This document shows positions 1-64,000 of a stretch of DNA of 64,000 bases, in pieces. The notes beneath the pieces are model-generated. The model worked only from the letters and a program-made list of their open reading frames with translations. It did no database searches and was not told the origin of the DNA. The stretch is from the NCBI RefSeq assembly GCF_000196115.1, contig NC_005027.1, forward strand, positions 2,108,001-2,172,000. Reading direction: 5' to 3'. The position numbers were made by a program, and so were the translations under genes. Origin of the DNA: Rhodopirellula baltica SH 1. GTDB taxonomy: Bacteria > Planctomycetota > Planctomycetia > Pirellulales > Pirellulaceae. Positions within the stretch are counted from its first letter, which is position 1; every line of letters begins with the position of its first letter.

Positions 1-38
1 CCAGCATCCCACACGAACTCTTAAGGTGACGGGCCCAA

Positions 39-365
39 ATGGCGATTCAGATAGTCTATCCGGAGTTGGCAGGTCATCGCGTTCTCGCCATTCAACGGAA
101 TGCCAAGGCGAAAGATGTGGTCGCACAGTATTGGGTTGCCAGCGGAGCACGCAATCTAAATTGGGGCATCATTTTGGATATCTTGATGCATCCCCTGCCT
201 CAAGCGGATGAACAGGAATTCTCGCTAAAACTACAGGGCAGGCTTGCCAGTCGACATTTCCAAACCGTACGGTATATCAGCGATACGACTGAAAGACTTG
301 GCATCAAATCCGAGGATTTCGAATCGAATTTGCCTTGTAACGAAGGGCGATATTGTGAAGGGTGA
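39..365 (+). CDS. Small adaptor-like protein, first gene of TIR unit
   Basis: A 108-residue protein with no signal peptide or membrane segment. The ATG at 39 follows a good ribosome site (AAGGTGA, 24-30). Its stop overlaps the start of the TIR gene by 11 bases, so the two are probably translated together. The fold cannot be named with certainty. Its size, helix-forming composition and position directly ahead of a TIR effector match effector-associated domains (small adaptor modules found beside bacterial TIR, trypsin and caspase-like effectors), and this is inference from context. The last 30 residues (from about position 80) may be poorly conserved because they share bases with the next gene's leader. 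Alternatively the two frames were once one gene now split by a frameshift, since the downstream frame is open back to 244. Confidence 0.6.
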   Translation: MAIQIVYPELAGHRVLAIQRNAKAKDVVAQYWVASGARNLNWGIILDILMHPLPQADEQEFSLKLQGRLASRHFQTVRYISDTTERLGIKSEDFESNLPCNEGRYCEG

Positions 366-2445
366 GTTTGACGTTTTCCTGTGCCACAACAGTGCAGATA
401 AGCAAGAGGTGCGGAAAGTCGCCACAGAACTTGCCGCAAATGGCCTGACATATTGGCTCGATGAAGAGCAACTTCGTCCAGGGCTACCATGGCAACGCAC
501 ACTCGAGCGTGCAATCGTAGACATTCGAGCGGCCGCAGTTTTCATTGGTGGATCAGGTCTTGGACCCTGGCAAGAAATGGAGCAGGAGGCGCTTCTACGT
601 CGTTTGGTTAAAGACGATTGCCCAGTCATTCCGGTGATTCTGCCGTCGTGCCAATCAACGCCGGATCTTCCCGTGTTTCTGGAAGGTATGAACTGGGTTG
701 ATTTTCGTTCTACTACGGCTGATCCGTTGCGACGATTAATCTGGGGAATTACTGGACGCGCACCAGGTGAAACGCACTCGGATTTCCCCACTGGACCTCG
801 AATTAAAGAACTACGACTGCGAGAAAAACTTACACAGGCGCAGCTTGCTGACCTTATAGCAGTTTCTCCTGCAACTGTAAGCAAATGGGAGACTGGTAAA
901 CAGATTGCTCCACAGTCTCAAGCAAGAAAAATTTGCGCTGTGCTTGAGAAAGAACAGGTACAAGAAACAGTCTGTGATGTCGTGGTCTTGTTGCATGGCA
1001 TACGCGATCGTGGCGAATGGCAACAAATGATGCGACGGATTCTTGAAGAAAACACTGTGAATCTGAAGGTCTTCGGATGTAAGTATGGTTACTTTGATGT
1101 CTTTCGATTTCTCGCACCTTGGGATTGGGGGAAACGACCAAGGGAGCGTGCTGAAAGGCAGCTTAGACTCGTAAAGAAAGCGTTTCCAAATGCCAGAACC
1201 ACGGTGATAGCTCATAGCTATGGAACATACCTTCTTACTCGAATCTTAACGGACAAGTCTGATATCGAGCTTTGGCGTGTAATTTTATGTGGTTCTGTAG
1301 TGGACGAGAATTTTCAGTGGGACAAAGTTAGTCATCTTGTCGGTGACAGGAATGATCCCGAAAAACGCAAATACATCATCAATGACTGTGGCAGTCGTGA
1401 TATTTGGCCTGTCTTAGGGAAGTCGGCTGGATGGGGCTATGGCGCGGCTGGTGTCGACGGATTCGGCCAGATTTGTGTTCAAGACAGATTCCACCTGGGC
1501 GGACACTCTTTATTTTTTGATGAAGAATTTGTTTCGACCTGGTGGAAACCACTCGTTGAGGGTCGTTTACTTGCCAATCCTGACGGAAATACAAGCCAGC
1601 GAAAGGACATGCCAACGTGGCTTACATTCTTTGATTTTGTCCCTCTTCGCTGGCTGATTGTTCTTCTTGTTGTCTTCGCCTGCGTGGCTCTTGCATCCAT
1701 TTGCTACAGGCTCATGCCAAACAGCTCGAGGCGATCGAATGTAGTTGGGTCTGCGTCTCTCGACGTTTCCGACCGTATGTTTACTGTCGTTGATGTCTTA
1801 ACGGATGAAATCGTTGCACGCAAAGCGGTGTTGACCTACACATCGGACGAGATGCCTCTGAGCAACACCTCGATATCAGGACAGTTGGGGCAGATTAAAG
1901 ACCCCGGTGACATCGGGAATATTGAGTCAGTGGAAATCAGCGGATTCAGGTATCGTGCAAGAACCCGTATGAAACTGATGGTGGAGAGAATCAATCCACT
2001 CTACGAGCAATCCATACGTCCCCTGGACGAGTACGACTTACCATCGCACGAAATTTATGATCTGGCCAAACAGACTGGGAGACCGGATGAATTTGCATTA
2101 ACCGTCTACAATGAAACGAATTCTCACGTCGATCTTTTGTTTTTGCATTATGCACCAGTCAAATTCCAATCTCCCTTTGGAGATGCCTGGGAGTTGGTGA
2201 TCCCTCCAATAGCGCCAGGGCCCAAAGGTATACGAACACTTAATGAATTCAACAAAGAAGTGGGCTTGTTTCTCGTGTTTGCATCTATGAACGGGATGCG
2301 TTCCGAGCATGTACTCACTCAGGATTTCTACTTACACGAAGCTCCGCTTCTTATTATTAAATTTGGCAGAAACGGTCTGTCGTCAGAGCTTCTATGGGGT
2401 GAAGATTCTAGGGCCTTCTTAGAGAAAAGGACACGAGATGAATAG
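355..2445 (+). CDS. TIR - XRE HTH - alpha/beta hydrolase - membrane protein
   Basis: A multidomain protein of 696 residues if it starts at GTG 355, which has AAGGG (343-347) in front and overlaps the upstream stop; an ATG at 244 in the same frame would add 37 residues that look non-domain. Residues about 5-120 are a TIR domain (FDVFLCHNSADK at its start, WQEMEQEAL carrying the likely catalytic Glu). Residues about 148-200 are an XRE-type helix-turn-helix (LTQAQLADLIAVSPATVSKW). Residues about 207-400 are an alpha/beta hydrolase with the oxyanion turn VLLHGIRDRG and nucleophile elbow AHSYG (Ser about 288). One membrane segment lies near 433-451, followed by a C-terminal domain of about 240 residues that I do not recognise. 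TIR domains of this class often cleave NAD+; that activity here is inferred. The stop overlaps the next gene by 8 bases. Confidence 0.85.
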   Translation: MKGEFDVFLCHNSADKQEVRKVATELAANGLTYWLDEEQLRPGLPWQRTLERAIVDIRAAAVFIGGSGLGPWQEMEQEALLRRLVKDDCPVIPVILPSCQSTPDLPVFLEGMNWVDFRSTTADPLRRLIWGITGRAPGETHSDFPTGPRIKELRLREKLTQAQLADLIAVSPATVSKWETGKQIAPQSQARKICAVLEKEQVQETVCDVVVLLHGIRDRGEWQQMMRRILEENTVNLKVFGCKYGYFDVFRFLAPWDWGKRPRERAERQLRLVKKAFPNARTTVIAHSYGTYLLTRILTDKSDIELWRVILCGSVVDENFQWDKVSHLVGDRNDPEKRKYIINDCGSRDIWPVLGKSAGWGYGAAGVDGFGQICVQDRFHLGGHSLFFDEEFVSTWWKPLVEGRLLANPDGNTSQRKDMPTWLTFFDFVPLRWLIVLLVVFACVALASICYRLMPNSSRRSNVVGSASLDVSDRMFTVVDVLTDEIVARKAVLTYTSDEMPLSNTSISGQLGQIKDPGDIGNIESVEISGFRYRARTRMKLMVERINPLYEQSIRPLDEYDLPSHEIYDLAKQTGRPDEFALTVYNETNSHVDLLFLHYAPVKFQSPFGDAWELVIPPIAPGPKGIRTLNEFNKEVGLFLVFASMNGMRSEHVLTQDFYLHEAPLLIIKFGRNGLSSELLWGEDSRAFLEKRTRDE

Positions 2446-3625
2446 AGTTATTTTGCAATCTTTCGGGCTCGCCATCGCCGCCATAATGTCGGGCATGTTC
2501 TCATGTCCTTGCAACGCCCAGAACCAGTTAAAAGTCGAAGGCAAGACATCCTACATTATCAGGCTAAGGCCAAGCACCAATAGACTTAGTGGCTGGCTCT
2601 CAAAAGCTATAAAAGGTGGTGAACCACCAGTCAACCTTGAACTGAAGCATTCAGGACCATATGACATGCACTTGCTATTCTTAAATGAGGACGGCGAGAC
2701 AGTGAGCTCCTGGTCATCCAACGGCCCCGTTGACTTTGCGAATATTGATCTCAGTAAGAGCTTCGACCTTTCTATGCTGCAGATGATGTTTATGGTTACT
2801 GGATCATCAGGTCAGCCGGAACCATTCGCTGTGTCAGCATGGCATATGCGTAATGGAAATGTCCTGTTTCATTCACCGATTGGCTTGCTCATAAGAACTG
2901 GATTGGCATTTGAATTCGACAAAGAAGATCTTGACACCCACATTACAGTTAAGGGCGAAAACGACGCGATTGACCTGCACTTTTCAGGAACTCTGGATGC
3001 TCTGGAGATAAGCGTTAACGGTGCGCAGATGAAGGTTGACAATCTGTGGCTTGCGCATGACGACATCAGGAAGAATGACCTAGTGTGCTCTGGCACGTAT
3101 CAGTTCAAAAACGAGTCTGGCGAGTTCCTGATTCACAGAAAGATCGGCTTTCCTGGCTGCAAGTTTTTTGTCAACTTCAAGGCGAAGAATGCTGAGTGGA
3201 CATCACTTGTGTATTCGGCAAACTATGTTGCATCGGCGCCTGATACCAGCTTTGTGGCTGAGGAGCTTAGAGCAGCGGTTCAACGCTTGGAAACACTAAT
3301 TGGTGTCGAGCAAAAAAGATTGGCGAAGCAATCAGACCTTATTGAATCGCAGGTTAAGCAACTCGGTTTTGCGCAATCAAGGATGGCCGACACGACTGAT
3401 GAGCTATGGCTGAAGCTCAATAATCCAGAGGTGCATAGCGTGCTCACCAAGTGCATGAAATGCCATAGGGAAGGAAAACACGGGCCATCTTTTGCTGGTC
3501 ATGAGGCATGGTTGCCAGCTATGGCTGAACCGACGATGAAAGAGATGTCCAACCTTGCAAAACTGACTGAGGAGCAAAGAGCCGCACTTGATCGTTTCAT
3601 TCGCAACGTTGCAGCAGCTGAGTGA
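2438..3625 (+). CDS. Exported protein with C-terminal CxxCH haem motif
   Basis: A 395-residue protein starting inside the end of the TIR gene (8-base overlap). The N-terminus is a signal peptide (hydrophobic residues 8-19, then cysteines and CNAQ near 25-28). The middle is beta-rich and unrecognised. About residues 270-325 form a likely coiled coil rich in Glu, Gln and Lys. Near the C-terminus, CMKCH at 339-343 is a c-type haem-binding motif with flanking residues like the planctomycete PSCyt1 cytochromes. Haem attachment would place this protein outside the cytoplasmic membrane, while its partner carries TIR and HTH domains inside. The partner's membrane segment makes a trans-membrane signalling pair possible. 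Function unknown. Confidence 0.75.
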   Translation: MNRVILQSFGLAIAAIMSGMFSCPCNAQNQLKVEGKTSYIIRLRPSTNRLSGWLSKAIKGGEPPVNLELKHSGPYDMHLLFLNEDGETVSSWSSNGPVDFANIDLSKSFDLSMLQMMFMVTGSSGQPEPFAVSAWHMRNGNVLFHSPIGLLIRTGLAFEFDKEDLDTHITVKGENDAIDLHFSGTLDALEISVNGAQMKVDNLWLAHDDIRKNDLVCSGTYQFKNESGEFLIHRKIGFPGCKFFVNFKAKNAEWTSLVYSANYVASAPDTSFVAEELRAAVQRLETLIGVEQKRLAKQSDLIESQVKQLGFAQSRMADTTDELWLKLNNPEVHSVLTKCMKCHREGKHGPSFAGHEAWLPAMAEPTMKEMSNLAKLTEEQRAALDRFIRNVAAAE

Positions 3626-4127
3626 TCTGCAAAGCCGATCGAGTGCGTAAGGCAGACTCGCATCAGTTTTGTATGCGTTAGTTAACGGTATTCGTCAATC
3701 AATGAGAAATAGGCCATGAGACTGCCTTTGATCGGGACGAGGAACCAGTACTTGTGCCGGTCAGGTGTGACGCCAGCTCCGGTGCTTAAGCAATCCGCTG
3801 AATCGTCTCAGCCTACGTTGGATGCTGGCGGTTGGACAAACCGTCGCGAGTTTGCTGGCCCTGGTTTGGGGGAGTATCGGTGCCAGTGCGGATGCAGAAT
3901 TTGGGGTTGGAGCCACTCTTGGTCGATTGCAGAATTTCCATCAGTACGGAATTTGAAGTTCCGAAGTGGCACAGAAAGTGGCACAGAAACAGTTGACAGT
4001 GGGACAAAACCATTGAAAATATGGGAAGTGAGGCGACGCGGAAAGCGGCGTCATCATTCCCGCAAACCGTTGTCAAGTCAACACTTACATCCTTCGCAAC
4101 GCATACCGCTTTCCCGTAATGGGTTGG
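3626..4127. other. Stretch without a supported gene
   Basis: No convincing gene is visible. A frame open from 3716 to 4267 runs straight through the tRNA fragment and its terminator, so it is not credible as a gene. A short direct repeat of the words AGTGGCACAGAAA lies near 3965-3990. The segment may be the decayed end of an integrated element whose attachment site follows. Confidence 0.4.
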
Positions 4128-4170
4128 CCTACGAAACCGAAGGTTACTGGTTCGAATCCAGTGGGGTGTA
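4128..4170 (+). other. tRNA 3' fragment (anticodon loop to acceptor), probable att site
   Basis: The segment has a 5-bp T stem ACTGG/CCAGT around loop TTCGAAT, a 5-base variable region, an imperfect anticodon stem and the loop CTACGAA (anticodon ACG, arginine), ending GGGGTGTA. No D arm or matching 5' acceptor strand lies upstream, so it is not a working tRNA. Fragments that run from the anticodon loop to the 3' end are what tyrosine integrases leave when they insert into a tRNA gene. A truncated integrase lies just downstream, and the same fragment shape marks the end of the tRNA-His island at 55047-55091. Confidence 0.7.
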
Positions 4171-4175
4171 CTACG

Positions 4176-4560
4176 CTAAATGCTGTTTAACAAACGTTTT
4201 AGCTTCGATAACTCCGCTGCTGATAGCTGCGGAGTTTTTTCGTGTCCCCCCATTATCGCATCCGTAGTTGCAGGTGTGGCGAGTTTCTGACGTACTTCGC
4301 TTGCGGCGGCCTGAGCTGATCGCGTTGCGCCGTAGTGCTTTTCTGTCGTCGCGAAATCAGCGTGACGCATGACGACCTTGAGCGTCTCCGCAGAGACGCC
4401 GGCATTGATAAGGCGTTGCGCACAGCCGCGCCTGATATCATGAACACTCGCAAACTTGGTTCTGGTGCCAGTTCGCTCATCCTCGTTCCGAACAACGATT
4501 CCGGCTTTTTTGCCAATCAATCCAATGATGCGGCCGACACGTTCTTTGGTTAAACGCTCC
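4176..4560 (-). pseudogene. Tyrosine integrase, C-terminal remnant
   Basis: The reverse strand encodes the catalytic C-terminal part of a tyrosine recombinase. SVHDIRRGCAQRL holds the H-x-x-R pair, MRHADFATTEKHYG holds the second histidine and the nucleophilic tyrosine, and the tail is AAASEVRQKLATP. Similarity seems to begin near LTKERVGRIIG and to stop about where the radC gene starts on the other strand. The open frame extends to 4712 but that part does not look like integrase. The N-terminal and core-binding domains are missing. The stop codon sits 6 bases from the tRNA fragment, the usual place for an integrase gene beside its attachment site. Confidence 0.75.
4210..4240 (+). terminator. 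Rho-independent terminator after tRNA fragment
   Basis: AACTCCGC (4210-4217) pairs with GCGGAGTT (4229-4236) around an 11-base loop, followed by T residues to 4240. The position, 40 bases past the tRNA 3' end, suggests that it was the terminator of the original tRNA gene. It overlaps the end of the integrase remnant on the other strand. Confidence 0.7.
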
Positions 4561-4564
4561 GAAC

Positions 4565-5191
4565 GTGCCGAAGGCAAAGCCCACGTACGTCGGCAAGCTC
4601 GTGTCACCACGTGTGAAGGAGAAAAGTGACAAGGAACTGCTGGCTCTTGTGCTGCGATCGCAATTCGAGCGTGTCGCCAACAGGAAGGTCCGTGAGATTG
4701 CCCAGGCGTCAAAGGCGGAACTGGGTTTGACTGACATTGCCTATGAACGATTGATGGCTGGGATTGAGCTGGGAAAGCGTGTGGGCGAAGCGAAGACCAA
4801 CTTCAACGAACGGCTGACCTCCACCCACAAAGCGGTCGCGTTCTGCAGGTCGCACTTCTCGCGACTAATCGCAGAGGGGCTTCAGGAAGAATTTCATATC
4901 GTGACGCTCGACACCAAGCACAGGATGATTGATTCACACAGAATCACCGTGGGAACACTCGATGCATCTCTGGTCCATCCTCGCGAAGTTTTCCGGCCAG
5001 CCATTAGGGACGCTTGCAGTTGCGTTCTGTTGGCCCACAACCATCCGTCTGGAGACCCGACTCCCAGCCGTGAAGATTTCAAAGTAACTCAGCAATTGAC
5101 TGAGGTGGGCAAAGTCATTGGCATCACCGCGCTGGACCACATCGTTCTCGCAAGAGAAAACTGCTTGAGCTTGCGTGAACAGGAACCGTAG
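4565..5191 (+). CDS. radC: RadC/JAB-family metalloprotein
   Basis: A 208-residue RadC-family protein. Residues about 95-208 are the JAB/MPN+ domain: the zinc signature AHNHPSGDPTPSREDF (H-x-H...D) is intact, and HIVTLDTKHRMIDSHRITVG is typical of the family. A shorter helical region precedes it. It starts at GTG 4565; a proper ribosome site is not obvious. RadC proteins are frequent on mobile elements and next to defence genes, although their biochemical role remains unclear. Here it lies back to back with the truncated integrase and 50 bases from the end of the SEFIR gene, so it is probably cargo of the same accessory region and not the chromosomal radC. Confidence 0.85.
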   Translation: MPKAKPTYVGKLVSPRVKEKSDKELLALVLRSQFERVANRKVREIAQASKAELGLTDIAYERLMAGIELGKRVGEAKTNFNERLTSTHKAVAFCRSHFSRLIAEGLQEEFHIVTLDTKHRMIDSHRITVGTLDASLVHPREVFRPAIRDACSCVLLAHNHPSGDPTPSREDFKVTQQLTEVGKVIGITALDHIVLARENCLSLREQEP

Positions 5192-5241
5192 TCCAGATTG
5201 AAAACGTTCGAGCCCTGAAAACGCTTTCGGCCAATCCTAGT

Positions 5242-6714
5242 TCACCGGTCGCGTATTCTGGCGATCTCCTCGGCGCTAACGAGATCGCCGTCACCCCAGG
5301 TGCTTCGCCAGTAAGTACTCGAATTGTAGAAGTGTTTCATTTGGTCAGAGAGAACGACTTCGGTGATCTCATCGAACGTTGACAAGCCAAGTATCACGCC
5401 AACTGCACCGGGTTCTGCTGTACGCAACAGCTCGTCGAACAACGGGAGTTGGCGGCTACGTTTCCCATTTATCGATACAGTTGGTCCCCATCGGGCGTGT
5501 TGTTTTACTGCCGCAAGAAGAGCGATTGCATCTGCCTGAACCAGGTCGATGAGTCGAATCGCTGAGTTTGTCGCTCGCTCAGCCATAAGATGTCCGCTGT
5601 ATCGAATCCAACCCGGATTCAACTTCTGATTAGCCATCACTTCTAGCGAGTCTGGAGGGTCGTGGAAAACACCAAAGTTCTCATGCCTTACGTCATCGCC
5701 TCCACGTCTCTCCGACACACTGTACCCGACCGTCAGGAGGTGATTGGCGATTTGGTATCGACGTCTTTTGATTGCGACAGCCAAAACATAGAGAAAGATT
5801 TCAAGAGCGAAAAATCGGTAGTTGTCGGTTGAAATCGGGAATCGCGGACCCTCCGTTTGTTCATCGAGGCGAGTCAGTTCAGCTATCTTTTCCAGGAATT
5901 CCACGAGAGCGCGGCTAAGCCATTCATCCTCGACACCAACAAATGCGCACTCCAGTACCTCGACAACTCTGTCTCGAATTGGCTTCATTTGCTCGATTGC
6001 GAGAAGCACTCTGTCTGGCCACTCTTCTTCGTTTCCTCGTTTGAATTCGAGCTGAAACTCCTCCAAATCTTCCAAGACAGCCTGCTTGAACTGGTCAAAC
6101 GCGAGCGGTGGGTTCCCTTTTCCGGAAGTCAATACTTCACGAAACGTTCTTGCTGATCGCACACATTTCAAGGAAACGACAGTGTCGTCTGTGATGTAGG
6201 CGGGTGGTTTTCCGAGCGGCGGTTTGATTCTCTTTGGTTTGTCAAAAACAACTCTGGTCAATTCTTCAAGACGCGTCGCATAGGCATCAGGATTTGAAAA
6301 GTCGATGTAGATACGCCCACCCAGAAAAACTGGCAAGCAAGCGTTTCCTTGGTCGTCGCGTTCTTTCAGGATTGGAATAAAACGCGTCTCTTCAATATCT
6401 TTGTAGAGCTTCTGCGTGATGATTTGACTTTCTGTGCCGACGCCACCTTTTCGCCCGTCAGCCTTTGCCGCATAGTTCTCATCGCTGACAATCAATACGC
6501 GATCGATTGTCTTATCTGTGACAACTTTCTCCATGAACGTGTTGGCGTCCTGGCCTTCTTTCAGATCGTATTGGTCAACGACAACTTCGATGCCATTCGC
6601 TTGCAGATCCGCAACGAATGCCAGTATCCACTCGATGTGTGGTTCGGACGTGTGTGCGTACGAAACAAAAACTTTCCTTCGCACGCTCTTTGAATCTGAT
6701 GGTGTTTCGCTCAT
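5242..6714 (-). CDS. SEFIR-domain protein
   Basis: A 490-residue soluble protein. Residues about 12-165 form a SEFIR domain, a TIR relative: VFVSYAHTSEPHIEWI at the first strand, GIEVVVDQYDLKEGQD next, then DRVLIVSDENYAAKADGRKG and GVGTESQII. The remaining 320 residues are mostly helical and unrecognised, with no membrane segment. Bacterial SEFIR proteins are found in accessory regions and have been linked to phage defence by abortive infection with NAD+ loss; that role is inferred here. The ATG at 6714 has GGGG about 6 bases upstream. It stands alone, convergent with radC, in the same accessory segment as the TIR unit. Confidence 0.85.
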   Translation of the reverse strand: MSETPSDSKSVRRKVFVSYAHTSEPHIEWILAFVADLQANGIEVVVDQYDLKEGQDANTFMEKVVTDKTIDRVLIVSDENYAAKADGRKGGVGTESQIITQKLYKDIEETRFIPILKERDDQGNACLPVFLGGRIYIDFSNPDAYATRLEELTRVVFDKPKRIKPPLGKPPAYITDDTVVSLKCVRSARTFREVLTSGKGNPPLAFDQFKQAVLEDLEEFQLEFKRGNEEEWPDRVLLAIEQMKPIRDRVVEVLECAFVGVEDEWLSRALVEFLEKIAELTRLDEQTEGPRFPISTDNYRFFALEIFLYVLAVAIKRRRYQIANHLLTVGYSVSERRGGDDVRHENFGVFHDPPDSLEVMANQKLNPGWIRYSGHLMAERATNSAIRLIDLVQADAIALLAAVKQHARWGPTVSINGKRSRQLPLFDELLRTAEPGAVGVILGLSTFDEITEVVLSDQMKHFYNSSTYWRSTWGDGDLVSAEEIARIRDR

Positions 6715-6877
6715 TGTTGCCCCGCTGTTATGTCGTTGTGAACTAACTCATCCGCGATCATCTCGGCCTGTCTCAATACTGTTTCGGTCGCTAGTCGCTG
6801 CATGTCAGGCGGATAGGCGGCAGACAACTTACGCAGTCAACTGATTCCACCACGTGACGCTGCCGTCTCCAGTCGTG

Positions 6878-6900
6878 GAGACAATCGGATTGTCTCTTTT
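6878..6900 (+). terminator. Hairpin with T tail, orientation unexplained
   Basis: GAGACAAT (6878-6885) and ATTGTCTC (6889-6896) form a perfect 8-bp stem around CGG, followed by TTTT. It lies between two reverse-strand genes while its T run faces the forward strand, so it does not clearly serve either. It may be bidirectional or a remnant. Confidence 0.4.
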
Positions 6901-6967
6901 CAACCGCGGGCATGATCAACCGTCGAAACGTCTTCGTTGCGAAACGAATACTCCGACGCGCGTCGCA

Positions 6968-7666
6968 TCAATTGATGGGTGAGTTCACTCCAAGGCCTGC
7001 CGCCACGCGTTGCAACATCTCTCGTTCTTCCTTTGCAACTCTGCCATCTGCCATGGCGATTTCCGACAAGAATTCCATGACCTTGGCCTTGCTTTCTTGA
7101 TCCAAGACATCGCGGAGCATTCCGGCCAAGTCGTCGGCAGAAGGTAAATCTTTGCCATGCTGCAGAATCATGCGAAGACGAGCCTCGTCAAACCCTTCAA
7201 ACACTTCATCACCGGATTTCTCAGCCGCCAACACCTCGGCTTCATCCACTTCACCGTCCGCCAGAATCATGGAAGCGGCCAATGCCACTCCCACCGCTTG
7301 AATGTCAATCAGATTGGGCGTGCCAGGCAACCCCAACTGAGTCAGTTTCTTTTCCACGGCCTTTGGGTTTGCACCGACAAAAACAGCACGAATCAGGTTG
7401 TAGAGAATCAGAAAAGGGTTGATGATCAAAGACTTTGGGCTGAACCATCCCAACAGCATCGACATACCCGCCTCACCAAAGATCTTCTGACGAACACATG
7501 GTACGCAGCCGATGAATGACTTCGAGCCAAACATCATGACGATCAGGAAACCGCGGACATAAGGAGCGGATGCGACCGCTTCCAGCGTTCGCTCCTGGCA
7601 ATAGGGACATGGATACTGAGAAACGGCAGCGGAATTCTCGTTCGCAATCGTTGCGTCTAAACTCAT
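6968..7666 (-). CDS. Zinc-ribbon protein with TerB-like domain
   Basis: A 232-residue protein. Residues 19-57 hold two CxxC pairs (CPYC and CVPC), a likely zinc ribbon. A hydrophobic stretch follows (about 65-100, ILYNLIRAVFVGAN). Residues about 125-230 are a TerB-like helical domain with the acidic repeats MILADGEVDEAEV and IAMADGRVAKEER that bind metal in this family. TerB domains occur in tellurite-resistance and stress modules at the membrane; no other ter gene is seen nearby. The ATG at 7666 is preceded by GGGACCAACC, a weak ribosome site. Confidence 0.7.
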   Translation of the reverse strand: MSLDATIANENSAAVSQYPCPYCQERTLEAVASAPYVRGFLIVMMFGSKSFIGCVPCVRQKIFGEAGMSMLLGWFSPKSLIINPFLILYNLIRAVFVGANPKAVEKKLTQLGLPGTPNLIDIQAVGVALAASMILADGEVDEAEVLAAEKSGDEVFEGFDEARLRMILQHGKDLPSADDLAGMLRDVLDQESKAKVMEFLSEIAMADGRVAKEEREMLQRVAAGLGVNSPIN

Positions 7667-7703
7667 TGGTTGGTCCCGGTCATCGAGGCTAATTTCTTAA
7701 TGG

Positions 7704-7813
7704 CCTGTTGATTCAATCAGCCGAACCGCATTAGCGGCGATCAATCCTATGCCAACCGGGGCTATTGCCGATCGGCGGATTGTTGTCATTCGGTATACGA
7801 CTGAATCAACAGG
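7704..7813. repeat. 110-bp inverted-repeat element, copy A
   Basis: The ends are CCTGTTGATTCAATC and its near-perfect inverse GACTGAATCAACAGG. The interior (CCGCATTAGCGG, GCCAACCGGGGCTA, ATTGTTGTCATTCGG) is shared with the copy at 60824-60934 and with the split copy that flanks the IS region (8300-8356 and 9972-10052). There is no coding capacity, so it behaves like a MITE or other non-autonomous element. Confidence 0.75.
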
Positions 7814-8299
7814 ACGTTAAGCTTCGAACAGCACAGTTTGAGCATCATAGCGATGCCAATCAGCCACTGCAAATATTCTTCGGAAAGAGCCTTCGCATTT
7901 CCCACGGCGACGGCAAGTGCTCATGAGAAGCCGGAATCGTGTCGCGGAAACCATGCTGCAATCCCATTACTGTGTAAACACTTTCCGCGGCACATCCCAT
8001 TGGTTCGATTGCACACAAATCAAACACAACCTTCACATCGCAAGCACATACAAACGGATGGATTGGCATGGTCCATCTGCCAACGCAGCCCGTGCCCGGT
8101 TGCACTCGAGAACTGTTGCCAACGCGACAGCTCATGGCATGCGAAAAGAACTGTGCTTGCCTAAGCAATTGAGACGGAACACGACGTGATTGCAGATTGC
8201 AATGAATCACATATCGGTGGATCTCTGCTATTGACTGCGTTCCAGCCAAAATCCAACTTGCCGCCATTCAATCGACCGAAAGATCCTTGAGGAAGCTAC
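7814..8299. other. Stretch without a supported gene
   Basis: Several short frames are open on both strands, but none has a recognisable domain, a ribosome site or planctomycete-like codon choice. I see no RNA gene. It separates repeat copy A from the nested element. Confidence 0.4.
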
Positions 8300-8483
8300 C
8301 AGGCGGTTAGTTGAGTCGCATACCGAGTCACAACAATCAGCCGATGGGCGTTCGCCGAATGGCACTTACTTTACAACTTCACCCTCGCCCCTGGGGAGGT
8401 CGTGCAGTTTGTCGAGGTCGCGTTTAAGCGGAGTTCTGTATGATGCACCTCTCCCGAAACGAAGTTTGGGGGGAGGTCGAGCG

Positions 8484-9785
8484 CACGGCGATCGCATCAA
8501 AATCATGCTGAGAACATGAGTTTCTCGAGGAAGTCGGTATTCCAGCCCGCTTTTTTTCGCTTCTGCTTGAGACTTCGCTTGGTAGTGTCCTGCTTGAGAA
8601 GCGTCGTCACATAACGACGGATGAACGTGAAATTCGCCGTCGCGTTCTTGGTCCGAATGCGGCTGGCATCGTCGTGGAACACGACATCCAACACCCAGTG
8701 CATGGACTCCACGCTCCAGTGACTCCGGACACTGATTGCGAACTCTCCTACCCGGGCAGGTCGACTGAGCAGGAAATAACGAACCTCGACATGGCACTCT
8801 CCATTTCGCTCCGTTTGCGTGATGGCTTGGCCGATGCTCGTCGCACCTGCCCAGAGATCTGTCATGGCTTTCATCTCAGGTGGTATCGGGCAAACAGCGT
8901 AGAATCGTTCTTCCTGTCGGCCACTCTTTTTTCCCACCGTCTTCTTCGACTTCACTCCATTGGCTTTCAGCCCTTCTTCGTGAACCAACTCGAAGTGTTC
9001 ACGGATGGCATTGGCCAACTTGGGATGGTTGTCTTTGATCGCGAAAATGTAGTCGCCGCCATTACGATGAATCTTCTCAGCAATCGACTTCTGGGCTCCG
9101 ATTGCATCGAGCGTGATAATGGTGCCACGGACATCAATGAAGTCTAAAAGCTCATCAATTGCTGTGATTTCGTTGGTTTTTGAATCCACTTCGGTTTGCC
9201 CAAGAGTGACTCCATGTTTGGAAGCCCAAGCGGATACAAAGTGAATTGCGTTTGATTTCTCAGCGTTGGTGTAAGAGCCGCGTGCGGTCTTGCCGTCAAT
9301 CGCAACATGAATGGGCAGAGACTGCTCTTCATCACGATCAAGCTTGTCTTCGGCGTCGCGATATTGCTGACAAAGTTGTGTGTGCCAGTCTAGCAAAGCT
9401 TGCTGAAACTGCTCTGGCTTGATCAGTGACAGGACTCGACCGATGGTGTCGTGCGAGGGGATGCCGTGAGGGAAATCTGCAAAGCGACTGAGCCAATCGA
9501 GTCGTTCATTTCCAAAACACTCGATCTCTTCGGGACCGTCGGCATCGGCGATCGTCGCAGCAACCACTAGGAACAAAATGGAGTTCAACGGATGCGTGGT
9601 TCGTCCGGGAACGCGAGGGTCTTCGACCTGATCAAAGCAGTCGTGAAACACATCGATTTGCGAAAGCATTGCCGTCTCCATAGCAGGGCATGAATCAAAC
9701 GAGTTCACGCAATCTTTCGCAACAGGTCTTCACCAAGACAACCGGCAATCGAATACTTCTTCCGAAATTTGATGCGATCGCCGTG
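8484..9785 (-). mobile_element. ISAs1-family insertion sequence
   Basis: A complete 1302-bp insertion sequence. Terminal inverted repeats are CACGGCGATCGCATC at 8484-8498 and its inverse at 9771-9785. The direct target duplication AGGTCGAGCG flanks it at 8474-8483 and 9786-9795. The single gene fills nearly the whole element. The empty site can be read in the related repeat at 24421-24450, where AGGTCGAGCG runs straight into ACGCCGTTCAGGCG. Confidence 0.9.
8503..9708 (-). CDS. ISAs1-family transposase
   Basis: A 401-residue DDE transposase that appears full length and active. The N-terminal DDE_Tnp_1-associated region shows DPRVPGRTTHPL and FADFPHGIPSHDTIGRVLS. Catalytic residues are in HVAIDGKTARG (first Asp), IITLDAIGAQ (second Asp) and HWSVESMHWVLDV (Glu). 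Start could be the ATG at 9708 or ATGs at codons 10 and 14; the first leaves 77 bases to the right inverted repeat. The stop is 19 bases inside the left inverted repeat, typical of the compact ISAs1 layout. Confidence 0.93.
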   Translation of the reverse strand: MNSFDSCPAMETAMLSQIDVFHDCFDQVEDPRVPGRTTHPLNSILFLVVAATIADADGPEEIECFGNERLDWLSRFADFPHGIPSHDTIGRVLSLIKPEQFQQALLDWHTQLCQQYRDAEDKLDRDEEQSLPIHVAIDGKTARGSYTNAEKSNAIHFVSAWASKHGVTLGQTEVDSKTNEITAIDELLDFIDVRGTIITLDAIGAQKSIAEKIHRNGGDYIFAIKDNHPKLANAIREHFELVHEEGLKANGVKSKKTVGKKSGRQEERFYAVCPIPPEMKAMTDLWAGATSIGQAITQTERNGECHVEVRYFLLSRPARVGEFAISVRSHWSVESMHWVLDVVFHDDASRIRTKNATANFTFIRRYVTTLLKQDTTKRSLKQKRKKAGWNTDFLEKLMFSA

Positions 9786-10054
9786 AGGTCGAGCGACGCC
9801 GTTCAGGCGTACGCGAGGGAGGGGGCCGAGCATGGAAAACGGCGCAGATTGCCCTCCCCCGGAAATCTCGCTGAACGCTCGCTTTCCGACCCCTCCCGCT
9901 GCACGGGCGGGGTTCTCAAGGCGTTACTGGCGATGCACGTAAAAATTCACAACCTCCTTGAGGGGGTGTGAAGTAAGTGCCAATGGGCGTTAGCCACGGT
10001 GGGTGTCTGCTTAACCGCCGCCAACGCGGTACGGCTCATTAAATCAACAAGCAG

Positions 10055-11089
10055 CTACGCCTTGATCGCCTTGCGAACAAATGCCTTTTGTTCGTCTACC
10101 AAAGCGTCCAAGGATGCGAGATCGACTTGAGTGGATCGATCGATGATGGCAAGCAGGCTATCTGCTTCGTTTGCGTCGGGTTGGAAGAAGGTGGCACCGA
10201 AGAGTGATGCACCACGAATATCGCAGCCTCGCAGGTCAGCGCCGGACAAGTCCGCTCCTTCGAGATCGGCGCCGGTGAAGTCTGCCCCTTGCAGATTGGA
10301 TCGTTGCAATTTGGAGTTGGATAGATTGGCGTCGCGAAAGTTTGCTTGTTGCAAATTGCAGGATTGAAAATCGGCGTCCCGAAGCAACGCGTCGGACGCT
10401 TGTAGATTCGCGAGGTCTCGATGCGCCGCATTGATTCCCCGCAAGTCCTGACCTCGAAAATCTCGCGATTCGATCACTCGCAAAGCGGCTTGCTTGGTCA
10501 ACGTCGGTGCCATGTACCGTTCTTCACGCCACGGGTCCGCCCCGTTGTGGTACCCAGCCTCGGATTCCCAGTACCCCAGACGTTCTTCTTGCAAGAACTC
10601 AATCCGACGGATCCACTTCACGCTTTTGTAAAAGTACTTGCCTGGCACAACCATTCGCATCGGACCACCATTTTCAGTCGCCAACGGCTTGCCTTCTGCT
10701 TGCAAAGCGATGATCGGGTCGAGTTCCAACACTTCGCTGAGCGGTAACGAGGTCGAATGATTTCGCTCACTCCTCGCGACAAACGAAACAAAGTTCGCTT
10801 CATCGGTCCATCTCGGTGTCCCCGAGTCGTTCAGCAATTCGAGCAAGCGCACGCCAGCGAACGACATTGCCGGTTTCGACCAACGCGTCACGCAGTGAAC
10901 ATCGATTTGCCGCGTCACCTGCGGCATCGCTCGAATCTCGTCGAGCGAAAACGTGAACGGATTCGCAACGCAGCCATCAATCTCCAGCGACCAAGGCGAA
11001 TCGATGTCGCCCGGGTGTCGTTCACCAACAATGGGCCAACGATCACCGCGAACAAGCTGTTGATTGGGAGGAAGAGTGCTGTCAGTCAT
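10055..11089 (-). CDS. Sulfite-oxidase-like molybdopterin domain fused to pentapeptide repeats
   Basis: A 344-residue protein starting at ATG 11089 (an in-frame start at 11110 would add seven residues). Residues about 10-190 are an oxidoreductase molybdopterin-binding domain of the MsrP/YuiH type; Cys66 in DVHCVTRWSKP is the expected molybdenum ligand and MRMVVPGKYFYKSVKWI is also typical. Residues about 210-305 are pentapeptide repeats (A-D/N-L-x-x), at least 15 units such as GADLEGADLSGADLRGCD, which should form a right-handed beta helix. No signal peptide or Tat motif is seen, so it is probably cytoplasmic. The domain pairing is unusual; the repeat may act as a binding or scaffold surface. 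No molybdenum cofactor genes are nearby. Confidence 0.85.
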   Translation of the reverse strand: MTDSTLPPNQQLVRGDRWPIVGERHPGDIDSPWSLEIDGCVANPFTFSLDEIRAMPQVTRQIDVHCVTRWSKPAMSFAGVRLLELLNDSGTPRWTDEANFVSFVARSERNHSTSLPLSEVLELDPIIALQAEGKPLATENGGPMRMVVPGKYFYKSVKWIRRIEFLQEERLGYWESEAGYHNGADPWREERYMAPTLTKQAALRVIESRDFRGQDLRGINAAHRDLANLQASDALLRDADFQSCNLQQANFRDANLSNSKLQRSNLQGADFTGADLEGADLSGADLRGCDIRGASLFGATFFQPDANEADSLLAIIDRSTQVDLASLDALVDEQKAFVRKAIKA

Positions 11090-11148
11090 GCGAGAATCGT
11101 ACACGCACAAACGGTTTCGAGCGAGAACGATGAAATCACTTGATTAGA

Positions 11149-14100
11149 TCAATCCCGGTACAAAACGTGATTTCTCATGATCCAAAGTAGGTCTCTTCCT
11201 CCATTGATCCGTTCGATGAGCTGTCCATCTGCTCCGTACAGCAGGACACCGCCATTTGAATCGAATCCATACCGAGAGAACATTTTGGCGTTGCCGTCAT
11301 CGACCGCAATTGGGATTTGAAGCTCTCTCGCCCATACGTCTCTGTTTTCAGATCCTGAGATTTTGTTCCCGACGACACCAACGACTTGAACCCCTTGATC
11401 ACCATAAAACTTGTGCACCAGATTCGCTTCTTGGAAACTGTGTTTCGATCGTCCGAACACAATTAGGCGAAAGTTCGCTTCTCCTGAAACAACATCGACC
11501 GGATCGCCGTTCAACCAATTCGTTGCCCTCAGTGGCTGGATCGTTCCCGGCGCCTGCTGATACCGGGCCAGTTCATTAAGTTCGGCTTCCAAGGCGGAAT
11601 GGACTTTGAGTTCAACGTCTTCCCAGGGCGCCGCGGCAACGTCAAAGAATCGACTGGATTGCCGCAACCGTTCACCAAAGCTCGATCTGAATTTGCCATT
11701 TGCCTCGAGAGCATAATGGGCTCCTTCAATCAGTCCATCAAAATGGACGGCCCCCTCTTGGTCGGTTTGCTTGGTCCGTATGGTCGTCGACATGTTGCTC
11801 CCACCATTTGAGCGCGATGACACCTGAATTTTCAGCGAAGCCGGAACATCCACCAAAGCGTTGCCGTCCGAGTCGATGACAACGCCATTCAAACTTCCTT
11901 CGGGTGCCAGCACCATCTCGAGATGTTTCGCCTCGTTTGGCAAAATCGTCACACGAGACAGTTTTTTGGTCGGATGAATCGCATAGACCACCTGATTCCT
12001 TCGCGAACCACGAGCGACCGCAAATTTCCCGTCGGTATCAGTCAGGATGGGCTTTTGCCGAAAACCCTGAAGGACGATGGCATTCGCAACAGGCTTGCCT
12101 GACTCAAACAGCACTCGTCCCTGAATTGGAGCAGACTTGGTCGCGGTGAACGTTTTCATTTGAACGGTCTCGTTCGCCGCAACATGGATTTTCCGTCGAT
12201 CGTCCTCTGTCGCTTTCCACTGTCCCTGATTGTCTTCGATCTGCACCGGGTACTCACCTTCCGCGACCTCACCTTCGTAGTAGCCTTCCGCATCGGTGCG
12301 TAGGAGGTGCCCCTGCCGATGATTGGCGCTGAAAGAGATGGACATTTGCCCAACTCCATCGCCCGTCTCTGCATCCACTACCCGGCCTCGGACCGTTCCC
12401 GTGCGATGAAGCGAGAACTCCATCGTGGGCTTGTCTTTTCGGTAAAAATGCCAGGACTGACTGACAAGCGTTGGGTGCTTGATCGAGATGTTCGAGTTGG
12501 CATCACGTAGTCGCGTCTCAACGATCCCGTCTTCGGGGACATCACAAACGACCATGAATACGCCACCGATCTCATTGACCACCACTTCGATCTTAGCCTG
12601 ATCTATTTTGTCCGAGTCGGTGGGACTTTTGACGACAAACTTGACCGGATCTCCCTTCTCGATCACGGCGGTCAAAGGTGTTTCCGAAAGAGGAGTTTTC
12701 CAAATCGGCGTTTTGGCAAATTCGGGATGCACGAGCTGAACGTCATAAAAGCTGGCTTGCGAAATGGAAGGGATCTCCATACGGCCATTTTCGTCCGACG
12801 TTGGAACAGGCAAACCGAGTTGCTCCCAGACATCACGGTACAGATACAGACTGGTCAACGTTTCGCCTTTTGACTGCAATTGATTCAGGACAACCCCAGC
12901 CACGGGTTGCCCCTCTTCGTCGATCACATCGACAATTCCGACTGCCTCTGGCTGCAGTTCAAAATCCAGGTCGAGCAAATCAGCGTTCAACGGTGGCGAA
13001 CCGGAATGTCGATGAACACGTCGCGATTGAATCGCATGGCCGCTCGCGTACGAATAAATGGCCAGTGATTTCAAATCTGGGTTGGTGAGTGGAATGTCAG
13101 TGAATTCGAAACGCCCCTCTGCATCCGACGTATCCGCCAAGCTCACCACTTCACGCTGCTCCTTCAGTTGGTAAAAGGCAACCACCTTTGCACTTTCAAT
13201 GGGCTGGCCGAACTCATCTTTGACGAATCCCGAAAAGGCCGCATTTGGCAACAGCTCTTCGCTGTCATCGTTGGGCTGTGTGACGATCGGAGTCTTGGCC
13301 GGTGGTTCGCTGGAGCTCGTGATTTGAGGCTCAACCGCCTCGACCGGGATCGCCAATTGGCTACCCATCGCCAACACCAATAGAACTCCAAGCCCGATTA
13401 GCGAACGACCTCTCCAAGTCATTGCTGTTGCCCGATTTCGATTCGCGTTCAGCAGCGATTGGATTCGTTGTTCGAGCTTCCATCGCGAGGTGAACAAGCC
13501 GACCGCTCCGAACGGAACCATTGACGGACTTTGACGCTGGGTGATTTGCAATAGCGTCCGGCAATAGCTCGGCGCATCGCAATTTCCCAGCACATAGTTG
13601 TCGCAAATCTCTTCTCGGGCCTCCGCAAGACAACGATTCAGACGATGTACCAACGGGTTCCACCAATGAATCGCTGATATGAGGTGTTGTAGGATCAAAA
13701 CCCATTGGTCTCGGCGTTTCACATGAGCCAGTTCATGGATCAGAACTTGACGCAAATCCGATGTCGAATCGTCCTGAACCATCTCACTAGGCAAAACGAC
13801 GACCGACTGAATCAGTCGAGTGGCGATGGGAATCTCGACTTGGTCAGAAGTTGCCAAACGAACGGTCTCGGGTCGGATCCCAACGCGTCCGCAGGCTTCG
13901 GCGAAGCATTCACGCACGAGGGGGCTGGAGACGGGATTGGAGCTTCTCAGAATCTGGCGCAAACGCCCCAAGCCGAGCACCACTCGAATCAATCCAACGA
14001 GCGTGCCGAGCAGTGACACCACTACCAACGCAGGAAACACTAACCTCGCCGCTCTCATGAATTGAGCCCTGAGCGGCTTTGCCTGGATTGCTGATTCAGC

Positions 14101-14532
14101 AAACGCTCCGCTCGCCGTCGCGGGCTGGTACGCGTGGGATGTCATCACCACATCGCTTTGTGACAATGCTTCATCTTCTTCCCGCTTTACTTGGTCGATT
14201 GGTGTCGACTCAATGTGGCGTTCCATCAAGCTGGCCACTTCCGTTTCGGCCCGCAATTCTGCTGGCAACGGCGAAGGCATGTTGGAGTCATTGTCCATTG
14301 GCGTGTCGCGTTCGCTGGCCAACAGCCCCGGCAATGGGTTGCGAGAGGCGACCTCAGGCGTTCGTAGCAGAGCGATCCAGGCTGGGCAGACAAGGATCAA
14401 CACCAAAGCGGAAAGAAGCATTCCGTGGCGTGCGGTCGCAAACCTTCGCAACATCCGATTGGCCGTCAAAGCCGCGAAAGAAATCAAGCTGGCGAACAGC
14501 ACGCAACTGAGAACATAAGATGGAAGATTCAT
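11149..14532 (-). CDS. M56 (BlaR1-like) membrane metallopeptidase with carboxypeptidase-regulatory repeats
   Basis: A 1127-residue membrane protein. Residues 1-400 are an M56 peptidase region: membrane helices near 5-25, 35-55 and 160-190, the zinc site HELAH near 266, the downstream EAREEICDNYVLG, and a helix near 378-398. Outside the membrane come several carboxypeptidase-regulatory-like (CNA-B/Ig) repeats, for example FSGFVKDEFGQPIESAKVVAF and GRVVDAETGDGVGQMS. The last 110 residues resemble a thioredoxin/redoxin fold (LIVFGRSKHSF, VQVVGVVGNK, DGNAKMFSRYGF) but lack CxxC. It follows the BlaI repressor gene by 2 bases, so it is the expected sensor peptidase that triggers loss of repression. 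The ligand is unknown; the large outer domain replaces the penicillin-binding domain of BlaR1. Confidence 0.85.
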   Translation of the reverse strand: MNLPSYVLSCVLFASLISFAALTANRMLRRFATARHGMLLSALVLILVCPAWIALLRTPEVASRNPLPGLLASERDTPMDNDSNMPSPLPAELRAETEVASLMERHIESTPIDQVKREEDEALSQSDVVMTSHAYQPATASGAFAESAIQAKPLRAQFMRAARLVFPALVVVSLLGTLVGLIRVVLGLGRLRQILRSSNPVSSPLVRECFAEACGRVGIRPETVRLATSDQVEIPIATRLIQSVVVLPSEMVQDDSTSDLRQVLIHELAHVKRRDQWVLILQHLISAIHWWNPLVHRLNRCLAEAREEICDNYVLGNCDAPSYCRTLLQITQRQSPSMVPFGAVGLFTSRWKLEQRIQSLLNANRNRATAMTWRGRSLIGLGVLLVLAMGSQLAIPVEAVEPQITSSSEPPAKTPIVTQPNDDSEELLPNAAFSGFVKDEFGQPIESAKVVAFYQLKEQREVVSLADTSDAEGRFEFTDIPLTNPDLKSLAIYSYASGHAIQSRRVHRHSGSPPLNADLLDLDFELQPEAVGIVDVIDEEGQPVAGVVLNQLQSKGETLTSLYLYRDVWEQLGLPVPTSDENGRMEIPSISQASFYDVQLVHPEFAKTPIWKTPLSETPLTAVIEKGDPVKFVVKSPTDSDKIDQAKIEVVVNEIGGVFMVVCDVPEDGIVETRLRDANSNISIKHPTLVSQSWHFYRKDKPTMEFSLHRTGTVRGRVVDAETGDGVGQMSISFSANHRQGHLLRTDAEGYYEGEVAEGEYPVQIEDNQGQWKATEDDRRKIHVAANETVQMKTFTATKSAPIQGRVLFESGKPVANAIVLQGFRQKPILTDTDGKFAVARGSRRNQVVYAIHPTKKLSRVTILPNEAKHLEMVLAPEGSLNGVVIDSDGNALVDVPASLKIQVSSRSNGGSNMSTTIRTKQTDQEGAVHFDGLIEGAHYALEANGKFRSSFGERLRQSSRFFDVAAAPWEDVELKVHSALEAELNELARYQQAPGTIQPLRATNWLNGDPVDVVSGEANFRLIVFGRSKHSFQEANLVHKFYGDQGVQVVGVVGNKISGSENRDVWARELQIPIAVDDGNAKMFSRYGFDSNGGVLLYGADGQLIERINGGRDLLWIMRNHVLYRD

Positions 14533-14534
14533 GC

Positions 14535-14978
14535 TCAGCGACCTCGCTTTCGAGTGGCTTTCGACTTGGTCTTCTTCGGAGAGGTCTCTTTCGCTTTTTC
14601 AGCAGCTTCATCAATCATCGCCGTGATCCGCGTGGCTTCTTCCTCCGTCAGCCCGCGGTATTCGATCAACGCCGTCACCATGTCCTCCGGTGAACCAGCG
14701 AAAAATCGATCCACCATTTGAGCAACCTTGACGCCCAGAGAACGCGTTTTGGGTTGAGCGGCGGAATAGACAAACGTCCTGCCGCATTCGCGATGCTTCG
14801 CCCAACCTTTGGCTTCCAAACGCACGATCGTCGTTTGGACCGTGTTGCGTGCAACGTGTCGTCCAAGACCGGCCAAATACTCTCGCACTTCACTGACGGT
14901 CGCTTCGCCGTGCTTCCAGAAGACTTCCATGACCTCCCTCTGGGATTCAGTCAGTGGCGGCGGTGTGGATTTCGTCAT
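14535..14978 (-). CDS. BlaI/MecI/CopY-family repressor
   Basis: A 147-residue winged-helix repressor. Residues about 5-80 carry the DNA-binding domain (LTESQREVMEVFWKHGEATV, GLGRHVARNTVQTTIVRLEAKG), followed by the dimer region (GVKVAQMVDRFFAGSPEDMV) and a very basic tail rich in Lys and Arg. It should repress its own operon until the M56 partner is triggered. It is the first gene of the pair, upstream of the sensor by 2 bases. The ATG at 14978 has GAGAAAC just upstream. Direct repeats at 15022-15061 are candidate operators. Confidence 0.9.
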   Translation of the reverse strand: MTKSTPPPLTESQREVMEVFWKHGEATVSEVREYLAGLGRHVARNTVQTTIVRLEAKGWAKHRECGRTFVYSAAQPKTRSLGVKVAQMVDRFFAGSPEDMVTALIEYRGLTEEEATRITAMIDEAAEKAKETSPKKTKSKATRKRGR

Positions 14979-15021
14979 CCGTTTCTCCTGGACTGTGGTT
15001 CTTCAAGAACTTCCTATCGAC

Positions 15022-15061
15022 GACAACCTGTAGGCATTGTGCTGACAACGCGTAGGCAGTG
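15022..15061 (-). promoter_or_regulatory. Candidate BlaI operator: direct repeat upstream of blaI-M56
   Basis: GACAACCTGTAGGCATTG (15022-15039) is repeated as GACAACGCGTAGGCAGTG (15044-15061), 15 of 18 bases identical and 22 bases apart, which puts both on the same helical face. The first copy contains the dyad ACA-n3-TGT, similar to known BlaI/CopY sites. It lies 44-83 bases upstream of the repressor start, where autoregulation is expected. Binding itself is inferred. Confidence 0.5.
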
Positions 15062-15171
15062 CAAGTGGTTTTTATCTAGAAGGTCTCGGCGTGTTATCTT
15101 ATTGAGGTTTTTTTGCAGCACGGCGTTGTCGCTCAACGCTTCGACCCCACGGAGAATTTGGCAAGACGTCT

Positions 15172-15381
15172 TTGACATTCCCTGCAACGCGGTGGTCACT
15201 CGCAGAATTGCTGTTGCTCACACTGCTGAGCCTTTCATCTGTCCGAGCAGAGAAAAGCCCCGACGGTGAAAAATCTGAATTGAAGACATTCGAGCTAAGG
15301 ATCGTTGATCCTGTAAGACCATCCCGAACCAAGATTCTCGGTGCCCCGAATAGGTCAGACGCATACAACCGATGCAGTTGA
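15172..15381 (+). CDS. Short exported peptide or gene remnant
   Basis: A 69-residue frame whose N-terminus looks like a signal peptide (hydrophobic ELLLLTLLSLSSVRAE at about 11-26, with a signal-peptidase site after SVRA). The rest (KSPDGEKSELKTFELRIVDP) resembles the beginning of a secreted domain and then loses character. It may be the 5' remnant of a longer secreted protein. There is no clear ribosome site. Weakly supported. Confidence 0.3.
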   Translation: MTFPATRWSLAELLLLTLLSLSSVRAEKSPDGEKSELKTFELRIVDPVRPSRTKILGAPNRSDAYNRCS

Positions 15382-15479
15382 CCTGGGGACAATCCAACTG
15401 GAAGGATCAAGAAATTCGCGATCGGAATCACGCTCGGTCCACATCGTTCACCAGCCAATCCAACGACGAACCCGCCGAC

Positions 15480-15818
15480 ATGAACCTATTCGAAAACGTG
15501 CCAACGCATTTACCATCGGAACTCATCGAAGTGTTGGCGGAAGGTGAATCGGTTCGCATCGAACGAATTGTCTCCACGGGCCACTCGACCGCTCCCGGCG
15601 ACTGGTACGACCAAGAGCAAGACGAATGGGTGGTCGTCCTCAAAGGAGAAGCCCGCCTCCGCTTCAGCGACGCCAAAGTCATCAGCATGCAACCGGGCGA
15701 TCACCTCCTCATCCCCGCCCACCAACGGCACCGAGTCGATTGGACCACGCCAAAAGAACCAACCATTTGGCTCGCCATCTTCTTCGAAAAGGTGTCAGGT
15801 ACCTTTTTGGAAGAATAG
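15480..15818 (+). CDS. Cupin-domain protein
   Basis: A 112-residue single-domain cupin starting at ATG 15480 (the frame is open upstream to 15372 but those residues are not cupin-like). Motif 1 appears as GDWYDQEQDEWVVVLKGEARL and motif 2 as GDHLLIPAHQRHRVDWT, with His residues placed to bind a metal. The fold is common in sugar isomerases, dioxygenases and sensors, so no substrate can be named. The last residues (KVSGTFLEE) are encoded by a copy of the inverted repeat described next, so the gene's end was probably extended or replaced by that repeat. Confidence 0.75.
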   Translation: MNLFENVPTHLPSELIEVLAEGESVRIERIVSTGHSTAPGDWYDQEQDEWVVVLKGEARLRFSDAKVISMQPGDHLLIPAHQRHRVDWTTPKEPTIWLAIFFEKVSGTFLEE

Positions 15819-16026
15819 GCAAATTGGCTGCAATTCAAACGGGGCGATGACCGTTGGTCATGTTCGCGCGCCCTGACTTCGCACCGCGATCGCGAAGGCA
15901 GCCTTCGACGTTGAATTTATTGCAACGAAGACCGAGCCGAGATCGCTCTACCGGTTCGAGTTGCGCTACCAGTCTCGAAAGGAAAACTACATAGGTTGCC
16001 AAAAAGGTACCTGACACCTTTTTCGG
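15787..16026. repeat. Inverted pair of a 24-bp repeat (GGTGTCAGGTACC core)
   Basis: A 24-bp word with core GGTGTCAGGTACC occupies 15787-15810 and returns exactly inverted at 15999-16022. Each copy is itself a small hairpin (AAAGGT/ACCTTT). The left copy forms the 3' end of the cupin gene, the right copy lies just ahead of the next gene. Between them (15819-15998) no gene is seen. Confidence 0.8.
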
Positions 16027-16074
16027 GTAGATTGGGCTTTTTGTGTGCGAGCAGCTTGGTGGGCAGGGGAAAAA

Positions 16075-16884
16075 ATGCGGGAGAATCGAATGATGAAAGG
16101 TTGTGGGTTGGTTTGGCTGGCCGGGTTGGTGATGTTTTTTGGCACCGGAGTGCTGAGGGCCGCGGAGCCCGTGCAGGTTCGAGTGCTTTGCTACAACATC
16201 CATCACGGCGAAGGATTGGATAGGAAGCTGGACTTGGAACGAATTGCGAAAGTGATCCAGTCGGTCGAGCCAGACTTGGTGACGCTCCAGGAGGTTGACC
16301 AAAACGCTTCGCGAAGTGGCAGCGTCGATCAACCGGCCGAGTTGGCTCGGCTGACGGGAATGCTGGTTGCTTTCGGGCCAAACATACCGTTGCAAGGTGG
16401 TCATTACGGCAACGCGGTGCTCTCGAAGTATCCGATCGCCAACCATCGCAACGAGCTGCTGCCGAATTTCGACAATGGCGAACAACGTGGTGTGCTATCG
16501 GCGGAACTAACGATCTCGGGACGGAACCAACCTTTGTTGCTGCTGGCCACTCACCTGGACTCTCGACGCGATGACCGCGAACGACTTGCGTCGGCCAAGG
16601 CTATCAATCAAATCGTCAGCGAATCACCGCGGCGACCCGCGTTGCTGGCTGGGGATATGAACGACGTCCTGAACAGCCCAACGCTGGATGAGCTTGAGAC
16701 CATGTGGACTCGAGTCAACGAGCAAGTCATGCCAACGACCCCCGTGGCGAATCCACGACGCCAGATTGATTTCATCCTGTTTCGACCGAGTAACAGTTGG
16801 AAACTGATCGAAGTCAAAGTACTGGACGAAGCGGTTGCGTCCGACCACCGACCAATCTTTGCCGTGTTGGAACTCGTGCAATAA
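16075..16884 (+). CDS. Exported endonuclease/exonuclease/phosphatase-family protein
   Basis: A 269-residue protein with a signal peptide (MMKGCGLVWLAGLVMFFGTG, cleavage near LRAAE). The rest is an EEP fold: CYNIHHGEG (metal-binding Asn), LVTLQEVDQN (Glu), LLATHLDSR, LLAGDMND and ASDHRPIFA (the catalytic Asp-His pair). Members cleave phosphodiesters in nucleic acids, sphingolipids or inositol phosphates; the substrate is unknown and export suggests an extracellular or periplasmic one. ATG 16075 follows GGGGAAAA; ATG 16090 (after GGGAG) is an equally good start and gives a tidier signal peptide. Stands alone. Confidence 0.85.
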   Translation: MRENRMMKGCGLVWLAGLVMFFGTGVLRAAEPVQVRVLCYNIHHGEGLDRKLDLERIAKVIQSVEPDLVTLQEVDQNASRSGSVDQPAELARLTGMLVAFGPNIPLQGGHYGNAVLSKYPIANHRNELLPNFDNGEQRGVLSAELTISGRNQPLLLLATHLDSRRDDRERLASAKAINQIVSESPRRPALLAGDMNDVLNSPTLDELETMWTRVNEQVMPTTPVANPRRQIDFILFRPSNSWKLIEVKVLDEAVASDHRPIFAVLELVQ

Positions 16885-17087
16885 AGCAGCTTCCATTTCG
16901 ATCCCACTGAGAAGCGGACCGAGCCTTGATCGCGTCGTAGCAACAAAACAGCGAATGAACACGGAAGTCTATACACAATTGAGACTTACGGTTTTAAGGA
17001 CTGGGACGCCCCCGTGGCCGAAATCGACTTGATGAGTCATATTGTTGGGCCCAAACAGATTCATCCCCTCTGCTTAAGAGCCTTCCC

Positions 17088-18368
17088 TTGCTAACGATTG
17101 AGAAATACTCCTTCGGCGTCGGTGACCGTTTCGCCCATCAAGCGGCCGCTCAACTGCGATCCTTCACTCGTTTGGCCGAAAAGGGCATCCACGTCGCTCC
17201 GGTTTGGAACAAATCCAATCGTGAGCACACCTTTGTCGGCTCGGAACCTCAGAGCGTGTATGACGCTGCCGCAGCGGCCGTCGAAAAGCTCGGCTTCGAT
17301 CGACCTTGGCACGTCGATGCGGATCACATCGGTCTGAAGACCGTCGAACCGTTCCTGCCATGTTCCGACTTCTTCACGCTCGACGTCGCTGACTCGATCG
17401 GTAAACCAGCCGACCAAGCTGACATCGACGCTTTCGTTGCCAAGCACAGCGAACTGATCGGCACGTTGGAACTCGAAGGCCTTTCCGCTCCGCTGACCAT
17501 CACCGAAGAAGACGTTCGCCGCGTTGCCGGGCAGTACATGTTGGCCACCAAAGAAGCCGGCGAGATCGACCGGCACATCGCGTCCGTCAAAGGCGAAGGC
17601 AACTACATCGCCGAAGTCTCCATGGACGAGACCGATGAACCGCAAACGCCGCCCGAGCTGCTGATTATCTTGGCGATGCTGGCCGACGAGAACATTCGAG
17701 TGCAAACGATTGCTCCTAAATTCACCGGCCGATTCAACAAGGGCGTCGACTACGTCGGAGACTTGGCTCAATTCGAACGCGAATTCAATGACGACGTCGC
17801 CGTGCTGGCTCATGCCGTTAAAGCGTACGGATTGCCTGAAGTGTTGAAGCTCAGCGTTCACAGCGGCAGCGACAAGTTCAGCTTGTACCCAATCATCCGC
17901 GATTGCTTGAAACGAACCGGCGCGGGCGTTCACCTGAAAACCGCCGGGACGACCTGGCTCGAAGAGATCATTGGATTGGCAGAAGCCGGTGGCGATGGAT
18001 TGGCACTTGCCAAAGAAATCTATGTCTACGCCTTGGAACACGTTGACGAACTGTGCGCTCCCTACGCCAGCGTCATTGACATCGACCGCTCACAATTGCC
18101 TGATTCGGCCGCGGTTGAAAAGCTCGATGGTCCCGCGTTCGCGGAACTGATTCGCCACATCCCATCGAACCCAAACTTCAATGCCAACGTGCGTCAGTTG
18201 CTTCACGTGTCGTTCAAAGTCGCCGCGAAAGCGGGGGCTCGATACACAGATCTGCTGGAATCCAACGAAGAAATCGTCGGACAACAAGTCACCCAAAATA
18301 TCTACGACCGACACCTGTTGGCATTGTTCATCGACGAAGATGGCAAAGCCATCGGAACGGGAGCCTGA
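17088..18368 (+). CDS. Tagaturonate epimerase-like protein (UxaE family)
   Basis: A 426-residue protein resembling the UxaE family, which interconverts tagaturonate and fructuronate in hexuronate breakdown. Supporting segments are FPLP-like HVDADHIGLKTVEPF, the internal LIILAMLADENIRVQTIAPKF, and KLSVHSGSDKFSLYP. The start is TTG at 17088 because no ATG or GTG fits the N-terminal sequence. Two bases separate it from the zinc alcohol dehydrogenase that follows, so both are in one operon. The pair would suit uronate or aldonate use, a common trait of marine planctomycetes that digest algal polysaccharides. Assignment is from memory of the family motifs. Confidence 0.6.
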   Translation: MLTIEKYSFGVGDRFAHQAAAQLRSFTRLAEKGIHVAPVWNKSNREHTFVGSEPQSVYDAAAAAVEKLGFDRPWHVDADHIGLKTVEPFLPCSDFFTLDVADSIGKPADQADIDAFVAKHSELIGTLELEGLSAPLTITEEDVRRVAGQYMLATKEAGEIDRHIASVKGEGNYIAEVSMDETDEPQTPPELLIILAMLADENIRVQTIAPKFTGRFNKGVDYVGDLAQFEREFNDDVAVLAHAVKAYGLPEVLKLSVHSGSDKFSLYPIIRDCLKRTGAGVHLKTAGTTWLEEIIGLAEAGGDGLALAKEIYVYALEHVDELCAPYASVIDIDRSQLPDSAAVEKLDGPAFAELIRHIPSNPNFNANVRQLLHVSFKVAAKAGARYTDLLESNEEIVGQQVTQNIYDRHLLALFIDEDGKAIGTGA

Positions 18369-18370
18369 AC

Positions 18371-19399
18371 ATGAAAGCGTTGCAACTGAGTGCTCCGAAA
18401 CAGTGGGAGCAGATCGAAATCGACGAACCATCGCCGCCGGGTCCCGGTGAAGCGTTGGTGCGAATTCACCGCGTCGGTGTTTGCGGTACGGACTTGGGTG
18501 GTTACCTCGGTAAGTTCCCATTCTTTTCCTACCCCCGAATTCCCGGCCATGAATTGGGCGTGGAAGTCGTCGCGGTTGGCGAAGGTGTCGAGAACGTGAA
18601 GGTCGGCGATCGCTGCAGCGTCGAACCGTACATCAATTGCCAGAAGTGTTATTCCTGTGAACGTGGTCTGACGAACTGCTGCGAATCACACCAAACACTC
18701 GGCGTGATGTGCGACGGCGGACTGACTGAAAAGATGATCTTGCCCGCCCGCAAACTGCATCCCGCCAACAATCTTTCTTACGAGCAATCAGCGCTCGTTG
18801 AAACATTGGCAATTGGTTGCCACGCCATCGATCGCGCCCATGTGACCGAAAAGGACACCGTTTTGGTGATTGGTTCGGGCCCCATTGGGTTGTCGGCGAT
18901 CGAGTTCGCTCGTGTCGCAGGAGCCAGGGTCATTGTCGCTGACCTCAGCCAAACGCGGTTGGACTTTGTGACCGAGAAGATGGGCATGACCGACACCATT
19001 CAGTTTGATGGATCCGAAGCGGACATTGAAAAACTGGAAGCGATGACCGATGGTCGTCGCGCGGACGTTGTGGTCGATGCGACGGGCAACCATCACTCCA
19101 TGCGTCGTGCGATGGAGATGGCTGCGTTCGGCGGACGAGTCGTCTACGTCGGGATCACTCAGCAAGACCTGCAGTTCCCGCACGCACCGTTTTTGCATCG
19201 CCGTGAGTTGACGATTCTGGCCAGTCGCAATGCGTTGACTGGAGATTTTGCTCGCATCATTCAATTGATCGAGTCGGGCGTCATCGACACTGATCCATGG
19301 ATCACACATCACGCGAAATTTGAGGAAGTCATCGAGTCCTTCCCGGCTTGGACGGATCCGGAATCTGGCGTCGTGAAAGCCGTGATCCACATTTCCTAA
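18371..19399 (+). CDS. Zinc-dependent alcohol/sugar dehydrogenase
   Basis: A 342-residue medium-chain dehydrogenase. The catalytic zinc ligands are Cys38-type VCGTDLGG, GHELG and a downstream Glu; the structural zinc site CQKCYSCERGLTNCC is complete. The Rossmann turn GSGPIGLSAIEF followed by VIVAD suggests NAD(H). The closest described relatives by motif are threonine, sorbitol and L-galactonate dehydrogenases. Coupling to the epimerase gene favours a sugar-acid substrate, for instance fructuronate/tagaturonate reduction or L-galactonate oxidation. ATG 18371 is 3 bases past the upstream stop. Confidence 0.85.
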   Translation: MKALQLSAPKQWEQIEIDEPSPPGPGEALVRIHRVGVCGTDLGGYLGKFPFFSYPRIPGHELGVEVVAVGEGVENVKVGDRCSVEPYINCQKCYSCERGLTNCCESHQTLGVMCDGGLTEKMILPARKLHPANNLSYEQSALVETLAIGCHAIDRAHVTEKDTVLVIGSGPIGLSAIEFARVAGARVIVADLSQTRLDFVTEKMGMTDTIQFDGSEADIEKLEAMTDGRRADVVVDATGNHHSMRRAMEMAAFGGRVVYVGITQQDLQFPHAPFLHRRELTILASRNALTGDFARIIQLIESGVIDTDPWITHHAKFEEVIESFPAWTDPESGVVKAVIHIS

Positions 19400-19416
19400 A
19401 ATCCGGAAATGCGAGC

Positions 19417-19736
19417 CCACGACGGTCTACCAGACCGTCGGCAGAATGGCTCAGAACTAAACGACGGTCACCCAAGACCGTCGCGTAACTTCCCAACACA
19501 CGTACGATGGTCTTCCAAGACCGTCGCGTAACTTCTCAACACGCGTACGATGGTCTTCCAAGACCGTCGAAGATTTCCTCCGAACGCGTACGACGGTCCG
19601 ACAAGACCATCGAAAAAACTCTTCAAGCTCGCACGCGTCCCACCTAAGAACCTCGGGTAATTTACGACGGTCTTGGAAGACCATCGTACGATTGCTTGGT
19701 TTCGCTTGACGGCCCAGGAAGGCCATCGGCCGGCAA
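19417..19736. repeat. Cluster of palindromic repeats (GGTCTTCCAAGACC family)
   Basis: At least seven palindromic units with core GATGGTCTTCCAAGACCGTC or variants, in both orientations. Two of them belong to a 43-bp tandem (19478 and 19521, CCGTCGCGTAACTTC plus the hairpin). Some units differ on both stem sides together. The rest of the gap, 19737-20092, shows nothing I recognise. Confidence 0.8.
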
Positions 19737-20092
19737 AAAGAGCGTTAACGCCTCGGAAAACGCGGGCAAATTCGTGTTCTCTGCCAATCACCAGCCGCTG
19801 CACCGGCGAGACCCCCAATCAACCTTGACCCATCTTGCCTGAACTGTATGATTTGCCGTAGTGGCAAGCCAGGGAAGTGCGGTCGCTTGTGACCCCTGCG
19901 AGTTCGGCGGATTTTAAGTGCGTTTGTGACTCTAGTGGGTTGAAGTGCTAGTGCATCATCCCCGCGGTTTTGCTAATTGGAGTGACGGAGTGAAGCTGGG
20001 TGCTTCGGTGAGAGTTTTCTCTGACCGCCCACCGGCTTCGCGCTTTCCTCATTTCGGTATTGGGCTACCCCACAGGGAGGACGGTTCCCGCC

Positions 20093-20680
20093 ATGACCAC
20101 AAAAACGGTATTCACGACTGGCGAAGCAGCCAAGATCTGCAAAGTCAGCCAACAGACGATCATCCGTTGTTTCGACAACGGTTCGCTGAAGGGTTTCCGT
20201 GTCCCAGGAAGCAAGTTCCGGCGGATCCCCCGCGAGCAGTTGTTCTTGTTCATGAAGGACAACGGGATCCCGACCGATGCTTTGGAAAGCGGTAAGAAAA
20301 AACTGCTGATCGTCGATGACGACCAAGACTTGGTCGACTTGATGCAGGACGGATTCCAGCGAGATGCTCGGTTCGACATCCGCACCGCCAACAACGGTTT
20401 CGATGCCGGGATGGGTGTGAAGGAATTTCGCCCTGACCTCGTGATCCTCGATGTCATGCTTCCCGATATCAACGGGAAAGAAGTTTGCCAACGAGTTCGC
20501 AGCGATCCATCGATGGACACAGTCAAAATTCTGTGCATTTCAGGGATGGTCGAGCACAGCAAGGTCGACGGTTTGAAAGCCGCCGGTGCCAACGACTTCA
20601 TGCAGAAGCCGTTCTCGATTGACGACTTGGTCGGCCGCGCTTGCACTTTGCTCGAAATGGATCGCGGTGTCATCGGCTGA
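20093..20680 (+). CDS. HTH-receiver fusion response regulator
   Basis: A 195-residue regulator. Residues 1-55 are an excisionase/MerR-type helix-turn-helix (FTTGEAAKICKVSQQTIIRCFD, RIPREQLFLFM). Residues about 68-190 are a CheY-like receiver: acidic pair VDDDQD, phosphoacceptor Asp in LVILDVMLPD, the conserved Thr/Ser position LCISGM and KPFSIDDL. The order, DNA-binding domain first, is the reverse of classical regulators and is known in planctomycetes. ATG 20093 follows AGGGAGGA (20075-20082). The stop overlaps the start of a histidine kinase gene, its probable partner. Confidence 0.88.
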   Translation: MTTKTVFTTGEAAKICKVSQQTIIRCFDNGSLKGFRVPGSKFRRIPREQLFLFMKDNGIPTDALESGKKKLLIVDDDQDLVDLMQDGFQRDARFDIRTANNGFDAGMGVKEFRPDLVILDVMLPDINGKEVCQRVRSDPSMDTVKILCISGMVEHSKVDGLKAAGANDFMQKPFSIDDLVGRACTLLEMDRGVIG

Positions 20681-21998
20681 TCTGTTTGCCGGTTGGCTGC
20701 CTCCCATCGTCATCCAGCGTGACGAAGGGACGGCGAATCCATCAAACGAAGAACGCATTTGGTTACCGATGCGTTCCAGTTCGTCGGCAACGTTGCTGCA
20801 CGCGTTGGTATCTCGCGACACCAGCGTCACGTTTCGGCGTCAGCTGCGCAACACACTTCGGCACGATCCCGCTCTGTGTTTGTTCACCGCTGCAAAGGTG
20901 GTGCAAGAACACGAACGTGGTTGGCGACCGATCGCGGGACAATGGACCACCAAACAATTGGCGGATTGGTGGGTGCGCCATGGTGCAGAGATATGGGATG
21001 GCTCCGCTTTCCTCTCATGTCCTGACATCCAAACCGGCGAAAGCTTGCTTCAACGTTTCATGCGACTGGATCAACACTTCCAGACGCTGCCGTTCTCGCG
21101 TTGGTTGCTTGAATCCGACCTGTGGTGGAAAGCAGCGGGACTTTGTCGGCGATCGAGCATTTGCCAATCGCTGCATTCGATCCGCTTGATCGACTCGGAC
21201 CAATCCAAGTCATCTTCGGAATCAATCAAACACGCTTCCAATCAAGACGCACACGTGGCGTTCGGCAAGGTGGCCGCCATGGTTGCGGAACGAGAAAGAT
21301 TGCAGGGTGAATTTTCCGATTCGCTCGAATCTGTTCGTCGCGATTTGGCAAAACAACTTGCGTACGGATTGTCTCACGAGATCAACAATCCGCTGGCGAA
21401 TATCGCCACACGGGCGCAGGGATTGATCGCTTCGGCATCCGGACCCCAGCAAGCGGACTCGTTGCAGCGAATCGTCGACCAGTCCTACCGGGCTCATGCG
21501 ATGATCGCCGACCTGATGTTCTACGCCCATCCACCCGAACCGCAATTCATCTCTGGATTTGTGGCAAAGGATGTGGTTGAGGAAGTCATCTCTCCGATGC
21601 GACCGTCGCTGCAACGCGATGCGATTTGCGTCGATGTCGATGTGCAGTCCTCGCTGAAGTGCGATGGTGACCCGAACATGCTCGGTGAGGCCATTCGCGC
21701 TTTGGTGCTCAATGCGGTCGAATCGATCGGGGTCGAAGGGCAAATCGTCATCTCTTTCGAAGCCGACACCGACACGAATCGCTGCGTGCTTCGAATATCG
21801 GACAGCGGCCAGGGGCTGACTTCGGATGATGCTGCTCGCGCGTTTGATCCGTATTTCAGCGGACGGGAAGCCGGCCGCGGCCTCGGGTTATCGCTTTGTC
21901 GCGTCCACCGAATTGCGGAACTTCATGGCGGGTCAATTCAATTGCATCCGGCACTGATCGGTTGCGTCGCAGAGCTTTCTTGGCCGATGCACGCCTGA
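20667..21998 (+). CDS. Soluble histidine kinase
   Basis: A 443-residue kinase without membrane segments. GTG 20667 overlaps the regulator's stop by 14 bases and is preferred to ATG 20769. The first 190 residues are not recognised. A short helical linker (about 195-225) leads to the H box AYGLSHEINNPLANI (His near 237) and the ATP domain with N box VLNAVES, G1 ISDSGQGL and G2 GRGLGLSLCR. It should phosphorylate the HTH-receiver protein encoded just upstream; the signal is unknown but cytoplasmic. Confidence 0.85.
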   Translation: MSSADLFAGWLPPIVIQRDEGTANPSNEERIWLPMRSSSSATLLHALVSRDTSVTFRRQLRNTLRHDPALCLFTAAKVVQEHERGWRPIAGQWTTKQLADWWVRHGAEIWDGSAFLSCPDIQTGESLLQRFMRLDQHFQTLPFSRWLLESDLWWKAAGLCRRSSICQSLHSIRLIDSDQSKSSSESIKHASNQDAHVAFGKVAAMVAERERLQGEFSDSLESVRRDLAKQLAYGLSHEINNPLANIATRAQGLIASASGPQQADSLQRIVDQSYRAHAMIADLMFYAHPPEPQFISGFVAKDVVEEVISPMRPSLQRDAICVDVDVQSSLKCDGDPNMLGEAIRALVLNAVESIGVEGQIVISFEADTDTNRCVLRISDSGQGLTSDDAARAFDPYFSGREAGRGLGLSLCRVHRIAELHGGSIQLHPALIGCVAELSWPMHA

Positions 21999-22010
21999 CG
22001 AGCAGTTCGT

Positions 22011-22085
22011 GGAGCGTGAATCCAGCCGCATTCCAATCCGGCGGCGGATCGCCGATACTGCCGCCTCGCAAACCATTCACGCTCC
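22011..22085 (+). promoter_or_regulatory. Long hairpin in front of gatA
   Basis: GGAGCGTGAAT (22011-22021) pairs perfectly with ATTCACGCTCC (22075-22085). Inside, GGCGGC (22040-22045) pairs with GCCGCC (22060-22065). The structure ends 27 bases before the gatA start and is followed by TTTCC only, so it is a weak terminator for the kinase operon or a 5' leader structure of gatA. Confidence 0.5.
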
Positions 22086-22112
22086 TTTCCACGCGACCAA
22101 GACGGTTCGTTC

Positions 22113-23612
22113 ATGTTGCATTCGGCCTCGGAAATTCTGAAACAGCTCGATTCCGGCGAAGTCACCGCAGTCGAAGTCATCGCACAATCTCTCGCAGCCA
22201 TCCGAGCTTCTCAGCCGACAATCAATGCGTTCACGCACGTCGCGGAAGAGACCGCGATGCAAGCCGCGGAAGCCGTGGACGCCGATCGAAAAGCGGGAAA
22301 AACCCTGGGCCCTTTGGCAGGTCTGCCGGTGGCGATCAAGGACGTCCTCTGCACCTCGGACATGCCGACCACTTGCTCTTCGAAGATGCTGGAGGGTTTC
22401 GTCCCGCCATACGACGCGACCGTGGTCGCTCGTTTGAAAAGCGCAGGCGCGATCGTCGTTGGCAAAACCAACATGGACGAATTCGCGATGGGTGCCAGCA
22501 CCGAAACCAGTGCGATGGGCGTGACCGGCAACCCCTGGGACACCACCAAAACGCCTGGCGGAAGTAGCGGTGGAGCTGCCGCGGCGGTTGCGGCCGGCGC
22601 CGTCCCACTCAGTTTGGGCACGGACACCGGTGGATCGATCCGGCAACCGGCAGCGTTTTGTGGCATCACCGGTTTGAAACCCACCTACGGTCGGGTCAGC
22701 CGGTATGGCTTGGTCGCCTTTGCCAGCAGCCTCGATCAAGCCGGCCCGATGGGTTGGTCAGTCGATGACGTCGCGATTGGGCTGCAAGCGATGGCGGGTT
22801 ACGATCCGCGAGACAGCACGTCCGTGAACGCTGAAGTTCCCGATTTCACGCCAGCGATGGCGGCGGAAGACGTTCGCGGAATGCGAATCGGAGTCTTGCG
22901 AGAAGGTCTGGACCAGGACGGAATTTCGCCCGCCGTTCGCGATGCACTAGCAACCGCCGAATCGGTCTTTCGCGAACAAGGAGCCGAAATTGTCGAAGTC
23001 GAATTGCCGCACAGCAAGTACTGGGTCCCGACCTATTACGTCATCGCTCCTTGCGAGGCGAGCAGCAATTTGTCGCGATTCGATGGAGCCCATTACGGAT
23101 ATCGCGTCGCTGATGCCGAAATTGCCGCCGCCGACTCGGGGCCGCTCGAGGCCATGTATTCGCTCAGTCGCGCCGGCGGTTTTGGCAGCGAAGTCAAACG
23201 CCGCATCATGGTCGGCACCTACGCACTCAGCGAAGGCTACTACGACGCGTACTACAACCAAGCCCTCAAGGTTCGTCGTCTGATCCGAAACGACTACGAC
23301 GCCGCGTTCCAACAAGTCGACTTGATGCTCGGCCCCGTAACGCCATCGCCCGCATTCGCCCTGAACGAGAAAACCGACGATCCGATCGCAATGTATTTGT
23401 GCGATTTGTTCACGGTCGGCGCCAACTTGGCGGGCGTGCCTGCGATATCGCTGCCAGGCGGCTTCGATGCGGTTGGATTGCCGGTGGGCGTGCAATTGCA
23501 GGCGCCGGTGATGGAAGAGACTCGGCTTTTGCGGGCCGGGAACGTGTTCCAAATGGCCAGCGATTTTCATACTCGCCGCCCGCCTACTTTTACTGCAAAT
23601 CATTCGCAATAA
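22113..23612 (+). CDS. gatA: Asp/Glu-tRNA amidotransferase subunit A
   Basis: A 499-residue amidase of full family length. It supplies ammonia from glutamine for the amidation of Glu-tRNA(Gln) and Asp-tRNA(Asn), acting with GatB and GatC, which are not in this window. The amidase signature is intact: the catalytic Lys in LPVAIKD, then GGSSGGAAAAVAAGAV and LGTDTGGSIRQPAAFCG with the cis-Ser and Ser nucleophile. The tail GVQLQAP and ETRLLRAG is typical of GatA. ATG 22113 fits the family N-terminus. It stands at the head of a short run with hemP. Confidence 0.95.
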   Translation: MLHSASEILKQLDSGEVTAVEVIAQSLAAIRASQPTINAFTHVAEETAMQAAEAVDADRKAGKTLGPLAGLPVAIKDVLCTSDMPTTCSSKMLEGFVPPYDATVVARLKSAGAIVVGKTNMDEFAMGASTETSAMGVTGNPWDTTKTPGGSSGGAAAAVAAGAVPLSLGTDTGGSIRQPAAFCGITGLKPTYGRVSRYGLVAFASSLDQAGPMGWSVDDVAIGLQAMAGYDPRDSTSVNAEVPDFTPAMAAEDVRGMRIGVLREGLDQDGISPAVRDALATAESVFREQGAEIVEVELPHSKYWVPTYYVIAPCEASSNLSRFDGAHYGYRVADAEIAAADSGPLEAMYSLSRAGGFGSEVKRRIMVGTYALSEGYYDAYYNQALKVRRLIRNDYDAAFQQVDLMLGPVTPSPAFALNEKTDDPIAMYLCDLFTVGANLAGVPAISLPGGFDAVGLPVGVQLQAPVMEETRLLRAGNVFQMASDFHTRRPPTFTANHSQ

Positions 23613-23651
23613 GGTCTTGCCGCGACATTGCCGTCGACTTAGATTGGTCGC

Positions 23652-23912
23652 ATGACTGATTCAAAACCTTCGTCGGCGACCGATCCTGCATGGGGAGAAA
23701 TCCCAACTGGTTCGGTCGTGGAAGGTGTTCCGGCGGGCACGCCGGCGGTTGAATCCGTCCCCTCGGCGACAACGATGTCGACCGGTGGAATGCCAAAAAT
23801 CATCCGATTCGAGGCCTTGGCACGTTGTGGTGGTGAAATCTGGATCGAGAACGAAGGCCAGATTTACCGGCTCCGCAAGACCCGCCAGGGCAAACTGATT
23901 CTGACGAAATGA
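23652..23912 (+). CDS. hemP: Hemin uptake protein HemP-like
   Basis: An 86-residue protein whose last 40 residues match the HemP/HmuP family: [20 protein letters not shown] followed by GKLILTK. In proteobacteria this small protein is encoded with haem uptake receptors and acts as a regulator of the receptor gene. Here the first 45 residues are a low-complexity Pro/Ser/Thr-rich extension and no haem receptor is nearby. It lies 39 bases after gatA and 15 bases before the next gene, so it may be cotranscribed with both. Confidence 0.85.
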
Positions 23913-23927
23913 CCTTGGAATCCATCC

Positions 23928-24338
23928 GTGCATACCAGTGAAACGATTCTCGCAGTGATCCCCGGCGCGACCGAGCATGAGCGCATGGTGGTCGCGACGC
24001 GCTTCATCGAAATCGCCGAACGATTGAAATTGCATTCGGACGTTGTCGAAGCTGAGCCAGAACGAGCCGATGACAGTCGCCCGTTCTGCGAACAGCTGAC
24101 CAGCGTGCAATCGCAACCGATCGTGCTACGTCAGGAAACATTCAGCGAAGCGGTCGGCTGGTTCACGCAGAGTTGTGTGGAAATGAGTCGCGAGCAATGG
24201 GACATGATGCGTCGCACCATGGTTCCGGAAACGATGCCGGCGATCCAGCGAAAACGCAGCGTCCGTCGACTGGGTGTGATGGATGCGGATGCACCTTCCG
24301 TGATCCCGTTCAAACCATCGCGAGCCGTTTCGGCTTAG
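23928..24338 (+). CDS. Conserved-looking hypothetical protein
   Basis: A 136-residue soluble protein not assigned to a family. It starts at GTG 23928, 15 bases after hemP, and has a mixed helical composition (ERMVVATRFIEIAERLKLHSD, then FSEAVGWFTQSCVEMSREQW) with a basic tail. Codon choice is the same as in gatA and hemP, which supports a real gene. There is no membrane segment or metal motif. Its position behind hemP suggests a link to the same transcript. Confidence 0.6.
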   Translation: MHTSETILAVIPGATEHERMVVATRFIEIAERLKLHSDVVEAEPERADDSRPFCEQLTSVQSQPIVLRQETFSEAVGWFTQSCVEMSREQWDMMRRTMVPETMPAIQRKRSVRRLGVMDADAPSVIPFKPSRAVSA

Positions 24339-24360
24339 CACGCTGCTTCAAGCTGAACTA

Positions 24361-24490
24361 AGGTCGTGCAGCTTGTCGGCAGATTTCAGCATGACTTACC
24401 TCTCCCGAAACAGAGTTTGGGGAGAGGTCGAGCGACGCCGTTCAGGCGTACGCGAGGGTGAGGGCCGGGCATGAGAAGTTGCGCCCGTCG
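24361..24490. repeat. Intergenic repeat related to the element around the IS
   Basis: This segment carries CTCTCCCGAAAC, GGGGAGAGGTCGAGCG and ACGCCGTTCAGGCGTACG, the same order as the sequence that flanks the IS at 8450-8483 and 9786-9815. It is therefore the uninterrupted form of that target. The remaining gap to 24600 shows no gene. Confidence 0.7.
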
Positions 24491-24599
24491 CGATGAGGCT
24501 TGGCCGTTGAGGGCAGCACGACGGAACAGTTGAGGACAACTGTTCTACTCTCATGTTCAGGCAGAAGGATTCGTTGCCTCATCCACTACACGCCCACCT

Positions 24600-25433
24600 T
24601 CACTCGTCCAGCAACAACGCTTGCAACCGAGTCACCGCTTTTTGAAGTTGAGCCTTGGTTCGTAGCGGCGGGATTCGCTGGACAAACTTGGGGCTGACAC
24701 CTTTGGATTGCAGAAACTGCTTCAAAAGTTTTGGATCGCCATCACGAAAAGCTTCGGCGGCGTGATGTACCCGTGGCCCATAAGTCGCATCCAACAACCG
24801 TTCGATGACCATCGACCAATAAGTCAGCCAATCGCTCTGCCGTTTTTCAACGGGATCGGGAACTGAATTGGCATCCTGGATCGAGTTCGCGTTGGCATCG
24901 CCGTCCGCGGAAGGCGATTGTTCATATTGGCGAATCTGCTGTTCGATTTCGCGTGGCCAACATGGATCCAACGTGGTCGCTTCGAAGTGCGTGGCTTCCA
25001 GGAAACTGTCGCGTGGACATCGTTGCACGTAAGCATCCAACAAGGACTGACGCCACGAACCGGGTTCGATCGGTCGGCCTTCGGTGATTTCTAAAGCGAT
25101 CAGATTGCCCATTTCGACATAGACGGCTTCGACGGTGGCTTCGAACATTGCCGCCATCGCGGGAGCCGGCCGAGACGTCAACAACGACGTGGCGACTCGT
25201 TCGAGCAGCCAGATTTTCTGCTGCGGTTCCCACATATCGTACCAACGCGGCGGATCAAACCCGACCACGGGGCCCGACAACGTGAACATCGATTCGCTTT
25301 CGCCTTCGTGATCCACTTCCGCGGCTGGATACAACTCATCGACCAACTGATCCACCATCATCGCGACCGTGCCGCGAAACAATTCAGCTTCGGGACCGAC
25401 GAGACATCGATTTCCGTTGGTCAGGGGCCACAT
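24600..25433 (-). CDS. Hypothetical partner of the GspE-like protein
   Basis: A 277-residue acidic, helical, soluble protein that I do not recognise. It begins inside the end of the GspE-like gene (13-base overlap), so the two are translated together. Segments such as PPRWYDMWEPQQKIWLLERV and the C-terminal FLQSKGVSPKFVQRIPPLRT look structured. There is no signal peptide. Close coupling to a degenerate secretion-type ATPase suggests a partner in the same complex, by inference only. Confidence 0.65.
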   Translation of the reverse strand: MWPLTNGNRCLVGPEAELFRGTVAMMVDQLVDELYPAAEVDHEGESESMFTLSGPVVGFDPPRWYDMWEPQQKIWLLERVATSLLTSRPAPAMAAMFEATVEAVYVEMGNLIALEITEGRPIEPGSWRQSLLDAYVQRCPRDSFLEATHFEATTLDPCWPREIEQQIRQYEQSPSADGDANANSIQDANSVPDPVEKRQSDWLTYWSMVIERLLDATYGPRVHHAAEAFRDGDPKLLKQFLQSKGVSPKFVQRIPPLRTKAQLQKAVTRLQALLLDE

Positions 25434-26521
25434 AGAAAGCTACCAGTCGAAGGAAAAAGCTTCTGCAAACGGCCCATGTCGTTTTCGGACGCCAAAGCGG
25501 AACGTCGAACATCGTCAATTTCGATGCTGCGACACTCTGATCGGGAAAGGCCGTTTTGATGTATCAACAGGTTAATCTGTTCGGCGAGCGAGTGGCCAAT
25601 TTGTCCCCAAGCTCGGAGACGCAAAATGGCCGAAACGGGATCACGAGCGTGAACGACCGCAAAAACACGCTGTCCCTGCAGCACCGAATGCAAACAAACT
25701 TCTGCGGATGTGGGACTGTTTAGGTCCGGAATGATGACCACCGAGGGGTCCGATTCCACCGATTCACGTTGCAACGGATTCCAACGACTGGCGGGACGGC
25801 CATGCGTTTGACTGGACCAAACGCCCCACAATCGAGCCAATGGACTTTTGTCCAAACCCTTTCGCCCGCAATAAATCGTCAATCCGCTGTCGGCCACCAA
25901 CTGTTTCTGCCATGCCGATCGCTCGGCGGATCTCAGATCATAGGCGGTCAGGTTCATCGGCGATGCGACCACGGTCTTTTCCACGGGGGGAGGCTGCGGG
26001 ATCGATTGACGTTTGACATTCTTCGTTTCAACGGTGGAAACTGCCGAGGCCGTCGCTGTTGCCTCAGCGTTTTTCGGTGTCGGTTTCAGATCGCCAAACA
26101 ATTCATGGCAGGCTCGCCGCACGACGGTCGCTCGAGCAAACAGCGGTCGCATTTGCAGTCCGCTGAGTCGTCTGACTTCGTCGGCCAGTAGCAACGCAGA
26201 CGGGGACGCGATCGCAACTTCCAGACTGTGATCCTGCACCGCCAACGGAACCACTTCGTGCTTTTCGCAAAAGTCCGCCGGCAGACATTGCTGGAGACGA
26301 CGATCGACCGGTATCGCCAAACCGCTAGGTGGTTCAAACAAAGGCAACAAGTAATGCGAGGCGTAGACCGAGGCCAGCTTGGATTCGTCGGTCAAACCGC
26401 ATTGGTCAGCCAACTGTTCCTCGAGTGGTTCTTCCTCGTGGCTGGTGTCCTCCAGTTGCCCCCACATTTCGTCCAACCAACCAACCGACGGTTGATTGAA
26501 ATCGACTGAAGTTAGATTCAT
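25421..26521 (-). CDS. GspE/PilB-like protein without a working ATPase site
   Basis: A 366-residue protein. Residues about 35-150 resemble the N-terminal (MshEN/GspE) domain of type II secretion and type IV pilus ATPases: LPADFCEKHEVVPLAV, SLEVAIASPSALLLADEVRR. Residues about 205-350 follow the plan of the ATPase domain: VVIIPDLNSPTSAEVCLHSV and VHARDPVSAILRLRAWG stand where GspE has its Walker B/Asp box and His box. The Walker A position reads YCGRKGLDKSPL in place of GPTGSGKST, so nucleotide binding is probably lost. It forms an operon with the next gene. A pseudo-ATPase regulator of a secretion or pilus machine is the best guess. Confidence 0.65.
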   Translation of the reverse strand: MNLTSVDFNQPSVGWLDEMWGQLEDTSHEEEPLEEQLADQCGLTDESKLASVYASHYLLPLFEPPSGLAIPVDRRLQQCLPADFCEKHEVVPLAVQDHSLEVAIASPSALLLADEVRRLSGLQMRPLFARATVVRRACHELFGDLKPTPKNAEATATASAVSTVETKNVKRQSIPQPPPVEKTVVASPMNLTAYDLRSAERSAWQKQLVADSGLTIYCGRKGLDKSPLARLWGVWSSQTHGRPASRWNPLQRESVESDPSVVIIPDLNSPTSAEVCLHSVLQGQRVFAVVHARDPVSAILRLRAWGQIGHSLAEQINLLIHQNGLSRSECRSIEIDDVRRSALASENDMGRLQKLFPSTGSFLCGP

Positions 26522-26715
26522 GGTGCCATTTCTTAGATGCTGAATAAGTGCCTTATCGAAACAGATAGGTCGATTCGCTCCAGCGGGCTTGACGAATCAC
26601 GGGGTTCGCCAGAGAACCACGCGGTCAGGCTTCGCTGCTGAACGGATTGTTCGGATTCTGCGATCTATTCCGACACGCATTCGTCCCCGACTCGTCCTCG
26701 ATTGACCCGCCCGAC

Positions 26716-27369
26716 ATGCTGACACCGATCGAATTGCCATCCGGTTTGGACTCAACCGAAATCCCGACCGAAATTCACGCGATGGTGCACGGCGTGAAGC
26801 AACGGATCGAAGCATTCCAAGACCGTTGGGACCGGCCACAGATCGAATTGTTCGTGGCGGCGGATTACTTGTACGTTTATCAGACAATGCGGTGGGTGGC
26901 CGAATCCCAAATGCTGAACAATTCGCGGTTTGTCGAATGGGGATGCGGTTTCGCGGCAATCACGTGGCTGGCCGCCGCGGTGGGATGGGATGCGATCGGC
27001 ATTGAGTCCGAACCGGAATTGATCCGTCAGGGCGAGGCGACATTGAGCGACTGGCAAGAGACCCTCGCGGCCATCCCGAAGTCCGGACCCACCCCCGAGT
27101 TGGTGAGAGGCAACTTTCTGCCGGAAGGATCCGAAACTCTGGCGGAAGACCCAACGCTTCCCAGCCTGGGCCACTCCATCGAATCAGCTTACTCGTCCAT
27201 CGGTTTGGACGTGGAGGACTTTGGGATCATCTACAGCTACCCTTGGCCAGGCGAAGACGATTTCCACGAGTACGTCTTCCATCGCAACGCGGCCTATGGT
27301 GCGGTCATGGTGCTTTTCAAAGGCCCCAATGAAATGCGAGTCTGGCGAAAAACCCGCGGCCGAAGCTGA
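26716..27369 (+). CDS. SAM-dependent methyltransferase-like protein
   Basis: A 217-residue protein starting at ATG 26716 (the frame is open to 26647). The motif I position reads FVEWGCGFAAITWLAA followed by AIGIESEPELI (acidic end of strand 2), typical of class I methyltransferases. Motif IV is IYSYPWPGEDDFHEY, an unusual form. The substrate is unknown and the gene stands alone. A histone-methyltransferase-like or protein methyltransferase role cannot be distinguished from the sequence. Confidence 0.7.
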   Translation: MLTPIELPSGLDSTEIPTEIHAMVHGVKQRIEAFQDRWDRPQIELFVAADYLYVYQTMRWVAESQMLNNSRFVEWGCGFAAITWLAAAVGWDAIGIESEPELIRQGEATLSDWQETLAAIPKSGPTPELVRGNFLPEGSETLAEDPTLPSLGHSIESAYSSIGLDVEDFGIIYSYPWPGEDDFHEYVFHRNAAYGAVMVLFKGPNEMRVWRKTRGRS

Positions 27370-27427
27370 ACCGGGTTGTCGGGCTCCGTTCGTCGCGGTT
27401 ATCAACACAAGACCAAGTCCTTCCAGC

Positions 27428-27615
27428 AAACGCCACCAGTCGTACGATGGTCTTCCAAGACCGTCGCAGTTCCCGCCAATGTGTACGATGGCCTTCCAAG
27501 GCCGTCGCCACTCGCGAGATTTGTACGATGGCCTCCCGAGGCCGTCGCCGATTGAATCGACGCCCTCCGAATACATCGAAGTTGAATCGACGGCCTTGGA
27601 AGGCCATCGTACGAA
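27428..27615. repeat. Second cluster of the palindromic repeats
   Basis: Four or five units of the same family as 19417-19736: GGTCTTCCAAGACC, GGCCTTCCAAGGCC, GGCCTCCCGAGGCC, and an inverted GGCCTTGGAAGGCC. The stem stays paired in each although the bases differ. The cluster ends 23 bases before mqnA. Confidence 0.8.
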
Positions 27616-27637
27616 CTCCTCCAACCCTGAAACGATC

Positions 27638-28441
27638 ATGCTCCGCCTCGGTGCAGTTTCCTACCTGAACACGAAGCCGTTGATTGAAACGCTACCCAGG
27701 CGTTTGGGCCGATCGGGCGAGCTGCGTTTGGATCTGCCATCGCGTCTGGCTCGCGACTTGGCGGCTGGTGAATTGGACATCGCACTGATCCCCAGCGTCG
27801 AATATTTTCGCGGCGGCGACGAATATGAAATCATTTCTGACGCCGCAATCGCGTGTCGCGGACCGGTGTGGAGCGTGCGGGTTCTCAGCCGCGTTCCCAT
27901 GAACGAAGTCCGCACTCTGGCTCTGGACGAGGGCAGCCGAACCAGTGCCGCGATGTCGCAAGTCTTGCTGGCGGAGATGCACGGGCTGCGTCCTAAAACG
28001 GTGCCCTTCCCGATTGGTTCCTCGCCGGACGAAATCGACGCCGACGCGTTGTTGATGATTGGTGATCGAGCCATGCATCCGGCTCCGGGCAAATACCAGG
28101 AAATCTGGGACCTCGGCGATCGATGGTGCCGGTGGACCGAATTGCCGTTCGTGTTTGCCATGTGGGTGGCGCGGCGATCCGCCGTCGCTGATCCGCAGAT
28201 CCGCCAGCAAATCGAAGACGCATTGAATGTGTCTCGCGACGAAGGATTGCAGCAATTCGAGATGATCGCCAAGCGTGAAGCTGCCGGTCATGGGCTGACG
28301 ATCGAAGACTTGCACCGCTACTTCGCAGAAAATCTTCACTTCCAACTCGGCAACGGCGAACGATCGGGGCTGGCAGCCTTTCGCGAAAAAGCCGAACATC
28401 TGGGGCTGGTCCCCGCTTCCCACTCACCTTTGCAAGATTGA
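27638..28441 (+). CDS. mqnA: Chorismate dehydratase (futalosine pathway)
   Basis: A 267-residue MqnA that turns chorismate into 3-enolpyruvyl-benzoate, the first step of the futalosine route to menaquinone. The start is ATG 27638 because the family begins LRLGAVSYLNTKPLI; the same frame is open much further upstream but only across the repeat cluster. Also typical are ALIPSVEYFRGGDEY, ALDEGSRTSAAMSQVLL and LPFVFAMWVARR. The stop overlaps the start of mqnC by one base (TGATG), so the genes are coupled. Confidence 0.93.
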   Translation: MLRLGAVSYLNTKPLIETLPRRLGRSGELRLDLPSRLARDLAAGELDIALIPSVEYFRGGDEYEIISDAAIACRGPVWSVRVLSRVPMNEVRTLALDEGSRTSAAMSQVLLAEMHGLRPKTVPFPIGSSPDEIDADALLMIGDRAMHPAPGKYQEIWDLGDRWCRWTELPFVFAMWVARRSAVADPQIRQQIEDALNVSRDEGLQQFEMIAKREAAGHGLTIEDLHRYFAENLHFQLGNGERSGLAAFREKAEHLGLVPASHSPLQD

Positions 28442-29598
28442 TGAACGCACTCGCCAACTCATCTGCCGTCCACGACATTCTCGCCAAAGCCGTTGCGGGA
28501 GATCGACTGACGTCCGCCGAAGGTCTGACGTTGCTGGAAAGCCACGACCTAGCAGCGATCGGTGCCGCAGCTGAAAAAGTCTCGCGGGCCAAGCACTCCG
28601 AGCCCTATCGAACATACAACATCGACCGGAACATCAACTACACCAACGTCTGCACCGCGGTGTGTGACTTCTGCGCCTTCTATCGCGGTCCCAAGAGCGA
28701 GGAAGGCTACGTGCTTCCCCGCGAAGTGCTGCTGCAAAAGATCCAAGAAACTGTCGACCTGGGCGGGAACCAAATCTTGCTGCAAGGTGGTCTGCATCCA
28801 AAGTACAAACTCGATTGGTACGAGGAGATGTTGCGTGACATCAAGTCTCGCTTTCCCGAGGTGAACGTTCACGGTTTTTCACCACCGGAACTGCATCACT
28901 TCACCAAGGTCAACAACCTTCCGCTTCGCGACGTTCTTTCGCGTTTGAAGGACGCCGGACTGGGGAGCGTCCCCGGCGGCGGTGCTGAGATCTTGACCGA
29001 TCGCGTGCGAAACGAAATCACTCGCGGCAAAGTCATGACAGATGACTGGTTGAACGTCATGCGGGTCTGGCACGAGCTGGGTGGCATCAGTTCCAGCACG
29101 ATGATGTTCGGCCATGTCGAAACGCTCGCCGAACGAATCGAGCACCTAGAACGCTTGCGAAGTTTGCAAGACGAAACGGGCGGCTTCACTGCTTTCATCT
29201 GTTGGACGTTCCAACCCGACAACACCGAGATGTCCGATGTGCGGCCGACCGGATCGTTTGAATACTTGAAAATGTTGGCCGTCTCACGATTGTTCTTGGA
29301 CAACATTCCCAACCTTCAAAGTAGTTGGGTCACGCAAGGTTTGAAGATTGGGCAAATGGCGTTGATGTTTGGCGCGAACGACATGGGAAGTCTCATGATC
29401 GAAGAAAACGTCGTTGCCGAAGCCGGAACGGTGCACTATCTGTCACTACAGCAAATTCGGGAAGCGATCGAGGAACTTGGCTTCGTCCCCCGCCAGCGTG
29501 ATGTGCACTACAACCTCGTGGACGAAAACTTGGAAGCAAAAGCCATTCAGGCAAATGGGGAACAATCGGCAAGAGAGTTGGTCCAATTGGCGGTTTGA
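28441..29598 (+). CDS. mqnC: Cyclic dehypoxanthine futalosine synthase
   Basis: A 385-residue radical SAM enzyme that cyclises dehypoxanthine futalosine on the way to menaquinone. The cluster motif is CTAVCDFC (CxxxCxxC) after NIDRNINYTNV. Family marks include QILLQGGLHPKYKLDWYEEM, VPGGGAEILTDRVRN and GTVHYLSLQQIREAIEELGF, which favour MqnC over MqnE. ATG 28441 overlaps the mqnA stop. Other mqn genes are outside the window. Confidence 0.93.
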   Translation: MNALANSSAVHDILAKAVAGDRLTSAEGLTLLESHDLAAIGAAAEKVSRAKHSEPYRTYNIDRNINYTNVCTAVCDFCAFYRGPKSEEGYVLPREVLLQKIQETVDLGGNQILLQGGLHPKYKLDWYEEMLRDIKSRFPEVNVHGFSPPELHHFTKVNNLPLRDVLSRLKDAGLGSVPGGGAEILTDRVRNEITRGKVMTDDWLNVMRVWHELGGISSSTMMFGHVETLAERIEHLERLRSLQDETGGFTAFICWTFQPDNTEMSDVRPTGSFEYLKMLAVSRLFLDNIPNLQSSWVTQGLKIGQMALMFGANDMGSLMIEENVVAEAGTVHYLSLQQIREAIEELGFVPRQRDVHYNLVDENLEAKAIQANGEQSARELVQLAV

Positions 29599-29707
29599 CC
29601 GAAGTCCGGTAGTCTTCTTAAAAGTGGTGCGGAAGTTGCCCTGTGTTCAACACGAGGCCAAAAACTTCCGATTCAACCGACCGACTATCGCCAACTAGAT
29701 CTCACGC

Positions 29708-31225
29708 ATGCGTTTCCCGCGATCCTCCGGCATTCTTTGTCACATCACCAGTTTGCCTTCGGAGTTGGGCATCGGTGATCTAGGTTCAGCGGCGTACGAG
29801 ATGGTCGACTTCCTCCATGCGGCCGGCCAATCGATTTGGCAAATTCTACCGCTCAGTCCTCCCGCCTATGGCAACTCACCCTACAGCGCCTACTCGGCGT
29901 TTGGGGGCAACGCGTTGTTAATCAGCTTGGAGGCTCTTGTCGACGAAGGTTTGCTCGAAACATCCGACCTCGACGGATTCACGCAGACCGACCCGGCACG
30001 CGTTGACTTCGGTACGGTCAGCGAATTCAAACACGCCAGACTCAAACTCGCCTACGAACGTTACCTAACCAAGCCACCACGTGAACTGAAGATCGCCTTC
30101 GAGTTGTTCCTGGATGCGAACGATTGGTGGCTCGATGAGTTTTCCTTGTTTGAAGTTTTCTTGAACAAGTTCGAACAATCGAACTGGTCGAAGTGGCCCG
30201 ATCCGATCCGTCGTCGCGAACCCGATGCACTTGGACAAGCTCGCCAAGAGATGTCACGCGAGATCGACTATTCTCGCTTCCAACAATTCTTGTTCGACCG
30301 CCAGTGGAATCGACTGAAGGCGTATGCCAATGAGCGGCAAGTCCAACTGTGTGGCGACATGCCGATCTTCGTCGCTTACGAAAGTGCAGATGTCTGGGGC
30401 AACCAAGACATGTTTGCATTGAATGACGATGGCACGCCCAAGTTGGTCGCCGGCGTGCCACCAGACTACTTCAGCGAAACCGGTCAACTTTGGGGCAACC
30501 CTCAATACGATTGGGATGCACTTGAGAAGGCTGACTACGCTTGGTGGACCGCGCGTTTCCGTCGTTCGTTGGAACAGTTTGATCTGCTGCGAGTTGATCA
30601 CTTCCGCGGCTTCGAAGCTTATTGGGAAGTTCCCTACGGCGCCGAAACTGCGATCGGCGGTCAGTGGCGAACTGGTCCCGGCGCTAAACCGTTCCGTGCC
30701 GCCGAAAAAGAACTCGGCGAACTCCCTTTCATCGCCGAAGACCTAGGGATGATCACCGATGCGGTGCACGAACTGCGTGAAGAGCTCGGGTTCCCCGGGA
30801 TGCGTGTACTCCAGTTCGGATTCGCGACGATGGAAGACGATTTCCATCGCCCGTCGACCTACCCCGAATCCTGTGTCGCCTACACAGGCACCCACGACAA
30901 CGACACGGTGATGGGTTGGTACCATCTGCGAACGCCACCCGAGGAAGGCGACGATCCTCTCGATGAAGTCGTGACCAGCGAACATGAAGTGCATTGGCAA
31001 TTGATCGATGCCGTCATGTCATCAGCCGCTGAAATCGCAATTGTCCCCATTCAAGATGTGCTGGGGCTGGGTAACGAGGCTCGAATGAATTTGCCTGGGA
31101 TCGCCGACGGCAATTGGGCGTGGCGATTGTCACCTCAAGCGTTGACGCAAGAACACGCCGACCGTCTCGCGTTGTTGTGTCAACAACGAGGCCGTCTCAC
31201 GCACGAAGTCCCCAGCGTCGGCTGA
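29708..31225 (+). CDS. malQ: 4-alpha-glucanotransferase (amylomaltase)
   Basis: A 505-residue GH77 enzyme of usual length that transfers alpha-1,4-glucan chains in glycogen and maltodextrin metabolism. It begins RSSGILCHITSLPSELGIGD, then SIWQILPLSPPAYGNSPY. The catalytic nucleophile is Asp in LLRVDHFRGFEAYW, the acid is Glu in FIAEDLG, and the third Asp is in YTGTHDNDTVMGW. ATG 29708 lies 110 bases after mqnC with no obvious functional link. Confidence 0.95.
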   Translation: MRFPRSSGILCHITSLPSELGIGDLGSAAYEMVDFLHAAGQSIWQILPLSPPAYGNSPYSAYSAFGGNALLISLEALVDEGLLETSDLDGFTQTDPARVDFGTVSEFKHARLKLAYERYLTKPPRELKIAFELFLDANDWWLDEFSLFEVFLNKFEQSNWSKWPDPIRRREPDALGQARQEMSREIDYSRFQQFLFDRQWNRLKAYANERQVQLCGDMPIFVAYESADVWGNQDMFALNDDGTPKLVAGVPPDYFSETGQLWGNPQYDWDALEKADYAWWTARFRRSLEQFDLLRVDHFRGFEAYWEVPYGAETAIGGQWRTGPGAKPFRAAEKELGELPFIAEDLGMITDAVHELREELGFPGMRVLQFGFATMEDDFHRPSTYPESCVAYTGTHDNDTVMGWYHLRTPPEEGDDPLDEVVTSEHEVHWQLIDAVMSSAAEIAIVPIQDVLGLGNEARMNLPGIADGNWAWRLSPQALTQEHADRLALLCQQRGRLTHEVPSVG

Positions 31226-31250
31226 ACTACACCGACTCCACAACCTGAAT

Positions 31251-31430
31251 CACGGTGGTCCTCCACCGTGAACGCGTGAATCGAGTCGGAAGAATCGCCA
31301 ACCAGCGTCTTATTTCCGCCCAAGTTTCCCACCATTCGCGTCAGGTTGCATGGCGACTCGGCCAAGGACGCGAACAGTTGAGAAAACGGGTCTTCTTGCG
31401 TGCCCGTCTCGGTGGAAGACCACCGATCGA
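31251..31430. repeat. Hairpins in the malQ-sigma gap
   Basis: CACGGTGG/CCACCGTG around TCCT (31251-31270) and TCGGTGG/CCACCGA around AAGA (31410-31428) form two near-perfect hairpins with a shared GGTGG/CCACC core. Neither has a T run, so they look like repeat elements and not terminators. No other element is seen up to 31631. Confidence 0.5.
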
Positions 31431-31631
31431 CAGGTTCTTGGACGCTCAAATCTTGTTTTCTGCGAATTTCTAATTTTTCGCGCGCCGTGTGGGCTTCTCG
31501 TCCCACTGTCTTTCTGAACAAGCGATGATCAGAAGTGGCGAATTTGCCTCCCGTGCGCCTTCGTCACATCGATTCGCATCGCCTCATGACGCTGCAGCCT
31601 CGATTTTCAGCCGGAAAGGAAAGGGACAATC

Positions 31632-33797
31632 ATGCCCAGCGAAAATTTCACCATGGACGCGCCGGATTCGATTCCTCCACCAAACGAACAGAACGCGACC
31701 GAAGTTCAAACACTCGCTCAACCGGCCAATGCAACGATTGCGGACCGTTGGGATGAACTCAATTCCACCGACGCTGATCTGTTGGACGCTTGGGTCACGG
31801 ACCACTGCATCGAAGCTCTCGACGCTTTGGTCCGACGTTATGCCCAAATGGTTCTCAGCGTTTGCATTCGGAGGTGCCACAATCGGTCGGACGCCGACGA
31901 TGCCATGCAAACCACGTTTTTGTATCTCGCTGAATCAGCGAAGAAGATCCGAAGTCCCGAACGGTTGGCCGGATGGCTGCACCGTGTCGCCCAACGCGCC
32001 AGCATCGCGACCATGATGTCACCCGAACACTCCCATCAGGATCTATCAGATGTTCCTTCCGAACCTGTTGATCCTTTGGAACGACTGACACTTCGACATC
32101 AAGCCATCGTGCTCGACGAAGAGTTGTCGGAACTCCCCGAAAAATACCGATCGGCGATTGTGCTGCACCTTCAACAAGGTGTCACGGTCAACGAAACCGC
32201 GAAGCGGATGGGCACCACCGAAGGCACCGTGCGAGGCTGGCTGGCCCGCGGCAAACAACGGCTTTCTCGACAACTTCGACTTCGCGGGGTTGCACCGATG
32301 GCGGCCTGGGCCGCTGCCCACGCCTGGAGTGCGTCCGAAGCGATGGGCGCCGAGGCAGCGTTGAAGCTCACCTCTCCAGTGAATCCTGGAGAAGCGACCA
32401 CCGATCCCAACTCATCCCCCGGCGCAGACTCTGGCAAATCCGATTGGACTTCCGCCGCGTCGCGTTCCAACTTCTCTTCTCTCGAATCTCATCTTTCACA
32501 AGGAATCGCCACCATGCCTGTCGTTACTATTCTCGGCTCCACCGCTGCGGTTGGATTCGCCTTGTTGGTTGCCTTTGCGGTCCCCGTGGGCGACGACGAA
32601 ACCGGACGCACCGCCAGCGTCCTTTCGTTTGCCACGCCGGGTGAAGAAGATCGCTCGGTCCTCGCGCAAATCGAGCCAGCAGACGCGTCGCCCACGCCCT
32701 TTCCAACACTTCCACCTCAATCAGCATCACCAGGCGTTGCCATGCAGCCGCCTCGTGCGTTGCCAACACCTCCCACTCCGCCGGTTCCACCCGCACCGCC
32801 TTCGAGCGGAGTGTCGGACCAGGTCACGCGATCCCTTGATCAGCCAACGACACTGGCATTTGAATCCAATGTCCGCTCTCTTCCGGAAACACTGCAACAG
32901 GCCATTGGCATTCCGGTTCTGCTCGACGAGCAAGCCATGACTCTGGGACAGATCGATGTCGACAGTCTGCACGTGCAGTTCTCATCAAAGGGCGAACAAC
33001 CTCTTCGCACGCTGTTGCGAAAAGCCCTCGAGCGTGAGGGTTTGAAAGCAACGGTCGATGATGACGGTCTCTTGATCACCGCTGACATGACTGTGTTGAC
33101 TCGCAGAGGCATTTCGACGGACCGATGGTTGGACATAACGCCGGAAGAAGAGAAGAAGTACGATGAAATCATGGACAAAAAGGTTTCCTACACATTCGTG
33201 GAGACACCGCTCAACGATGCGGTTCGCGTGATGTCAGAGGATCTCAACTTTCCAATCTTGATTGACGTATTTTCTTTGGAAGGAGAAGGCCTTTCCTCAG
33301 ATGTTCCTGTTGATCTGAGTATCAATTCCATTTCGTTCCGCTCCGCGTTACGACTGCTTCTTCGCGAGATGAATTTGACCTATCAGTTCAAGGAAGAAGT
33401 CCTTCAGATCACAACTCAAACTGCAGCTGAAGATAACCTTCGAAATCGCCTCTATTTCTTGGAAGGCACAGGATTGCCACGCGGAGGAAATCTCGGGACC
33501 ATCGAGATGATCGTTGCAAGTATTCAACCAGAAATCTGGGAGCAACTGGGTGGCGTGTCGACAATCAGCTCTGTGAATCATTCTCACGAAGGTCGTCCGG
33601 CCTTGCTGGTCAGCACGACGGATGACGTTCACAAAGAGATCGAAGAGTTGATGCAAGCTCTTCGCGAAACTCACTCTGGTTCAGACCCTCGTCTCTCGGA
33701 CGAAGAGATCCAACAACAGAAAAAAGCCCCCCCACCAGCCATCATGGGCGGAATGGGCGGTGGAGCAGGAGAGGGTGGTGGCGGCGGAATGTTCTGA
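31632..33797 (+). CDS. ECF sigma factor fused to a membrane-anchored STN-like region
   Basis: A 721-residue protein; a good ribosome site (AAAGGAAAGGG) precedes ATG 31632. Residues about 45-230 are an ECF sigma factor: region 2 IEALDALVRRYAQMVLSVCI and DADDAMQTTFLYLA, region 4 LPEKYRSAIVLHLQQGVTVNE and EGTVRGWLARGKQRL. A hydrophobic segment near 298-318 (VVTILGSTAAVGFALLVAFA) would anchor it in the membrane. A proline-rich linker (345-390) follows, then two repeats resembling STN/secretin N domains (about 395-480 and 510-600), and a Gly-rich tail. The sigma part would be cytoplasmic and the tail outside, so release by cleavage or a one-piece sensor is likely. No separate anti-sigma gene is seen. 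Confidence 0.85.
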   Translation: MPSENFTMDAPDSIPPPNEQNATEVQTLAQPANATIADRWDELNSTDADLLDAWVTDHCIEALDALVRRYAQMVLSVCIRRCHNRSDADDAMQTTFLYLAESAKKIRSPERLAGWLHRVAQRASIATMMSPEHSHQDLSDVPSEPVDPLERLTLRHQAIVLDEELSELPEKYRSAIVLHLQQGVTVNETAKRMGTTEGTVRGWLARGKQRLSRQLRLRGVAPMAAWAAAHAWSASEAMGAEAALKLTSPVNPGEATTDPNSSPGADSGKSDWTSAASRSNFSSLESHLSQGIATMPVVTILGSTAAVGFALLVAFAVPVGDDETGRTASVLSFATPGEEDRSVLAQIEPADASPTPFPTLPPQSASPGVAMQPPRALPTPPTPPVPPAPPSSGVSDQVTRSLDQPTTLAFESNVRSLPETLQQAIGIPVLLDEQAMTLGQIDVDSLHVQFSSKGEQPLRTLLRKALEREGLKATVDDDGLLITADMTVLTRRGISTDRWLDITPEEEKKYDEIMDKKVSYTFVETPLNDAVRVMSEDLNFPILIDVFSLEGEGLSSDVPVDLSINSISFRSALRLLLREMNLTYQFKEEVLQITTQTAAEDNLRNRLYFLEGTGLPRGGNLGTIEMIVASIQPEIWEQLGGVSTISSVNHSHEGRPALLVSTTDDVHKEIEELMQALRETHSGSDPRLSDEEIQQQKKAPPPAIMGGMGGGAGEGGGGGMF

Positions 33798-33906
33798 GCA
33801 AGCCCAGCACGCGATCGGTTGAGACAACAGTTCTACTTTCGCGTGTCTCTCGTAGGCCGGACCGACCAACGGGAGTTCCGGCATCAACGCACAACCACTC
33901 GACGAT

Positions 33907-36846
33907 TCAATTCGAAGCCGGCAATTCGCCGGCTTCGTTTGTTTGCATGAGAAACTCAAGCAAGTCGGCAACCTCTTGCGGCGTCATCGCTGACAGCAAT
34001 CCCGCCGGCATCAGTGATTGCTCGTTTGACTTTTTGAGTTCAATATCTTCGGGACGGAGCGTCGTGTGGGTTCCGTCGGCTTGCTGAACGACCACGCCGT
34101 CATCGTCCTCTTGAAGAATGCGTCCGACGATCAACTCACCGTCCACAGTCAGAATCGTGTGGCTTCTCCATTCCGGTTCGATCTTTTCACTCGGTTCCAC
34201 GATCCCTCGAAGCACTTCAAAACGCGTTCGTCGTTTGCTGATTCCCCCGAGCGACGGACCGACGTCCTTGCCCAAGCCTCCGATGCGATGGCATTGCCGA
34301 CACTGGGACGCGGCCGATTCGTAGAACCATTGCAACCCTCGCTGCGCATCCCCTTTCAAAGCCAGCAACGCCTCCAAGTCTGGAGAATCACCCACCAAGA
34401 GTGTGCGTTCCGATGGATCGATCCAAGGTTGCAACAAACCAAGCACCACCGGCGAATGGGATACGCTTTCATCGTTCAGCATTTCAGAAACAATCTTCTT
34501 GGACCTCTCCGGTGGTGCCTCAACGAGCTCTCGCCACAGCAACATCGATTGCAACGTTTCGTTCGGCTTTTCGCTGGCCGACTCGGTTGCATCGGGAGCG
34601 ACAGGCATCGACTTCACCCAGTCCCAAAGCATCTTGGCACCGGCCAGATCCACCGTGGAGCAACCGACGCGAGGCATTTTGCCCGGACCGCCGGTGGCAA
34701 CTCGATAGATCAACGCGGAACGTTCGGGATGCCCAGGTTCAATGACCTGCGTGTTCGTTCCCAATCCGAAATCACCTTGGGCAGCGGGGACTCCAAGCAA
34801 AGCAGTTTGGTCCAATGGCCGGATGTGCCTCAGATCCATCTTCGATGTCGCACCACCGGCGGGCCGATGACAGTGCGCACAATTGGAATGCAGATACGAT
34901 CGTGCCCGTTGTTCGAGAGGTTGATCCACGTCATAAGCGTTCACCATCTCGTGACCAGCTTTCACCTTTGCCGGCACCAAGAAACCTGCGCGAGCTAATT
35001 GCGACCACGATCCCGGACCGCTCTCGTCACGCAGATTCTCCGGCACCAACGACGCGGCACCGGGGTTGGCCACGTTATGACAAGTGACGCAAACATCGCG
35101 AGGATAGAAACGGTGTTCCCAATCACGCTTCCCCCAAATCGGATCGTCCACTCGGAAGGTTTGTGTGGCTCCCATCGCGGGTACCAGCGTGGCATCGGTT
35201 TGTTCTTCGTTCCACGCGAACGTGGTGGGATTCCAATTCAATCCGTCATAAGACAACACCTGCGTCTCCAAACGAATCTCTTTCGTATTGCCCGATGAAT
35301 CCAATACGTCGCGGATCAACGTGTTCGCGAAAACGGTTCCAGGCACGTAGCGTTTCCGCATTGGGTTGATTGGTTCTTGGCCTGGTATGCCAACAAACCG
35401 GACGGTACGAATTCCATCGCGAAACATCGTGGCATCGGGACGGTATGCGACGACGCCGGGATTGGGAATTAAGCTCTTCGTATCTGAGAACAATCCCGTT
35501 TCGCTCAGTCGTTTTGGAAACGCTTCGTAGTCACCGACCGACTGATTGCTGCTCAACCGGTAAATCCCACCTGAATGGTCAACCAACAAAACCTCCGACG
35601 TTGTTTCATTTTGGCTGACGAAGAAATCTATGATCTTCAAACCGGTGCTGGCAATTTTTCGCGGCACCGGTGGTTTGCCCGTCGTCGCTTTGGATTGCGT
35701 GTTGATTGCCCAGACATTCCCGTTCATGAAGCATCCGCAGAGGTACGTGCCGGCGAGCGATCCATCGTCAGCCGCGAAAAGCAAATCCGCGGGAACAAAG
35801 ACACCTCCGGTGATGGATTGCGATTCACTGCGAGGGAAAACAACCTCGGGCAAGATCACCTTTCCCGGTCCCGGAGTCTGCTCAAGATCCACCGGATGCG
35901 GCCCCTCATAGAGGCTCCATCCGTGATTCCCGCCGGGAACGATCCGGTGCACCATCTCGCAACGTTCCCAGCCGACGTCGGCCACCCAAAGATCATCGGT
36001 GGCGGGATCGAAAGCGGCGCGAAAACCATTGCGTAATCCAAACGCAAAGATTTCCCCGCGGGCTCCTTCCACATCGACAAATGGATTGTCGTCGGGGATG
36101 CGATAGGGCAGTGTCGTTCCATCCGCCAACTCACTGGTCTGATCCACATCAATTCGAAGCACACTGCCGCGAAGATCCCTGATGTCTTGTGCCGCTTTGT
36201 TGACGTCCGGCGGATACGGCAACGATCCATCTCCCGTCGTGATGTACAGCAACCCGTCCGGACCGAAGTTGAGCGACGCACCGATGTGATCGCCGGAAGG
36301 ATACGAGAGCAAATCCAATCGCGACTTTGGATCAATCACTGGCACGTTGGGCGGCAAGTCAGCGTCGGGCTTGTCCGCCGTGGGAATCGTCATCCGAAAT
36401 CGCGAAACGCGAGTGCCGCCTTCAACGTCATGCGGACGGATCGACCACACAACATAGAGATAGCCATTGGTTTCGAATTCTGGATGCAACGTTAAATCTC
36501 GAGCCGCTGCAAACAGTTCGTCGGTATGCGTTTGATTGGCTTTGTCGATATCGAGAGCCAAATCCATCTCCGCGACATCATCTCGCTTTTCGAAAGTATG
36601 CACTTGGCCATTTTGCAGCAGCACCAATCGACGGTTCGTGCCAGGCAAGTCCATCGCCGTGATCGGCGAACGTAGGACAAGGTTCGGATGAACCCGCTGA
36701 ACCGTCAGTTGCAGCGGCGGCTCGGGTGTCCCCTGCAATCGAGAATCGTTCCATGCCGGACGTTCCGCTGCGGAATTGCCGCAACAAAACAACAGCGTCA
36801 AAAAGGCAACGGGAATGGTTCGAACGAGTGAGTTCGTCAGCAACAT
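33907..36846 (-). CDS. Exported PQQ-dehydrogenase-like / multihaem protein
   Basis: A 979-residue secreted protein (signal peptide about 1-27, ending GNSAAE). Residues about 45-440 resemble the six-bladed propeller of PQQ-dependent glucose/aldose dehydrogenases: LTLHPEFETNGYLYVVWS, SLNFGPDGLLYITTGDGS, FAFGLRNGFRAAFDP, VADVGWERCEMVHRIVPGGN, NHGWSLYEGP. Further on are three c-type haem motifs, CVTCH, CAHCH and CRQCH, the last in the PVC-type haem-binding domain (GLQWFYESAASQCRQCH), followed by VDGELIVGRILQEDDDGVVV. The planctomycete versions are thought to oxidise sugars outside the membrane and pass electrons to the haems. Substrate unknown. Confidence 0.88.
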   Translation of the reverse strand: MLLTNSLVRTIPVAFLTLLFCCGNSAAERPAWNDSRLQGTPEPPLQLTVQRVHPNLVLRSPITAMDLPGTNRRLVLLQNGQVHTFEKRDDVAEMDLALDIDKANQTHTDELFAAARDLTLHPEFETNGYLYVVWSIRPHDVEGGTRVSRFRMTIPTADKPDADLPPNVPVIDPKSRLDLLSYPSGDHIGASLNFGPDGLLYITTGDGSLPYPPDVNKAAQDIRDLRGSVLRIDVDQTSELADGTTLPYRIPDDNPFVDVEGARGEIFAFGLRNGFRAAFDPATDDLWVADVGWERCEMVHRIVPGGNHGWSLYEGPHPVDLEQTPGPGKVILPEVVFPRSESQSITGGVFVPADLLFAADDGSLAGTYLCGCFMNGNVWAINTQSKATTGKPPVPRKIASTGLKIIDFFVSQNETTSEVLLVDHSGGIYRLSSNQSVGDYEAFPKRLSETGLFSDTKSLIPNPGVVAYRPDATMFRDGIRTVRFVGIPGQEPINPMRKRYVPGTVFANTLIRDVLDSSGNTKEIRLETQVLSYDGLNWNPTTFAWNEEQTDATLVPAMGATQTFRVDDPIWGKRDWEHRFYPRDVCVTCHNVANPGAASLVPENLRDESGPGSWSQLARAGFLVPAKVKAGHEMVNAYDVDQPLEQRARSYLHSNCAHCHRPAGGATSKMDLRHIRPLDQTALLGVPAAQGDFGLGTNTQVIEPGHPERSALIYRVATGGPGKMPRVGCSTVDLAGAKMLWDWVKSMPVAPDATESASEKPNETLQSMLLWRELVEAPPERSKKIVSEMLNDESVSHSPVVLGLLQPWIDPSERTLLVGDSPDLEALLALKGDAQRGLQWFYESAASQCRQCHRIGGLGKDVGPSLGGISKRRTRFEVLRGIVEPSEKIEPEWRSHTILTVDGELIVGRILQEDDDGVVVQQADGTHTTLRPEDIELKKSNEQSLMPAGLLSAMTPQEVADLLEFLMQTNEAGELPASN

Positions 36847-37040
36847 GGGGATGATAAGCCGGCCGTGGGGATGAGGAGGACGTGCCTATCTTAACCAATG
36901 CAATGCACAAACCATCACCTCTGTGGACTTCCCCGGGTGGTGGATTTCATCGCGTTGCGACACAATTTGTCTGGCTGCGGCGACGTCGCAGCCGGCCCCA
37001 CCAGTTCTCAGACGCTCCATTCCCAAACGTGCATTGATAG

Positions 37041-38054
37041 ATGGCTTTCTGGCGATCCAAAAAGAACGACTCGAGCGACGAATCGACCGCCCCCGAAACT
37101 TCGTCGGCTTCCTCCCCAGCGACCGGCGAAGAGGCCTCGGGCGGACTCTTCGGCAAAATGAAAACCGGCCTGCAGAAGACTCGCCGGGTTCTGGGAACCG
37201 ACATCCGTGACTTGTTCAAAGCCGAAGGCCGATTGGTCGACGAAGATTTTCTGGGCGAACTGTACGCTCGACTGATCCGCACCGACATGGGCGCCGGCCC
37301 AGCCGGTCGAATTCGCGATCGCGTTGCCAAAGATTTTCGCGGCCGAGTCGTTCACTTGGAAGAAGTCGTCGAAACGATCACCCAAGACATTCGCGAACAA
37401 CTGAAACAAGATCATGGTGACCTCGCGAAAGCGGACTCGCCACCGACGGTGATCTTGGTCGTCGGTGTCAACGGCAGTGGCAAGACGACTTCCATTGGCA
37501 AACTATCGCATCATCTCGTTTCCCAAGGGCACAAGATCGTCCTCGGTGCGGGTGACACGTTCCGCGCCGCCGCGGTCGAACAACTGACCATTTGGTCCGA
37601 ACGAATCGGCTGCGAGATCGTGACCGGTCCCAGCGGAGTGGACCCGGCAAGTGTTGCCTATCAAACAACCGAAAAGGCGGTTGAGATTGGCGCGGACTAC
37701 GCAATCATCGACACGGCCGGGCGTTTGCAAACTCAAGGCAAGTTGATGCAAGAACTGGAAAAGATCCGGCGAGTGATCGACAAAAAACTTCCGGGCGCAC
37801 CACACGAAGTCCTATTGGTTCTCGATGCGACCGCGGGCCAAAACGCGATCAGTCAAGCGAAAGGCTTCAGCAATGCGGCCGGTTGCACTGGCATCATTCT
37901 TTCGAAGTTGGATGGATCAGCGAAGGGCGGCGTTGTCCTGCCGATTCGCGAACAGTTCGAACTGCCCGTCAAGTTCGTTGGCCTGGGCGAAGGCATCGAA
38001 GACATGACCAAGTTCGATCCTGATACGTTTGCCGCGGCGTTGTTGGAGGCCTGA
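37041..38054 (+). CDS. ftsY: Signal recognition particle receptor FtsY
   Basis: A 337-residue FtsY with a short acidic N-terminal extension. The NG GTPase domain shows G1 GVNGSGKTTSIGKL, the insertion-box DTFRAAAVEQL, G3 DTAGRLQTQ and G4/G5 LSKLDGSAKGG. It docks ribosomes bound to the signal recognition particle at the membrane. Six bases separate it from the miaE-like gene, so these are cotranscribed. The ATG at 37041 gives MAFWRSKKND; an upstream ribosome site is not obvious. Confidence 0.95.
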   Translation: MAFWRSKKNDSSDESTAPETSSASSPATGEEASGGLFGKMKTGLQKTRRVLGTDIRDLFKAEGRLVDEDFLGELYARLIRTDMGAGPAGRIRDRVAKDFRGRVVHLEEVVETITQDIREQLKQDHGDLAKADSPPTVILVVGVNGSGKTTSIGKLSHHLVSQGHKIVLGAGDTFRAAAVEQLTIWSERIGCEIVTGPSGVDPASVAYQTTEKAVEIGADYAIIDTAGRLQTQGKLMQELEKIRRVIDKKLPGAPHEVLLVLDATAGQNAISQAKGFSNAAGCTGIILSKLDGSAKGGVVLPIREQFELPVKFVGLGEGIEDMTKFDPDTFAAALLEA

Positions 38055-38059
38055 TCGAA

Positions 38060-38641
38060 ATGCTTCACCTGCATTCCGAATCGACAAAACGTTGGCTGGT
38101 TCAAGTCGACAATCACTTGGATGAACTGTTGCTGGACCACGCTCATTGCGAACGCAAAGCCGCGTCGACCGCAATGAACTTGATGAACGCCTACACCGAG
38201 AACCTCGACATTTGTCGAGAGATGGCAACGATCGTGGAAGAGGAACTCGAGCACTTCTTCATGGTGATCGATATTTTGAAGAAGCGGGACATCCCATTTC
38301 GCCGGATCGCGCCGGGACCGTATGGCCGCAAACTGACCGCGCTGATTCGTCAGAACGATCCGAATCGAGCCGTCGATCGATTGCTGGTGGCCTCATTGAT
38401 CGAAGCCCGCAGTTGCGAACGATTCCGCTTGCTTGCCGATCACGTGGCCGACCGCGAGCCCGAACTGTCCGCGTTTTACGCTGGTTTGTTCGAAAGTGAA
38501 GCTCGCCATCACACGACCTATGTGAAACTTGCTGAGCATTTTACCAGTCGCGAAATGGTTCGCGAACGTCTCACCGAACTGTCCAAGTTGGAAAGTGAGA
38601 TCATCGCCGAAGGAAGCGAACTGCCGCGGATGCACTCCTAA
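38060..38641 (+). CDS. miaE: tRNA-(ms2io6A)-hydroxylase
   Basis: A 193-residue ferritin-like diiron enzyme that hydroxylates the isopentenyl group of ms2i6A at position 37 of tRNAs, using oxygen. Ligand motifs include DHAHCERKAASTAM, EEELEHFFMVIDIL, ASLIEARSCERFRLL and FESEARHHTTYV, all intact. The N-terminal LHLHSESTKRWLVQVD fits the family. It is coupled to ftsY. A MiaB/MiaA source of substrate must be elsewhere. Confidence 0.9.
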   Translation: MLHLHSESTKRWLVQVDNHLDELLLDHAHCERKAASTAMNLMNAYTENLDICREMATIVEEELEHFFMVIDILKKRDIPFRRIAPGPYGRKLTALIRQNDPNRAVDRLLVASLIEARSCERFRLLADHVADREPELSAFYAGLFESEARHHTTYVKLAEHFTSREMVRERLTELSKLESEIIAEGSELPRMHS

Positions 38642-38907
38642 CACGATTGTTTCACGGGATAGTGTCTCCGCATTTGCCGTGAACAGATTCGCATCCGCAA
38701 CGACGGCGATGTTTCACGCGAAGTGGCTCTTCGAGCGTGTCGATCGGGCCGTCTTTTGGCACCGAGTTTGCGATGCTTGCCCCTCGCGGACAAGACGAAA
38801 TACTCTCGTCGCTGTCGAAAGTCAGCCCGCATCCATGAAGGAACGGAATCGAGTCGGATGACCCGGCCACCACCGTCAATCAATCGTCTGGTCGCGGAGA
38901 CACACGG

Positions 38908-39984
38908 ATGAAAACTTTTCAATCTCAAGTCAAATCTTACGTAGCAGCGTTCGCCTTGGTTGTTCTCGCCACCGACATCGCTGCCGAAGACAACGTTCAA
39001 GCATTGTCGTTCGATCTTCCTCCCACCGCAGTCGCTCGTCCGGTCGATCTTTCAGACCGTATGACTCCGACGTCACAGGCGGGTGAGTCCATGCAAGTCG
39101 AGTTGCGTTTGTCATCGATGGTGACGGGCAGCAAACTACCAACGATCGAACGTTGGATGGTTCAAGTCGTTCCTCGCGCTGCTTCATGGCGAGTCCTCGA
39201 CTACTCGCCTCGCACCGAAACCGGATCAGACTACGCCACTCCCATCCAAGTCAAACGGTCCGACGAGTCGACTCGATCAATGGGCATTGCAGCTGACGGT
39301 GGCTATGGGCACTTGGCGTCGGCTCACTTGGGTGCGGACCATGGCGACAAACAATCCGAAGCGATCCAGTTCGACAAGCACGCTCCATTGCATGCTGTTT
39401 CGGCTGCGGGAACGATCGAACGTGGTCGCGGCGTTTACTACAAGCTGCGTTGGACTTCGCAACAAGTTTTGGAAGGCGAAAAGCTGTTCCAAGTCGCTTT
39501 CGACGTTCCTCCCGGCTTCCGAGCTGGAATGTTGGACGTTGTTGTGATGGCCTACGGTAAACCAGCCAAATCCAGCCCGATGAGCGGCGTCTGGGCTGAC
39601 ATGCCTTTGTTGGAAACCAGCTCGTCATCCGCAATGCTCGGCAAAGCCCACTTCACCGTCGCAGTTCACCGAGAGGGTGACGACGCGGCCTGGAGTTTGG
39701 CTCGTCAATTGGCGTCGGCTGAAGTTCGTCTTCGTCAGGCAGCAAGCGGTCACCGAGCCGACACGCCAATCCGATCACTACCAACGTTGATCCGACACGT
39801 CGCTGCAAAAATCGATGTGGACTCAGTCGACGTCCACGGTGATTGGGCAGAACGTTTGATCGCCGGACAAGCCGACCCCTACATCGATCCCGTGATCCGA
39901 AAACTGCCAACCGACCTACGAGTCGTCGCGTTGGACTACAACGACAGCCGTCGAGCATTGCTGGCTCTCGACGAACCTCGCTGA
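38908..39984 (+). CDS. Hypothetical exported protein
   Basis: A 358-residue protein with a signal peptide (SYVAAFALVVLATDIAAED, cleavage near 27). The mature part is beta-rich, with one region (about 165-215, FQVAFDVPPGFRAGMLDVVVM) like a small extracellular beta domain, and a helical tail. No known family recognised. Preceded by 266 bases (38642-38907) in which I see no gene. Codon choice and GC match the neighbours, so it is probably a native gene. Confidence 0.7.
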   Translation: MKTFQSQVKSYVAAFALVVLATDIAAEDNVQALSFDLPPTAVARPVDLSDRMTPTSQAGESMQVELRLSSMVTGSKLPTIERWMVQVVPRAASWRVLDYSPRTETGSDYATPIQVKRSDESTRSMGIAADGGYGHLASAHLGADHGDKQSEAIQFDKHAPLHAVSAAGTIERGRGVYYKLRWTSQQVLEGEKLFQVAFDVPPGFRAGMLDVVVMAYGKPAKSSPMSGVWADMPLLETSSSSAMLGKAHFTVAVHREGDDAAWSLARQLASAEVRLRQAASGHRADTPIRSLPTLIRHVAAKIDVDSVDVHGDWAERLIAGQADPYIDPVIRKLPTDLRVVALDYNDSRRALLALDEPR

Positions 39985-40089
39985 TCGACAATTTGGACGA
40001 TCGCGAGAGCAACGAAAGCTTTGCTTCGCGATTGGCAGCGGCAGCGATCGCAGCACAACTTCCGCAGAGAACATTGACGGGCGGATTAA

Positions 40090-42363
40090 TTAGAGCCCGT
40101 CTTTCTCTGCCCTCTTCAGTTTTCGATCAAGCGTGCTGCGTTCGATCCCCAAGATCGTAGACGCGCGGCTCTTGTTCCCGCCGGTGGATTCCAACACGCG
40201 GCGGATATGCCGCATTTCTAATTCGGCCAATGAAAGCTCCAGCTCATCCGGCGAGCCACCTGATCGGCCTGCTTTGGCGACGTTTTCTTTCGAAGCATTT
40301 GAAACCGCGGTGATAATCAAATCGTTTGCGTCGAGTTCGGTCGCTTCCCCGTCACCCGCCGCATCCATTGGCGACATCACGACAGCCCGCTCGATCACGT
40401 TGCGAAGCTCTCGCACGTTACCTGGCCAACGATGTCGTTGTAATTTCTTCTCTGCTAGCGTTGAGAATTTCAAACGTCCACGAGCCATCGACTCGGCGAA
40501 GGACTGTAGAAAATGGTTGGCTAGCAAAATGACATCGCGGCCGCGTTCGCGAAGTGGCGGAACCAAAATTTCTACCACGTTCAGCCGGTAAAACAAATCT
40601 TCGCGAAACTTGTTCTGTTCCACCATCGCTCGCAAATCTCGATGCGTCGCGGCGACAACACGGACATCCGTTCGAATGGGCGACTGACCACCGACGCGTT
40701 CAAACGGGTGACCTTCCAGTACGCGGAGCAACTTGGCTTGCAGATCCAAACTCATCTCGCCGATCTCGTCCAGCATCAACGTGCCACCGGATGCGACCTC
40801 GAACTTCCCTCGCTTCTGTTGGGTCGCACCGGTGAAGGCGCCTTCCTCGTGACCGAACAGTTCCGATTCCAACAAATCCTTTGACAACGCCGCACAGTTC
40901 AAACACACCAACGGTCCATCTTTGCGAGGACTGGCGTGATGGATTGCTGACGCGACCAACTCCTTGCCCACACCCGACTCACCGCGAACCAAAACGACCG
41001 ACGGCGTTGGGGCAACCTGCGCGATTTGTTGTTGGACCAAACGAATTGGTTCGCTGTTGCCGAGAATCTGAATTCGTCCGGCCAGTTGACGTCGCAAACG
41101 ATTGATTACCGCTTCGGACTTCTTCAACGATCGAGTCAACGATGCCTCGCGATGAATCGACCGGATCGCCTGGCAAAAGATTTCTCCCGCCGCGACGACG
41201 TTCCTCAATTGGTTTGGTGTCAGCGCGGGACTTCCGGCGGGAGTGGTCACATGCACCAACCCAACCGGCAGATTGCTTTCGGTAATCGGCTGATGGTTTG
41301 CAGCTAGACTTTTTTCGCGATTTGATTCGCCACCGCTGCGATTCGCGGCGGACTCTCGAGCCACCGGCCGAAGCGGGGCCAAGATAATCGATTCCACATC
41401 GATCTCGCCTGCGGTGTTCTCAGTTGCCAAGCGTCGATCACCCAAAACGTTGCGGGCTAGGATCGCGGCCGAATTGGGTTGCAAAATCGGTTCGATCAAC
41501 GGAGTCGGCGGACGACGGTACCGAGTCCCCTTGGGCTGACGAACCAATCGCGGCGGTGACAATCCACCACCCTGGACCAAGGCGGATCTTTGTTCCGCAT
41601 CAAACAGGTACAACCCGATCGTGGCGCCCGGCAGCAATTCATCGAGCGTTTGCATCAGCGTCTCGCCACATTCTTCAATCGACTCCGCTCGGCCCAAAGC
41701 GAACGCCATCGCGAGCAGTGGATCAGCCGCGTCCATCGTGGCTGGATCGTTGTCGGAAACCGGATTGGTTTCGCGGTTGAGCCGACGGGCCAGTCCGCTG
41801 GTTGTGATTTGCGAAACGACATCGACTTCGCTTTCGCCGTTTTCACCGTCATAACCGGAATCACCGTTCCGCCAATCTTTCGCAAGATTGTCCTGGGTCG
41901 CACCATCGTCGGCTGATCCCGATCCGCCGGACGCCGGCCCGCCAATGTTTGGACTATTCCGAACGGGGGGACGAGCCAGGGTTGCAGGGTTCCGCGTGAA
42001 TGTCAGCTCAAACCCAGCGATCTCGATTTGATCGGCCTCCGTGAGCACCGTCGGAGCTTGAATTCGCCTGGAATTGACGCTCACACCATTGCGAGACTTC
42101 AAATCAGCGATCGCCCAGACTGGTCCATCGGGAGTGATCGCGGGACGAATTTCCGCGTGGTGACGACTGGATTGAGCACTGCGGAGCACAATCGGGTTGG
42201 ACGAAGAGCGACCGATCGTCCACCGGACATCGCCCGACAATCGAATGACATCCGTCCAGCGCGTACCGCGATGGACGACCAAATAGGCGTCCGGAGGCGA
42301 ATTCGCTGGAGCAGCGGCGGCTTGAGTTGTGTTAGATTTGCTTGTCACTGGTAGAGCCTGCAA
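40090..42363 (-). CDS. Sigma-54 activator with FHA and GAF-like domains
   Basis: A 757-residue regulator. Residues about 27-115 are an FHA phosphopeptide-binding domain ([37 protein letters not shown]). About 205-405 is a GAF-like sensor. About 430-660 is the AAA+ domain with Walker [13 protein letters not shown], the sigma-54-contact GAFTGA and [10 protein letters not shown], and the C-terminus is a Fis-type HTH ([34 protein letters not shown]). It would activate sigma-54 promoters when the FHA domain meets a Ser/Thr-phosphorylated partner. The start is TTG 42363; GTG 42348 is an alternative. The divergent neighbour starts 160 bases away. Confidence 0.9.
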
Positions 42364-42523
42364 TTATTCTAATCATAGACTGCGGGTTCCCCCCACCGCC
42401 GGTCGCCTTTCACCATCCCTTCTCTCCGCCAGCCGGATACACGTCTCGATGCGTTCTTCTCTTCTTGGTCGTCCTATCTCCGGTCGATCCATCCAATGCG
42501 GTTTCGGGTCTTGGGTTCGTACC

Positions 42524-43873
42524 ATGCGTTTGCCAACTTTGATGGTCGCCGCCCTTTGTTTGGCGATGACAATGTCCTCCGCGTATGCGGGCATCGGACT
42601 TGGAACCCAACGTTCAGTTGGGGGTGTGATGATCGCTCCTGATGGGAGCGTTCGAGCGGCGACCGCGGAAGAACAAAAGGAAATGGCTCAGGTTGTTCGC
42701 AATGCCATGGAAGCCCCCACGGGTGAACTGGCTCAAGCGGCTGATCGCCGAGTGATCTCGCTGAACGGCTTGCAAGCCAAATTGAAGGAAGCTCACGAGT
42801 CGGGGCAACATCTCGACACCGAAACCATGTTCCTCGCCGGCATGCAGCGTATTGAATACGTAATCGTCGACCAAGAGAACAACGATATTCTGTTGGCTGG
42901 TCCCGCAGAACCTTGGATGGTTCGTCCCGATGGACATGTCGTCGGAACCGAGACCGGTGGATCGGTTCTTCGTCTGGATGACTTGGTCACCGCTTTCCGC
43001 AGTGTCGAAACAGCCCGCAACAATGGCGGCATCCTGTGCTCCATCGAACCGACCCCAGAAGGTCGCGTGCGTCTGCAGAACTTCTTGAAGAACGTCAAAC
43101 TTCGCCCCGGTCAAAACCCCGCTTATCTCGAAGCCGGTATGCGACAAGCCTTTGGCCCGCAGCAAATTCTGCTGGGTGGAGTCGCGACCGACAGTCGCTT
43201 CGCTCGCACTTTGGTCGCTGCTGACTTCGAAATGAAACGTATCGCGATGGGACTGACTCAGTCGCCCGTCGCTGGTTTGCCTAGCTATCTGGAACTTGCC
43301 AAAAACCAAGTCCAATCCAGCGTCAGCACACCGCGATGGTGGATGGCATCCGACTACGAACCAGTCGCCCGTGACGAGGAAGGTCGCGTTTGGAAAATCA
43401 GTGGCCAAGGTGTCAAAACGCTGACCGAAGACGACACCTTCGACAAGCAAGGCAATGTTCGCGCAACCGGACGCAAGAATGCTCTGGCCTCCAAGTGGGC
43501 CGACATGATGACCGAACAATTCGAAGAACTCTCTCGCGAACGTCCCGTCTTCCGCGATCTTCGCAACGCGATGGATTTGGCGGTCATTGCAACGCTCATC
43601 ACTCAGCAACAACTCGACCACAAATCGGGAATTGACCTCAGCGTTCTTCGTGGCAACGACTCGCACGTTGAATTGGCCAGCTATGAAATGCCCAAGACAC
43701 TGGAACCACAGTGCAGCTTCGTCAAAGGCCGTGCTGGATGGACCGTGACCGCTTCGGGTGGCGTCAACGTCAACGCTTTCGCGGTTTCTGAAAACCCAGT
43801 CACCGACGAAACGCTCGGCAGCATCGCTGCGGCCAGCGACGCATCATCGCGTTGGTGGTGGGACGGCAAATAA
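42524..43873 (+). CDS. Exported DUF1598-like protein
   Basis: A 449-residue secreted protein (signal peptide MRLPTLMVAALCLAMTMSSAYAG). Start at ATG 42524 gives a standard signal; ATG 42449 is also in frame. The mature protein has AEQKEMAQVVRNAMEAP, GMQRIEYVIVDQENNDILLAGPAEP and LRLDDLVTAFRSVE, which resemble DUF1598, a family common in Rhodopirellula with no known function. The family call is from memory of the pattern. A hairpin follows the stop at 43888. Confidence 0.65.
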   Translation: MRLPTLMVAALCLAMTMSSAYAGIGLGTQRSVGGVMIAPDGSVRAATAEEQKEMAQVVRNAMEAPTGELAQAADRRVISLNGLQAKLKEAHESGQHLDTETMFLAGMQRIEYVIVDQENNDILLAGPAEPWMVRPDGHVVGTETGGSVLRLDDLVTAFRSVETARNNGGILCSIEPTPEGRVRLQNFLKNVKLRPGQNPAYLEAGMRQAFGPQQILLGGVATDSRFARTLVAADFEMKRIAMGLTQSPVAGLPSYLELAKNQVQSSVSTPRWWMASDYEPVARDEEGRVWKISGQGVKTLTEDDTFDKQGNVRATGRKNALASKWADMMTEQFEELSRERPVFRDLRNAMDLAVIATLITQQQLDHKSGIDLSVLRGNDSHVELASYEMPKTLEPQCSFVKGRAGWTVTASGGVNVNAFAVSENPVTDETLGSIAAASDASSRWWWDGK

Positions 43874-43887
43874 GCTGTCCTCGTGAA

Positions 43888-43912
43888 TCATCCGCTGAAA
43901 CAAAGCGGATGA
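43888..43912 (+). terminator. Hairpin after the DUF1598-like gene
   Basis: TCATCCGCT (43888-43896) pairs perfectly with AGCGGATGA (43904-43912), 15 bases past the stop codon, followed by ATTTCTCT. The T run is short, so termination may be partial. The remaining gap to 44190 shows nothing. Confidence 0.6.
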
Positions 43913-44189
43913 ATTTCTCTCCGGCGGCCTTCACATGAACGCCGCCCGGGATGTTGCAAACATCTCATCTCTGCGATCGAAAGCACGCCACACCTCTTCT
44001 TCGCAAAGTGCTGGCGATATTCGTCCCCGGCAGCATTCATCGACAACGTCATCGCTCGGACACGTTGTTCTGCCGATCCGCAGCGTTCTTCGCCGGAACC
44101 GGCCGCACTCGATTTAGTAGCGGGCGTGCGTCAAATCGGCCCGTCGGATGCTGTCCAGAACCATCTGCCGTTTGTTTGCCGATCGTCGC

Positions 44190-47100
44190 TCAGCCTTCAG
44201 GTCGCTCCACGCCACGATAAAGTCTGGCGAAGCGTGAGGGTGCGACCACGCCTTCGTCTGCCAAATAAGCTTCCAAATCCGACGGTTGGCTGATGTCTTC
44301 CAGCCACTTCAATTCGTCGCTGGCGGCCAATACGAATGGCGTCAGACGTAGTTCCTCGGCCTTCGCGTGTGCGGCGACCAAACGTTCACGAGCGTGAACG
44401 TCCATGCCCGCAACGGGACTACGAGCCATCTGGATACCTTCGTAGAAGTCCGCCTTCATCTTCGCAAACTCGGACCGTTCGCGTCGCAGCTTCCGAAGGG
44501 AACGCTGCAACACGGTTTCGGCCGTCTTTGTTTTGCAACTCAGTGCCTGAAGAGCCAACAGACAAACGAATTCAAGGAAGTTGATTCGGATCATTTGCAC
44601 CCGGTTCAAATCGGTGAGTTGCATCTGCCGAGGCAGCAGGTCCAACTTCGACGCTCCATTGGTAACGTCCGCCGCATACAGGTCATGCAGTACATCTTTG
44701 AATTGTTGGACAAACAAGAACGACGTTGCCCCGACCTGCTTCATGCATTCACGCACACGATCCGAAGCCAGATCCATCCGAGCCAAATCATTGTCGGAAA
44801 AGAATGCAACCGATGCGTATCCCAACGTGCCCATGATGGTCACAAATTGATCATTGGTCGTCCGACCTTCCGCCTGCATCTCAGCAACGCTCTTTCGAAT
44901 CTCTGAGATCATTCCGCATTGAAAGAAAGACGCCAATTCGACGTAGGACGTGTGAGCGATTTCGAAGTTCTTGGCGTGCTCACTCAATGCATAGAACTTC
45001 TTTGACCTTGCACACGGAGCCAGCGCATCGGCGTAACGACCATCCATCGCCGCATGCCAAGCCAAACCGCTGTTGACGTCAGCGTGCCAGGACGGATCGT
45101 CTTCCGGCTTCAAAGCTCCCGACATCCGCTCCAATATCTGCCCGGCTCGTTGACGAGATTTTCCCGGGCTGTAGCAATTGAAGACGGCTTCGCCCACGCC
45201 CAACTGCAATCGTTCGCCGGCCGTCCCGAGCAAACGAACTTGCCGAGCGGCGAAGAGCGACCATTCCACCGCGATGTTGTTGTTGATGATGCTGAGCGGG
45301 CGTATCAATCGATTGCAGGCTTCGATTTGACTACCTTCTTGCCAAGTGCGGAGTGGCGATGGTTGGTCAAGCAAGCCCGTGAGATCACGCTGCATCGGCA
45401 GCAGTCGAATGATCCGCCATATCACCGACAATTTGAACGCCCATTTGGACTTCAACCGTGGCAACCCCAGTTGGTCGATCAATGGTTCCACCAATCGACT
45501 CGCATCGCTGAATTCGCCCGACCGGATCAAACACTCAACCCGGTGAAGTTCTTGCTCCACCGAAGCATGGCCGTCCAACAACTTCGCGAGCGCTTCGTGT
45601 GTCATCGCTGCGTTGCTGAGCAAACCACTGCGATGCCAAGCGAATGAAGCTTCTTTTAAATATGCGATCCGTTGTTCGCCGTCCGAATGATCCGCAGCGA
45701 CCTGCAACCACGATGCGACTTCTCGGTGAGCGAACATTTGCTGGGCTTGCTCAGCCGCCAACTTGGCCCACTCCGCCAACGGTTCGTGAGCCTCAGCACG
45801 CTGATAGTGCGATGCAATCACGTTGGCAACATCCGGCCGAACGTGAGACAGTGTTTCTGCCCAGTCCAAGTGCAACTGGCGAATATCGGGTTCTGACATT
45901 TGGTCCAGAATCCGTTCGCCCAATCGCGAATGCCAGATCTGCACCGTCGGTCCAGACGATTCACCACGGACGATCAACCGACGCCGCTGCAACTCATCCA
46001 GGTGATCTTCCAACGAAGACGCATCTTCGTCCCAAACTCGAAGTTCTTCGACCGGCAACTGACGTCCCGCCGCCGCGATTCGTCGTAACAACTGCAACGC
46101 CCCCGGCGGCAATTGTTCACACCGACTTTGCCACAGCGTTTCCATCGACGGCACGGTCATGCTGTCGCTTTCTTCGCCGTTCTTTTGAATAGCGTCTGAC
46201 AACCAACCACCTGGGCGAAGCTCTTCCAGACAGGCGTCGAGCCGATACGGCAACCCGTCAATCTGGCTCGCCAGATCCTTCAGGTGAGCCTCTGGAATTT
46301 CCAACTCGTACTTGGAGGCTTCCCGCATCAGCATTTCGATCGCGGTCTCATCGGGCAATGGCCCCAGATTGATCGTCTCATCGGGAAGTGTGATTTGTCG
46401 GTCGCCGTCGGTTCGCGATACCGTGATCAATCCCAGTCCCTGCAACTCGGGCGCTTTAGGCCGGTTCATGCTGCCGGATTGCAAATAATCCAACACCGAA
46501 ATGGTGTCGCGGTCCGCCCACTGCACATCATCAATCACGAAGAACACCGGTCCGTATTCTCGCAAGCGTTCGCAAACCTTCAGTGCGGCTTCCAGACCAC
46601 CGGGACGTGTTGGCGACGTCTGCAACAGAGGCTGCGATCGATCCACCTCCAACACTTCAGCCAATCCGGGCAGGATGCTGGTCAACACGCTGACGGTGAC
46701 AGAATCCACTTGCAACGGCTCGCGATCCATCCCGCGAAAACGCATGGTGATTTCATCGGAGATCTGGCTAAAAGCTTGCAGCGGTTTTTGATCGCGTTGC
46801 TGACAACGTGCAACGAAGACCTGGGCCCAAGAAAGCGATCGCAATTGAGACAGTGCAACATCCAACAATGTTGACTTGCCAATCCCCGAATCGCCACTGA
46901 GGTGCAATCGTTGGACTTGTCCGCCCAAGACCAAGTGGCTCCACCGGTGAATTCGCGCCAGTTCATCATGGCGGATTTGCTGGGTCGCCTCGCGAACGCG
47001 GCTGCTGTCGACGTCGGTGATCCGAGTCATCTGCATCGTCTCGAGTGGACGTCCCAATCGCGACAACGTCATCGCCATCGGACGGTCCGCCTCATCGGGT

Positions 47101-48053
47101 GCCAACATTTCATCCAACGTTTCCAACAAGTCCGCCGGAATGCTCGGATGCAATCCGCGAACGGCGTTGGTGATCAACATCCGATCTTGTTTTTCGTTGG
47201 ATTTGTCGCGACGAATGCCCAATGACTCATCGCTTCCATCGGTGGGTCGCGATTCAACCTTCAGCGATCCTTCGCGACGATATTGGGCGGCACTGAACAC
47301 ACGCAGCGCCTCCAGAACGACCATTCCCAAGCTGAACACGTCGCTTGATGGTGTGTGACGCTGGCGCACCAAGACCTCCGGTGCGACGTACATGGGCGTC
47401 CAAATCAGATACGCACGCATCGATTCCGCATCGTGTTCCTGAAACATCCCCGCGGAGTCGTAATCGATGACGACAAACCGTTTGTAGTCGTCCGTCACCA
47501 TGATGTTGCTGGGTTTCAGATCGCGGTGCACCAACTCGCGAGCGTGCATCCATCCGATCGCTGATCCAATCTGGCGTACCATTTCGGTGATGTGTTCGCA
47601 CGCCACATCCAATGGTTCGTTTCGCCAACGCCGGATAGCGGTGGTCAAGTTGACACCGTCGATCCGTTCCATGCTGAACGCGACCGTTTTGTCGTGCTCG
47701 TGGATCCCGTGCAAACGCATCAAGTTGCGATGGTTCAGCTTGGCCATCCGACGGAACCCCGTCTTGGCCAGCGTCGTGCCCGGGTCGTCTTCAACGGCCA
47801 AAATCTTCAACGCGACAGGCTTCTCAGTCGCATTCTCTCGAGCGGCAAATACCCATCCGTGTGTACCGGACCCCAGCCATTCATCGAGAGTGAATTCGCC
47901 CCATGTATCGCCGGCCTTGAACGGCGGCGCCTGCAGACGTGGGCGTGGTTTGATGCCTTGAGTCTCACGGTCAAGGATGTGCTTGGTCCGTGTGTCCTGG
48001 CTTGCCAGTGGACGCATCCACTCATCACCGGTGTAGTCTTCCCATTGCGACAT
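44190..48053 (-). CDS. Ser/Thr protein kinase fused to an AAA ATPase/TPR region
   Basis: A 1287-residue cytoplasmic protein. Residues about 50-330 form a kinase: Gly loop LGSGTHGWVFA, Lys in VALKIL, HRDLKPSNIM, and APEVL. The DFG position reads VIDYDSAG, an Asp-Tyr-Asp variant. Residues about 385-600 are an AAA/STAND ATPase with Walker A GDSGIGKSTLLD and Walker B VFFVIDDVQWADR, and the rest is a long helical, TPR-like region. The layout matches PknK-type kinases that sense and regulate via ATPase switching. The ATG at 48053 lies 400 bases from tRNA-His, head to head. Substrates are unknown; the FHA protein upstream at 40090 is a plausible reader of its phosphorylation. Confidence 0.88.
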   Translation of the reverse strand: MSQWEDYTGDEWMRPLASQDTRTKHILDRETQGIKPRPRLQAPPFKAGDTWGEFTLDEWLGSGTHGWVFAARENATEKPVALKILAVEDDPGTTLAKTGFRRMAKLNHRNLMRLHGIHEHDKTVAFSMERIDGVNLTTAIRRWRNEPLDVACEHITEMVRQIGSAIGWMHARELVHRDLKPSNIMVTDDYKRFVVIDYDSAGMFQEHDAESMRAYLIWTPMYVAPEVLVRQRHTPSSDVFSLGMVVLEALRVFSAAQYRREGSLKVESRPTDGSDESLGIRRDKSNEKQDRMLITNAVRGLHPSIPADLLETLDEMLAPDEADRPMAMTLSRLGRPLETMQMTRITDVDSSRVREATQQIRHDELARIHRWSHLVLGGQVQRLHLSGDSGIGKSTLLDVALSQLRSLSWAQVFVARCQQRDQKPLQAFSQISDEITMRFRGMDREPLQVDSVTVSVLTSILPGLAEVLEVDRSQPLLQTSPTRPGGLEAALKVCERLREYGPVFFVIDDVQWADRDTISVLDYLQSGSMNRPKAPELQGLGLITVSRTDGDRQITLPDETINLGPLPDETAIEMLMREASKYELEIPEAHLKDLASQIDGLPYRLDACLEELRPGGWLSDAIQKNGEESDSMTVPSMETLWQSRCEQLPPGALQLLRRIAAAGRQLPVEELRVWDEDASSLEDHLDELQRRRLIVRGESSGPTVQIWHSRLGERILDQMSEPDIRQLHLDWAETLSHVRPDVANVIASHYQRAEAHEPLAEWAKLAAEQAQQMFAHREVASWLQVAADHSDGEQRIAYLKEASFAWHRSGLLSNAAMTHEALAKLLDGHASVEQELHRVECLIRSGEFSDASRLVEPLIDQLGLPRLKSKWAFKLSVIWRIIRLLPMQRDLTGLLDQPSPLRTWQEGSQIEACNRLIRPLSIINNNIAVEWSLFAARQVRLLGTAGERLQLGVGEAVFNCYSPGKSRQRAGQILERMSGALKPEDDPSWHADVNSGLAWHAAMDGRYADALAPCARSKKFYALSEHAKNFEIAHTSYVELASFFQCGMISEIRKSVAEMQAEGRTTNDQFVTIMGTLGYASVAFFSDNDLARMDLASDRVRECMKQVGATSFLFVQQFKDVLHDLYAADVTNGASKLDLLPRQMQLTDLNRVQMIRINFLEFVCLLALQALSCKTKTAETVLQRSLRKLRRERSEFAKMKADFYEGIQMARSPVAGMDVHARERLVAAHAKAEELRLTPFVLAASDELKWLEDISQPSDLEAYLADEGVVAPSRFARLYRGVERPEG

Positions 48054-48414
48054 TTCAAACGGGCCATCGTTCAGGGGGCATTGTCAGACCGTCCTCGTCA
48101 TCATCGTAGCATTCCTGCGCCGGCGCTTCAAAAAGAAGCACGCATATCTGCGAAGTCGCCGAAAAGAATCGAGCCGCGTTGCAACGTCATTTGGGGGCAA
48201 GGCTCGGGTTCAGTCAGCGAACTTGCAAACGATTGTGAGCGAAACTGCATCCACCCACCTGCTTCGGGGGTATCCTGCCACGCTGGTGTATCCACGTCCA
48301 GTTTAAATGGACGTACGCGCCAGACGAAGCAGCAAATTGGTTGGACAGTTCCAATTTTGCGGACAAGCAGCGTAATTCTATGGCGGATTGGTCATTCCGG
48401 ACGTTCCAACGGGA

Positions 48415-48443
48415 TTGACCACGTCAGACCACGTCGATAAATT
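48415..48443 (+). promoter_or_regulatory. Promoter of tRNA-His
   Basis: TTGACC (48415-48420) and TAAATT (48438-48443) are 17 bases apart. Transcription would begin about 8 bases before the mature tRNA. The match to a sigma-70 promoter is good for the -35 box and weak for the -10 box. Confidence 0.5.
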
Positions 48444-48457
48444 CGTCGCTCGCTCAC

Positions 48458-48532
48458 GGTGGTTGTAGTTCAGTTGGTTAGAACGTCGGATTGTGATTCC
48501 GAAGGTCGGGGGTTCGAGTCCCCTCAGCCACC
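48458..48532 (+). tRNA. tRNA-His (GTG)
   Basis: The acceptor stem GTGGTTG/CAGCCAC closes, with an extra G at -1 as needed by histidyl-tRNA synthetase. The anticodon loop is TTGTGAT in stem TCGGA/TCCGA, and the T loop is TTCGAGT in stem GGGGG/CCCCT. CCA is not encoded. The 3' part, from the anticodon loop to the end, is repeated at 55047-55091. Confidence 0.95.
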
Positions 48533-48534
48533 CT
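48490..48534 (+). repeat. attL: 45-bp direct repeat inside tRNA-His
   Basis: This 45-bp word runs from the base before the anticodon loop to 2 bases past the tRNA and is identical to 55047-55091. Here it is part of the complete tRNA gene, so integration kept the tRNA working. Confidence 0.9.
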
Positions 48535-48678
48535 TTGATTTTTGTCGTAAATAGCAGGTCGAAACGCTCCTCGCGTTACCACCACGATGGTGTGCGGCCC
48601 CGTTTGAATTCGAGACCATAACTAAAAACCCCCTCGTTCGGGGTTCGGTTAAGGTCTCCCAACCGGGAGTTCTCACAC

Positions 48679-49056
48679 ATGGCACGCCCTAAGTCCAAGA
48701 TGCCCGCACGACGATTCCACGTTAGTGGGCAATCAATCGTCACGTTCAACAGCCGAACGTACTATCTCGGGCCTCACGACAGCCCTGAATCGCTCGCTCG
48801 ATATGCCGTGCTTCTGGCCAAGTATCAATCCGGTGGTTTGAAGATGCCCGAAGACTTTTCGGTGAGCGACATCGAGCCCCAAATCCAAGCCATGCTCGGG
48901 GACTCAGAAGCGGGACTGATCCAGGAGCAGCAAGAGAACGCGCCCGTCCTGGTCAGCCACGTAACCGCCCTCTACCGAGAGCACTTGAAGGCCAAGTACC
49001 CAAGCCACCGGGTAATGTTTGCCAATCCCGTGCGAACCTTGACCGCCAACTGCTGA
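48679..49056 (+). pseudogene. Tyrosine integrase, N-terminal remnant
   Basis: A 125-residue frame whose first 108 residues look like the N-terminus of a planctomycete tyrosine integrase: MARPKSKMPARRFHVSGQS, YYLGPHDSPESLARYAVLL, then VTALYREHLKAKYP. The last 15 residues change character and the frame stops, so the core-binding and catalytic domains are missing. A strong hairpin follows. It lies 147 bases past the tRNA in the same direction, the usual integrase position for such islands. Confidence 0.75.
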
Positions 49057-49080
49057 GGTCTATGATGATTGTACGGGAAG

Positions 49081-49136
49081 CAGCTCTGGGGGCATTGGCG
49101 TTCTAAAACAAACGCCCTCAGAGCTGTGTCTTTTTT
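49081..49136 (+). terminator. Strong terminator-like hairpin after the integrase remnant
   Basis: CAGCTCTG (49081-49088) pairs with CAGAGCTG (49119-49126); inside, GGCGTT (49097-49102) pairs with AACGCC (49111-49116) with an 8-base bulge on one side. A run of six T follows at 49131-49136. Confidence 0.75.
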
Positions 49137-49274
49137 CTGTTGGCCATCGTCTTGGTGGCATCTTTGGTCGCGAATATCTTGTGCGACACCTTGAGTATTG
49201 GCAGACAACAAAAACGTGACAAGGTAAATGGCCTACTTTTTTGCCATTCGCTGGCGATCATTTTCGGGGATTTT

Positions 49275-49345
49275 GAAAAGCCTCAAGTTGAGGCTATTAA
49301 ATCTAGCCCGCAAAACACGGTGTTTTTGAAAAGCCTCACGTTGAG
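49275..49345. repeat. Direct repeat GAAAAGCCTCAnGTTGAG
   Basis: GAAAAGCCTCAAGTTGAG (49275-49292) recurs as GAAAAGCCTCACGTTGAG (49328-49345), 53 bases apart, about five helical turns. Each centre is a small palindrome (CCTCA..TGAG). A related palindrome stands at 50013-50037. Nothing else is recognised between 49137 and 49382. Confidence 0.6.
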
Positions 49346-49382
49346 ATCGCGAAGTCAAATCTCTGTTGAATTGACCATTCGT

Positions 49383-49811
49383 TTAAGGTTGAGCGTCGGC
49401 ATCGGAGTCGATGACACGTGGCTTGAACACGATTGCCAGATCATCACCCAGCTTTGGGGCGCAACGCATCCCTGGCTTCAGTAGAAATTTCGATTGTTCG
49501 GAATAGGATTCAGTCACGAGTCTGGTAACCGACTGCTTTGTGGACTCGTACTCAATCGACACCTGAATAGTATCGTCTAGTTTCGCAGTAGCCGTGATTG
49601 ATAAGGACTGCCCGTCCTTGAGTTCAATAACCCTTGGCGACCCGGAAACGAATTCAATCTCACCAAGATTTTCAACTGGCATATCGGACGGGATCGAGGG
49701 GAACTGTTGGCGTATCCTCAACTCCTCCTCGCTTGCCTCAGAACAACCTGAAAGCAGTAGCGGCGCGAGGGCAAGCAGTTGCCCAAGCAGCAAGTAGCGT
49801 GTGGTTTGCAT
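49383..49811 (-). CDS. Small lipoprotein
   Basis: A 142-residue protein starting at ATG 49811. The signal peptide LGQLLALAPLLLSGC ends in a lipobox (LLSGC, Cys about 22), so it is anchored in a membrane. The mature part is about 120 residues of beta-rich sequence (DGQSLSITATAKLDDTIQVS) with no family recognised. It is island cargo; its end lies 250 bases past the integrase terminator. Confidence 0.75.
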   Translation of the reverse strand: MQTTRYLLLGQLLALAPLLLSGCSEASEEELRIRQQFPSIPSDMPVENLGEIEFVSGSPRVIELKDGQSLSITATAKLDDTIQVSIEYESTKQSVTRLVTESYSEQSKFLLKPGMRCAPKLGDDLAIVFKPRVIDSDADAQP

Positions 49812-49859
49812 AGTATTCGAGAGCAGCCAAGGCGGAGTTGTTGACGGAAGCGTCGCTGT

Positions 49860-50163
49860 GAATGTGATTGTAGCTTCGTTCGCTCGCTCGCGGTTTCGAA
49901 TCTGGAGCAACCTTCTCCACGGCGTCGTGGATCTCCATACGGGCTCCGGCGCGCTCGACCGTTGCGCGGCCAACACCTTCCTCCTTCGCGATGCGAGATG
50001 CAGCTGGCTCTGAATAAACCTCAGCTTGAGGTTTATTGCGTTTACCAGCTTTTAAGTGCTCGCCTTTCGGCTTTTTCTCAGCGTTCAGCCGACGCCCGAT
50101 CCGCATCAATGCTTCTCGCTCGCACTTCTTGATCTCTTCGTCTGTCTTGGCTCTACGGGCTCT
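49860..50163 (-). pseudogene. HTH (plasmid/phage type) protein remnant 1
   Basis: A frame with RAKTDEEIKKCEREALMRIG, AEKKPKGEHLKAGKRNKP, then IAKEEGVGRATVERAGARME and IHDAVEKVAP. This matches the helix-turn-helix proteins of plasmids and prophages that have a charged linker before an A-x-x-x-G-V-S/G-x-x-T-V/I-x-R motif. Neither a start codon for the domain nor the C-terminal part is present. It lies directly behind the FRG stop codon and is related to the fragment at 51073-51675. Confidence 0.6.
50013..50037. repeat. Perfect 11-bp palindrome arm pair
   Basis: AATAAACCTCA (50013-50023) and TGAGGTTTATT (50027-50037) are perfect inverse copies with a 3-base centre. The CCTCA/TGAG core matches the repeats at 49275 and 49328. 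It falls inside the HTH remnant, so it could be coding by chance or a bound site. Confidence 0.5.
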
Positions 50164-51007
50164 CGTCGCCAATGTATCCGAGCGAAGTATCGAAATCGAT
50201 TTCCCATAGCGCGTTGATATACCGGGATGCGCCATCCAAATCAGGAAATAGAGTCATTCGGTTGATATTCATTTTATTGAGCATCTGAAGGCAGCCACTT
50301 CGATCATCGTTCTTTATGACCATCTTGATCAGAACGGCGCGTGCATGGAGATTTGTTTGCGACGATTCGTTCGAAAAATGCTTCTGGACGTAGCCTTCAA
50401 GGTCGGTTTGTTTCGGCATTTTGAGGAATAAGCCCGACTGAGCGACAAGCCGGCTACTGGTCTCGGTAGTTGGTGAAAAAAGTCGTGGTGAAGGGTCAGA
50501 CTCGGTCGAGTGTTCGCCGATCACGCTTGTTGAAAGCGCAAATACAGCTCTGTTATCGGGTGGCGACATCTTACCTCCGGCATCAAGTACCAATTCATCC
50601 TCGAATGCGAAGAATAACGCGGCGAACGGCAGGAGTGTCCAATCGAGCATTGGCGTAGCCAAGCCGTGATGTTGTGCCAAAGCCCAGGATTCGTCGTCAT
50701 CGAGTTGTGGTGGATTAGATCCTCTACGTCCGCGAATTGCTTGTCTGAATGCCGTGAGGTGTCTTTCTCGCGACACAGGCGGGCAGTTGAAACTTTGTGG
50801 AATGCTTCCGTACCGGTTGGGTTTTGTTGGAAATCGCTTTTCTAGGCGATCGAGACTGGAATCCACGAGCCAATCGGCATCCGCTTGACCACGGAAGATG
50901 TATGCGGGCTTGTTCGATAGATCGTCTGCGATCAACGCGTAGAAATCCTTCCACGAATCCAATGTGCGGGTTTGAACGCCCCGATCGACGTTTCGACTTT
51001 CATACAT
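50153..51007 (-). CDS. FRG-domain protein
   Basis: A 284-residue protein starting at ATG 51007; an in-frame GTG at 51139 would add 44 unlike residues. Residues about 15-170 hold the FRG domain: SWKDFYALIADDLSNKPAYI and FRGQADADWLVDSSLDR, then ALAQHHGLATPMLDWTLLPF and AALFFAFEDEL. The tail has RAVLIKMVIKNDDRSGCLQM and ends in ALWEIDFDTSLGYIG. FRG proteins occur in accessory regions and are suspected to be toxins or defence effectors, with no established reaction. It stands between two fragments of the same HTH family, and its GC content is lower than the flanking core genes. Confidence 0.85.
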   Translation of the reverse strand: MYESRNVDRGVQTRTLDSWKDFYALIADDLSNKPAYIFRGQADADWLVDSSLDRLEKRFPTKPNRYGSIPQSFNCPPVSRERHLTAFRQAIRGRRGSNPPQLDDDESWALAQHHGLATPMLDWTLLPFAALFFAFEDELVLDAGGKMSPPDNRAVFALSTSVIGEHSTESDPSPRLFSPTTETSSRLVAQSGLFLKMPKQTDLEGYVQKHFSNESSQTNLHARAVLIKMVIKNDDRSGCLQMLNKMNINRMTLFPDLDGASRYINALWEIDFDTSLGYIGDESP

Positions 51008-51072
51008 GAGGTCACGCGCCCCTGAGCTAGACAACGAATTGCGATCTATCCTACGGTCAGGCGCTAGAAAAC

Positions 51073-51675
51073 TCAGCGGAACTGGTCGAGCTGAGCCACT
51101 AGCTGGCGGAAGATCTTGCGCTGAACTTTGTCGCCACACTTGGAAGAATGCGGTTGGTCATTACGATTGCACTGGACCCGCTGCCCAACGCCTGCGATCG
51201 AGTCTACCAGATACGAATAATGCCGGTTCCGCAGCGATGAAAATCCCGGTAGCGGAGCCTGGACTGGGCGGGATCGCATCACCGTGCGACTTTTCGATGA
51301 AGCCGGCAAAACGTCGAACGTGATCGCGTAGCTGCATTTCCTGAAGGGCTTCATTGCCTCAGCAACATCCTTGTCAGGCATGCTGGCGATCTTTTCTGCC
51401 GCCTTGGGATCAGCCTCCTGGACTGCGTCGTGAAGCTCCGCGCGAACTGCGTCACGACGAATCGTCTTCTCTCCGACGCCGTGCTTTTCTGCGAGTTCAG
51501 CGGACACCCGCTGGCCTGTTTCCTGCTTTGGGACATTTTGTCCCTTAGCAGAAACGGTTGGCCTCTCACCAGTTTTCGCCTTCGCTTTCCCGCCACTGGA
51601 AGCACGCTCCTTCTCCGATTTCTTCGCAGCGTTGTACTCCCGCCCTCGCAGGATTTTCGCCTCTTGCGGACTCAC
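51073..51675 (-). pseudogene. HTH (plasmid/phage type) protein remnant 2
   Basis: The reading frame contains NVSPQEAKILRGREYNAAKK, a charged linker, then VSAELAEKHGVGEKTIRRDA and HDAVQEADPKAAEKIASM. The frame is open to about 51790 upstream with matching residues (KKIRFTSRAEAAQWIREHQ) but no start codon, so the N-terminus is cut. After PDKDVAEAMK the sequence loses family character, so the C-terminus is cut or frameshifted. It is a relative of the fragment at 49860-50163. Confidence 0.65.
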
Positions 51676-51879
51676 ATTGCGGCGGTTGGCCTGGTGCTCC
51701 CTGATCCACTGGGCGGCTTCGGCACGACTGGTGAACCGTATCTTCTTGCACCGTAAAACAATACTAACTTTCGCAGCTGAAAAACCCGAATCGATCGCCC
51801 TAAGATGAATAAAAGGACGCCTTGTTTATTGGGGAGCGATCCCAAAAGCATTTCTCGAAAGCAAAGAAGGTGACAAACG

Positions 51880-52275
51880 ATGACGACTCTACAGCAGAAG
51901 GACCTAGTGGATTTCAGCGGCGAACCGGTCTTTTACCAAAGTCCCTTGAACAAAAAGGTTCTCTATACGAAAGGCATTCGCCACGTAATTGACGCAGGAG
52001 AAGCCAACTGGCTAATCACTGACATCATCGCTTGGATGAAGTCCAAGAAATTTCAGAAGGCCGTCGAAGAAGACGAACGGCTTCAGTATGTGGTTAGCTG
52101 GAAACTCGAAGTCTTCGAGGATCGATCAGCCCGCCTCACCGCAAGAGCAGACCACGAAAGTGAGGCGTTCATTACGCAGGACTACAGGCAAACAAACTTT
52201 CCGCTTCAGGAGATTGAAATTTGGCAGTCGGCGAACGGTGAGCACGAAGTCCTTTATCTGCCGAGCGAGCGATAG
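51880..52275 (+). CDS. DUF6876-family protein
   Basis: A 131-residue cytoplasmic protein with a good ribosome site (GAAGGTGAC). It resembles DUF6876: YTKGIRHVIDAGEANWLITD and IIAWMKSKKFQK, LQYVVSWKLEVF, FITQDYRQTNFPLQEIEIW and the C-terminal VLYLPSER. Members are found in plasmids, phages and islands of many phyla; function unknown. It is probable cargo of the tRNA-His island, standing alone between two reverse-strand genes. Confidence 0.8.
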   Translation: MTTLQQKDLVDFSGEPVFYQSPLNKKVLYTKGIRHVIDAGEANWLITDIIAWMKSKKFQKAVEEDERLQYVVSWKLEVFEDRSARLTARADHESEAFITQDYRQTNFPLQEIEIWQSANGEHEVLYLPSER

Positions 52276-52295
52276 CAAGGCTTCTGATTCGGTAA

Positions 52296-52335
52296 GAAAA
52301 AAGCCTCCGCCAGGCTGACTTGAGCTGGCGGAGGC
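52296..52335 (-). terminator. Bidirectional terminator
   Basis: GCCTCCGCCAG (52303-52313) pairs perfectly with CTGGCGGAGGC (52325-52335). On the reverse strand it is followed by TTTTTT (52297-52302), so it ends the zinc-ribbon transcript from the right. It may also stop the DUF6876 gene from the left. Confidence 0.8.
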
Positions 52336-52438
52336 CCCCGTTTCCGCGTCGGGTCATGTCCCCCGCCGCATTCGTAGGTTATGGCGATGCGGTGCCCGAT
52401 TCAATCTCTTGGTTCGACGTTGGTTGTTCGGGGAAACT

Positions 52439-52678
52439 TTATTCCAGGAAAATCGAAAGTGAGCTTGGTTCGTTGAATCGCAAATTAGCAAGCAAATGGG
52501 CGAACTGCTTCAACTTCTCGTGTTCCGCTTTGGTAGCCAGCAATTTTCCGCAGCTATCGCAGACAAGGTTCGCAGATTCGAGCCGATTCAAGTCGGCAAT
52601 GGGTATATGAATTTGATGGGGGCAGCGTCGGCAATCGAGGCGAATTCTGTTGGTATCGGAAACTTTCACTTCAGGCAT
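52439..52678 (-). CDS. Small zinc-ribbon protein
   Basis: A 79-residue protein with two CxxC pairs, CRRC (residues 16-19) and CDSC (40-43), likely binding one zinc ion. Between them is IHIPIADLNRLESANLV and after them a helix KLLATKAEHEKLKQFAHLLA. The ATG at 52678 has GAGCG upstream and a terminator lies 100 bases past its stop. No function can be assigned. It is part of the island cargo. Confidence 0.65.
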   Translation of the reverse strand: MPEVKVSDTNRIRLDCRRCPHQIHIPIADLNRLESANLVCDSCGKLLATKAEHEKLKQFAHLLANLRFNEPSSLSIFLE

Positions 52679-53042
52679 GCTCGCTCCAGTGCTTCTGCTA
52701 TGGCTCGCTCGCGGCGGTCGCTTCAGCTCGCCATCGTCAGATCAAGTGTGGCTAGGTAAATCCGCTCGCACAGCATTTTATGCGAGACACTGGAGCCAGT
52801 GTCGCGACTTGGCGATCAGATAGCCAGCGGTGATAATCACTCGCAAAGCAGGTTTAACCCGCCGACCATAGGACGCGTGACTTCCCGAGAATTACCATAC
52901 CTTTTGCAACATCCGCTTGACGGGTCTTTCCGTTTTTGCCATGTTTATCGCACGACCGACACATAGCCGTCGCAACCGGCTGGTCGTACCGGGAACCGTT
53001 TTCACTATCGAAGTTCACCTTCTTACCGTTGCGAGTCCCAAT
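52679..53042. other. Stretch without a supported gene
   Basis: A reverse-strand frame from 53105 to 52854 contains two close Cys (MCRSCDKHG) but has no ribosome site and no family resemblance. No RNA gene or repeat was recognised. Confidence 0.35.
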
Positions 53043-53363
53043 ATGTTCAGTCGTTTGCTTACGCTGGTTTCGTCTTCCTTCACTACTCGTGTTGATCGCG
53101 AGCACGCCGCCCTAAAGCGGATTCTGACTACCGCTGGCATGATCGAGTCATCTCGTCGCGGTTACTCCGCTGCCGATCTTGCCTCTTGCGTCGGCGAGTA
53201 CATTGGGACGCCCGTTGGCATGGGCACCACTTGCGACGACCTCGACTTGCTTGAGACGGTCGGTGTCATTCGTGAGGACGATGGGGTTTGGACATGGGAT
53301 TGCATCGGCGTCGATCGCAATCAGACCGTGGTTTCCCGCTTGTCGTCTCACTTGGTCGGCTGA
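53043..53363 (+). CDS. Hypothetical small protein
   Basis: A 106-residue frame from ATG 53043 (also open further upstream). It contains EHAALKRILTTAGMIESSRR and ADLASCVGEYIG, then DDLDLLETVGVIREDDGVW, resembling a winged-helix-like pattern of helix, helix and acidic wing. Not recognised; it is probable cargo but could be a fragment. Confidence 0.4.
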   Translation: MFSRLLTLVSSSFTTRVDREHAALKRILTTAGMIESSRRGYSAADLASCVGEYIGTPVGMGTTCDDLDLLETVGVIREDDGVWTWDCIGVDRNQTVVSRLSSHLVG

Positions 53364-53575
53364 CTAGCCTGTTGAAATCCTGACCGTCGGTGGACAACGG
53401 GAGCCACATTTGACGGTCGGGCGTGGGTGTTCTTTCCCGCAACGCCTTGCACCATTGCCACAACGGACAGCGGCTTTCTGACCACTCCCAAGGACTTCAA
53501 CTGGGAGATTGACGCTTCCAAGGACTTCATCGAAGATTCTGGCTCGGTCGATTGCATCCCAAGGGAGTAGATTAA

Positions 53576-54280
53576 GTGAAAATTGCCCAGAACTGGAAGC
53601 CATTTTTCCGCAGTCTCTATCAATGGATTACGGATGTTCAATGGACCGACCTACGGCGAATCGGGATGAGCAAAGCCTCGCGATGGTCGGCGATCTGGCT
53701 GGCTGCTATTCCAGCTGCTGCTCGTTTCACTTCCTCGTTGCCTCCAGAAATCGAACTTCCGATGAATGGAAGGTGGGTCACACTAAATATCGATCTCCCA
53801 TTCAGCTGGATTTGTTTGTTTTTTGCCTCTTTAGCGTTCTCCGCTGGCAACCTTATCTTTTCATTCTGCTGCCCACCATTCATTAAGCTATACGGGGATT
53901 TTGAAGAATTCACCCGAAAGACCGGCGGCTCTGCTACTTCGTTGGGGCATTGGAACCAAAGGCAACTGGGAGAAATTCATCCACCCCACGGATATGCCAA
54001 CGAAGATGAGCGGGGACAGGACATCTTTGCAAAAGCCCGGCGATTCGAAAAGGACTACGCACTTACTTATATCGAAACGTTTGGCCCTGGAGATCCGAAT
54101 GGCGTTCGCGAACCGAATATCCCTGATGCTTTTGTAGAGATTGAATACGACGCGGAAACACTTCGCCCAAAATGGAAGATAGCTTGTGCCGTGGTCTATG
54201 TGCTTGGTTTTATTCTTCTGTCGTATACTGGCTTAACGGCTGTGAAATGGATGATCTGGGATTATCTGCTTGGCTGGTAG
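53576..54280 (+). CDS. Hypothetical membrane protein
   Basis: A 234-residue protein from GTG 53576, preceded by AAGGGAG (53563-53569). Three membrane segments are visible, about 35-55, 78-98 (ICLFFASLAFSAGNLIFSFCC) and 203-225 (IACAVVYVLGFILLSYTG). A hydrophilic loop of about 95 residues between the second and third carries YGDFEEFTRKTGGSA and HPPHGYANEDERGQ. No family is recognised. It ends close to the recombinase remnant on the other strand. Likely island cargo. Confidence 0.7.
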   Translation: MKIAQNWKPFFRSLYQWITDVQWTDLRRIGMSKASRWSAIWLAAIPAAARFTSSLPPEIELPMNGRWVTLNIDLPFSWICLFFASLAFSAGNLIFSFCCPPFIKLYGDFEEFTRKTGGSATSLGHWNQRQLGEIHPPHGYANEDERGQDIFAKARRFEKDYALTYIETFGPGDPNGVREPNIPDAFVEIEYDAETLRPKWKIACAVVYVLGFILLSYTGLTAVKWMIWDYLLGW

Positions 54281-54542
54281 CCATCTTTCCACGCCAGTCG
54301 CAGCCTGTCATCGGCAAGGCACCTCGCTTGTTTGCCATCCTGACTTCATTGTTTCCCCCAGGCAGCTTGCTCGGCTTGCGAGCATCGCCTGAGCCGATGT
54401 CATGGAACGCAGCTACGACATCTAGCCCACGTTCCCGACAGTAGGCCAAGCAGTCCTCCAGTTGGTACGCCAAACTTCCGCCTGACTCCGCCTGCTTCAT
54501 GGTGCTGACACGGCAGTAGATCACCGCTACTGTGATAGCCAT
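54210..54542 (-). pseudogene. Serine recombinase, N-terminal remnant
   Basis: The first 55 residues match the catalytic domain start of a resolvase/invertase: VAVIYCRVSTMKQAESGGSL (catalytic Ser in RVS), then YQLEDCLAYCRERGLDVVAA and FHDIGSGD. After that the frame runs into unrelated sequence and stops at 54210. The remaining catalytic Arg residues and DNA-binding part are absent. It starts 2 bases after the excisionase-type gene on the same strand. Confidence 0.75.
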
Positions 54543-54543
54543 C

Positions 54544-54774
54544 TCACTGAGTCCGCTTCAAGAACCGATGCACCGCTTGAACGGACGTTTGCCGCTTGCT
54601 GCCGTAGCGGATCGTTTCCAGCTTCACGCCTTTCACGCCACGGTCAGCCCAGCGATAAATGCTTGCCACACTCACTCCGCCGGGGAAAAGCTTCGCAGCC
54701 TTCGCCATGCCCACTACGTCCTCGGTCATTAGCGTCAGCGGATCGTCGGTCTTAGTTGCTTGTGTCGTCACCAT
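54544..54774 (-). CDS. Excisionase-type HTH protein (DUF1580-like)
   Basis: A 76-residue protein: LTLMTEDVVGMAKAAKLFPG, then GVSVASIYRWADRGVKGVKL and RYGSKRQTSVQAVHRFLKR. The pattern is that of small MerR/excisionase HTH proteins common in planctomycete elements (DUF1580-like). It precedes the serine recombinase fragment by 2 bases, an expected recombination-directionality pairing. The gene looks complete. Confidence 0.75.
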   Translation of the reverse strand: MVTTQATKTDDPLTLMTEDVVGMAKAAKLFPGGVSVASIYRWADRGVKGVKLETIRYGSKRQTSVQAVHRFLKRTQ

Positions 54775-55046
54775 TGCTCTCTTTCGTTCGCGTTCGCGTT
54801 CCGTTGTTGGCCATCGGTGGACTAGTCGATGTCCAATCCGATACGGGTCACGCTATCGAATCAAAAGTCAGAAACAAGAGAAGCGAGCGATGGCGAGAAT
54901 CCACCGAAAACGCGATCACTAGAAATACACAAAAACCCCCGTCTGCGCTTAACGGGGAGAAGGTCGACAAACCTGAGAATTTCAGTTCTACTGGAAACCA
55001 ACGAAAACGGGGTTTTTCATCGCAACTGAAAGCCTCAATTAACCCA

Positions 55047-55091
55047 ATTGTGATTCCGAAGGTCGGGGGTTCGAGTCCCCTCAGCCACCCT
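55047..55091 (+). repeat. attR: tRNA-His 3' part
   Basis: This is the exact 45-bp copy of 48490-48534. The 5' half of the tRNA is absent, so it is not a gene. It marks the far end of the island; chromosomal sequence resumes after it. Confidence 0.9.
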
Positions 55092-55282
55092 CCGTGATGC
55101 ACGTGAACGACAGGCAAAATTGCCTCTTGTCGGCTCCTGCCGCGTCGTTTTTTTGTCGTGCATCGACGATGGATTCTGCGGTTCGCCAGACGCGACGTGC
55201 GTCCTCGGCAGAGCCGCTTCTTTGACGCGTCACGAATTGGATGCTCTCGAGAATCGAAGGTGCGACTGGGTATCCATCCCAG

Positions 55283-55645
55283 TCAGCTGCACAGGCGGCC
55301 TTCACACATCTCGCCCCAGAACCTCACCAGAATGTCGCGGGCCAAATTTTCGCGTTCGATCACGGTGAGCTGCGAGTAGTTTTCCAATCGAAGCTTGTAA
55401 CCATGAACCACCGGCAACAAATCCGCGGGCGTGTTCTCTGGCTGCAGCTTTTGAAACGCACGGTGGCACTGCCAAAGTCGATCCACCAAGGGGGCATCAC
55501 TGCTGAGTGCACAACAGCACTCGTACGCGATCTGTCGTGGATGTCTCATCGGATCCCAATCTCCGCCTTCAACGGAAGAATCTGTTCGCTCGTTGATGCC
55601 CCACAACGACCATCGAACCGGTACTGAACGCTCGAAACGCCACAA
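55283..55645 (-). CDS. Possible small hypothetical protein
   Basis: A 120-residue frame. Residues from 33 on (ATG 55549) look protein-like: MRHPRQIAYECCCALSSDAP, LVDRLWQCHRAFQKLQPENT and LTVIERENLARDILVRFWGE. A second short frame (55305-55081) follows with a 23-base overlap. Together they could be one gene with a frameshift. No family is recognised and no ribosome site is clear. Confidence 0.35.
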   Translation of the reverse strand: MWRFERSVPVRWSLWGINERTDSSVEGGDWDPMRHPRQIAYECCCALSSDAPLVDRLWQCHRAFQKLQPENTPADLLPVVHGYKLRLENYSQLTVIERENLARDILVRFWGEMCEGRLCS

Positions 55646-55923
55646 AATAGGTGAACCCTTCGCGGTCGTTCAAGCGTGCTGCGTAAGCCCGTAGGCGGAT
55701 TGGTCGGCGAATCTCAACTCAACCTTCGATAAGGGATTTCGAGCCAACGATCGCGATTTCGGTCCTTTCCGAAAGAGACCAAATGCTCCGCTAGCAGCCA
55801 GGTCGCGACGCTGATGGACAACGTCCCGAGCGATCGTTCTACTGCGATGGGTCGATGATCGCCGCGAAGGATCACCTTCGTTTCAGTCGCGTACGTGTTT
55901 TCAAAGTATCGGGGGGGGGAATG

Positions 55924-56706
55924 ATGTGCAATCGATTCAACATCAAAACGGATCTCGCCCACCTGGCTCGATCGCTCGACGCCGCCCCGCCCCGGCAAAT
56001 GGAATTTGAGGAAGACGTCTTCCCCGGCAAACCAGCACCGACGATTGCGGTCAATCGATCCGGGATGATTGAGATCCTTCCAATGGCGTTCGGATTGGTC
56101 CCCTTTGGCAAGACACCCGAATCACAGCGGAGGCCGCTGACCAACGCTCGCGTCGAAAACCTCGAAAAGTGGCCGTGGAAGTCCGCGATCAAGTCACATC
56201 GTTGCGTCGTGCCCATGACCGGTTTCCGCGAACCTTGTTACTGGGGTGAAACCGCGGGAACCGAAGTCGACTTTGCTGTGCCCATGGACTCGCCGTTGTT
56301 CGCCGCGGGCATCTTCACTTGGTACCGCGACGAACAACCGGATGATTCGCAGGAAGAAGCACCCGCGAATTTCACGATGTCTCTGATCATGCGTCCCGCA
56401 TTGCCAACCGTCATGGAACATGGGCACCATCGATCTCCATTCTTCTTGTCACGCGGCGGCATCCAACATTGGATTGAACGAGATTCGCGACCGCTGCAAG
56501 ACTCGCTGACCATTCTCAAGCAACACGCATTCGAACCGGAGCTCTCCGTCACGGTCGCTCGGCAGATGGCGCCGACTTGGACCAAGCGTCAATCGGGAAA
56601 CATCGCCAAGAGAGATGAACAGCTCGCGGCGATCGAAGAAACCGGACCGCTTGGAATTCCCGAATCAGTTGACACGGAATCCACCAACGACAGCCAACAG
56701 GCATGA
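55924..56706 (+). CDS. SRAP-family protein (HMCES/YedK)
   Basis: A 260-residue SRAP protein that crosslinks to abasic sites in single-stranded DNA. The start is ATG 55924 because the catalytic Cys must be residue 2 (M-C-N-R), exposed when Met1 is removed. Other marks are ITNARVEN-like RRPLTNARVENLEKWP, SHRCVVPMTGFREPCYW and the histidine in VMEHGHHRSPFFL. The ribosome site is a run of G at 55911-55919. Its stop overlaps dinB by 4 bases (ATGA), so both belong to one lesion-handling operon. Confidence 0.9.
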   Translation: MCNRFNIKTDLAHLARSLDAAPPRQMEFEEDVFPGKPAPTIAVNRSGMIEILPMAFGLVPFGKTPESQRRPLTNARVENLEKWPWKSAIKSHRCVVPMTGFREPCYWGETAGTEVDFAVPMDSPLFAAGIFTWYRDEQPDDSQEEAPANFTMSLIMRPALPTVMEHGHHRSPFFLSRGGIQHWIERDSRPLQDSLTILKQHAFEPELSVTVARQMAPTWTKRQSGNIAKRDEQLAAIEETGPLGIPESVDTESTNDSQQA

Positions 56707-57893
56707 TCCTGCACGTCGACATGGACGCCTTCTACGCGTCCGTTGAACAACGCGACCGACCAGAACTTCGTGGGCGTCCGGTCGTGGTCGGCGGCTCCGA
56801 AGGACGCGGCGTGGTGACGGCGGCATCCTACGAAGCTCGCGAGTATGGAATCCATTCCGCGATGCCGGGCAGTCGCGCGATCAAGCTCTGCCCGCATGCC
56901 GATTTCGTTCGTGGACGCTTGGACCACTACGCCTCGGTTGGCCGAGCAGTCCGGGAAATCTTTCATCGCTTCACTCCCGTCGTCCAGCCGCTTTCCTTGG
57001 ACGAAGCCTTTCTCGATGTTTCCGGTACGATCCGGCTTCACGGTTCTCCGCGTGAGATCGGCATCAACATTCGAGAAACCATCCGGCGTGAACTGGATTT
57101 GCCTGCCAGCGTCGGAATCGCGCCGCTGAAATTTGTTGCCAAGATTGCCAGCGACATTGGCAAACCAAATGGCTTCGTCGAAGTCCCCGCCGATGGAGTT
57201 CGGGAATTTCTCGATCCGTTGCCAGTCTCGCGATTGTGGGGAGTCGGCAAAGTCGGACAAACCAAGTTGCAACGTCTGGGATACCGCACGATCGCGGACC
57301 TGCGTGTCAAAGACCTGGACGCACTGAAGTCTCAACTTGGTCGGTGGGGAGAACACCTTTGGAACCTCGCCAACGGCATTGACCGCCGGCAAGTCGTGGT
57401 CGATCACCTGGCGAAAGGCATCGGGCACGAACGCACATTCGCAGAAGACCTGTCTGATATCGAGTCTCTCAACGCGGTCGTCAGCTATCTATCCGAACAA
57501 ACCGCACGTCGATTGCGCCGTGCCCGCCGTTTGGCATCGACCATCACACTCAAATATCGCCGCGAAGATTTTCAAACCTTCAGCCGCGCTCGCAAACTTT
57601 CCACCCCGACCGACAGCACCCTCGAAATTCTGCAGGTCGCCGAAGAGTTGTTGTTGGAAATGCGCTCGCGTGAGCCTCGCAGCGTTCGGTTGCTCGGCAT
57701 CTCGTTGGGCGGTCTGACCGACGCCGACGCTCCCAAGCAACTCCATTTGTTTGGTGAAGAAACCGGAGAGAACGCATCATCGAAAGTCGACACGTTGAGC
57801 GACCAAATCGCAACCAAACTTGGCAAACACAGTCTCTATCGTGCGTCGAGTCATCAATGGGTCGACCGCAAGAACACCAAGCCGAAAAACTAG
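56703..57893 (+). CDS. dinB: DNA polymerase IV
   Basis: A 396-residue Y-family polymerase for bypass of damaged template. Catalytic motifs HVDMDAFYASVE and SLDEAFLDVSG are intact; the palm, thumb HhH region (LWGVGKVGQTKLQRLG) and little finger (SITLKYRR-like STITLKYRREDFQTFS) follow in order. Length is a little above the usual 350. No beta-clamp motif was securely found at the C-terminus. It is coupled to the SRAP gene. Confidence 0.95.
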   Translation: MILHVDMDAFYASVEQRDRPELRGRPVVVGGSEGRGVVTAASYEAREYGIHSAMPGSRAIKLCPHADFVRGRLDHYASVGRAVREIFHRFTPVVQPLSLDEAFLDVSGTIRLHGSPREIGINIRETIRRELDLPASVGIAPLKFVAKIASDIGKPNGFVEVPADGVREFLDPLPVSRLWGVGKVGQTKLQRLGYRTIADLRVKDLDALKSQLGRWGEHLWNLANGIDRRQVVVDHLAKGIGHERTFAEDLSDIESLNAVVSYLSEQTARRLRRARRLASTITLKYRREDFQTFSRARKLSTPTDSTLEILQVAEELLLEMRSREPRSVRLLGISLGGLTDADAPKQLHLFGEETGENASSKVDTLSDQIATKLGKHSLYRASSHQWVDRKNTKPKN

Positions 57894-57902
57894 CCGCAAC
57901 CT

Positions 57903-58170
57903 CCCGTACGATGGGCTTCCAAGCCGTCGACCTCCACCAAACAGAACCCGACGCGTCAGTTTTGAAGTTGCGTTCTTTCCTCGAATGGCCAACGGCCTCG
58001 TTCAACATGGCAGAGGCATCGCCCCTGGAGCAGACAAACACGGCCCCATTTTGGCCAACGGCCAAATTCAATTCAAAACATGTGGGTTGATGTTGGCCGT
58101 TGGCCAACTCATTTCCCTTCGTTCTCGATCCCTGGGGCGATGCCCCAGGCTACGATGACGATGGCCTTCG
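57903..58170. repeat. Palindromic repeats after dinB
   Basis: GATGGGCTTCCAAGCCGTC (57910-57928) is another unit of the repeat family at 19.4 and 27.4 kb with a shorter stem. Further on are TTGGCCAACGGCCAA (58051-58065), TTGGCCGTTGGCCAA (58093-58107), CCTGGGGC/GCCCCAGG (58131-58149) and GGCCTTCGGCC near 58163. No gene is seen. Confidence 0.6.
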
Positions 58171-58295
58171 GCCAACAAATCCAAATGCAAAACCGCAACT
58201 TCAAAACGCGTCAGCGAGGTTTGAGTCACGTTACACGACGGCCCCATCCGGGGTGACCTTTCTTCTCCGTTATCCTTCTCGGGGCTCCCGCCGAA

Positions 58296-58410
58296 TGGCA
58301 CTTACTTCACTAATTCACCCTCCCCCTGGGAGGGTCGAGCGAAGCGAGGGGAGGGCCGAGCATTGGATCCAGCGCGTAACCCTCCCCGGCCCGAAGGCAG
58401 GGTGAAATAG
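58296..58410. repeat. Relative of the element around the IS
   Basis: CGCCGAATGGCACTTACTTC, CACCCTCCCCCTGGGAGGGTC and the inverse CCCTCCCCGG follow in the order of the 8350-8480 segment. The remaining gap up to the egtB terminator has no gene. Confidence 0.6.
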
Positions 58411-58558
58411 GACTGCACAACCCGTGCGAAGTTAGGGAGCGTCGGAAGTCGAGCGTTCAGCGAGAATTCCGGGGAGCGACTTCAGCGTCGTGTCTTACGA
58501 ACAGGACTACTCTCACGTGCGCGTCACGCGGCTAAAAGTCATCCACCCAACCACGCAA

Positions 58559-58578
58559 ACATTTGGGGACAAATGTTC
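58559..58578 (-). terminator. Hairpin after egtB
   Basis: AACATTTG (58559-58566) and CAAATGTT (58571-58578) form a perfect 8-bp stem around GGGA, 17 bases past the egtB stop. There is no long T run on the reverse strand, so it is a weak terminator. Confidence 0.45.
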
Positions 58579-58594
58579 AACTCTGCCCCCATGA

Positions 58595-59791
58595 TCATTC
58601 CAAATCCGTGGCCAAGCGAATGCCGCAGAATTGCCAACGCATGGAGGGTGGAAAAAAGTTTCGATAGGTCAGTCGTGCGTGACCTTCTGGTGTTGCAACG
58701 GAACTCCCGCGAAGCACCTTTTGTCCGCACATGAATTTCCCGTTGTATTCGCCGATCGCACCCTCAGGAGCCGCGTACTTGGGATACGGCGCGTAGTCCG
58801 ATGCGGTCCATTGCCAACGAGTTCCAAACGCATCGATCATCGATTCACGCGAATCGCGAACAGCAATCTCCCATTCAAACTCCGTTGGCAACCGACACCC
58901 CGACCAACGTGCGAACGCGTCAGCTTCGAAATAGCTGACGTGGCAAACGGGTGCCTTCTCATCCACGGGCCTCAATCCCGCGAGGGTGAACTGGTGCCAA
59001 CCCTCCTCACCAAGGTGCCAGTACATCGGTGCTCGCCAACCTTCCGATTGCACGGTCGCCCATCCCGCGGACAACCAGTACGAAGGGTCGTCGTAACCAC
59101 CATCCTCAATGAACTCAAGGTACTCACCATTGGTGACCAACCGATTTGCAATCGCATGAGGCGACAACAACGCCCGATGTCGCGGCAGTTCATTGTCGAA
59201 ACAAAACAGACCGTGCGACGACTCATCAAAACCAACCGGTTCGATACGCTCAACCGGAGACTCGATCCAGCGAACCTCTTCCACCGGATCACAATCCGTC
59301 ACCGCGTCATCGCAGTAAACGGGGTGCAATGGATTGCAAGAAAACACGTGCAACAAATCCGTCAGCATCAATTCCTGGTGCTGTTGCTCGTGGTTCATTC
59401 CCGTTCGAAGCACCTCATCGGTCACGATCGAATCACGGTCCGAACGAGCAAGCAATTCAAACATTGCCTCGTCAACTTGGTCGCGATAACGCCACACTTC
59501 CGCCACGGTCGGACGCGAAAGCAAGCCGCGTCGATCACGAGGGAATTGCTCACCCACCGAGTTGTAATAAGAGTTGAACAGCACCTCGAATGCAGGTTGC
59601 TCCGGTTCATAGTCCGGCAGGTTCTTCAAGCAAAACGTTTCGAAAAACCAAGTTGTGTGAGCCAGATGCCAACGCGTCGGCGAGACATCCGGCATCGACT
59701 GAATGACGTAGTCTTCTGTTTCCAACGGGGCACAGATTTTCCGCGAGTGTTCACGCACTCGGCGGTAGGCATCGAGCATCGAGTCACTCAC
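58595..59791 (-). CDS. egtB: Ergothioneine biosynthesis protein EgtB
   Basis: A 398-residue non-haem iron enzyme that joins hercynine to a thiol with oxygen. The start is GTG 59791, which overlaps the egtD stop as GTGA; an in-frame ATG at 59854 would overlap egtD by 67 bases. The N-terminal DinB-like part carries the iron ligands (HLAHTTWFFE and MNHEQQHQELM); the C-terminal half is a formylglycine-generating-enzyme-like domain (CRLPTEFEWEIA, VLRGSSVATPEGHARLTYRN). Together with egtD it gives a two-gene ergothioneine cassette; the thiol source is not shown here. Confidence 0.93.
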   Translation of the reverse strand: MSDSMLDAYRRVREHSRKICAPLETEDYVIQSMPDVSPTRWHLAHTTWFFETFCLKNLPDYEPEQPAFEVLFNSYYNSVGEQFPRDRRGLLSRPTVAEVWRYRDQVDEAMFELLARSDRDSIVTDEVLRTGMNHEQQHQELMLTDLLHVFSCNPLHPVYCDDAVTDCDPVEEVRWIESPVERIEPVGFDESSHGLFCFDNELPRHRALLSPHAIANRLVTNGEYLEFIEDGGYDDPSYWLSAGWATVQSEGWRAPMYWHLGEEGWHQFTLAGLRPVDEKAPVCHVSYFEADAFARWSGCRLPTEFEWEIAVRDSRESMIDAFGTRWQWTASDYAPYPKYAAPEGAIGEYNGKFMCGQKVLRGSSVATPEGHARLTYRNFFPPSMRWQFCGIRLATDLE

Positions 59792-60783
59792 GAGCGAAAC
59801 ATTCCCACGGCGAAGTACTCGTTCGAATCCATCCAAATCTGCTCCCGTTTCCAACCGCTCGCGGCGGCCATCTGAGTGAAACCATCGACAGTGTATTTGT
59901 GGGAAAGCTCCGTCAAGATGCGTTGCGACTTTGCCAACGTCCGAGAACGTCCGGCCAAAGTCACCTGTTGGTCACGACAGCTTTCCAAGTGCATTTCGAT
60001 CCGATGATCACGATCGTTGTAGAGAGCGACATGTCGGTAAGCGTTCAGATTAAAATTTCCACCGGCGACGCGATTCAGATGCCGCAACAAATTCAAATTG
60101 AACAACGCCGTGACACCACGCCGATCGTCGTAGGCGGCTTCCAACACGGCGGGATCCTTCTGCAGGTCGAACCCGATCAACAAACCACCGCCAGTCCCAA
60201 CTTGGTTTCTCATTTGAGACAACAGCGTCGCCGCAAACGCCGGTCGGAAATTCCCAACCGTCGATCCGGGGAAGTACACCACGTCGCGAGACTTAGCCGC
60301 CTCGGAACTGGGCAAACGAAACGGACGGGTGAAATCGGCAGCGATCGGTGCGATGCGACGCTGAGGAAAATCACGTCGCAGATTATCCGCAACCTGCTCC
60401 AAGTAATCGCCGGAGATATCCACCGGAACGTAGGTCACATCGGGATGCATGTGTTCCAGCAACAAACGAGTCTTGAGACTGCTGCCACTTCCGTATTCGA
60501 TCAATCGACCTGCCGAACCAATTGCGTCGACCATGTCGTCAACGCACTCTCGCATGATCGACGCTTCTGTCCGAGTCGGGTAGTACTCGTCCAACTCACA
60601 GATCTCATCGAACAGTTCCGAACCAGACTGGTCGTAGAAGTATTTCGACGGAAGCGAAGGTTGATCGCTGAAAAATCCACGCTGCAGTTCAATGACCGAA
60701 TCTCGATCAATCAATCGACTGTCGTATGCGACCGCACACTCAGCTCTATCGGCAGCAGCCAATCCAGTGGAAGAAATCACCAT
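59788..60783 (-). CDS. egtD: L-histidine N-alpha-methyltransferase EgtD
   Basis: A 331-residue enzyme that trimethylates histidine to hercynine with SAM. It shows FFSDQPSLPSKYFYDQSGSE, the SAM motif LIEYGSGSSLKTRLLLEH, YVPVDISGDYLEQVADNLRR, YFPGSTVGNFRP and LIGFDLQKDPAVLEAAYDD, all typical. Length matches the family. ATG 60783. Repeat element copy B lies about 40 bases upstream of the start, so it may carry part of the promoter. Confidence 0.94.
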   Translation of the reverse strand: MVISSTGLAAADRAECAVAYDSRLIDRDSVIELQRGFFSDQPSLPSKYFYDQSGSELFDEICELDEYYPTRTEASIMRECVDDMVDAIGSAGRLIEYGSGSSLKTRLLLEHMHPDVTYVPVDISGDYLEQVADNLRRDFPQRRIAPIAADFTRPFRLPSSEAAKSRDVVYFPGSTVGNFRPAFAATLLSQMRNQVGTGGGLLIGFDLQKDPAVLEAAYDDRRGVTALFNLNLLRHLNRVAGGNFNLNAYRHVALYNDRDHRIEMHLESCRDQQVTLAGRSRTLAKSQRILTELSHKYTVDGFTQMAAASGWKREQIWMDSNEYFAVGMFRS

Positions 60784-60823
60784 GCATATCCATCAATGAG
60801 TGCCAGTTGGGAATGTCTAGCGG

Positions 60824-60934
60824 GCTGTTGAATGAATGAGCCGTGCCGCATTAGCGGTGGTTAGTCAGACGCCAACCGGGGCTAACGCCGAATGGCTCAT
60901 TGTTGTCATTCGGGATACGACTCAATCAACAGGC
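60824..60934. repeat. 110-bp inverted-repeat element, copy B
   Basis: The element runs from GCTGTTGAATGAATGAG to CTCAATCAACAGG and shares CCGCATTAGCGG, GCCAACCGGGGCTA and ATTGTTGTCATTCGG with copy A. It is the best-preserved copy next to the egtD start. Confidence 0.75.
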
Positions 60935-61025
60935 TGCCAATTCAGATTACCAGCACGTCTAGTGCCAATGTCGTAGGAATTGCGCTTCGAGATTCACGTC
61001 CGACAATCCGTTGCAAAAACCAAAC

Positions 61026-61066
61026 GAAAAAGCCCACTCAACTCCGTCTCCGGCGATGAGTGGGCT
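61026..61066 (-). terminator. Rho-independent terminator
   Basis: On the reverse strand AGCCCACTCA (61066-61057) pairs with TGAGTGGGCT (61040-61031) and is followed by TTTTT. It ends the cytochrome/DUF1549 gene 45 bases past its stop. Confidence 0.85.
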
Positions 61067-61111
61067 CGGGTTTGCTCGATTGAATTTCAGCGATCAGTCG
61101 AATTTCAGCGG

Positions 61112-63949
61112 TCAATCAATGAACACAAATTCGTTCGCGTTGAACAACACCAAGCACATGTCCGCGATCGCTCGCGTTTTCGCATCGACTTCCCAAGGCT
61201 TCAGATCGCTCTGGTAGTCCTCGAATGACGGCAACCACTCCGTGTACTCAAACGGACGCCCTGAGAACTCTTCCACCAAAGAGCGCGTGATCTCGGTGGG
61301 ATAAGTTCGCGGCTTCGGTTTGATGTCAGAGTGATACTCGGTCATGTCCTTGATGTAGCGTTTCATTCGCTGCATCTGCGAATCAGTCGGCAAACGCCCC
61401 AGCGTCAACTCAAAAGCCCGATTGATTTGATCGGTCAACTGATCCGCTTCGCGTTGCAGACGTACCGACATCGCAGTCGAACGGTCGGTCATCACATCGC
61501 TATTGAGCAACGTGAACGCTTGCGGCGAAACCGAGGCAGCGTCGCGAAGGTCTGCGGAATCATTCGGGTTGGGTTTGTTCAACACTTCCAAAAATGGATC
61601 CGCTTGTCCACGAACGCGGTACGAGTAGATCGATCGACGATTTCGTTCTTCCGGCGTTCGCGATGGTTGGTATGCGGGCGCGATCGAGAATTGAATCATT
61701 CGCGGTTCCAACGCGACTTCCATGTTGATCTCGGGTCGTGATGGCAAACCACCGACGACAGGATTCAGCTCACCAGTCACCGCCAACAGGCTGTCACGAA
61801 TTTCCTCGGCGGTCATTCGCCGTGGCGAGTAGCGAGCGAACCATGTGTTATCAGGATCTTTGTCCGCCGCCGAATGTTCGGTGCTGCGACGGTATGCATC
61901 CGACTGCAAAATCAGCCGATGCATTGACTTGATCGACCAACCGTTCTTCACGAACGTGTCCGCCATCCAATCGAGCAATTCAGGATGAGTAGGCGAAGCA
62001 CCTTTCACGCCAAAGTTGTTTGGCGTCGCGACAATTCCACGACCGAAGTGATGCTGCCAAATTCGGTTGACGATCGACCGCGTGCTCATTGGGTTGTCAG
62101 GATGGGCAATCCACTTTGCCAATCCCAACCGGCGCCCGTTAAGCGTATCCGGTAAAGCGTAAGGATCATCGTCGGGAGCACCTTCGACGGGCAGATTGCA
62201 ACCGCTCAGCACACCCGGTGTCACAGGGTCGCCAGGTGCGGCCAACGATCCACCATTGAAGATAAACGACTCTGGCCGCCAATCCTCTTTGATCTTTTCC
62301 GGTGCACGCAATTTGCGTGCGTTCATCCAGGTGTCTTGCGCGTTGACGACGGTTTGGACCATCGGCTGATATCGTTCCAGACGTCGATTCCAAATCCAAA
62401 CGTCTTGCTCGCGAACTTTCAATCGTCCTTGTTCCATCTCGCTCAGCCCAACCGCACGCGGTGGCTTCTCCGCGTCTGGATCGTCCTTGCGAGCGTTCAA
62501 CGATTTGTACTCTTTGCCATGTTCGGCGTACCACTCGCGAGCGGCCTCTTCACGCTGGCGAGTCAAACGATCCGCACGGGTTTTCGCGTAATCGTACAAC
62601 GCTTGCGTTTGCTGCTTGCCCTCTTCAAATCCGGCCAAGTTCTCTTCGGCCAAGAAAGGTGCCTCCGCCTCAACGGGCTGGGCCGTCGATACGGCGGAGT
62701 ACATGCGGTAGTAATCTTGAGTCGGCACAGGATCAAATTTGTGATCGTGGCACTTGCAACATCGCATCGGCATCGAAAGGAACGACTGGCCAATGCTGTG
62801 CACCATGTCGTCTCGCAAGATCTGACGGGCTTCTTCGAGAGGCACCATGGCGGTGTCCCAAGGTCCCATTCGCAGGAAACCAGTCGCGATCAAAGCCTCA
62901 ACGCGATCCGGATCATCGACCGGTTTGTCGGCATGCAGCTCATCACCGGCAATTTGTTCAATGATGAATTCGTTGTACGGTTTGTCTTCGTTCAAACTGC
63001 GAATGACATAGTCGCGGTATCGCCAAGCGTTGGAGCGTTCGTAGTCGTTTGAAAAGCCGCCCGTGTCTGCGTATCGAACGACATCCAACCAGTGTTGGCC
63101 CCAACGTTCGCCATAGTGCGGACTGGCAAGCAATTCTTCGATCAAGTTGTTCCAGGCCGCTTCTGAATCCTTTTCCCAAGCCGACAGGAACTCTCGTTTC
63201 TGGGTGGGAGTCGGCGGCAAACCCAACATGTCAAAGTAAACACGACGAATCAGCGTGTTGGGATCAGCTTCAGGTGCCGGCTCCAAACCGTTCTCTTCCA
63301 ATTTCGCGTCAACGAATGCATCAACGCTGTCGTGTTCGAATTCCGTTTGGCGAGGCAAAAACGCCCACACTTCGTCTTTGTTGTAACGACGATAGGTCCA
63401 CTCATCGCCTTGACCGCCACTGGTCGCCATCAGCACGCCGTCTTCGTTCTCCGCGACCATCGACTCTTCGTCGCGAATTTCTTTTTGGCGTTCTTCGCTT
63501 GGCCATGGAGCCCCCGCGTCGATCCACATGCGAACAATTTCGATTTGCTTATCGTTCAGCCGGTCGTTTTCTTTGGGTGGCATTTCCAAGCCATCCCAGT
63601 TGACTGCCCAAAAGAACGGGCTGTCTTCGGCGTTGCCAGGAATGATGGCGGCTTCTTCCGATTCACCACCCTGCAACAACGCATCTCGAGTGCGAACGTC
63701 ATAGTCGCCTTTGATGTCGTCCGCATCAGTGCCGTGACATCCCAAGCACTTTTCAGTAAGCAACGGCATGACCTTCAGCGTGAACAGACGCTCGATGTCT
63801 TCCGCGGAATGATTGGCATCGCCGGCGGCATGAATCGCTTCGTCGGCGTGTACATTCGCGCCGCCGTGCGACAGAATCAATCCGCCGCCGAACAGGAGTC
63901 CAGCAAATGATGCAGTGAGAACTTGCATCCATGAATCACGGTTTTCCAT
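61112..63949 (-). CDS. PSCyt1-DUF1549-DUF1553 exported protein
   Basis: A 945-residue secreted protein of the planctomycete type. Start ATG 63949 gives a signal peptide (QVLTASFAGLLFGGGLILSH); the frame is open to 63994 near the window edge. Residues about 50-150 are the PSCyt1 cytochrome with haem motif CLGCH. DUF1549 follows (FVDAKLEENGLEPAPEADPN to CCKCHDHKFDPVPTQDYYRM, which has a second CxCH-like motif), then the coiled linker and DUF1553 (GRRLGLAKWIAHPDNPMSTR, IVNRIWQHHFGRGIVATPNN, LSAEE-like MTAEEIRDSLL). Genes of this kind are thought to act in polysaccharide or sulfatase-linked uptake systems and usually precede a DUF1501 partner, which is not in the window. Function is not established. 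Confidence 0.88.
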   Translation of the reverse strand: MENRDSWMQVLTASFAGLLFGGGLILSHGGANVHADEAIHAAGDANHSAEDIERLFTLKVMPLLTEKCLGCHGTDADDIKGDYDVRTRDALLQGGESEEAAIIPGNAEDSPFFWAVNWDGLEMPPKENDRLNDKQIEIVRMWIDAGAPWPSEERQKEIRDEESMVAENEDGVLMATSGGQGDEWTYRRYNKDEVWAFLPRQTEFEHDSVDAFVDAKLEENGLEPAPEADPNTLIRRVYFDMLGLPPTPTQKREFLSAWEKDSEAAWNNLIEELLASPHYGERWGQHWLDVVRYADTGGFSNDYERSNAWRYRDYVIRSLNEDKPYNEFIIEQIAGDELHADKPVDDPDRVEALIATGFLRMGPWDTAMVPLEEARQILRDDMVHSIGQSFLSMPMRCCKCHDHKFDPVPTQDYYRMYSAVSTAQPVEAEAPFLAEENLAGFEEGKQQTQALYDYAKTRADRLTRQREEAAREWYAEHGKEYKSLNARKDDPDAEKPPRAVGLSEMEQGRLKVREQDVWIWNRRLERYQPMVQTVVNAQDTWMNARKLRAPEKIKEDWRPESFIFNGGSLAAPGDPVTPGVLSGCNLPVEGAPDDDPYALPDTLNGRRLGLAKWIAHPDNPMSTRSIVNRIWQHHFGRGIVATPNNFGVKGASPTHPELLDWMADTFVKNGWSIKSMHRLILQSDAYRRSTEHSAADKDPDNTWFARYSPRRMTAEEIRDSLLAVTGELNPVVGGLPSRPEINMEVALEPRMIQFSIAPAYQPSRTPEERNRRSIYSYRVRGQADPFLEVLNKPNPNDSADLRDAASVSPQAFTLLNSDVMTDRSTAMSVRLQREADQLTDQINRAFELTLGRLPTDSQMQRMKRYIKDMTEYHSDIKPKPRTYPTEITRSLVEEFSGRPFEYTEWLPSFEDYQSDLKPWEVDAKTRAIADMCLVLFNANEFVFID

Positions 63950-64000
63950 GTTCAACCATTTCCTTGATTTCTGTGGGGGAAAGAGCGGCGGCAAAAATTG

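Follow-up and report, generated by a model that had tools for sequence, protein, structure and literature searches.

The beginning of the window, as the whole analysed stretch of 64,000 nucleotides from Rhodopirellula baltica SH 1 is called here, raises the question of what a single chain with a TIR domain, an XRE-type DNA-binding domain, an alpha/beta hydrolase and a membrane helix does, and whether it works together with the two genes which overlap it. All features lie on the + strand. Gene 1 (39..365) encodes 108 aa from an ATG, gene 2 (355..2445) encodes the multidomain protein of 696 aa from the GTG at 355, and gene 3 (2438..3625) encodes 395 aa. The overlapped arrangement given in the preliminary description was confirmed, all three frames being open with overlaps of 11 and 8 bases. 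An alternative start of gene 2 is TTG 244, and the database entry of the protein (P0001, 733 aa) matches this longer form. Shine-Dalgarno-like stretches were seen by eye before all three starts: AAGGTGA (23..29) ahead of gene 1, then GAAGGG and AAAAGGA.

The codon score of gene 1 (0.041) was the highest of its six frames, the other five scoring -0.073 or lower, and it was similar to the scores of genes 2 and 3 (-0.025 and 0.000). As this value falls between the 75th and 95th percentiles of wrong-frame chunks (-0.042 and 0.080) and near the 5th percentile of coding chunks (0.009), gene 1 is at most a plausible gene by its sequence. The GC content of genes 1, 2 and 3 was 0.491, 0.480 and 0.477, respectively. 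The DNA of the locus looks acquired. Near-identical IS copies flank it (L006:10161-11462; window 8484-9785), and a composite transposon was considered and rejected. Each copy bears its own distinct 10-bp target duplication (CGCCCGCACC and AGGTCGAGCG), and the copies are therefore two separate insertions.

The TIR domain of gene 2 spans residues 7-129 (373..741; TIR_2, E=1.2e-22). Both sequence profile and fold placed it among the TIR domains, and structure comparison showed the fold to be close to the TIRs of SARM1 and SPARTA; matches to ThsB of Thoeris in a profile search of the window genes were weak (best 2.8e-4). The WxxxE motif, formed by Trp72 (568-570) and Glu76 (580-582), aligns with the W..E of 7uxr and is conserved across relatives, with W72 kept in 115 and E76 in 114 of the 116 aligned rows. 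The glutamate is presumably catalytic by analogy with SARM1-type TIRs, and the domain is a putative NADase. An XRE-type helix-turn-helix follows at about residues 147-200 (793..954; HTH_3, 8.8e-11 over 150-198).

The alpha/beta hydrolase occupies residues 203-405 (961..1569). The best Pfam match stayed below threshold (Abhydrolase_1, E=0.14); the lipase fold and a Ser-Asp-His triad, composed of Ser288 (1216-1218), Asp349 (1399-1401) and His384 (1504-1506), place it among the alpha/beta serine hydrolases. The AHSYG motif is present and the triad is kept in all 42 rows having a letter. The core family comprised 42 proteins including the window protein, in 35 clusters at 85% identity. From its modelled fold the domain is predicted to be a lipase or esterase. 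It shares about 13-15% identity with minimal lipases and esterases such as Bacillus subtilis lipase A; unlike them, it is membrane-anchored and fused to signalling modules. The transmembrane helix (residues 431-453; 1645..1713) was assigned from one hydrophobic segment (about residues 433-451) and a helix in the model. The C-terminal region (1714..2442) was modelled poorly, with pLDDT mostly under 50, and is common to the closest relative, P0002 (27% over 223 columns). The TIR domain, the XRE domain, the complete hydrolase active site and the single membrane helix read in the preliminary description were all recovered, and the degeneracy of the two enzyme sites in relatives, which it had named as a ground for doubt, was not seen.

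The topology was deduced from the family. Among 34 cluster representatives with the helix, the 15 residues before it contained 69 Lys and Arg in total versus 33 in the 15 residues after it; the bias was towards the preceding side in 21 proteins and towards the following side in four. The window protein's own charges oppose this pattern, with one such residue before the helix and three after. In relatives, REC and HTH modules precede the helix, while GH108 (L068), a weak SH3 (L054) and CxxCH (L055) lie beyond it. No helix follows the hydrolase in 28 of 45 more distant family members. By the family pattern, the TIR, XRE and hydrolase domains of gene 2 would be cytoplasmic and about 240 C-terminal residues periplasmic. 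This is a testable arrangement of signalling modules inside and wall- or haem-binding modules outside, with one helix between.

Gene 3 had been described as an exported haem protein. A signal-peptide-like N-terminus was seen by eye at residues 1-27 (2438..2518), and CMKCH is present near the C-terminus at residues 339-343 (3452..3466). Every haem-protein family remained below cut-off: Cytochrome_CBB3 gave E=0.011 and 16.5 bits against a cut-off of 27, and PDB matches up to E=1 included no cytochrome. The model of the protein (pLDDT 41) was too poor for structure search. The haem label therefore rests on CxxCH plus export. Gene 1 had been called a small adaptor, for which its size is the sole support. 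Similarity of gene 1 to the N-termini of relatives, as an effector-associated domain, was judged to be chance (the highest shuffle z was 4.24, for 22 aa in L102; L115 gave 1.65).

Genes 1 and 3 matched only themselves in a protein search needing shared 5-residue words and similar length (7999 candidates scored for gene 3) and among the ORFs of the compared loci, and they were found only in their own genome across 149 genomes of the host's family, five congeners included. No recurring CxxCH gene adjoins the hydrolase in relatives. Within the limits of these searches, the conserved co-occurrence of three genes proposed earlier as a test thus fails. These results favor the explanation that function resides in gene 2 alone, with genes 1 and 3 as unrelated passengers or fast-decaying leftovers which overlap it by chance on acquired DNA, the more so as relatives of gene 2 have no recurring neighbour like either gene. 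However, both genes overlap gene 2 with open frames and similar codon scores and GC, gene 3 retains CxxCH and a signal-like N-terminus, and one relative (L055) bears CxxCH on the hydrolase chain itself beyond the helix, a match that arose in 14 of 2000 rounds when 34 tails were shuffled. On balance, this explanation is unlikely, while being the strongest of the alternatives. CBB3 gave E=0.70 at the L055 tail, and no PSCyt1 was found in the genome of L055.

The conserved unit, as read from the sequences, is the hydrolase-membrane helix module and not the operon. P0002 is an HTH-hydrolase-TM protein without TIR and P0005 is a TIR-hydrolase-TM protein without HTH, so the DNA-binding part is separable. 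In the tree of the hydrolase family, TIR was joined in at least two places and REC in at least two. A caspase is fused to a hydrolase of this family in L055, and a caspase gene lies nearby in L061. This lipase-plus-anchor part is a widespread, little-described bacterial family which exchanges sensors and often lies amid anti-virus genes. A literature search, thin on subscription papers and covering neither the paper introducing Detocs nor that introducing the PADLOC candidates, gave no description of the hydrolase-TM family or of a TIR-hydrolase fusion. In a Pfam scan of 20 relatives, none had an HTH match with an E-value of 0.01 or lower. L053 and L118 appeared winged-helix-like by eye.

Named defence neighbours were found in at least seven of 32 loci (L067, L071, L073, L080, L086, L115, L122), the match in L073 being only a general type IIG/DrmMI-like methyltransferase. 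A REC-hydrolase-TM protein is the third gene of a PDC-M60-type operon in L122 (M60A 2.4e-86, M60C 2.5e-19) and L086 (M60A 3.8e-20), and two plasmids, one from Enterobacter and the other from Klebsiella, carry similar three-gene operons. The hydrolase adjoins a TIR-APAZ gene in L071, Gabija genes in L080 and Qat genes in L115. A phage portal gene adjoins the three-gene proteobacterial operons in two of six loci (L074, L081); in the other four, no portal was found in the one neighbour scanned per locus, and PF05840 for the gpA flank was found in none of 10 genomes. The P2 hotspot extends from gpA to gpQ according to a passage of PMC9122126, and the sequences support this position for the operons on the portal side, in those two of six loci.

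PADLOC family counts at 1e-10 were rejected as an enrichment test, as they did not discriminate: 130 families for 119 proteins within 2.5 kb in the 32 loci, 153 for 101 proteins 4.5-9.5 kb away in 29 of those loci, and 114 for 119 proteins at 20 arbitrary sites spread over five planctomycete genomes, an unmatched set as the 32 loci include many from proteobacteria. Among the 25 families listed per set, the near set contained M60, Gabija, pAgo, TIR-APAZ, Qat, type IV REase, DrmMI, ThsB and M50 along with general SspA/DndA; the far set DpdE, PtuA, PDC-M01A, type I specificity, DrmA/D, BrxH and others; and the arbitrary set PD-T4-6, mad6, C3a189, MkoA and PglW models, two members each, which we take to be kinase-type. 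Since the far proteins also match defence models strongly, the association of the hydrolases stands at the level of defence islands.

Detocs has three genes, a kinase-like A, a receiver B and a receiver-effector C, according to a passage of PMC11728103; PDC-M60 matches go by a different name in another tool in the part of PMC11811056 concerned. On our reading, PDC-M60 is probably Detocs. In L122, L086 and the similar plasmid operons, the window-type hydrolase-TM forms the effector portion of gene C, whereas the window operon lacks both a kinase gene and a receiver gene, and its N-terminal module is TIR-XRE. The M60 models, which matched in L122 and L086, and the receiver domain gave no match in the three window genes. 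In contrast to single-protein TIR effectors and SPARTA (TIR-APAZ with short pAgo), the window chain carries XRE, a lipase-like hydrolase and a TM helix, and no STAND or APAZ part matched over the hydrolase half. In EAD/VMAP conflict systems, passages of PMC7159879 and PMC8195603 describe alpha/beta hydrolases as effectors paired with caspases, and TIR also as an effector; the caspase associations of L055 and L061 resemble this. Neither the hydrolase-TM family nor a fusion of TIR to hydrolase is described in those passages, nor is a CxxCH partner, and the three window genes have no MoxR or vWA domain.

The preliminary description had guessed at an envelope-linked defence system. The intact, conserved enzyme sites and the hydrolase relatives amid defence genes make it a reasonable guess; the operon as a unit found no relatives, so that a defence role is assigned through association of the family. 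Our favored reading, held tentatively at somewhat short of an even chance, is that gene 2 is a membrane-tethered conflict effector. The resting protein would be held inactive, and the XRE domain might also repress its own operon or bind DNA. During infection, the protein would cluster in response either to nucleic acid at the membrane or to damage of the envelope, sensed by way of the C-terminal domain together with the exported CMKCH protein; the TIR would then cleave NAD+, the hydrolase would attack membrane lipid or another ester, and the infected cell would stop, as in abortive infection. The defence function, the NADase and lipase activities, the trigger, the topology of the window protein and all roles of genes 1 and 3 are what we infer.

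Plant TIRs act through the lipase-like EDS1 pathway, the best-known pairing of TIR and lipase-like protein. By a similar logic, a nucleotide signal or filament of the TIR could switch on the attached lipase, leaving the hydrolase as the only executioner. The joining of TIR to window-type hydrolases at two separate points in the tree and the closeness of the TIR fold to SARM1 and SPARTA are consistent with this relay, which we consider improbable. The 50 structure matches listed for the gene 2 folds included no EDS1-type entry. The absence of TIR from P0002 counts against both the relay and the conflict effector. A membrane-bound transcription regulator following ToxR/CadC-like logic, in which a periplasmic haem state would act through the helix on the XRE domain, agrees with XRE on a TM protein, the exported CxxCH partner and the HTH kept in P0002, but is very improbable, as XRE sits between two enzyme domains and the Pfam-scanned relatives gave no HTH match, with two winged-helix-like by eye.

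Beyond the conflict effector itself, the hydrolase-TM part may be a general executioner of bacterial immunity, with TIR, XRE, receivers of kinase systems or caspases as sensors and wall- or haem-bearing domains outside; here a TIR-to-lipase relay would be combined with an outer half and an exported cytochrome reading envelope redox state or phage entry. This wider proposal is doubtful. If true, it would bring a new class of effector into bacterial immunity, in which interchangeable sensors are fitted to a membrane-anchored lipase, and provide a single-chain bacterial case of TIR working with a lipase-like enzyme.

All three overlapped genes claimed in the preliminary description were recovered as open reading frames: gene 1 (39..365 (+), 108 aa), gene 2 (355..2445 (+), 696 aa) and gene 3 (2438..3625 (+), 395 aa). 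Gene 2 shares 11 bases with gene 1 and 8 with gene 3. The source genome is a single contig of 7,145,576 bases, of which the window covers bases 2108001-2172000. GC of the three genes is 0.48-0.49 and their codon scores are weak (0.041, -0.025 and 0.000 respectively; genes elsewhere in the window have a median of 0.175 and a 5th percentile of 0.009), which together fit a position on acquired DNA. The frame of gene 1 has the top codon score among its six, yet that score is one that wrong-frame chunks also reach.

The locus lies between two near-identical insertion-sequence copies, one in the window at 8484-9785 (-) and one in the upstream stretch L006 at 10161-11462 (+), and a separate 10-bp target duplication borders each copy. 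A second TIR/SEFIR-like gene (5242-6714 (-), 490 aa, PF13676 E=2.6e-15) follows gene 3 at a distance of about 1.6 kb; TIR_2 matches in the whole genome number five, one with an internal stop. From their motifs we take 4176-4712 (-) to be a C-terminal tyrosine-integrase-like fragment and 4565-5191 (+), which it overlaps, a RadC-like gene. A T-arm-like GGTTCGAATCC is found near 4150, where no tRNA was called. On the upstream side, past the insertion sequence and about 3.7 kb from gene 1, L006:7158-8297 (+) is presumably, from its motifs, a MoxR-like ATPase gene and probably belongs to an unrelated chromosomal operon.

The protein search with the gene 2 product (TIR-HTH-hydrolase-helix-C-terminal region) gave 324 matches, and most of the 120 listed align with the TIR part, about one fifth of the query. 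Among the matches listed, the hydrolase is shared by P0002 (HTH-hydrolase-TM-C-terminal; 64% identity in the hydrolase, 27% in the C-terminal region), P0005 (TIR-hydrolase-TM) and P0004, P0006, P0007, P0008 and P0010 (hydrolase-TM, helices judged by eye). That TIR and HTH are separable is seen from P0002 and P0005. The query alignments A1 and A2 matched 8/392 genomes at phylum level and 24/397 at class level (source genome counted in both), 62 loci in species genomes of several phyla, the lower ones distant, and 14 plasmid records. The comparison took in 87 hydrolase ORFs; the core has 42 members (E <= 1e-50, the window's included), forming 35 clusters at 85% identity. Ser288, Asp349, His384, Asn343, Pro352, Gly363 and Arg378 are invariant in 42/42 rows with a letter (core alignment, 43 rows). 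Past the hydrolase, 41/42 core members have a hydrophobic helix, against only 17/45 distant ones.

Other modules joined to the hydrolase were surveyed by Pfam on 20 members and by reading of sequences. REC precedes it in L017 (E=6.9e-5, below its cut-off), L086 (by eye) and L122 (PADLOC M60C), and DUF6932 in L093 (Pfam; a protein without helix). The acidobacterial proteins L087:5443-9582 and L088:760-4998 (about 1400 aa) carry by eye a large NTPase-like N-terminal part with a Walker-A-like motif near the N-terminus, the hydrolase at the C-terminus and no helix found. Past the helix stand GH108 (L068, 2.8e-17), HEAT (L058), TPR (L056), weak SH3 (L054, 0.0057) and, in the Aliiroseovarius protein L055:8932-10827, caspase C14 (9.4e-29) and CxxCH at residue 542. 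On a 60-row tree, where some rows are long and their placement unsure, the window protein paired with P0002 (support 100/99); the two TIR fusions need two changes, both forced by well-supported branches, and REC needs three, two of them forced.

Within 15 residues of the helix, 34 cluster representatives carry 69 K+R before against 33 after it (more before in 21, after in 4, tied in 9); the 25 with at least 15 residues past the helix carry 52 against 29 (15 against 4). This bias, with REC, HTH and TIR before the helix and GH108, SH3 and CxxCH after it, is consistent with the hydrolase inside and the C-terminus outside. The reading is less sure for the gene 2 protein, one of the four against the bias (1 K/R before, 3 after). 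The family topology would, oddly, put the L055 caspase outside the cytoplasm.

No relatives of gene 1 or gene 3 were found in the searches made. Gene 3 had been described as a haem protein; its CMKCH is clear, its assignment to the cytochromes is not. The sole related hint is the L055 CxxCH beyond the helix, unlikely by chance from shuffling (reached in 14/2000 shuffles of 34 tails); its region gave no good match to any cytochrome family.

Hydrolase relatives are present in defence islands. Presence is claimed and not measured enrichment, because defence models are also matched by proteins 4.5-9.5 kb from the hydrolases and the arbitrary-place control, its families known from among the matches listed, was unmatched to the hydrolase loci. 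L122 and L086 hold three-gene sets, the last two overlapping, in the order M60A-type protein (1137 or 1114 aa; PDC-M60A 2.4e-86, 3.8e-20), lone receiver and REC-hydrolase-TM. PDC-M60 is an unpublished candidate, named otherwise by another tool (PMC11811056); the Detocs gene roles are described in PMC11728103. Operons alike in order and size, with BLAST-related proteins and a REC-hydrolase third gene, occur on conjugative plasmids of Enterobacter hormaechei (L151:1537-6711; one among five Enterobacter records matched) and Klebsiella variicola (L152:1789-6744), annotated as hypothetical save one response regulator; in the Enterobacter copy, an exception, no TM helix stands out (best 19-mer mean 1.14). 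The hydrolase adjoins GajB/GajA in L080, QatD/QatC in L115 and PDC-M50A in L067, and in L071 lies 275 bp downstream of a gene pair, the first TIR-APAZ (4.6e-136), the second presumably the one pAgo match. Six proteobacterial loci of one tree clade share an operon A (about 340 aa), B (about 125 aa), hydrolase-TM (L074:7454-9708, L081:7391-9714; also L066, L067, L072, L076). Under the limits applied, Pfam, PADLOC and PHROGs gave no family for A and B of L074. A phage portal gene adjoins in 2/6 (L074, L081), and a terminase gene also in L074; the P2 defence hotspot lies between gpA and gpQ (PMC9122126). In a two-gene planctomycete form (L057:7584-8582, L060:7551-8564, L061:7515-8528) the gene that overlaps hydrolase-TM by 8-11 bases encodes about 335 aa, with no Pfam match in the two scanned (L057 and L060), and L061 has a caspase gene upstream (2.7e-13).

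Alpha/beta hydrolases and TIR are named as conflict-system effectors, and a hydrolase-caspase pairing is reported (PMC7159879, PMC8195603). We give slightly under even chances to gene 2 being a membrane-anchored abortive effector. Its weakest points are an operon unique in the searches, the charges around the helix and a poorly modelled C-terminal part; its strongest are that the active sites are intact and conserved and that M60-type operons use this module as effector gene. TIR and the lipase-like hydrolase would be the executioners of an abortive response, and the outer, C-terminal half may be its sensor.
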